Source: Candidatus Aenigmatarchaeota archaeon
GTDB lineage: Archaea > Aenigmatarchaeota > Aenigmatarchaeia > CG10238-14 > SpSt-28
Direction of reading: 5' to 3'
Assembly: GCA_018920305.1 (NCBI GenBank)
Contig: JAHLMO010000005.1
Coordinates: 1 to 39,689, forward strand
Length of the DNA stretch: 39,689 bases
Shown: one piece after another, positions 1 through 39,689 of the stretch
How the letters are laid out: each line of letters begins with the position of its first letter
Position numbering within the stretch: position 1 is the first letter of the stretch
Notes under the pieces: generated by a model
What the model was told of the DNA's origin: nothing
Seen by the model: the letters and a program-made list of their open reading frames with translations, nothing else
The model's database searches: none
Made by a program: the position numbers and the translations under genes

Positions 1-965
1 TATAGCTCCAAGTGTAATTTTGTGTGATATCAATCCAACTACCAGTTTGTGGATCATATTCTTCGACTTTATAAGGCGGATTAAATCCGAAAGCGTTAGG
101 CATAAGTCTGGACATTCCTAATAGATTATTTACATTTCCTGCATATACGTAAGGAGTTTCTGTTCTTACGCTCGGAGTTATAATACTTCCAGTACTTCTT
201 ATATCTCCAGCTACATCTAGTCTAGCTTGAGGATTAGTTGTTCCAATTCCGACTCTATCATTAGCCGAATCTACATATAAAGTTCCATTATCTATGTTCA
301 TTGGACCAGCAGCAATAATTTGATTAATGTTAACCAAATTTCTATTACTATCAACTATTTGAGTATTACCGACAAAATATGAATTTGCATAAACAGCTCT
401 CCATCTGTTAGTTGAACTACCTAAATCAAAAGCATTATCACTAGAAGGAACTAAATGTGTTCCAACACTAGCTATATTTTGCAATACTCTTCCAGAAGTT
501 ATTATTTGAGTTGTGCCAACATAATATCCTTGACCTGAATAAATTGCTTGAGTTGCATTAATATCTCCAACTACATCTAATCTTCTAACTGGCGAAGTTG
601 TTCCTATACCAACATTACCAGTAGTTGCATTAACAAACAAAATATTACTAATATTAACATTAAGCGGATAACCATCTCTAATAAAAATCCATATGCTATT
701 ATTACTCCAAGGATTAATAGCGTCGCTGCTAATTTGAGACCAAGAAGATATACAATCGTTACCTATACAAAGACTTGTTGCAAATATCTTCCCAGCTGAA
801 ACAACTCCAACGTTAGTTATATTAAAACCAAACATATTAAGATTCGTATCTATAGGGCAGATTTCAGATAATGGATGAGATTGTAATGGACAGTAAGAGA
901 AAGTAATATGAAATACTAAGATAGATAAGGATATCAGCAAAAAGAAAATAAATCTTACATACATA
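1..965 (-). CDS. Secreted surface protein with phage tail-fibre-like repeats, partial (C-terminus beyond window)
   Basis: Not in the ORF track (open at window edge). Manual minus-strand translation from ATG at 965: MYVRFIFFLLISLSILVFHITFSYC..., then two repeats GNVGIGTTSPVRRLDVVGDINA and DRVGIGTTNPQARLDVAGDIRS. Confidence 0.8.
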
Positions 966-1001
966 AAAATAGTTATTTATATAGAGCAAATATTAATTTA
1001 T

Positions 1002-1610
1002 TTAAAATTTACATCCAGTTAAATTAGAAAACCAATCAATATCATTAACTCCAAAATAAACTTTATCATTATAAACTATCGCTGGAAATTGTGTTATACC
1101 AGAATCAATACATACCTGCATCATATCACCATCACAACTAACAAAAATTAAATAAGAATATCTTCCCAATAAATTTAGTTGTCTAGAAGTTAATAATGCA
1201 GCATCAGGATAATTTTGAGAATCTAATAAACCATATATCTTTACTCCTTTATTATTTAAACATTCTACAAAATTTTTATACCTTTCTAAAGTTTTAACAG
1301 AATCCTTTAAGTATATTACACCTTCAACTAAAATACTCGAATCTTTAGATACCCATGCTTCGATATAATTAACATTATCATTTAATATCAACTTAACTAA
1401 AACTTTATACATTTCACCATCTTTCTTAATACTTTCAACGCTAACAATTGAATTTGGTACTAACAATTCATAAAACTTTTTAACTTCTATTTCAATATTT
1501 TTAACCTCGAAAACGCTCTTAATAAACTCATAAAGAAAAATTCCAATTACCCCACCAAGAATTACTAAAAATATCGCTTTTAAATATTTTTTAAACCTAT
1601 CTATTGGCAT
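1002..1610 (-). CDS. Membrane-anchored protein with thioredoxin-fold-like C-terminus
   Basis: N-terminal TM helix; C-terminal ...YSYLIFVSCDGDMMQVCIDSGITQFPAIVYNDKVYFG... resembling the cis-Pro region of thioredoxin-like domains; no CXXC. Confidence 0.55.
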   Translation of the reverse strand: MPIDRFKKYLKAIFLVILGGVIGIFLYEFIKSVFEVKNIEIEVKKFYELLVPNSIVSVESIKKDGEMYKVLVKLILNDNVNYIEAWVSKDSSILVEGVIYLKDSVKTLERYKNFVECLNNKGVKIYGLLDSQNYPDAALLTSRQLNLLGRYSYLIFVSCDGDMMQVCIDSGITQFPAIVYNDKVYFGVNDIDWFSNLTGCKF

Positions 1611-2065
1611 GTTAAATTTAAATCTCTAATTTTTATATTTACATTAGCACATTGAGTTAAAAACTCTAAGCTTAAAATTCTAGAAATTCCAGAAATGTTA
1701 ACATAATAATTATTAACAGTATTAGGTTTTAAAGGATTATTAATATCGACAATATTTCCATTTTCATCGTAAACATTTAAAGTATGCATTTTCATTCCAT
1801 CAAAAATAACAACCCTCAAATTGTATAAATCTATATAACCATTGTTTTTTAAAGAAAAGTTTAAAAATTTCGAAGTGCAGTTTAGAGTTTCTGTCAATAC
1901 CACAAATGAACCAAATTGACAGGATACTTGCTTTTCTCCAACACTCCTAACTTCTTCACTGGTTTTTTGAAAAAGTTGAGAATACCAGACATAAACGAAA
2001 TACCCAATAGCAAGGGTTACCAAAGCTATTATAATTGTTGCTACATAAGTAGATATTAACTTCAT
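1601..2065 (-). CDS. Pilin/archaellin-like protein with single N-terminal TM helix
   Basis: MKLISTYVATIIIALVTLAIGYFVYVWYSQ... hydrophobic N-terminal helix followed by short beta-rich ectodomain. Confidence 0.55.
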   Translation of the reverse strand: MKLISTYVATIIIALVTLAIGYFVYVWYSQLFQKTSEEVRSVGEKQVSCQFGSFVVLTETLNCTSKFLNFSLKNNGYIDLYNLRVVIFDGMKMHTLNVYDENGNIVDINNPLKPNTVNNYYVNISGISRILSLEFLTQCANVNIKIRDLNLTCQ

Positions 2066-2940
2066 AATACATAAATCTTTATTTTATTTAAATCGATTTT
2101 TTCTATTACTAAAGTGTATTCTCCTCTAGATGTTGCAAAACTACCAACAATTTCTATATCTAAATAATTTAAAATTATTCTACCTACTTCTGAAATAGAA
2201 GAATAACAACAAAGATTGTTTGGATAATAGTTACATATAGCTGCATGAGAATTAAAATCTTTATAAAAAGATGCTATACAAACTTCATTATTGCTGCATT
2301 TATTCTTTAGAGAACATATAACTATTGGATATGAACAAATTCTAAAAGAATATTTATTAAAACCTGCGTGAGAATTTTCATCTTTTAAAATTCTAAGAAT
2401 TTCAGACTCTTCTTCATAACAAGTCTCAGCTTTTCTAATTTCTAAGCCTTTACAACAAACTTTATAACGATAATTTGAAGAATTGCAATCTGCTATATGA
2501 GAATTATTTAATTTATACATAGAAAAAATGCATTCCTCATCCTCTAAGCAATTATCCTCTCTAATTTCACATTTTATACTAACATCTTTAAATATTAATG
2601 CCAAATTTCCAAAAGATCTTGCAATATTTCTAAGAAACTCGAAAGTCGAAACTGTTTCTAATTCATAAAATATTTTACCATCTTTAACTACTAATCTTCC
2701 TTCTGGAATATAAATTTTTACGGTTGTTTTTGATCCAATATCTAAACTGTTTAAATATAAAATTGTAGCATCTAAAACTCTTAATTGCTCTATTACTTCT
2801 AAGAAAGCGCTGCTCGTTTTGGATCTTTCAATTAGATCTTTAAAAGTAATAGATAAAAAAGATATTAAAAAAAGTGACAAAACTATATAAATAGAAAAGT
2901 ATATTGGACTAGATATTAATCTCATAAAGAATTTTAGCAA
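2062..2940 (-). CDS. Membrane-anchored Cys-rich protein with NSHxA/CC repeats, pilin-like cluster member
   Basis: N-terminal TM helix; repeated NNSHIADCN..YRYKVCC, DENSHAGFNKYSFRICS, DFNSHAAICNYYPNNLCC. Confidence 0.6.
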   Translation of the reverse strand: MLKFFMRLISSPIYFSIYIVLSLFLISFLSITFKDLIERSKTSSAFLEVIEQLRVLDATILYLNSLDIGSKTTVKIYIPEGRLVVKDGKIFYELETVSTFEFLRNIARSFGNLALIFKDVSIKCEIREDNCLEDEECIFSMYKLNNSHIADCNSSNYRYKVCCKGLEIRKAETCYEEESEILRILKDENSHAGFNKYSFRICSYPIVICSLKNKCSNNEVCIASFYKDFNSHAAICNYYPNNLCCYSSISEVGRIILNYLDIEIVGSFATSRGEYTLVIEKIDLNKIKIYVL

Positions 2941-3398
2941 ATATAAACTTTTATTGTTAGTTCAGCATTTTTAAGAATACATATTCTATGATTTCCACTA
3001 GATAAATAAATATTGCCAATAATATTTGCATATTCAAAATTTAAAGTTATAGAAAAAGTATTACCAATTTTTTCAATAAGTAAATTTCCATCTCTTCTAG
3101 TAAAATCTTCTAAAGGAATATTATCTGATTCTAAAATATAAACGAACGAATTATTACTAACATATAAGATGCCTCTATGAATTCTAATCTCTAAAACTCT
3201 CTGAGATCCTATTGCTTCGCTTAAAACTTCTTTACTTATAGCTTCAATTTTTTTCATATTAGAAATAGCTTCTTGAATTGAAATAGAATTTAAATTCCTA
3301 TCTATTATAGGATTTAAAAAAAGTAAAGCTATAGAAATAGCTGTAATAGAAATAAGAAGAACTAAAATTTTTGAAACAAATTCCGATAATAACTTCAT
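2934..3398 (-). CDS. Pseudopilin-like membrane-anchored protein
   Basis: N-terminal TM helix, small ectodomain, overlapping start/stop with neighbours. Confidence 0.5.
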   Translation of the reverse strand: MKLLSEFVSKILVLLISITAISIALLFLNPIIDRNLNSISIQEAISNMKKIEAISKEVLSEAIGSQRVLEIRIHRGILYVSNNSFVYILESDNIPLEDFTRRDGNLLIEKIGNTFSITLNFEYANIIGNIYLSSGNHRICILKNAELTIKVYIC

Positions 3399-3415
3399 AA
3401 ATATAAAATTACTCT

Positions 3416-3976
3416 TTAGCTATTCAATAACAAAGATTTAACTATTTTTATATCATCTTTATAACCCATAGAAATTAAATATTTGCAATTTGATTTACAA
3501 TTTACTATAAAAAAAGATGAATTAAAAATAGTTATATTTATTAGTTGAGAATTTTCAAAGTTAATATTTATATTTTTTAAAGTTCTTGGCTCTAAATTAA
3601 AAGCTAAGAAATCTTTATCAGAAGATATATTTAAAAAATATTCTCTTTCAGAAAAAAGATACATTTCAAATCTAATCTTTTTCTGAGAAAAATCCAAACT
3701 AATATTTAAAAATAAAACTTCTATAATAAGATTTCTTTTTTTAGAGGTATTAATGAAAAATTCTGAAAAATTAAAAAATTCTGAATATTTTTCGTTTTCC
3801 AAAAGAAAGTTTGCTTCTATTAAATAATTATCGATAGTTCTTAAAATTATTAAATTGTTTGAATAATTAGTTTTTTTACTTAAATATCCAAAATAAAAAA
3901 AGTTAACACTAAAAATTAATATAAATATTGCTGTCGCAATTATAAAAAATTGTGATTTAAATTTTTTTCCAAGCAT
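3416..3976 (-). CDS. Pseudopilin-like membrane-anchored protein
   Basis: N-terminal TM helix FFIIATAIFILIFSVNFFYFGYL and ectodomain; operonic position. Confidence 0.45.
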   Translation of the reverse strand: MLGKKFKSQFFIIATAIFILIFSVNFFYFGYLSKKTNYSNNLIILRTIDNYLIEANFLLENEKYSEFFNFSEFFINTSKKRNLIIEVLFLNISLDFSQKKIRFEMYLFSEREYFLNISSDKDFLAFNLEPRTLKNININFENSQLINITIFNSSFFIVNCKSNCKYLISMGYKDDIKIVKSLLLNS

Positions 3977-4352
3977 ATATTATTAATTCAATATTTTCGT
4001 AGTTAGTAAAATTAGATGAAAAAAAATAACTTACAGAAAAAACGTTATTCGCATTAAACTTTATATTTTTAAAACATTCATCATAATTTTTTTCATAACA
4101 AATCAAAACTTTAAAATCATAAATTTTTGGAAGTTCATTTTTTAAAATGTTTTCTATTTCAGTTGTTTTTCCTAAAAACGCATAATTTCTTATTTCGAGA
4201 TTATAAGAGTTTAAAACATTATAAATTTTTAATTTTATTATTTCATAATCTTCTAAATATAGATTGGAAGAATAAAAAAGAAAAATAAAGATAAAAGATA
4301 ATAGAATAATAGAAGAAATCGCCAATTCTAAAATTTTTTCCATTTTATTCAA
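3957..4352 (-). CDS. Small membrane-anchored pseudopilin-like protein
   Basis: N-terminal TM helix LELAISSIILLSFIFIFLFYSS; overlaps both neighbours. Confidence 0.45.
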   Translation of the reverse strand: MNKMEKILELAISSIILLSFIFIFLFYSSNLYLEDYEIIKLKIYNVLNSYNLEIRNYAFLGKTTEIENILKNELPKIYDFKVLICYEKNYDECFKNIKFNANNVFSVSYFFSSNFTNYENIELIIYAWKKI

Positions 4353-5064
4353 AAATTCTAAAAATTATATTTAGTTTTTTTCCATTAATCGATAAAATAG
4401 GAATATTAAAAGAAAAAACGTTTCCAGCTTTATTTTTTTTACAACTCATAATTATATTTTCATTTTCAAAAACCTCTATCTCGACTTCTCCTCTATTTTT
4501 ACAATATTCTTCTACAATATTTTCAAAAGTAAAAAGATCTAAACCCTTTAAAGTAATAGTGCCTATATATTTATAACTTGCATTTTTATAGTTTTCTTCA
4601 AAATCATATAGTATTGGATTTCCATAGCTAGATGACATAAAAACATATAAAATTTCTTTGTTAGAAAAATTTTGTAAAAAAATTGATATATTAGCTCTAT
4701 ATAAGCTATTATCGCTACAAACATCGTAATCTTTTATTTTAAATGCTAATTCAGAAAAATTAGAATTATAAATTCTTATAGATGTTACATTTATTTTCTT
4801 TTCACAGCTAACATTGAAGTTTATATAAACAACTTGATCACCACTTTCACTAATATTAATTTCAAAAATTTTAATAACCAGATCTTTATAAACGTTTGGA
4901 TTAGAATATATTAGCCTCTCAAAATATGAAAACAAAAGTTCTTTATAAAAAATTTCTGAATTTATATATTTATATTCTTGAAATCTGTAATTCAAGAAAA
5001 GAAAAGCTGTTACCAATAACATTAAAAATATTGTTGATGATATAACTATTTCTAAATAGCCCAT
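4345..5064 (-). CDS. Pseudopilin-like membrane-anchored protein, first gene of cluster
   Basis: MGYLEIVISSTIFLMLLVTAFLFLNYRFQ N-terminal helix and long ectodomain. Confidence 0.5.
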   Translation of the reverse strand: MGYLEIVISSTIFLMLLVTAFLFLNYRFQEYKYINSEIFYKELLFSYFERLIYSNPNVYKDLVIKIFEINISESGDQVVYINFNVSCEKKINVTSIRIYNSNFSELAFKIKDYDVCSDNSLYRANISIFLQNFSNKEILYVFMSSSYGNPILYDFEENYKNASYKYIGTITLKGLDLFTFENIVEEYCKNRGEVEIEVFENENIIMSCKKNKAGNVFSFNIPILSINGKKLNIIFRIFE

Positions 5065-5097
5065 AAAATATTAAAATGTATAGAGCAATTATTCGAC

Positions 5098-5183
5098 TGC
5101 GGGGGGTGGGATTTGAACCCACGAAGGCACTAAGCCACTGGGACCTCAACCCAGCGCCCTTGGCCAGGCTAGGCGACCCCCGC
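5098..5183 (-). tRNA. tRNA-Leu(GAG)
   Basis: Minus strand GCGGGGG...CCCCCGC+A acceptor, T-arm GTGGG TTCAAAT CCCAC, anticodon arm CTGGG TTGAGGT CCCAG, long variable arm. CCA not encoded. Confidence 0.95.
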
Positions 5184-5251
5184 TTATATTCTAACCTATA
5201 ATTTATTTTTAGAATTCGAATTTTTTATTAATCTTGAGAATTTTTGAAATT

Positions 5252-5291
5252 GGCATCTGGTGATAGGTTAGAAGTTGTAGTGGTAATTCTA

Positions 5292-5296
<5 letters not shown>
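5252..5296 (-). repeat. 3' strand of 16S processing stem
   Basis: 5252-5266 is perfectly complementary to 6790-6804 (15 bp); 5274-5296 complementary to 6760-6782 (23 bp, one G.U). Confidence 0.85.
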
Positions 5297-6759
<1,463 letters not shown>

Positions 6760-6770
<11 letters not shown>

Positions 6771-6804
6771 TACCACTACAACTTTTTCTCTATCACCAGA
6801 TGCC
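6760..6804 (-). repeat. 5' strand of 16S processing stem
   Basis: GGCATCTGGTGATAG-AGAAAAA-GTTGTAGTGGTAATTCTGGCTGA pairs with the 3' flank CTATCACCAGATGCC and TCAGCTAGAATTACCACTACAAC. Confidence 0.85.
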
Positions 6805-6824
6805 ATTAAGGCATCTGATACTAT

Positions 6825-6894
6825 GGGCTTGTAGGATATTGTTTCTCATCTTCATAGAGCAAGCGCTCTCTCGAAACAATGACGGAACAAGCCC
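6825..6894 (-). other. Long structured hairpin in 16S leader (possible guide-RNA-like or leader element)
   Basis: Minus strand GGGCTTGT-TCCGTC-ATTGTTTC-GAG-AGAGC-GCTT-GCTCT-ATGAAGATGA-GAAACAAT-ATCCT-ACAAGCCC: three nested stems of 8, 8 and 5 bp. Confidence 0.6.
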
Positions 6895-6920
6895 TATAAT
6901 ATATTTTAAATTCAAATCAC

Positions 6921-6931
6921 TAATATATATA
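6921..6931 (-). promoter_or_regulatory. Candidate TATA box of 16S transcript
   Basis: TATATATATTA about 25-30 nt upstream of the GGGCTTGT hairpin start on the minus strand; weak in AT-rich DNA. Confidence 0.35.
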
Positions 6932-6981
6932 TTTTTTCAGCTATATATTTCTTCCCAAGTGTACATATATATATACACACA

Positions 6982-7650
6982 CTAAATAAAATCAAAAGCT
7001 TCTAATGCTATTTGAATTTCATAAGGACTAGTTTTTTCCCCAAATACTATTCCTTTAGAATTTGCAATTAAACCAACAGAAACGTAAATATTTCCCATAT
7101 TTACACTTCCTGCACCATATCTTTTCACTTTAAATATTTCACTAATTTCTTTTGCTTCATCTTCATCTATATTTCTATTAAATAAAATTCCCTTATTAGT
7201 TACATATGCCATAGAACCAACCAAATTATTTTTCATTATTTTTCTAACAACAACCTCAACATTTAAAACATCTCTAATTATTTTTAAGCTTTCTTTATCA
7301 ATTAATGGACTTACAATTGCAGAATAATCATTACAAAGAATTAAGTTTCCAATAGCATTATAATCACAATCAATAATTCCAATATTTAAATCTAACGATT
7401 TAAAAAAATTAAATTCATCGCTAAAAATTGTTTTTGGTAAAATTAATCCATTAGAATTTAAACACGAAAAAATTCCAAGTAAATATGAATCCCAAATTTT
7501 ACATTCAATGATTTCAGTTTTAAGAATTTTTTCTAATTTTTCAGTAATTTTTTTATCAGTATTTTTAGGAACTAAAGTTATGTCTTCGGATGTTCTTAAA
7601 AAAATACCAATATTTGAATCGCCATTGTAATTTATAAGCTCGTATTTCAT
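6982..7650 (-). CDS. eif6: Translation initiation factor aIF6
   Basis: NIGIFLRTSEDITLVP, NNLVGSMAYVTNKGILF, GSVNMGNIYVSVGLIANSKGIVFGEKTSPYE typical of aIF6. Confidence 0.93.
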   Translation of the reverse strand: MKYELINYNGDSNIGIFLRTSEDITLVPKNTDKKITEKLEKILKTEIIECKIWDSYLLGIFSCLNSNGLILPKTIFSDEFNFFKSLDLNIGIIDCDYNAIGNLILCNDYSAIVSPLIDKESLKIIRDVLNVEVVVRKIMKNNLVGSMAYVTNKGILFNRNIDEDEAKEISEIFKVKRYGAGSVNMGNIYVSVGLIANSKGIVFGEKTSPYEIQIALEAFDFI

Positions 7651-7892
7651 GCAAGATCAACCTTTGCTATATTATTTTCTTTTTCAATTCTTAAAGTAAA
7701 TTTATAAGTTAATTTTTTCGGACTATGTCTTTGAATAAATTCGTTTAAATTTTTACCTATTTTAACTTCATCAACTTTTAAAATTCTTTTTAATTTTTCT
7801 TTTAATCTTAACATTAATAATTTTTTTCTATTCCATCTTGGTTTTTTAATCAATTCTTTTCTTAAGTTTATTCTTAATATTCTCTCCTCCAT
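7647..7892 (-). CDS. rpl31e: Ribosomal protein L31e
   Basis: INLRKELIKKPRWNRKK...VKIGKNLNEFIQRHSPKKLTYKFTLRIEKENN; adjacent to aIF6 as in many archaea. Confidence 0.88.
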   Translation of the reverse strand: MEERILRINLRKELIKKPRWNRKKLLMLRLKEKLKRILKVDEVKIGKNLNEFIQRHSPKKLTYKFTLRIEKENNIAKVDLA

Positions 7893-7924
7893 TATATTTT
7901 TTAGAAAATAAAAATTAAAAATTT

Positions 7925-8722
7925 ATGCAAATAGATTGGAATAAATTTAAAGAGTATCTAAGTTTAAAATGCACTAATAAAACTCATATTAACAATTTAG
8001 TTAACTACGCAAAAAAATACTCCTATTTACTAAATTTAAATGCTGTTGATTTTTCAATAGAATTTAAGAAAATTACTGAAAATAAAAAAACTTTAAAAAA
8101 ACATATTTTACAGGCATTAGCAGCATATTCAAAATTCTTAGATGCATTAAATGATGTAGATACTTATTATAAAAAATTTAACGAACTAAGAAAAAAAGCA
8201 AACATTAGCTGGTATATACCAAAAATTCCAAAAATACTAGAAGAAAAAATTAATAAAGATGAACTTCTTGAAAAAATTAACTATTTTCCAAAAAAATTAA
8301 AAGCAACTACAATTTTACACCTATTAACAGGATTAAGAACACATGAACTAATTTATTTCATAAAAAATTTTGAAAAAATTAAAAAACAAAAAATTTACGA
8401 TGCCTATGTTTTCGAACTATTATTAATAAGAAAGACAAAAAAAGTTTTTATAACGATTTTAAACGAAAAAGCTATTGAATACATAAAAATTGCATATAAA
8501 TCAAAACTAAGTTATTGGAAAAATTTAAAAAAGTATAATATTAAACCATATGATTTTAGAAGAGCATTCGAAAGTTTCTTTGATAATTTAAGATCGCATG
8601 AAATCGATTTGCTACAAGGAAGAGTAGGAAAGGAATTAATAATTCACTATACAAGAGATTTAGAAAATATTGTTAAAAAAGTTTCTGAAAAACAAAGAGA
8701 AATATTAGAAAAAATTATTTAG
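7925..8722 (+). CDS. Archaeal tyrosine recombinase/integrase
   Basis: TGLRTHEL (catalytic Arg box), YDFRRAFESFF, LLQGRVGKELIIHYTRD (C-terminal GR...HY box). Confidence 0.82.
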   Translation: MQIDWNKFKEYLSLKCTNKTHINNLVNYAKKYSYLLNLNAVDFSIEFKKITENKKTLKKHILQALAAYSKFLDALNDVDTYYKKFNELRKKANISWYIPKIPKILEEKINKDELLEKINYFPKKLKATTILHLLTGLRTHELIYFIKNFEKIKKQKIYDAYVFELLLIRKTKKVFITILNEKAIEYIKIAYKSKLSYWKNLKKYNIKPYDFRRAFESFFDNLRSHEIDLLQGRVGKELIIHYTRDLENIVKKVSEKQREILEKII

Positions 8723-9311
8723 CGCCTTCAGCTTCTTTTTCTATTCTTTCTTTCTCTTTTAATGCGTAACTTTTCGAAATATCGTTATTGGCAGCAGCAA
8801 TTATTTCTTCTGCTAAAAGTTCAGACATTTTAGTAAAACCAACCTTTCTTCTATAACAAGAATTTACTATATTTCTTAAGGCTAAATCAACTCTTCTTTG
8901 CGGAGAAACTATAACAGCAGTTCTAGCAATAATTCCTCCAACTTGATAAGATATTGGCTCTTCTAATGGTGCAACATTTTCTATAGCTCTTACTAATACT
9001 TCTATAGGATTTTTCTTAGTTTTTTTCTCAATTATTTCAAAAACTTCCTTCACTATCTTTATAATTTTTTCTGTTTTTCCTACACATCTAGCTGAAGAAA
9101 CTAAATGTTTTTTACCTTTATGTCCAGGTATCATCATTCTAGTGATTAATCTTTCTACTATATTCATATTTGCTTTACCAAATCTTATTTGACTATATCT
9201 TCCATATGTTCTAGGAATAATACAAGGTTTTAGATTTATATATCTTTTTAATCCAATATCCTTTACTTCAACATTCCAATCCCATTTACCGAATAATTTT
9301 AGTTCACTCAT
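8715..9311 (-). CDS. rps7: Ribosomal protein S7
   Basis: [23 protein letters not shown]..., [39 protein letters not shown]. Confidence 0.95.
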
Positions 9312-9730
9312 CTTGCTGGTTTCTGCTTTTTACCTTTTCTTATTGCATCCAAAGATACACCATTAACTGCAATAACTTTATATCTTATTCCCCACATACT
9401 TCCGATTGGACCTTTTTGTCCACCTCCTAATGGTTCAACAATTACTTCATCATGCTCATTAATATAATTAATACTTCCACTTTTTGGAACAAAAGCTGTT
9501 AATTCTCTTCCATTCTTTATCAATTTAACTCTAACACATTTTATTAATCCAGAATGAGGTCTTTTTTGTTCAACAACTCTCTTTTCAATTACAATTCCTC
9601 TTGCTTGTGGTGCTCCTTCTAATGGATCCATTTTCCATAAACCTAAAACTCTAGATTTATAATCATACTTACTCCATCTAAATTTTTTTCTATTCTTTAT
9701 CAATTTTCTTGCAGCAAATTCTCCTGGCAT
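9308..9730 (-). CDS. rps12: Ribosomal protein S12
   Basis: [36 protein letters not shown]...[20 protein letters not shown]. Confidence 0.97.
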
Positions 9731-9751
9731 TATTAAATTATTAATAAAAAT

Positions 9752-10153
9752 TTAAATAATTTTAATTTCGTTAATTTTATACATTCTTTCTAATAAAGTT
9801 TTATATAACTTGAGTTTTCTTTTATTTCTTCCATAAACTATTCCTTTATATACCTTATTAATCCCAACTTCTGCTACTTTAATTCCATTATAATTTTTTA
9901 TTTTTACAAAGTTTACAAAAGGAATTAATTCTTTTAAAAACTCAAAAACATTTGAAGAGTATTCCAATATTTTAATATCTTTGTTTAAAATCTTTTTAAG
10001 AATACCTAATAAATGAATTAATTTTTCTCTTTGATTTTTCTCTACAACGATATACATAACATTATCAAAAATAACAACATCCTTTACATTAACATTTGAT
10101 AAATTTTCAACTAAATTAATTATTCTTATTATTTCGTTATCAAAAATTCTCAT
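9752..10153 (-). CDS. nusA: NusA-like transcription factor
   Basis: KH-like ...DVVIFDNVMYIVVEKNQ...KIKNYNGIKVAEVGINK... between L30e and S12 in the rpo operon. Confidence 0.85.
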   Translation of the reverse strand: MRIFDNEIIRIINLVENLSNVNVKDVVIFDNVMYIVVEKNQREKLIHLLGILKKILNKDIKILEYSSNVFEFLKELIPFVNFVKIKNYNGIKVAEVGINKVYKGIVYGRNKRKLKLYKTLLERMYKINEIKII

Positions 10154-10410
10154 TTTTTAACTACTATTACACTTATCGGAAAAGGTTTTCCTAAGCTAAC
10201 TCCTAGTTCGATGCTATTCATATTTACTTGAATTATTTTTTTCTTATCTTCAACTGCACTAAATATATCGTTTTTCATATTTTCTGGAATATTTTTTGCT
10301 ATTATAACTAATTTAGGGTCATTTAACTTTAAATATTTTAAACACTTTCTAAATCCATAAATTGCCTTACCTTTCTTTATTTCTTCCTTTATTTCACTTA
10401 TTATCTCCAT
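10150..10410 (-). CDS. rpl30e: Ribosomal protein L30e
   Basis: L7Ae-fold ...KAIYGFRKCLKYLKLNDPKLVIIAKNIPENMK...VNMNSIELGVSLGKPFPISVIVV; synteny. Confidence 0.88.
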   Translation of the reverse strand: MEIISEIKEEIKKGKAIYGFRKCLKYLKLNDPKLVIIAKNIPENMKNDIFSAVEDKKKIIQVNMNSIELGVSLGKPFPISVIVVKK

Positions 10411-11492
10411 GTTTTATTGTTATTTCTACTCTTCCTGTTCCTACTTTTGCTATATTTCCGATCATAATATTTTCGAAGGGTCCTTTTAATTCATCTTTTA
10501 AGTTTTTTACACCAGCTTCTATTAAATGTTTTGTAGTTTCTTCAAAACCAGCTCTCGCTAAAACACTAGCTTTTCTTCCTGCAACACCATATCTACCTAT
10601 TGGCATTATATCACCACTAAAACACATTGTATCAGCAACTAAAGATAAGAATCTTACATTAACATCTAAACCCTGTTGTTGTAATGTTTTATATATCTCT
10701 AATAATAATAAATTTCTTGCAGCTTCTATTCCCAATACTTCTTTAACTTCATGCGGATTATTTGAATATGTTAGTGTTTCATCAACCCATGGATGCTTTA
10801 ATATTTCCTTTAAATTGCTTCCTTGAGTTTGTATAATCCATTTGTCTCCTTCTTTACTAACTACTGCAGCTTCTATTCCTCTAATCCCTTTAATAGTAAT
10901 TTTTGAAATTCTATCTCTTAAAATTCTTAATTCTTTAAATTCATATTCTTTTTTGGGAGTTAATACTATTTTATTTCGTTCTTTTTCAATTTCACAAACC
11001 TTTGTTTTTTCTTTTAGTTTTTCAAATATTTCTTCAATATCTTCCCTCTTATTAGGTATTACTTCTATTGTAAAATCACTTAAATTTATTATTAGAGAAG
11101 CTAAGTCTTCTAATTTTCTTTCTATTATACTATTTGCAAGTTCATACGCTTTTTCTTCATTGTTATACTCCTCTTTCAAATATATTGTCATCGTTGGAGA
11201 AGAAATTTCTTTTCTTGCATCAAATAATTCTATTAATCTTGGTAAACCTAATGTAATTTTTAAACCAACAGCACCAGCAAGATGATATACTCTCATTGTT
11301 GCTTGAGTCGCTGGTTCACTAACACTTTGTGTTGCTAAAATTCCAATACTTTCGTTTGGTTCAACTAAATTCTTTAAATATTCTTCATATACTCTTAGAA
11401 TTAGTTTTTCTTTCTTTTCTTCATTTAAATTAAATCTTTTTATAGCGTCGTCTATTTTTTTCTTCAAATTTTCTGGCAAACTTTCATATATC

Positions 11493-11521
<29 letters not shown>
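10394..11521 (-). CDS. rpoA2: DNA-directed RNA polymerase subunit A''
   Basis: EPNESIGILATQSVSEPATQATMRVYHLAGAVGLKITLGLPRLIELFDARKEISSPTMTIYL, NVRFLSLVADTMCFSGDIMPIGRYGVAGRKASVLARAGFEET. Confidence 0.97.
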
Positions 11522-15766
<4,245 letters not shown>

Positions 15767-15770
<4 letters not shown>

Positions 15771-17287
15771 AATTCAATTTTATATTCTATATCTTCTTCT
15801 ATTAATTTTTTTATTTTTTCTCTTTCTTCATCACTAACCCCAAAAGTTATTTCACTAAAAATAGCTAAATGTTTTCTCAAACCTATGGTAGGTCCTTCCG
15901 GTGTTTCAACAGGGCATAACTTTCCAAAATGTGTTGGATGCAACTCTCTAGCTTCAAAGTGTTCTTGCGTAGATTTTAGTGGTGAGCTAACAACTCTTAA
16001 ATGTGTTAATGTTTTGTTAAAGTTAGTTCTCTCTAATCTTTGCGATGTACCAGTTCTATTTCCAATCCAAGTTCCAACCGCCATAACAGATTGAACAATA
16101 TTAGTAACAAAATTCGTATCTATTGTAGCATGTATTGGAGGTATTCCTCCTCTTTTTGCAAGTTTTTGATAATTAAATATCATTCTATTTATTACTCCTT
16201 GTCTTCCTTTCAAAATTGTTCTAAATAAAATTTCGAATAGCTCTCCAGCTAATCTTACTCTTTTGTTTGCATAGTGATCAATATCATCTTCTTTTTCTTT
16301 TCCAAGAGCGACTTTATACATTCTTTCGACAATTTTTGCTAAGAACACAGCCTTATTAATTCTATCTTTTTTAGTTTGACCTAAATGGAGAAGAAAATAT
16401 TTATCTATGATCATTTCTGCTCTTTCTTTTCTTAATTTCTTCTGAGGGATTTTTAAATATTCCCCAATTTTATCTAAAGCTTCTTCTTGAGTAGTTATAG
16501 GATACTCGTATAAATTTATAATAAATTCTTCTTGAACATCTTTATCTTTTGAAATTAAGTTTAATAAAGTTTCATCACTTTCTATTCCTAATGCTTTAAA
16601 TAGAATTACCAATGGAAAATCTCTTAAAGCAGAAAACGTAGCTAATAATATTCCGTTTTTCTTTAGTTCAAAAAGATGTTTAACAATATATCCTTCTCTT
16701 TCTGAATTTACTCTACAATTTACAATTATATTATTTTGATCAACTTTTCTAACTATTGGCTTATTATTTGCAAGCTCTTCAATCAAAATTAAATTTCTTT
16801 CTACACCATTAATTATAAAATATCCTCCAGGATCGTTCGGATCTTCTCTTACTTTAATCAATTCCTCTCTGTTCATTCGAGATAATGGACATATAATCGA
16901 TTTAACCATTACAGGTAATTGACCAAAATAAACTTCAATAGGATCGCTTTTAATTCCACCTACTTCTGTAATAACTTTTAAATATATTGGAGTAGAATAA
17001 GTTAAACCTCTTATTCTTGCTTCATATGGTAATAATGGATTGTTTTCCCCTCTTACAACTCCATCTGCTTCTACGAATGTTGGATAACTATTAACTCTAG
17101 CATCTATAAAATGAATTTTTATATCTCCTAATTCTGGAATGTCTGGCTTAACTGTTCCAACGCTTTTAACTAGCTTCGGAAATCTTCTAGTTACGAAATC
17201 ATTATACGAATCTATTTGATACTTAACTAATCCATTTTCTTCTATGTAGGACTTCAAAAGTAATGTAACTAATAAATTTTGGTTCAT
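15767..17287 (-). CDS. rpoB2: DNA-directed RNA polymerase subunit B''
   Basis: VKYQIDSYNDFVTRRFPKLVKS, GYFIINGVERNLILIEELANNKP, DDIDHYANKRVRLAGEL, HFGKLCPVETPEGPTIGLRKHLAIF. Confidence 0.97.
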
Positions 17288-17529
17288 TTTTCTACAACTA
17301 CTCTATAATATATTGATCTTATTCCTAATATATTTCTTTCTATTTTTATTATATCACCGACTTTTGCTCCTAGAGTCTTAACTACAGGATCATCAACAAA
17401 TATTTTTGGTAGTTGAGACAATTTAACGTTATATTTTCTTAGTAATTCCTCTTTTTCGTTCTCTGAAAGTATTGAATATTTTGGAGACAAAAAATGATTT
17501 AAAACTATACTCTTTTTATTTTCTCCCAT
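17284..17529 (-). CDS. rpoH: DNA-directed RNA polymerase subunit H (Rpo5)
   Basis: VLNHFLSPKYSILSENEKEELLRKYNVKLSQLPKIFVDDPVVKTLGAKVGDIIKIERN. Confidence 0.96.
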   Translation of the reverse strand: MGENKKSIVLNHFLSPKYSILSENEKEELLRKYNVKLSQLPKIFVDDPVVKTLGAKVGDIIKIERNILGIRSIYYRVVVEK

Positions 17530-17616
17530 ATATATTTTATGTAAATGTATTTATACTTTTGTTTCGACTATATATATTTAAATTTTAAATTTAAGTAAAA
17601 ATAAGAAATTATTTTT

Positions 17617-18042
17617 ATGAAAGGAATTAGCCCACTAATAGCTACCGTTTTATTAGTAGTAATAACTGTCGGAATTGCTATTTTTTTATGGTATTTTTTT
17701 AATTCTTACATTTCCTCTCAAACATCAAATATTCCCGATATTTGTATGAATACAATTGAACTAAAGTGTAATCACAATAATACTCACATAAATACTTGTG
17801 TTTTGCAACATAGAGCTGGAAAAAGAACTGAAAACGTAACTATAGATTTTATTTGTTTAGATAATGGAAAAAATCTTACAAAAATGATAAATGTTTTAGA
17901 TGTTGGAAGTATTATAACTGAAAAAGTAGAATTTGAATGCGATAAAACACAAATAACAATAATAGTAGCTGGTATTTGCGAAGGTTTTAGAGATAAACAA
18001 ATATTTTACGAATGTAGAGGAGTTAAATGTTTATATTCATAA
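17617..18042 (+). CDS. Archaeal type IV pilin-like protein
   Basis: MKGISPLIATVLLVVITVGIAIFLWYF: class III signal peptide-like KGISPLIATVLL motif. Confidence 0.8.
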   Translation: MKGISPLIATVLLVVITVGIAIFLWYFFNSYISSQTSNIPDICMNTIELKCNHNNTHINTCVLQHRAGKRTENVTIDFICLDNGKNLTKMINVLDVGSIITEKVEFECDKTQITIIVAGICEGFRDKQIFYECRGVKCLYS

Positions 18043-19036
18043 AGTCAGGATCTAAAAAATTAGATAAGTTGTTCAATTTTAAAAAATAAATAGTTTGTAA
18101 AAAAACTTTATATTTTAATACTTTATCCGCAAATTTACCTAAAATTATTGGCTTTAAAAAGATTTTTCTTATTTTATTTTCATACTTTTCTATCTCATTA
18201 TTCTTAATTGTTTTAGCCGCTATGTATGAAGAAATTATTCCATAAGTTATTCCACCTAAACTAAATGGTTTTATTAGACCAGCAGCCTCTCCTATGATTA
18301 AACTATTTTTTAACTGTAATTTCTTTAATTCGCAATATAATATAGGATGAGAATATGAATAATATGTTTTTACAATTTTGAATTTTTTAATAAAATTTGA
18401 AAATTTTTGAAAATCCAACTTCTGATCAATTAATCCAATAAGTGATTTTCCATTTAAATCTATGTACCAACCAAATTTAGTTTTTGAAATTTTTTTATCA
18501 AAAAATATATTAATATCCTCAAATTTCTTTTTTGTAATAGCTAAAATCTCAAAAGAATTAAATATTTTCTTAAATTTAAACAAATTAAACTTATTTGCTA
18601 AAAAAGAAAAAGTCCCTGTAGCATCTATAATATATTCAAATTTAATTTCTCTTTTGTTTGTAATTAAAATGTTTTTGTCAAAATCAACATCTAAAACAGT
18701 TTCACCAAACAAAAAATTAGAAAATGTCTTATCGATATTATTGAATATTTCTTTTTCTAATTGTAAATAATCTAATAAAAACATTTCTTTTTTACTCTTT
18801 ACACTAAATATTTTTTTATTTTCATACCAAAAATTTGCAACTCTATAATTTTTCAAAATTATATTTCTATCTAAAAATTTTAATAATCTAAAAATTTTCG
18901 AAGAAACTAAACAAGTACTTCTATGTTTAATCCCAACATCTTTTTTCACTTCTATTACTAAATTTTTTATTCCAAAAGAAGATAAGAAATAGGATAAACT
19001 TAAACCAGAAATTCCTGCACCTATAATAATTATCAT
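18023..19036 (-). CDS. Geranylgeranyl reductase-family FAD-dependent oxidoreductase
   Basis: MIIIIGAGISGLSLSYFLSSFG dinucleotide fold; SLIIGEAAGLIKPFSLGGITYGIISSYIAAKTI motif. Confidence 0.8.
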   Translation of the reverse strand: MIIIIGAGISGLSLSYFLSSFGIKNLVIEVKKDVGIKHRSTCLVSSKIFRLLKFLDRNIILKNYRVANFWYENKKIFSVKSKKEMFLLDYLQLEKEIFNNIDKTFSNFLFGETVLDVDFDKNILITNKREIKFEYIIDATGTFSFLANKFNLFKFKKIFNSFEILAITKKKFEDINIFFDKKISKTKFGWYIDLNGKSLIGLIDQKLDFQKFSNFIKKFKIVKTYYSYSHPILYCELKKLQLKNSLIIGEAAGLIKPFSLGGITYGIISSYIAAKTIKNNEIEKYENKIRKIFLKPIILGKFADKVLKYKVFLQTIYFLKLNNLSNFLDPDFMNINI

Positions 19037-19725
19037 CTACCAAAATTTCTTTGAATTCTAGTATACCACTTAATTGCATCTAAAATATCTTTTTTAGTAA
19101 TATCAGGCCAAAGTTTTCTTATTACATAAATTTCGGCATATGTAGATTGTAAAGGTAAAAAATTTGATAATCTTGAATAGCCACCAGTTCTTATTATTAA
19201 ATCAACATCATCTTTTACAAACAAATATCTCTTTATTTCTTTCTCATCGATTTCTTCAATTTTTACTTTTCTTTTTATCATTTCTTTAACAGCTCTTAAT
19301 ATTTCATAAGTACCACCATATGCAATAAGAATATTTAAAATCCTTTTATTATATTTTGAAGTTTTTTGCATTATTTTTTTCATTAGTTTTACTAACGATT
19401 TTGGTAAAATAAAAAAGTTTCCAAAAAAGTTTATCCTAACTTCATAAATATCAATTTCCTCGAACTCTCCTTTTAACCATTTTCTAAAATATGTCTTAAA
19501 AATTTTAATTAACTCGTTTATTTCTTCTTCTTTTCTATTTTTTAAATTTTCGGTAGATAAGGCATATATGCTTAATTTTTTTATTCCTAATTCAAAGATA
19601 AATTTACATATTTCTTCCAATTTTTTTGTACCATACCAATGACCTATATAAGGAGCTAATCCTCTTTTTCTTGCCCATCTTCTATTACCATCTGGAATTA
19701 TTCCAATGTGATTAGGAAGTAACAT
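19033..19725 (-). CDS. uppS: cis-Prenyltransferase (di-trans,poly-cis-polyprenyl diphosphate synthase)
   Basis: PNHIGIIPDGNRRWARKRGL, YALSTENLKNR, DLIIRTGGYSRLSNFLPLQSTYAEIYV. Confidence 0.95.
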   Translation of the reverse strand: MLLPNHIGIIPDGNRRWARKRGLAPYIGHWYGTKKLEEICKFIFELGIKKLSIYALSTENLKNRKEEEINELIKIFKTYFRKWLKGEFEEIDIYEVRINFFGNFFILPKSLVKLMKKIMQKTSKYNKRILNILIAYGGTYEILRAVKEMIKRKVKIEEIDEKEIKRYLFVKDDVDLIIRTGGYSRLSNFLPLQSTYAEIYVIRKLWPDITKKDILDAIKWYTRIQRNFGR

Positions 19726-20074
19726 ATTTAGGATTTAAAATTTTAAAACCAAGTTCTTTTATTTTATTTTCTATTTCAATTCTTTTTTTCTTTCCTACTT
19801 TAGAAGAAATTCTTATTGCATATAGATTTCTATCTAAATTTTTGATTTTTTCTAAATCATTTATACTTTCTATTAAAATTTCATAAAAACCTGCCCTATT
19901 TTTATACTTTAAATCTTTTGGTGCCCCGTAACCGATTCTTACAACTTTTGGTTTACCTTTTTTATGAATTCTCATCTTACTTTGTTTTCCTCTTGGCTTT
20001 CTCCACTTTCCTTTTAATCTTTTTACTGAATCTTTTAATTGTCTCTTAAATTCTGGTAATTTTCTTGGGTTCAT
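19712..20074 (-). CDS. rpl32e: Ribosomal protein L32e
   Basis: LKGKWRKPRGKQSKMRIHKKGKPKVVRIGYGAPK. Confidence 0.93.
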   Translation of the reverse strand: MNPRKLPEFKRQLKDSVKRLKGKWRKPRGKQSKMRIHKKGKPKVVRIGYGAPKDLKYKNRAGFYEILIESINDLEKIKNLDRNLYAIRISSKVGKKKRIEIENKIKELGFKILNPKYVTS

Positions 20075-20646
20075 TCTTTTATAATATTTCTTCTTTCGAT
20101 CAAAAATATTCCATCTTGAAAAACTCTTCTATCCCATTTGGAAATTCTTGTTGCCTGCTCAATATTATTACATGTTTGTCCAACTTCTTCAATATTATTT
20201 CCGCTAACAATTAGATAATTTTCTTTTAGTTCTACTTTAGTATTTCCAACTATATTTGCAATTCTAGGTCTTTTTTCTCCTAAAAAATTATATATAAATA
20301 CTTTTCCTTCTTTAATTTCAATTTTTATTGGAAAGTGTGAATAAACTATTTTCATAACATATTCGTATCCTTTTGTTACGCCTTCAATTAAATTTCTTAC
20401 ATGCGCGATTATAGTATTAACCATAGCGATATATTCTTTTCTTGTTTTCAAAGTATATGCAATAAACTTGTTGTCCTCTATTTTAAAAAATATTATTTTA
20501 TTTAACGAAGTATGTTTTATTTCTTTATAAGTTTTTCCGAACTTTCCTTCTACAAATATTTTATTATCTTTAATTTCTATTTTTACATCTTCTGGAATCT
20601 CAATTTCTTCCTTATATATTTTTTCTGTTTTTGTGTTAGTAAACAT
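20071..20646 (-). CDS. rpl6: Ribosomal protein L6
   Basis: IEIPEDVKIEIKDNKIFVEGKFGKTYKEIKH..., HVRNLIEGVTKGYEYVMKIVYSHFPIKIEI. Confidence 0.95.
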   Translation of the reverse strand: MFTNTKTEKIYKEEIEIPEDVKIEIKDNKIFVEGKFGKTYKEIKHTSLNKIIFFKIEDNKFIAYTLKTRKEYIAMVNTIIAHVRNLIEGVTKGYEYVMKIVYSHFPIKIEIKEGKVFIYNFLGEKRPRIANIVGNTKVELKENYLIVSGNNIEEVGQTCNNIEQATRISKWDRRVFQDGIFLIERRNIIKE

Positions 20647-21022
20647 ATGCCAATAATTTTCCGCCTATGTGTAACTCTTTTGCTTTCTTATTATCAATAA
20701 CTCCTTTCGAAGTTGTTAAAATAAGTATACCAACTCCTTTTGCTGGTAAAAATCTTTTTTCATACTTTTCAATTTCATCTATCTTCACCGAAAACCTTGG
20801 AGAGATTACATTACAATCAACTATCTTATTTTTTAATTCAACTCTTATTAATCCTTGCTTATTATCAGGAATTATTTCATATCTTCCAATATATTTGTTT
20901 TCTTGCATAACCTTCAAAACATTCTCTACTAATTTACTTCTTTTTATAATTACCTCTTTTTTACCTGTTCTTTCTGCATTCTTAATCTTTGATAATACAT
21001 CTGCTAATAAATTATGTTGCAT
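20636..21022 (-). CDS. rps8: Ribosomal protein S8
   Basis: MQHNLLADVLSKIKNAERTGKKEVIIKRSKLVENVLKVMQ...RFLPAKGVGILILTTSKGVIDNKKAKELHIGGKLLAYVY. Confidence 0.96.
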   Translation of the reverse strand: MQHNLLADVLSKIKNAERTGKKEVIIKRSKLVENVLKVMQENKYIGRYEIIPDNKQGLIRVELKNKIVDCNVISPRFSVKIDEIEKYEKRFLPAKGVGILILTTSKGVIDNKKAKELHIGGKLLAYVY

Positions 21023-21066
21023 AAGAAAATATTAATAAGCTTTAAAAATATTTATGTTAATTATCT

Positions 21067-21167
21067 GCCCCGGTCGTCTAGTGGCCAAGGATGGCGGCCT
21101 TTCGATCAGAAAGGATTGACTAATGAAAGGAAAGCCGCAGACCCGGGTTCGAATCCCGGCCGGGGCA
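21067..21167 (+). tRNA. tRNA-Glu(UUC) with 28-nt intron (21105-21132)
   Basis: GCCCCGG acceptor with CCGGGGC+A, T-arm CCGGG TTCGAAT CCCGG; anticodon stem 21094-21098/21134-21138; anticodon 21101-21103 TTC; BHB: bulges 103-105 and 131-133, 4-bp core 99-102/127-130, intron helix TCA/TGA. Confidence 0.95.
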
Positions 21168-21174
21168 AATATTA

Positions 21175-22248
21175 TTATTGAGAATTAATAGTAATAGATT
21201 CTGGATTTATTTTAGCTATTTGAGATAAAACTCTTATTCTTTCTTCTATGGGAGGATGTGTTTCAATATCTAAGTTATTAAAAAGCAACATTCTAATATT
21301 TTTTGGTATGTTTTGTGATTTGAAGAATTCATGCTGATTGTTTATTTCTTTCGATATCTTAGATAAAACACTTATTAAAGCAGGAGGATACTTAGTTACT
21401 AACACCGCTTTAGAATCTGCCATAAATTCTCTTTTCTTAGAAACAGATGATGCTAATCTTCTCTGAATAATTGGAGAAATAATCGCTAATATATAACCTA
21501 CAACAATTACAATAGCGGATGCAACAAGTATACCAATAGAAGCCAATCCTCCTCCCCCACGTCCTCTTCCTGTGCGGCTAGTAGAACTACTAGCAGAAAA
21601 AGCGAGCGAAATAAGAATTCGCGGATAAATTTTTATTAAAAAGTATGAAATAATAACAGTTAAACCAGCAACTACAGAAATCAAAGTTAAATAGTAAGAA
21701 TCCTTATGAACAACATGAGAAAATTCGTGAGCAAAAACTGCGTCTAATTCTTCCATTTCAAGCTTTTCTAATGCACCTTTTGTGATGTATACATAAGACT
21801 TATCTTTTGTTGTAATAACCATCGCATTAATAATATTCCAATCAAGTATTCTTAGTTCAGCATTTCTTACTCCAAAAGCAATCTTCATTTTCTCAAAAGA
21901 ATCAAAAGCTTTTTTATGTAATGGATTATTCAAATCTGGTTTTTCTGCATTTAAAACTCTATCAACAATGAAAGAGGGCTTTAAATAAACAAAGTAAAAT
22001 GCCGGTGGAACTATAATAAAGAAGGCTATTAAACTAATTTTTAGACTTTCAAAAGATAGTATTGGTATTATTTCTGATAACACATCAGGAAAAAATATTG
22101 CTCCAGTAGCTCCAGCGAATATAACGAAAAAGAAAGAAAAAACAATAAAAAATATTAAAAAGTAGAGAAGAAGAGCAGAAAAAAATAAAGAGATTTTCGA
22201 AATTCTTCTTAATTTTTCCTGCCAACTAAATATGTTTATTTCCATCAC
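21175..22248 (-). CDS. htpX: M48 family membrane metalloprotease, HtpX-like
   Basis: HEFSHVVHKDSYY zinc motif and multiple TM helices; adjacent to LemA. Confidence 0.93.
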   Translation of the reverse strand: MMEINIFSWQEKLRRISKISLFFSALLLYFLIFFIVFSFFFVIFAGATGAIFFPDVLSEIIPILSFESLKISLIAFFIIVPPAFYFVYLKPSFIVDRVLNAEKPDLNNPLHKKAFDSFEKMKIAFGVRNAELRILDWNIINAMVITTKDKSYVYITKGALEKLEMEELDAVFAHEFSHVVHKDSYYLTLISVVAGLTVIISYFLIKIYPRILISLAFSASSSTSRTGRGRGGGGLASIGILVASAIVIVVGYILAIISPIIQRRLASSVSKKREFMADSKAVLVTKYPPALISVLSKISKEINNQHEFFKSQNIPKNIRMLLFNNLDIETHPPIEERIRVLSQIAKINPESITINSQ

Positions 22249-22850
22249 TACACGATATTAGATAATCCTTGAGTGAGATCACCCGATTCTAATTTTGATT
22301 CAATTTCTTTTCTCTTTTCTTCTCCTAGCGTAAAGTAGGGTTTTTCTTTTTTATTCATCAATTTTGCTATTATTATCCAAGGTATTGAAATAATCGTTAC
22401 ATTATATTCTTGTACTGCCTGATTATAAAACTGTCGTGCATATGCTACCTTATCGATTGAAACTTTAATTTCATTAAACATATCTCTAAAAGTTTGGTTA
22501 GTTTGAAGTTGAGGAAACTGAGGTAATTGAAATACGATTGGCATAAAAACCCCAAAAAATTCGTTTGCACTCTTAACTTTATCGTCAAAATTTACTCCTC
22601 TAAGTGCTGACATCAATTTTCCATACGATTCTGATATCTGAAGTAAAGTTTTTTGCTCAAAATTTGCTTGAGACTTTAAGACATTTATGAAATTTGGAAT
22701 TTTTTCTGCTAACGCTTTTAGATGAACATCAATATCAGCCCAGCTTTGCTCTACTCTCTTTTCTAGAGCTACTATCCTATTATAACCATAAGCGAAAAGT
22801 ATTCCTATTCCTGCTACTATACCACCAATGATTAAAGGTAAAGATACCAT
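22248..22850 (-). CDS. lemA: LemA family protein
   Basis: YNRIVALEKRVEQSWADIDVHLKALAEKIPNFINVLKS... typical LemA N-terminus. Confidence 0.93.
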   Translation of the reverse strand: MVSLPLIIGGIVAGIGILFAYGYNRIVALEKRVEQSWADIDVHLKALAEKIPNFINVLKSQANFEQKTLLQISESYGKLMSALRGVNFDDKVKSANEFFGVFMPIVFQLPQFPQLQTNQTFRDMFNEIKVSIDKVAYARQFYNQAVQEYNVTIISIPWIIIAKLMNKKEKPYFTLGEEKRKEIESKLESGDLTQGLSNIV

Positions 22851-22878
22851 AATAATAGTAATAGATTATTGATATGTT

Positions 22879-23487
22879 TTATATTTTTATATTTGTATTA
22901 ACTATCTTTTTTTCTATAAAATCCTCAATATTATATTTAAATTCTTTGTAATCCTTAATCACTTTTTTAATATAAAGAATTTCTCTAGCTAATAAATATA
23001 AAAATAATGCAATTGATTTTCTACTCTTATTATTTATAGGAATTATAAAATCTACTTTAGAGGGATTTGAAATAGAATTACATAAAGCAAAAATCGGAAT
23101 ATTCATATAGTAAGCTTCCCTAACTGCTTGTTTATCGTTTATTAAATCAAAAACTAAAATTGCGTCTGGTTCTTTAAAGTTTTTACTCATATAATTAGTA
23201 AATGTACCTGGTAAAAATCTTCCCAAATATACCTTTATTCCCGTTATTTCTTCAAATTTTTTTAAAGCATAAAAATATTTTTTATTTCTGTTTATTATCA
23301 TTACATCTTTATTAACTAAATATTTAGCCAACATTCTTATTCTTCTATCTATTTCTTTAATGTTTAAGATAACATTTCCATTGGGTAATTCTTTATAAAT
23401 AAATCTCTTCATTAAATCATTCTTCCCTTTTCCTAGAGGCAAAAAATACTTCAAGTAAACTTTTCTTGGAACTAATAGTTTGTTCAT
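22879..23487 (-). CDS. rps2: Ribosomal protein S2
   Basis: LGRFLPGTFTNYMSKNFKEPDAILVFDLINDKQAVREAYYMNIPIFALCNSISNPSKVDFIIPINNKSRKSIALFLYLLAREIL. Confidence 0.95.
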   Translation of the reverse strand: MNKLLVPRKVYLKYFLPLGKGKNDLMKRFIYKELPNGNVILNIKEIDRRIRMLAKYLVNKDVMIINRNKKYFYALKKFEEITGIKVYLGRFLPGTFTNYMSKNFKEPDAILVFDLINDKQAVREAYYMNIPIFALCNSISNPSKVDFIIPINNKSRKSIALFLYLLAREILYIKKVIKDYKEFKYNIEDFIEKKIVNTNIKI

Positions 23488-23687
23488 ACTAATTTAAATT
23501 CTTTCCTTATTTTTTCTTTAATAGTTTCTCTAGTACATTTTGAACATAAATAACCACCATATATTCTTTCAACTCTTTTTTTAGATAGTGACAGTTTTCT
23601 TAATTTATGAGCTCTAGGAACTCCATGTATTATTCCCTTGCAATTTGCACACCTAACAAATCCATATACTTTTACTTCTTTCCCCAT
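23484..23687 (-). CDS. rpl34e: Ribosomal protein L34e
   Basis: CANCKGIIHGVPRAHKLRKLSLSKKRVERIYGGYLCSKCTRETI. Confidence 0.88.
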   Translation of the reverse strand: MGKEVKVYGFVRCANCKGIIHGVPRAHKLRKLSLSKKRVERIYGGYLCSKCTRETIKEKIRKEFKLV

Positions 23688-24043
23688 GCTTTAAAAATTA
23701 GTTCAAAAAAATATTTAAAGATTAAGTAAAGAATTATATAGATCCAAAACCAACTGATTGATATATTTAAAAATGGTATCCATATTTGAGTATTGTTCAA
23801 TAGAAACAAAAGAATTAGAAACACAAGAACTCCTATAAAAATATTTAAAATAATATACTTTTTCATACTATCAAGAAGTTTGAGATAATTTTCAAAAACT
23901 TTTTCTTTTAAGTTTTTCTTTAAATAGTTTTCAATTTTTTTAGCTATTTTTTGGACTTTTTCATCTTTTTTAGCAAGAAGATCAATAATACTAGATAAAA
24001 ATGAATAAAAAACTGCAAATATCAAAACTATTAAAAAGCTCAT
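23672..24043 (-). CDS. EMC3/TMCO1-like (DUF106) membrane protein
   Basis: Three predicted TM helices with intervening coiled segment; position between SecY and L34e as in other archaea. Confidence 0.75.
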   Translation of the reverse strand: MSFLIVLIFAVFYSFLSSIIDLLAKKDEKVQKIAKKIENYLKKNLKEKVFENYLKLLDSMKKYIILNIFIGVLVFLILLFLLNNTQIWIPFLNISISWFWIYIILYLIFKYFFELIFKAWGKK

Positions 24044-25473
24044 TCTAAAAACTTTTTAATTATATTTGGTATATCTTCACTTTTTTCTCTTTTGAACAAT
24101 AGTAGATAGTTATAGGATGCAGAAACTAAAATTATTAAAGATGTTGAGACTAAGACACTTCCACTAATATCGGCTAAAGTAGCTATTAAGGCACCAAAAA
24201 TTCCACTCAAAACTGTTAAATAAGGAATGTACCTATCTAAAACATCCTTTACAATTCTTTCATCAGTTCTATAGCCACTAATTCCAAATCCATAGTAGGT
24301 TAAATTTTCCGCAATAGATTGCGGATCCATTCCTGCTGTATAGGCCCAAATCCGAGAAAATATAACCAAAATAAGAGTAAAAAATAGAAAGAATGTTATT
24401 AATCTTATAATCTCATTATATAATTTTTCATTATTCTTCAAAACAAGTAACTCAAAAATTAAATCTCTAGGAGGAGATAGATAATAGGCAACTCCGCTTA
24501 TTGGATTATTGTTAGCATCAAAACATCCAAAAATTCCACACCTATACTCATCTATATATGTCGTAGCAGAAGCTAAAAACATTAAATTTAAATTTGCTAA
24601 TATTGCCGTACCAAAAATAATTGGTAATACAGAGGTATAAAATAAACTAAATTCTAAAGGTCTTCCAAAACCTCTAATTTGAAAATGAAGAAAAGGAATT
24701 TCTATTACAGATCTTAGAATATAAACAGTAAAAAGAATTAACAAAAATGTTGAAACCAAAGAAATAAAACTCATAGCAAACATTTCAAAATCGTTTCTCT
24801 GCATTGCCACAAATAAAGAAATTGCTTTTCCAATAGGATATGCATTTTCTTCTTGAAACCATAGAATATAACTACCATCTTTTGAAATAGAAAATGGACT
24901 AAATAAATTTACGAATAACGATGAGATTATTCCAGCTAAAATTATCGAGTTTATACCTCCAACACCAACTTTATCTAAAGAATCAGCCAAAAGAAAAGAT
25001 ATAAATCCCCCTAAAACAATTTGTAAAAAAATTAAACCCTCAAAACCCTCTTTTATTGGAAAAAAATTGCCCAAAGAAAGAGTAAAAACAAATCCCTCCA
25101 CAAAAATAAAAAGAATAATCATTAATCTTTTAAGCGCTGTAATTTTTTTTCTATCTTCTGGTTCTCTAATATCCCAATTTATAATTTTTGAAGCAACTAA
25201 AATTTGAACTATAATAGAAGCAGTTATAATTGGAGCAATACCTAAAGTTAATATACTTCCAATATTTGCACCAGTTAATGTAGAATATAAGACAACTAAA
25301 GGATTTGGATTTTGATAAATTGGAAGAATTCCGATTAATGGAATATGATAAAGAAAAAAGTATACAGATAAAATAATCAATATCCACTTTAATTTCTCTC
25401 TAAAGGATAAACGCCTTTTTAATTTTTCTACAGATGGAAGATATGAAGATAACTTTTCTATATCTATCTTCAT
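24040..25473 (-). CDS. secY: Preprotein translocase subunit SecY
   Basis: Multi-TM with FREKLKWILIILSVYFFLYHIPLIGI, GITPIITASIIVQILV-like segment, FGRPLEFSLFYTSVLPIIFGTAILANLNLM; next to L15. Confidence 0.95.
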   Translation of the reverse strand: MKIDIEKLSSYLPSVEKLKRRLSFREKLKWILIILSVYFFLYHIPLIGILPIYQNPNPLVVLYSTLTGANIGSILTLGIAPIITASIIVQILVASKIINWDIREPEDRKKITALKRLMIILFIFVEGFVFTLSLGNFFPIKEGFEGLIFLQIVLGGFISFLLADSLDKVGVGGINSIILAGIISSLFVNLFSPFSISKDGSYILWFQEENAYPIGKAISLFVAMQRNDFEMFAMSFISLVSTFLLILFTVYILRSVIEIPFLHFQIRGFGRPLEFSLFYTSVLPIIFGTAILANLNLMFLASATTYIDEYRCGIFGCFDANNNPISGVAYYLSPPRDLIFELLVLKNNEKLYNEIIRLITFFLFFTLILVIFSRIWAYTAGMDPQSIAENLTYYGFGISGYRTDERIVKDVLDRYIPYLTVLSGIFGALIATLADISGSVLVSTSLIILVSASYNYLLLFKREKSEDIPNIIKKFLE

Positions 25474-25487
25474 AATTTTTTCATAAT

Positions 25488-25901
25488 TTAAGATAGAATA
25501 ACTTTACCTCCCAGTTTTTCTATCTTTTCAATAGCTCTTTTTGTTGCACTTTTTACTTTTACAATAATTCTTTTATTGATTTCGCCTTTTGAAACTAATT
25601 TTTCATAACCAAATTTATTTAAATCTATTTCTATATTATTTTCATTTATTTCTCCATTTAAAATTAACCTATCAATTAAATTTGAAAGATGTTGTAAATT
25701 TATAATTTTCTTCTCCCTTCTTAGCGGATATTTAAAACCTTTTTGTTCAACTCTCTCATATTTTAAAAAATGCATTAATTTGTGATCAAATTTTCCAGAT
25801 CTACCTCTTCCTCCCCTATTTCCTCCGCCTCTTGGATATCCATGTCTACCATGATAAGTCCTTTCTCCCCTCCTCCTTTTTTTCTTAAATCTAACTACCA
25901 T
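25488..25901 (-). CDS. rpl15: Ribosomal protein L15
   Basis: KKRRRGERTYHGRHGYPRGGGNRGGRGRSGKFDHK; C-term GEINKRIIVKVKSATKRAIEKIEKLGGKVIL. Confidence 0.95.
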   Translation of the reverse strand: MVVRFKKKRRRGERTYHGRHGYPRGGGNRGGRGRSGKFDHKLMHFLKYERVEQKGFKYPLRREKKIINLQHLSNLIDRLILNGEINENNIEIDLNKFGYEKLVSKGEINKRIIVKVKSATKRAIEKIEKLGGKVILS

Positions 25902-26314
25902 TTATAATATTTCCTAGTAAAAATTAAATAAATTTCTTTAGAAGCTAAAACAAAAAAGCCTATTATAGATAAAACAAGAGCTTCGATTAAAAAATTTAAA
26001 CCTACTAAAATTCCTATAGAAGCAGTAAACCACAAAGAAGCTGCGGTAGTTATTCCAACGACTTTTTTAGAATTCTCTTCTTTAATTATAACTCCCGCTC
26101 CTATAAATCCCATTCCGACTAAAATATTTGCTATAATTCTCGCCGCTTCAGTATTACCAAAATATAATATAGAAAAATACGTAAAAATAAATGCGGCTAA
26201 TCCAACTAATATATGAGTTCTTATTCCAGCAGCCTTATGTCTTATTTCTCTTTCAATTCCAATTAATCCGCTGAGAATTGTTACTAAGAATACTTTAATT
26301 ATAAAATCTTCCAT
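25895..26314 (-). CDS. MgtC/SapB family membrane protein
   Basis: GLIGIEREIRHKAAGIRTHILVGLAAFIFTYFS, GMGFIGAGVIIKEENSKKVVGITTAASLWFTASIGILVG. Confidence 0.92.
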   Translation of the reverse strand: MEDFIIKVFLVTILSGLIGIEREIRHKAAGIRTHILVGLAAFIFTYFSILYFGNTEAARIIANILVGMGFIGAGVIIKEENSKKVVGITTAASLWFTASIGILVGLNFLIEALVLSIIGFFVLASKEIYLIFTRKYYKW

Positions 26315-26341
26315 AATTTATGAAGAAATTTCCTATAAATA
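26294..26341. promoter_or_regulatory. Back-to-back candidate promoters embedded in opposing coding sequences (histone + and MgtC -)
   Basis: Start codons at 26314 (-) and 26320 (+) are 5 nt apart; TTTAATTA 26294-26301 lies about 22 nt upstream of the histone ATG and TATAAATA 26334-26341 about 23 nt upstream of the MgtC ATG. Confidence 0.45.
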
Positions 26342-26520
26342 CATTAAAAAGACTCGCAAAAGAATTAAAAGTTAGAAGATTATCAAAAGACGCGATCGAA
26401 GAATTGCAATTTTTTATCGAAGAGTATTCAAGAAATATTTTAGAAATGGCAAAAGAAATTATGATAAATTCAAAAAGGAAAACATTAAAGAAAGAAGATA
26501 TAAGGATAGTTATCAAATAA
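26320..26520 (+). CDS. Archaeal histone
   Basis: 66-aa histone fold: FPINTLKRLAKELKVRRLSKDAIEELQFFIEEYSRNILEMAKEIMINSKRKTLKKEDIRIVIK. Confidence 0.9.
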   Translation: MKKFPINTLKRLAKELKVRRLSKDAIEELQFFIEEYSRNILEMAKEIMINSKRKTLKKEDIRIVIK

Positions 26521-26522
26521 AT

Positions 26523-27200
26523 ATGAAAGTAGCAATAGTTCCTGCATTTAATGAGGAAAAAACAATAGATGAAGTTGTGAAAAGATTAAAAAAACTAAAT
26601 TTTGAAGTGATAGTAGTTGACGATGGTAGTAGAGATAAAACTTATGAAATAGCAAAAAAAAGTGGAGCAATAGTTATTAAACATAAAAAAAATAAAGGAA
26701 AAGGATTTGCTATAAGAACAGGAATCGAATATGTAATTGAAAATTTACCCAATACGAAATATATAATTTTGATAGATGCAGATTTACAACACTTACCAGA
26801 GGAAGCTCCCAGATTAATTAAAAAATTAGAAGAAGGATTTGATTTAGCCAAAGGATATAGAAGTTGGAAAGATGTTCCTTTTAGACATAAGCTTGGAAAT
26901 TATTTTTGGAGCTTTCTATTTTTCCTATTTTTCGGCAAATATATCAGAGATTTAGGTAATGGGTATATGGCGATGAAACTTGAAGCAGCAAAAATTCTTA
27001 AGAAAGTTTTAGGTGGTGGATATATTATTGAAGCAAAGATTCTAAAGGAATGCATAAAAAACAATTTAAAATTAGGTTTTGTGCCTGTAACAGTTAAATA
27101 TCATAGAAAGAGTAGAATATTAAGAGGTTTAAAAATAGTCTTTGGTGTTGCTTTTTGGATTATTAAAGAAGGTTTAAAATATAGACTTTTCAATAAATAG
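26523..27200 (+). CDS. Family 2 glycosyltransferase (dolichyl-phosphate mannose synthase-like)
   Basis: VAIVPAFNEEKTIDEVVKRLKKLNFEVIVVDDGSRDKTYEIAKKSG, ILIDADLQHLPEEAPRLIKKL. Confidence 0.92.
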   Translation: MKVAIVPAFNEEKTIDEVVKRLKKLNFEVIVVDDGSRDKTYEIAKKSGAIVIKHKKNKGKGFAIRTGIEYVIENLPNTKYIILIDADLQHLPEEAPRLIKKLEEGFDLAKGYRSWKDVPFRHKLGNYFWSFLFFLFFGKYIRDLGNGYMAMKLEAAKILKKVLGGGYIIEAKILKECIKNNLKLGFVPVTVKYHRKSRILRGLKIVFGVAFWIIKEGLKYRLFNK

Positions 27201-27225
27201 TAACAAAATTTATTTTACTATTTTT

Positions 27226-28038
27226 ATGAGCGAAATTAAAGAAATTTTAAATGAGATAGATAAAAATTTTGGAAAGATAACTTTTAAAGAATTTTTAGAT
27301 CTTATAACTAATATTAAAAAACAAAACATTGTTGAAAGGATTAAAAATAAGAAACTATTTGTTATAGGCGATTTGCATGGAGATTATGATTCCTTAATGA
27401 GTTTATTAAAATTTGTTGAAGACGAAACAATAATTTTTTTAGGAGATTATGGAGATAGGGGAAATTACCAAGTTGATGTCTACTATACAATATTAAGATT
27501 AAAATATGAATTTAAAGATAAAATTATTCTTTTAAGAGGTAATCATGAATTTTTCGAAAAATATATAGTTTCTCCTCACGATTTACCAAGACAATTACTA
27601 GCGAGATTCGGAAACAAAGCATTAGAGATATATCAAGAAATTAAAAATTTTTGGAATAAATTAAGTTTAGCAGCTTATAACGAACATTTTTTCTTTGTAC
27701 ATGGTGGAATTCCAATTGAAAGAATAAAAATCGAAGATATTGAAAAACAAACAATTTCTATTTGGAATCAATTATTATGGAATGACCCTTATGAAATAGA
27801 AGGTTTTATACCTTCCTATAGAGGAATTGGTTATTTATTTGGTTACAACATAACGAACAGATTCTTAGAAGATAATAAGTTGAAATTAGTAATAAGAAGT
27901 CATGAGCCATGCAATGGAGTAAAATATAATCATAATAATAAAGTAATCACAGTTTTTTCAATGAAAGGGTATTATGGAAACGAAAAAGCAAGCGCTTTAA
28001 AAATTGATAACGATAAAATAAAAATTATTTCAATATGA
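27226..28038 (+). CDS. PPP-family serine/threonine protein phosphatase
   Basis: GDLHGDYDSL, FLGDYGDRGNYQVDVYYTILRLK, LLRGNHE, FFVHGGIP motifs. Confidence 0.92.
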   Translation: MSEIKEILNEIDKNFGKITFKEFLDLITNIKKQNIVERIKNKKLFVIGDLHGDYDSLMSLLKFVEDETIIFLGDYGDRGNYQVDVYYTILRLKYEFKDKIILLRGNHEFFEKYIVSPHDLPRQLLARFGNKALEIYQEIKNFWNKLSLAAYNEHFFFVHGGIPIERIKIEDIEKQTISIWNQLLWNDPYEIEGFIPSYRGIGYLFGYNITNRFLEDNKLKLVIRSHEPCNGVKYNHNNKVITVFSMKGYYGNEKASALKIDNDKIKIISI

Positions 28039-28805
28039 CATTATACTTTGTTGGGTTGGGTATTGCAAACATAAAAGATATAAGTATTAGAGGTTTGGAA
28101 GTAATAAAAAATTCAGATATAATTTTTTTAGAAAATTATACCAATTTGTTTGAAAGTTCCATAGAAGAAATAGAAAAATTTATAGAGAAAAAAATTTTTG
28201 TTTTAAATAGATATGATTTAGAAGAAAATTATAAAAGAATTTTAGAAATTGCAAAAGAAAAAAATGTTTGTATATTAACTTTTGGCGAACCATTCTTCGC
28301 AACTACGCATATTTTTTTAAAAAATGAGGCAATAAAAAATAATATAAAAGTCGAAATAATTCATTCTTCTTGCTCTTTTTGTTCAATCTTTTCATTTGGA
28401 ATAAGTTGTTATAAAATTGGTAAAATAATAACTATACCCCTTAAATCAAAGATTTCAGAACTACCAAAAAGCATTTATAATTATATAAAAATTAATAAAG
28501 AAAACAAATTACATACGATTTGTCTATTAGATATTGATGTAGAAAAAAATGAAATTTTGAAACCTAAAGATGCTTTAAACTTTTTAATCGAATTAGAACA
28601 TGAATTTAAAGAAAATGTAATAAACGAAGATGATTTAGTTTTAATAGCAAGTAAAGTTGGTTTTAAAGATGAAAAAGTTTATTTTGGAAAAATTAAAAGA
28701 TTAAAAGAATTAGAAATAGAAATACCTTCTATAATAGTCTTGTTGTCTCAATTATCTAGCATTGAGAAAGAAAGCTTAGAACTTATATCGGAAAAATATT
28801 TTTAA
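28035..28805 (+). CDS. dph5: Diphthine synthase
   Basis: MTLYFVGLGIANIKDISIRGLEVIKNSDIIFLENYTN, FGEPFFATTHIFLKNEA, IHSSCSFCSIFSFGISCYKIGKIITIP. Confidence 0.93.
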   Translation: MTLYFVGLGIANIKDISIRGLEVIKNSDIIFLENYTNLFESSIEEIEKFIEKKIFVLNRYDLEENYKRILEIAKEKNVCILTFGEPFFATTHIFLKNEAIKNNIKVEIIHSSCSFCSIFSFGISCYKIGKIITIPLKSKISELPKSIYNYIKINKENKLHTICLLDIDVEKNEILKPKDALNFLIELEHEFKENVINEDDLVLIASKVGFKDEKVYFGKIKRLKELEIEIPSIIVLLSQLSSIEKESLELISEKYF

Positions 28806-29338
28806 CTAGTTTTTGTTGGCCGTAAAGAGAAGTATATTACTATTGAAAATATTACAAGAAATATTATTAAACCTAGGGTCGCATAAAACTCTTCTGAAGC
28901 TATTTGAGGAAGTATAAAGTTTAAATTTCTAAAAATTAATAGGCCAATAATAATAAAAATTATAAGAGTGATGAAAAACATTATTAGAAAAGTTTTTTTA
29001 TTAATTGTTGCTCCAAGTTCTTCTATTGAAGGTTTAAAAATAAATGGAATAAAAGAAATTGCAATTATTGCAACAGTTACAAATGTTATATAGATTAAGA
29101 AGCCAGAAAGATAAGAAGTTATATCAATTCCAGCTATTATAGGGGCGGCAGAAACTAAAAAAGCTGCAGATATAGCAATAGTAGCATTTATGGCAATATT
29201 TTCTTTTGGATCTCCAAATATTTTACTTTTTCTTAATAATCCATAAAAAACTGCAGACGTTAAAATAAATGGAATAATAAATTTAAAAAAACCTAAATTC
29301 TGAAGAGTTAAAATTAATTCTGTAATTGGATCGCTCAT
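28802..29338 (-). CDS. Polytopic membrane protein, paralogue of next gene
   Basis: FIIPFILTSAVFYGLLRKSKIFGD...AAPIIAGIDI pattern shared with 29335-29892. Confidence 0.6.
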   Translation of the reverse strand: MSDPITELILTLQNLGFFKFIIPFILTSAVFYGLLRKSKIFGDPKENIAINATIAISAAFLVSAAPIIAGIDITSYLSGFLIYITFVTVAIIAISFIPFIFKPSIEELGATINKKTFLIMFFITLIIFIIIGLLIFRNLNFILPQIASEEFYATLGLIIFLVIFSIVIYFSLRPTKTS

Positions 29339-29892
29339 TCTCTACCAATTAATCTTCCAGCAGCAACTAATATAACTGCAAATATAACTAACAAAACTAA
29401 AACAGCTAGAGTAAATGTAAATTCAGTTGGTGCTACATTTCCTTCAAATTTTTCATAAGCAATAGAAGGTCCTCCTAATGTTGAAATTAGAAAAGATAGC
29501 ATTCCACTAGTAACAAAAATTACTATTGCTAATACAATCATAGCTACTACCATACTTCTACTTCTTTGAAATTTCTCTAAAACTTTCGAAAAATCCGGAT
29601 AAAATATAGAAGAAACTGCAAAACCTATTAAAAGAATTAAAGCGAGAAAAAACATTTGAACAAAAAAAGTTGAAAGAAATATTGAAATATTAATTCCAGA
29701 TATTATTGGAAAAATTAATACCAATAAAAAAACTGAAAAAGAAATTATTCCAGCTATCGTTTTTGATTCAACAATTTTTGATCGAGTTAGAAAAACATAA
29801 ACTAAAGTCATAAATAATAACGAAGGAACAATAAAAGTTATTATTCCAGTATCTATTAGAGTGTTTCTTATTATTTCTTCTAAAGTATTCAT
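29335..29892 (-). CDS. Polytopic membrane protein, paralogue of preceding gene
   Basis: FIVPSLLFMTLVYVFLTRSKIVESKTIAGIISF...FPIISGINI. Confidence 0.6.
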   Translation of the reverse strand: MNTLEEIIRNTLIDTGIITFIVPSLLFMTLVYVFLTRSKIVESKTIAGIISFSVFLLVLIFPIISGINISIFLSTFFVQMFFLALILLIGFAVSSIFYPDFSKVLEKFQRSRSMVVAMIVLAIVIFVTSGMLSFLISTLGGPSIAYEKFEGNVAPTEFTFTLAVLVLLVIFAVILVAAGRLIGRE

Positions 29893-30584
29893 TATGATTT
29901 GAGTTTTTGAATTATTTCACTTAATAATCTTACGCTTTCTATTAAAGATGGTAGAAGTTCTTTTAAAGTTTTATTTAAAGTTTCAACCTTTATCGATAAA
30001 TCATTTATATTATCTCTATTTAATCTTATTTCATTTAAAATCTTGTTTAAATCTTCTTTCGTACCTTTTGATACAGATTCAATTTCCTCCTTTAAGCCTA
30101 AAACTCTTTCTTCGAGTTCTTTAAACTTTAAATTTATTTCCATCAATCTTTTATTTATTTCTTGAGTCTTTGATCTTAACAAATAATCTATATATTCTTG
30201 TAAACTTATATAATCTATTTGAGATTCTTCAAAACTTTCTTTAATTTCGTTTTGTATACTTGTAGGTTGAGCTTGTTTAGTTTCAACTATTTGAGTTTGT
30301 AAGGGAGATTGTTGAGGTGGTTGAGGAGTTTGAGGAGGAGATTGGGGTTGAGATTGAGGTTGAGAAATCTGAAATTGAGAAGATTGAAATAATTGAGAAG
30401 ATTTTATTTCGATAGAAGCTTGCATAAGTGCTTTATCGATTTCTTCTGGCGAATATCCTTCCTTTCTTAAAATATCAATAATCTCTATTTCACTAAACCC
30501 TTTATTTAAAAAATTTTTGACTTTTTCTGTTGGAATTTCTCCCCTACCTTCTTTTTTTTCTTTTTTACTACCGAATAAAACCAT
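29892..30584 (-). CDS. UBA-like/PQ-rich linker/coiled-coil protein
   Basis: EKVKNFLNKGFSEIEIIDILRKEGYSPEEIDKALMQA; QPQSQPQSPPQTPQPPQQ linker; C-terminal heptad-like coiled coil. Confidence 0.6.
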   Translation of the reverse strand: MVLFGSKKEKKEGRGEIPTEKVKNFLNKGFSEIEIIDILRKEGYSPEEIDKALMQASIEIKSSQLFQSSQFQISQPQSQPQSPPQTPQPPQQSPLQTQIVETKQAQPTSIQNEIKESFEESQIDYISLQEYIDYLLRSKTQEINKRLMEINLKFKELEERVLGLKEEIESVSKGTKEDLNKILNEIRLNRDNINDLSIKVETLNKTLKELLPSLIESVRLLSEIIQKLKS

Positions 30585-30591
30585 AATAAAT

Positions 30592-30978
30592 TTATTCTTT
30601 TTTAATATTTATTAATTCGTTTACAATTCTTTTGACTTCTTCTTTTGTTACAAAAGTTGACTTTAATGGATTAAAAAGATTAAGTAACTCTTTTATCTCC
30701 TTAACTTCAGCTAAATCTGCTTTTTTCTTCAATTCTAACTTTATCTTTTCTATTTCTAAGTTCAAAGAATCTATTAAATCTTTAAGAAACAAATTTTCTT
30801 TCTTAAATTTATCTATTTCTTCTATAACTGTTTTTCTATATTTTTCAAAATTTTCGTTCAAAGTTTTTAACTCCAATTCTAATTTAATAATTCTTTGTTC
30901 TAAAAACTTTAAATATAAATTCATGTCATTAAGAATATTTATTATTTTTTGATCCTGAGAAGTTATCCTTTCTACCAT
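30592..30978 (-). CDS. Coiled-coil protein
   Basis: Continuous heptad-like sequence; divergent from the TadA-like ATPase. Confidence 0.5.
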   Translation of the reverse strand: MVERITSQDQKIINILNDMNLYLKFLEQRIIKLELELKTLNENFEKYRKTVIEEIDKFKKENLFLKDLIDSLNLEIEKIKLELKKKADLAEVKEIKELLNLFNPLKSTFVTKEEVKRIVNELINIKKE

Positions 30979-31006
30979 AATTGTTTATCATTAAGAATAT
31001 ATATTT

Positions 31007-33235
31007 ATGGAAATCAACATAAGAGAAAACAAATTATATATAGATTTAAGAGCTGGTTGGAATGATTTAATAACAATTGAAGATGGAAGAGAAACAATGA
31101 AATTAGTTATAGAAAGTCTAATCGCAAATAAAAATATTGTAGAAATTTTAATTGTTGGTGAAAGAGAATTAGAGTATGATTATAATCAAACAAAGATATT
31201 GAAGGAAATTGCCAATTGCTATGAAAATATACATTCAAAAAAATTATTAACAGCGTTTCCAGAAGAAATTAAATTTTTTAGAAAACTCTCAAATTATTTT
31301 AATCTTCTTAACGAAATAGTTGAAAACATAAAATCAGATTGTATTGAAAGTTATAAAAAACTTATTTCGTTAAAAGATAGATTAGAATTTATTTCAATAA
31401 GAAGCAAAGATTATATTTTGAAGAGTTTTGTTGAAAATCATATAAATCCTATACTAGAAGAATTAGAAAAACTCTATATAATAAAAAAATTGAGAGAAAA
31501 AGAAATAGAAGAGAATTATTTATATAGGCCTGGAGATAGAAGAATTTATAGAGAGATTTTTTCCCCAATAATAAGACCAATCTTCATGGAAACAAAATTT
31601 TATTTAACATTACCAAAAAATTCAATAAAAGTTGAAGAATATGAATTTAAAAATATAAAAGTTGAAATTTATAAAGTTCCGAATAAAGTTAGATATGTAT
31701 ACGTTTTATATGCACCAGAATTTTTATTAACAAGCGATGAAATAAAGGTTTTAGAAAAAGTTAGAGAATATTTAGCAGAGCATAGACCAAGTGAAGCTGA
31801 ACTAAAAGATTTTCAAAAGACGAGAGAAGCATTTTATAATTTAGAATTAGATTTAATTAAAAGAGTTTCACAAGAATTAAACATACCAATTCCAGAAAAA
31901 AGAATGAAAGAATTGGCAGATATTCTAGTTAGATATACTGTAGGCTTTGGAATTTTAGAAAGAATTCTAGCAGATGAAAATATTACAGATATCTATGTTA
32001 ATGCACCAATAGGAATGCTTCCAATTTTTGTTCAGCACGCAAATTATGAAGAATGTGAAACAAATATAGTAATTTCTCCTATCGAAGCTGAAAATTGGGC
32101 GACTAAGTTTAGATTATATTCTGGAAGACCATTAGATGAAGCTAATCCAGTTTTAGACGCTGAGTTATCAATACCAGAGGGAAAAGCTAGAGTAGCAATT
32201 ACTTCAAGAAGTTTAAATCCAGAAGGTTTATCGTTTGCCTTTAGAAGACATAGAGACAGACCATGGACTTTACCATTATTAATAAAAAAGAAAGCAATTA
32301 ATCCTTTGTTTGCTGGATTAATGAATTTTATAGTTGCTGGTGGAAGAAGTTTTTTAGTTGCTGGTGGAAGAGGTTCAGGAAAAACTAGTCTATTGGGAGC
32401 AATAATGTTAGAAATTCCTAGAAAATATAGAATAATTGTTATTGAAGATACTTTAGAATTACCTGTGCCACAAATGAGAGAATTAGGATTTAATATCGAA
32501 AGATTAAAATCTAGAAGTGTAATAACAAAAGTAGAAAGCGAATTACCTGCTGAAGAAGCTTTAAGAACTGCACTAAGATTGGGAGATAGTGCATTAATAA
32601 TTGGAGAAATTAGATCTACAGAAGCATTAACACTTTTTGAAGCGATGAGAGTTGGTGCATTGGCACATAGTGTTGCTGGAACAATTCATGGAGAATCTGC
32701 ATATGGAGTTTTCGATAGAGTTGTTAATGATCTAAAAGTTCCTAAGACAAGTTTTAAAGCGGTAGATTTAATAATAATTTCTGCAAATTTAAAATCTGCA
32801 GATGGATTAAGAAGATATAAAAGAGTTGTTGAAGTCGTTGAAGTTAAAAAACATTGGGAAGAAGATCCATTAGCTGAAAATGCATTTGCTCCATTAATGA
32901 TTTATAATGCAAAAGAAGATACCCTATTACCAACTCAAACACTAATTAATGGGGAAAGCTTTGTTATAAGAGAGATTTCAAAAAGAATTCCAGAATTTTA
33001 TGGAAATTGGGATTTAGTATGGAGTAATATTCTACTTAGAGCAAAAATAAAACAAAGATTAGTTGAATTAAGTGAAGAATTTAAAAAACCAGAACTTCTA
33101 GAGGCTGAGTTTGTTGTATTTAGTAATGAACTGTTTAATTTAGTCTCCGAAGAAGTAAAAAACGAAATTGGAAAATTAGATTCGAATGAAATTTATAGAA
33201 GATGGGAAGAAAGAATTATGGAAAGAATTTATTAA
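31007..33235 (+). CDS. tadA: Type II/IV secretion system ATPase (TadA/VirB11 family)
   Basis: VAGGRGSGKTSLLGAIMLEIP Walker A, IIVIEDTLELPVPQMRELGFN, GDSALIIGEIRSTEALTLFEAMRVGALAHSVAGTIHGES. Confidence 0.95.
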   Translation: MEINIRENKLYIDLRAGWNDLITIEDGRETMKLVIESLIANKNIVEILIVGERELEYDYNQTKILKEIANCYENIHSKKLLTAFPEEIKFFRKLSNYFNLLNEIVENIKSDCIESYKKLISLKDRLEFISIRSKDYILKSFVENHINPILEELEKLYIIKKLREKEIEENYLYRPGDRRIYREIFSPIIRPIFMETKFYLTLPKNSIKVEEYEFKNIKVEIYKVPNKVRYVYVLYAPEFLLTSDEIKVLEKVREYLAEHRPSEAELKDFQKTREAFYNLELDLIKRVSQELNIPIPEKRMKELADILVRYTVGFGILERILADENITDIYVNAPIGMLPIFVQHANYEECETNIVISPIEAENWATKFRLYSGRPLDEANPVLDAELSIPEGKARVAITSRSLNPEGLSFAFRRHRDRPWTLPLLIKKKAINPLFAGLMNFIVAGGRSFLVAGGRGSGKTSLLGAIMLEIPRKYRIIVIEDTLELPVPQMRELGFNIERLKSRSVITKVESELPAEEALRTALRLGDSALIIGEIRSTEALTLFEAMRVGALAHSVAGTIHGESAYGVFDRVVNDLKVPKTSFKAVDLIIISANLKSADGLRRYKRVVEVVEVKKHWEEDPLAENAFAPLMIYNAKEDTLLPTQTLINGESFVIREISKRIPEFYGNWDLVWSNILLRAKIKQRLVELSEEFKKPELLEAEFVVFSNELFNLVSEEVKNEIGKLDSNEIYRRWEERIMERIY

Positions 33236-34182
33236 CCTGTTTTAGAAGCTAGCTCCTCTATCAAACTTGTTGCCGCTTTCTTTGCATCTTCTAAATTAGA
33301 TTTCTTTCTAATTTCATCGATTTTACTAAAATCTACATCATGTCCAGTCTTTTCAATAAATTGATATACAGCTCTTATTATTTCGTCTACATCACTAGCT
33401 CTATTAATTCTGTCTATTGCTAATCTTGCTGCATTATGTACTTTTCTTAAGTATTCATCCCTAGCTCTTTTTCCAATATATTCAAGGTGCTTTTCCTCTA
33501 CGAATCCTAAACCTCTTAAAAACACACCAGCCAAAAACATCACTACAAAAACAGCTACTGAAAATGCACCCATAACACTAAACCAAAATGCTACTAATAA
33601 AATAAAAGTACCCATAGGAAGTGTCATAAAAGCTATAATAAATGCAAACAACCCTTCTAAGTTTCTACCTAGACCTTCAAAAATTTTAATTTGTTTTAAA
33701 AATGCCCATGTAATTGCATATATTGCAACGAATGGTAATAAAAAGAAGTATATAAATGCTGGCATATAACAGGAAACGCCTTCACTAATATTTAAAGAAA
33801 GAAATACTCTACATACTCCTTGTGGTAATTTATATTGCTTAAATCCTTCAAACTCCTTTCTATTAAATATTTCGTCTGGATTGTCTGGAAATATATGTAT
33901 AACTCCAAACTTTTGTAATATTGGCAGTATAAAGATTATAATTATAATCGCTGAATATATAATAACAGGTCGAGGTGCTCCCAATTTTCCAAATTTTAAA
34001 AGACCACCTAAATAAAGTAAAATTAGAACAACCAATATAACTGGCAATACTGCAATAATAATTTCTAAAATACCTGCAGCTTCTGTAACCTCTTCCGAAA
34101 AAACCAATGATGAATAAAACATTAAAGATAAAAATAAAACTATTAGTTTTAATTTAAAATTTACAATTTTATTAACATCCAT
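33232..34182 (-). CDS. Polytopic membrane protein with N-terminal signal/TM and cytosolic C-terminal helical domain
   Basis: Several TM helices; charged helical C-terminus; convergent with TadA-like gene. Confidence 0.6.
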   Translation of the reverse strand: MDVNKIVNFKLKLIVLFLSLMFYSSLVFSEEVTEAAGILEIIIAVLPVILVVLILLYLGGLLKFGKLGAPRPVIIYSAIIIIIFILPILQKFGVIHIFPDNPDEIFNRKEFEGFKQYKLPQGVCRVFLSLNISEGVSCYMPAFIYFFLLPFVAIYAITWAFLKQIKIFEGLGRNLEGLFAFIIAFMTLPMGTFILLVAFWFSVMGAFSVAVFVVMFLAGVFLRGLGFVEEKHLEYIGKRARDEYLRKVHNAARLAIDRINRASDVDEIIRAVYQFIEKTGHDVDFSKIDEIRKKSNLEDAKKAATSLIEELASKTG

Positions 34183-34238
34183 AATTTAATAATTATTGTA
34201 CATTAAAAAAATATATATTTTTTAGTGAATAAGATAAG

Positions 34239-34880
34239 TTAAGAATAGCTTATAGATACAAATCCTGCATCAATTAAAAAGTCTGCAATTTCTTTTTTCA
34301 ATTCTATAACACTTCCTTTTTCGTATGGTCCATACCAATTTCCATCAGGCCCAATAAATTTTGGAATTTCGACGAGAACTTTAACTTTTATAATATCTTT
34401 TTCTTTTCTTTCACCTTTTTGTTCACTAATTTCTATTTTATTTTCATCTTTCTTATTCTCCGATAAATTCAAACTCTTATTTGATTCATCTGTTTTTGCT
34501 ATCTCTTTAGATTCAAATAAATTTTTCTTTAAATCTTTTACTAAATCTATAATTTTGAAAAAAAGTTCTTCTTCTTGCGGTAACATATTAGAAGGTAAAC
34601 TTCCGCTTTTTAAAAATACAAAAACTGCATCAATTATCTTTTTCAATCTTAATAAAATTATTTCGTCTACCATTCTTTTAGCGTTTTTTAATTCATACTT
34701 AACTTTTTCGTCTTGAGTATTTCTAAATATTTCTTCTTTCATTTTTAAATAATTATCTACTTTTTTGAAAAAATCGTTTGGTAATTTGGATAACTTATTT
34801 TCACTCTTTTCAGCAGTATAAGCTTCTCTAATATATTCAAAAGTTATTATTTCTTCTATTTCTTCCATAAAATATTGCAT
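34239..34880 (-). CDS. GINS complex protein (Gins15/51-like)
   Basis: Helical A-domain plus C-terminal VLVEIPKFIGPDGNWYGPYEKGSVIELKKEIADFLIDAGFVS B-domain. Confidence 0.85.
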   Translation of the reverse strand: MQYFMEEIEEIITFEYIREAYTAEKSENKLSKLPNDFFKKVDNYLKMKEEIFRNTQDEKVKYELKNAKRMVDEIILLRLKKIIDAVFVFLKSGSLPSNMLPQEEELFFKIIDLVKDLKKNLFESKEIAKTDESNKSLNLSENKKDENKIEISEQKGERKEKDIIKVKVLVEIPKFIGPDGNWYGPYEKGSVIELKKEIADFLIDAGFVSISYS

Positions 34881-34888
34881 AATTTTAT

Positions 34889-35059
34889 CTATTCTATTTC
34901 TTCAATAACTTCTACTTTTTCTAACTTAGCTTTTCCACCAGTTGGTTTAGCAATAATTTGACCACAATTTAAACATTTAACAATTGTGCTAGCTTTTTCA
35001 AATATAATTTGTTCATTTCTACATTTTAAGCAAATTACTCTTAAAAATTTGCCAGCCAT
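34889..35059 (-). CDS. rps27e: Ribosomal protein S27e
   Basis: Too short for the ORF track; manual translation MAGKFLRVICLKCRNEQIIFEKASTIVKCLNCGQIIAKPTGGKAKLEKVEVIEEIE, zinc ribbon. Confidence 0.93.
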   Translation of the reverse strand: MAGKFLRVICLKCRNEQIIFEKASTIVKCLNCGQIIAKPTGGKAKLEKVEVIEEIE

Positions 35060-35341
35060 TTAACTTTTTAATTCTATCTTTTTAATTCTAAAACCTTTTC
35101 CATGGGAATGTTTCTTTCCACACTCTTTACATTTAAATTTTAAATCGACCTTTTTAACACTCTTTTCTCTTCCTTTTGGATTTTCTTTAGGAAAACTTCC
35201 ATATCCTTTCATTTTTCTTAAAAATCTTCGCTGACCATGCGATAAAGTTCTTCTTGGCCTCTTTTTCGAAATTTCAACAGTATGTAAAGTATGTTTTTTA
35301 CAATACTTACAATATATTCTAATTTCCTTTGGAAACTTCAT
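35060..35341 (-). CDS. rpl44e: Ribosomal protein L44e
   Basis: [40 protein letters not shown]...[26 protein letters not shown]. The 198-aa ORF in the track is over-extended; true start taken as 35341. Confidence 0.93.
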
Positions 35342-35378
35342 TAAATAATGTTTATAGTATAAAAATTTAAATTTTATA

Positions 35379-35672
35379 ATGGTTAGAAATGAATATAACC
35401 TAGTAAGGCATGAATTAATTGGATTAAAAGTAAAAATTTTAGATTCTAAAAATAAAAGTTTAAAAAAAATAAAGGGAATTGTTGTAGATGAGACATACAA
35501 TACAATTATAATTGAGAAAAAAAATAAAAAAAGAAAAATAGTTCCAAAGAAATCAACAATTTTTCTTTTCGAATTAGATAATAATAAAAAAGTGAAAGTT
35601 TTGGGAGATATATTAATTGGTAGACCAGAGGATAGAATAAAAAAGAAATTTCCCAAATGGAAATATAGATAA
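35379..35672 (+). CDS. rnp1: RNase P protein component 1 (Rpp29/Pop4)
   Basis: [40 protein letters not shown]...[17 protein letters not shown]...[13 protein letters not shown]: Rpp29 family pattern. Confidence 0.88.
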
Positions 35673-35677
35673 TTTTT

Positions 35678-38600
35678 ATGTTAATATATGAAAATACATG
35701 CCCAAATTGTGGTGGAAAAATTTCATATGAAAGGATATTATATAGTTTACCCTGTGAAAAATGCTTACCGATTATTCCAGAAAATATTAAAAAAATAAAA
35801 CCAGGAAGTATTAAATTTTATAAAGAAGTCATCAAACTGCTTAGAAGAAATTATATGCTAAAAGAATATAATAAATATTATAAACTTATTAAAAAAGTAA
35901 ACGACTTTTTAAATTTTTTTAAAAAAGCAATAAATTCTTCTCCCTGGAATGCTCAAAGAATGTGGACAATAAGAGTTTTTAAAAATCAATCTTTTGCAAT
36001 AATGGCTCCTACAGGAACAGGAAAAACAACATTTCTAATAATTTTATCTTTATATTTAGCTACAAAATTTAAGAAAAGAATTTATTTCCTACTTCCAACT
36101 AGTTTATTAGTCTCTCAGATTTTTGAAAAATTTAAAAAATTTAAAGATGTTTTAAATCTTCAAACAAATATTATAGCTTTTCATTCTCTTCAAAAGAAGA
36201 AAGATAAAGAAGAAAATTTAGAAAAACTAAAAAATAGAGATTTTCAAATTCTTATAACTACTAATATGTTTTTAGCCAAAAAATTTGAATTAATAAAAGA
36301 TATTCCTTTTGATGTAATTCTCGTCGATGATGTTGATTCATTTCTAAAAGCTTCTAAAAATATAAATAAGGTTTTAAATCTCTTAGGATTTAGTGATGAA
36401 ATTATAGAAAAAGCACTGGAAAATGTAGAATTGAAGAGAAGTTTAATTTTCGCATCTGAAGAAGAAAGAAAAAGAATAGAAGAAAAGATAGAAGAAAACA
36501 AAAAAATTATTAAAAATTCTCTACCAATAAATAAAATTTTAATTGTAAGCGGAGCTTCTATGAGAGCAAGAACAAGAAGAGTAATGTTATTTAACGAATT
36601 ACTAAACTTTCAAATTGGAACAAGAATAGAAGGAATAAGAAATGTAGAAGATGTCTATGAATTCGAAAAAAATATTGAAGAAAAAGTATATGAATATGTT
36701 AAAAAATTTGGTAGCGGAGGTTTAATTTTTGTTCCTATGGATAGAGGAATTGAATATGCAAAAAAATTAGAAGAGTTTTTAAATTCGAAAGGAATAAATG
36801 CAAAAAGTCTAGAAAAAACAAAATTATCAATAATTAATGATTTTATTTATGGAAATATACAAGTATTGATTGGAATTGCTTCTTATAGAAGTCCCCTAGC
36901 TAGAGGAATAGATTTACCAGAAGTGATAAGATATGCAATTTTTGCTGGAGTACCAAAATTTAAAATTAGAATTGACCTTTCTGAATTTAGACCTGGAAAA
37001 ATAATAATGCTACTATTACACTTAAGAGAATATTTAGAAAGAGAAGAGGAAAAAGATAAGCTAGATTTAATTATAAACAAATTAAGAAAGATAGGAAGTT
37101 TAAGTGAAGAGAATGCAAAAATTGTAGTAGAAGCTATTAATCAAAACAAAAAATTAGAAGGATTTTTAGAATATTGTAGACAAGTTTTAAAAGAAAGTTA
37201 TGAGTTTATAAAAAATTTGTTAAATGATAAAAGTTTTATAGAAAAATTAAAAAATAGTAAAAAGCTTGTTTTTGAAGAAAATAAAGAAGAGTTTTATTTT
37301 GTAATTGCTGATGTTCAAGCATATATTCAAGCAAGCGGAAGAACAAGCAGATTGTATGCTGGAGGCATTTCAAAAGGTTTAAGCTTAGTTTTGATTGATG
37401 AAGAAAAAGCATTCAATAGTTTAAAAGAAAAAATTAAATGGTTTGATGAGAAGGCAGAATTCAAAAATATAAAGGATATTAACTTAGAAAAAATTTTAAA
37501 TGAGATCGACAAGGATAGAGAATTAATAAGAAAAATAAAAGAAGGAAAATTAGAGATAAAAAAGCTAAAAGAATTATTAAAAATAGGTTTATTGATTGTT
37601 GAAAGTCCCACAAAAGCGAAAACAATCGCAAAATTCTTTGGAACACCAGCGATTAGAGATATAGATGGTATAAGAGTTTATGAAGTTTCAACTGGCGATT
37701 ATATACTGCTAATAACAGCTAGTATAGGACATGTTTTCGATTTAGTAACAAAAGAAGGATTTCACGGAGTTCTAGCCAAAGATAATAACTTTATTCCAAT
37801 ATACGGAACTATAAAGATTTGTCCAAAATGTAATTCTCAATATACAGATAATATTTCTTTTTGTCCAAAAGATAATGAAAAGCTATTAGATAAGATTAAT
37901 ATTTTAAATGTTCTAAGAGATTTAAGTTTAGAAGTAGATGAAATACTAATAGCAACTGATCCTGATGCAGAAGGAGAAAAGATAGGATTTGATATAGCAA
38001 ATTTCTTAAGATTTTTTATTAAGAAAATTAAAAGACTAGAATTTCACGAAATAACATATAGAGCTATTAGAAATGCAATGAATAATCCTAGAGAAATAAA
38101 TTTAAACTTAGTTAAATCTCAAATCGTTAGAAGAATCGAAGATAGATGGTTTGGTTTTGAATTAAGCCAAAAAGTTCAAAAAAAGTTTAATAGAAAAACA
38201 TTGTCTGCAGGTAGAGTTCAAACTCCAGTTCTAGGTTGGATAATTCAAAGAACAGAAGAAAGTAAAAATAGTATAAAAGACTATTTAAGAATAAAATTCG
38301 ATAATATTAAAATTATTTTTGAATCCAAAAAATTAAAGAAAGAAGAGAAAGAAAATTTTTTCGAAAAAATTACAAATTATCCATATGTTGAAGTTAAAGT
38401 TGTTGAAGTTAAAGAAGAAATTTTAAATCCATTGCCACCATACACTACCGATACTTTATTAAAAGATGCTTCAAATATTTTAAAGTTTGATTCTAATAAA
38501 ACAATGAAAATAGCTCAAGAATTGTTCGAAAGCGGTTTAATAACTTATCATAGAACAGATTCTACTACAGTTTCTTCATTTGGAATAAATATAGCTAAAG

Positions 38601-39325
38601 AATATATTATTCAAAATTTTGAAGAAAAAATTTTTTATCCAAGGAGTTGGGAGAAAGAAGGTGCTCATGAATGTATAAGACCTACAAAACCTATAGATTC
38701 TGAAAGATTAATTGAATTGCTTAGATTAAAACTATTGCAATTACCAATTAAAATTACTAAAGATCATTTATTACTCTATGATTTAATTTTTAAAAGATTT
38801 ATTGCTAGCCAAATGAAATCTGCAAAAGTTGAAAAAACAAAATTTAAATTTAAATTAGTAGACTTAGAAAAAGAAGAGGAATTTATTACAAAAATTATTG
38901 AAGAAGGATTTACAAAAATAATAAAGATAAAAGAAATTGAATTAAAAGAAGGAAAATATGAAATAAAATCCTTTGATCCTGAAAAAGATTATTTCAGAAA
39001 ACCTTCTATTTCTCTTTTTTCTCAAGGAGATATAATTTCTTTGATGAAGGAAAGAGGAATAGGAAGACCTTCAACCTATGCAACAATTATTTCAAAAATT
39101 TTAGAAAGAAAATATGCTATTTCTAGAAAAAATAAGCTTATTGCTACAAAAAGAGGAAAAGAAGTTTATCAATATTTAAAAGCTAAGTTTGAAAAATACA
39201 TTAGCGAAGAATTAACTAGAGATTTAGAAAGAAAAATGGATTTAATTGAAGAAAATAAAATTGATTATCTAGAAATTCTAAAAGAAATTTACAGAGAAAG
39301 CGTAGAAATCAAAAACGCTGAATAA
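35678..39325 (+). CDS. rgy: Reverse gyrase, single polypeptide
   Basis: N-terminal zinc finger CPNCGG...[20 protein letters not shown], second Zn motif [81 protein letters not shown]. Confidence 0.97.
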
Positions 39326-39397
39326 TTTTTTATTATAGAATAATATATTTTTAAGTATGAAAAAAATTGCAATATTAATTAACAATACTTCGGATTT

Positions 39398-39689
39398 TCA
39401 TCGCTCTTCCAATTTTGTTAGATAATCTAATAAATCAAAATTGTCTTTATCTTGAACATATAGCTATTTTACCATCTGGCATTACATATATATTTTGAAT
39501 TCCTACTCCACATAAGTAAGTTCTTTCAAACACTTCTCTTTCTATTATACAATTTGTAGTAAATATTCTATCGTCTAATTTTTCTTTTTTTAATATATCT
39601 TTAACATAACAGTATTTAGCACACTCTTTGTTTTGAGGAATTGTCCAATCGAAATATCAACAATTTTATTAACGAGTTTTTTCTCTGAA
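39398..39689 (-). pseudogene. Degraded radical SAM/SPASM-like C-terminal fragment
   Basis: Minus strand reads IPQNKECAKYCYVKDILKKEKLDDRIFTTNCIIEREVFERTYLCGVGIQNIYVMPDGKIAICS, with apparent frameshifts near 39450-39456 (into QDKDNFDLLDYLTKLEER stop) and near 39650-39660. Confidence 0.5.

Follow-up and report, generated by a model that had tools for sequence, protein, structure and literature searches.

A tRNA-Glu(UUC) intron in an Aenigmatarchaeota genome as a putative minimal self-guide for wobble 2'-O-methylation

The tRNA-Glu(UUC) gene in the analysed window (a stretch of 39,689 nucleotides from a Candidatus Aenigmatarchaeota archaeon) is interrupted by a 28-nt intron that appears to have two roles. 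The intron supplies the BHB of an ordinary archaeal tRNA intron, and it also holds an antisense element and two box-like motifs arranged as a candidate guide to the wobble nucleotide of its own tRNA. The probability that the locus is a functional tRNA-Glu(UUC) gene whose dual-role intron is a minimal intron-encoded self-guide for N34 2'-O-methylation is put at roughly three in four, judging from sequence and its comparison among relatives. The guide motif was missed by the original prediction, which described the gene and its splice site.

The gene was recovered as a tRNA match (Rfam RF00005; 51.7 bits, E 2.1e-8), was overlooked by ARAGORN run without an intron search, and was called by ARAGORN as tRNA-Glu(ttc) with a 28-nt intron once a 37/38 intron was allowed. 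Together with reading of the sequence, these searches bear out the intron originally placed at this site (Table 1). The 5' exon runs to G37 (21104) and the 3' exon starts from A38 (21133). Archaeal introns lie most often at 37/38 (~75%; PMC11408192), and the structure around this site, with two 3-nt bulges on opposite strands and 4 bp between them, is that of a canonical archaeal BHB. The outer helix comprises 5 bp (21094-21098/21134-21138), the central helix the pairs C-G, U-G, U-A and U-A (21099-21102/21127-21130), and the inner helix 3 bp (21106-21108/21124-21126). The bulges and 4-bp core had been described correctly as a "textbook" BHB, a slightly generous word given one G-U pair and an inner helix of only 3 bp. 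The 101-nt pre-tRNA is more stable than 200 of 200 shuffled sequences (z -3.5), and splicing of the intron is predicted from this structure. A single Glu-UUC gene was found in the source genome (553,587 bases, 19 contigs, 94.8% complete). The uninterrupted second copy that the original prediction had named as a counter-case was not found there, the other Glu gene being a CUC gene without an intron.

Table 1. Features of the tRNA-Glu(UUC) locus, in positions of the window.
Feature	Position	Strand	Basis
TATA-like element TTTAAAAATA, ~17-26 nt upstream of tRNA-Glu (putative)	21041..21050	+	Sequence alone
tRNA-Glu(UUC) gene with intron	21067..21167	+	RF00005, 51.7 bits; ARAGORN with intron option
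Anticodon UUC (34-36); U34 (21101) is the predicted 2'-O-methylation target	21101..21103	+	Sequence; N+5 register
5' bulge of BHB (C36, G37, intron +1)	21103..21105	+	Sequence, folding evaluation
Intron, 28 nt, between 37 and 38	21105..21132	+	ARAGORN, sequence; same site in G001, G003, G004
GAAAGG, putative guide element, antisense to 21098-21103 (31-36, CCUUUC)	21109..21114	+	Pairing, register and alignment tests
UUGA, D/D'-box-like; A21111, 5 upstream, pairs with U34 (21101)	21116..21119	+	Register and box tests
AUGAAAG, C/C'-box-like; D1-C6, D2-C5 and tandem G.A pairs with D box	21123..21129	+	Box tests
AAGG, 3' strand of BHB central helix, overlapping C-like box	21127..21130	+	Sequence, folding evaluation
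3' bulge of BHB (final two intron nt, A38)	21131..21133	+	Sequence, folding evaluation

The Glu intron motif reads AUCA-GAAAGG-A-UUGA-CUA-AUGAAAG-GAA. GAAAGG occurs twice (21109-21114 and 21125-21130), and a box stands in register at the proximal copy only. Introns of the source genome and four relatives follow a common plan: a loop, antisense to 31-36/37, one base, YYGA, 0-10 bases, RUGA plus three nucleotides, a purine tail and A38. In the family introns built on this plan, the nucleotide 5 upstream of YYGA pairs with position 34, and N+5 pairing is the rule of target selection by box C/D guides (PMC7994747). The antisense thus lies directly upstream of a D/D'-type box with N+5 on the target, as in that class. 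Two features depart from it, an antisense of 6 nt in Glu and 6-8 nt elsewhere against the 8-12 nt of the standard (PMC2584109), and a single D-C pair in place of two box pairs (C/D and C'/D'). Because of these, we do not class the intron as a standard C/D sRNA and propose only that it functions in the manner of one. Compared with the consensus CUGA/RUGAUGA the Glu boxes (UUGA/AUGAAAG) are degenerate, CUGA and AUGAUGA being found in sister introns, and the order in the gene is D then C, not the usual C-guide-D.

Statistical evidence was drawn from 61 introns in five genomes of the family (the source genome and four relatives), which are kin by descent, so that counts are not fully independent and p-values are rough guides. 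At least 5 (in fact at least 6) contiguous antisense nucleotides upstream of (C/U)GA, with N+5 on 34, were present in 32 of the 61, compared with a mean of 1.1 and a maximum of 5 for shuffled introns on the same triple criterion. Selection by pairing only retained 39 introns (shuffles 8.5, maximum 16), and (C/U)GA stood in the exact register in 31 of these 39 where 3.5% is expected per intron; the window's own Glu intron and one Glu intron of G003 were scored as misses in this count, the box being in register at their proximal copy. Across 22 aligned introns, changes in the host exon are compensated in the antisense (all 132 cells paired; covariation score 0.83 versus 0.20 shuffled; slid versions 31-54% paired; both-sided changes in four of six pairs). 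As these rows had been pre-selected for pairing, the tests of register and boxes give cleaner evidence. Box positions D1 and C6 covary between C-G and U-A (10/4 versus 5/40, p = 3e-5), independently of the pairing selection, and form the strongest D/C position pair (0/5000 permutations). Covariation of D2 with C5 is weaker (133/5000) and includes one G-C swap, in the Trp intron of G002. Both pairings are those of a C/D k-turn, next to its tandem G.A. Among the 61 introns, those of G34 tRNAs all lack the motif in this register.

A covariance model of the motif matches exactly seven places in the source genome, all of them tRNA introns (Leu-CAA, Glu-UUC, Met, Gln-UUG, Trp, Leu-UAA and Lys-UUU), with the antisense fitted to each host. 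The seven hosts are C34 or U34 tRNAs of mixed codon boxes, or Met/Trp. The layout is present in ~35 introns across the five family genomes, where it extends to Arg-UCU, Ser-UGA and Ser-CGA. In other families of the phylum, represented by one class and 156 genomes, the model matches introns of Leu-CAA, Met, Trp, Gln-UUG, Leu-UAA and Arg-UCU, and in 36 genomes around a Pacearchaeota genome the motif is nearly absent by the same model (two weak matches). The Glu-UUC version was seen only in the family of the source genome. There, three of four relatives have a Glu-UUC intron at the same site (22 nt in G001; 28 and 32 nt in the two copies of G003; 32 nt in G004), and no intron interrupts the Glu-UUC genes seen in families f5 and f14; the Glu intron appears, therefore, to be a derived trait of this family that makes use of a module common to other tRNAs.

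Several other introns of these genomes have features of their own. The tRNA-Ser(CGA) gene (L012; contig C13, minus strand, 3' end ~40674) and the tRNA-Ser(UGA) gene (L030; contig C16, minus strand, 3' end ~216) have introns of ~55-65 nt with C, D' (CUGA) and C' boxes and an 11-12-nt guide, a layout closer to that of full C/D sRNAs. In a target search for the Ser introns, which is very permissive when G-U pairs are allowed, the Ser-UGA guide matched 16S rRNA over 9 bp near position 1362. A 70-nt tRNA-Tyr intron (L031; contig C4, 1518-1659, minus strand) recalls an H/ACA guide in having ACA after GGGAGC...GCUCCC. The Lys-UUU gene of G003 and the Leu-UAA genes of G004 and G005 (L202, L144, L293) apparently hold a second intron in the anticodon stem besides the guide-type intron at 37/38.

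The proposed mechanism for the Glu intron involves two folds. In the splicing fold, the 3' part of the intron would pair with 32-35 to give the BHB, which would be cut by the epsilon2-type endonuclease of this genome. In the guide fold, GAAAGG would lie on 31-36 with the UUGA box in register, leading to methylation of U34. Since the C-like box (21123-21129) overlaps the BHB strand 21127-21130, the guide and splicing folds exclude each other. C/D proteins might act on the RNA before splicing and then let it go to be spliced, or the intron, once excised, might work in trans. Circularisation of the excised intron would give the usual C-guide-D order, and the C-to-D spacing in such circles is 8-14 nt for introns of up to 28 nt, close to the 10-12 nt usual for a guide (PMC7994747); alternatively, the motif may be a D'/C' unit on the unspliced pre-tRNA. 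We infer RNP binding, methylation and circularisation from sequence features. Genes for fibrillarin and Nop5 adjoin in the source genome.

In the energy model both folds of the Glu intron can form, at -9.6 kcal/mol for the guide and -7.5 kcal/mol for the BHB, while in the unconstrained minimum (-14.8 kcal/mol) UUUC is paired with the distal GAAA copy. Some of the pairing could thus have a role in folding. The strongest of the rival explanations is that the antisense hairpin and k-turn-like boxes bind L7Ae or C/D proteins as an aid to folding or splicing and guide no methylation. In its favour, the guide hairpin is modelled to be at least as stable as the BHB in all seven motif introns of the source genome, and the box covariation is compatible with a k-turn. 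This explanation is nevertheless unlikely, as it leaves unexplained why N+5 always falls on 34, why the hosts include Leu-CAA, Leu-UAA, Met and Trp, which are known Nm34 targets, and why the motif is absent from introns of G34 tRNAs.

That the intron is an ordinary BHB intron, with antisense and GA boxes arising by chance or as by-products of BHB folding, is rather improbable. Such an intron would be expected at the commonest archaeal site, a BHB is present, and in six introns of the source genome without the motif the BHB suffices. The BHB of the Glu intron uses the final six intron nucleotides and not the proximal antisense, and neither the fixed register of (C/U)GA nor the D1-C6 covariation has a role in a BHB. 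Recent transposition, in which one intron was copied into several tRNA genes and the boxes are shared by descent without function, is very unlikely. Gln and Leu introns do have long 3' stretches in common (e.g., AGCTTTGAATAATGATAAGAAA), and large-scale intron transposition is described in one archaeal order (cited in PMC4033280). The antisense is host-specific, matching each host exactly, and several families of the phylum retain the pattern, both of which argue against it; the guide module may still have arisen through spread by copying.

The self-guide reading has one established precedent. In the literature consulted, intronic self-guides are established only for tRNA-Trp (PMC4090602, PMC11408192, PMC2584109), with one Met candidate in N. 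equitans (PMC3491384). The pre-tRNA-Trp intron guide (sR50), known from Haloferax, Pyrococcus and other archaea, likewise targets N34 of its own tRNA through antisense directly upstream of a D-type box with the N+5 rule. It is a long intron (median 65 nt; 103 nt in H. volcanii) with C, D', C' and D boxes, guides modification at both 34 and 39, and is confined to Trp (PMC4090602, PMC2584109, PMC7994747), whereas the introns of this lineage have 22-42 nt, one D-C pair and one target and are found in at least nine isoacceptors. The Trp intron was called a "unique example" of self-guiding and is dispensable in Haloferax (PMC4090602). In Pyrococcus, N34 of Leu-CAA, Leu-UAA, Met and Trp are C/D sRNA targets, and the free-standing sRNAs for Nm34 of the first three follow the same N+5 logic from separate genes, in trans (PMC7994747). 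Um34 and s2Um34 are reported for tRNA-Gln(UUG) and tRNA-Leu(UAG) of S. acidocaldarius (PMC7668247), and a 2008 survey describes the Met Cm34 guide as always exonic (PMC2584109). Two N. equitans RNAs offer partial parallels (PMC3491384). The 66-nt tRNA-Met intron, a candidate C/D sRNA, also places C/D-like boxes in an elongator tRNA-Met intron of a small archaeon, but it is longer and a single candidate. The permuted, circular C/D sRNA24 similarly regains its box order only by circularisation, but it is full-length and lies beside a protein gene, not in a tRNA intron.

Compared with the Canonical 37/38 BHB intron of archaea, the Glu intron has the same position and 3-4-3 BHB and adds the proximal antisense and boxes. 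Extended beyond Glu, the self-guide reading would make the introns of at least nine isoacceptors (Glu, Gln, Lys, Leu-UAA, Leu-CAA, Met, Trp, Arg-UCU and Ser) minimal, permuted, single-motif C/D wobble self-guides, in which methylation and splicing are alternative folds, possibly ordered by the RNA, and wobble modification explains intron retention. This wider proposal is considered moderately probable. If it is true, a set of C34/U34 tRNAs with self-guides of 22-42 nt would make the idea that introns are kept for wobble modification testable, the guides would be very small natural examples of the C/D type, and mutually exclusive folds would suggest a coupling of modification to splicing. The proposal bears on why archaeal tRNA introns persist.

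The original prediction had linked the intron to the split tRNAs of N. equitans and proposed genome-wide searches for split or intron-containing tRNAs and a check of the splicing endonuclease. The source genome has 42 tRNAs above the cut-off, 13 of them with a 37/38 intron, so that other intron-bearing tRNAs do occur. A relaxed search added two weak matches, the 3' parts of the Ser-CGA and Ser-UGA genes; split halves were considered as the source of these missing tRNAs and rejected, both being cis genes with long introns. All 44 of the 44 tRNA genes are thus single cis genes, none is encoded as halves at separate loci in the manner of N. equitans, and no unpaired tRNA halves were found in this genome even at E <= 10. 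The sole unaccounted tRNAs are Arg-CCG and Gly-CCC. Their codons can be read via wobble. A tRNA-Ile(UAU) gene (L028; contig C12, 37739-37837) has an intron of non-guide type, and no further Ile gene for AUA was seen in the genome.

The splicing endonuclease is one protein of 397 aa (L071:871-2064) that aligns end to end with the ARMAN-2 epsilon2 enzyme 4fz2 (E 4.7e-83; residues 19-397 versus 18-387) and has the single three-unit chain of ~395 aa typical of that class. The long form also occurs in G001-G004 and in other families. Enzymes of the epsilon2 type accept relaxed BHB-like substrates (PMC12397907, PMC4033280), and the N. equitans enzyme is of the alpha-beta type (PMC4033280). Across the phylum the architecture varies, with two adjacent genes (171-174 and 186-196 aa), a short alpha form or the long epsilon2 form (G040, G047, G053).

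The suggestion that the Glu intron is a cis-intron ancestor or relic pertinent to the split tRNA-Glu of N. equitans, where two tRNA-Glu are joined in trans (PMC3655853) at what was described as the same site, is most improbable given the lack of split tRNAs in the source genome, the different endonuclease, a Glu intron seen only in this family and a closeness to N. equitans that is not established. The nanoarchaeon Nst1 has an intact tRNA-Glu, with introns only in Ile and Tyr tRNAs (PMC3655853). The Glu intron does not decide the order "intron first, split later".

The window holds several further features. A 16S rRNA gene followed by tRNA-Leu(GAG) lies at 5098-6770 (minus strand), 23S rRNA has no match within the window, and the rRNA genes are possibly unlinked. 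At 11493-15770 on the minus strand a single frame of 1425 aa encodes a fusion of RpoB' with RpoA' (Pfam Rpb2_4-7 then Rpb1_1-5), and RpoB'' is separate at 15767-17287. An unsplit reverse gyrase of 1215 aa is encoded at 35678-39325 (plus strand), which suggests a hyperthermophile; in N. equitans and Nst1 reverse gyrase is split at the same site (PMC3655853).
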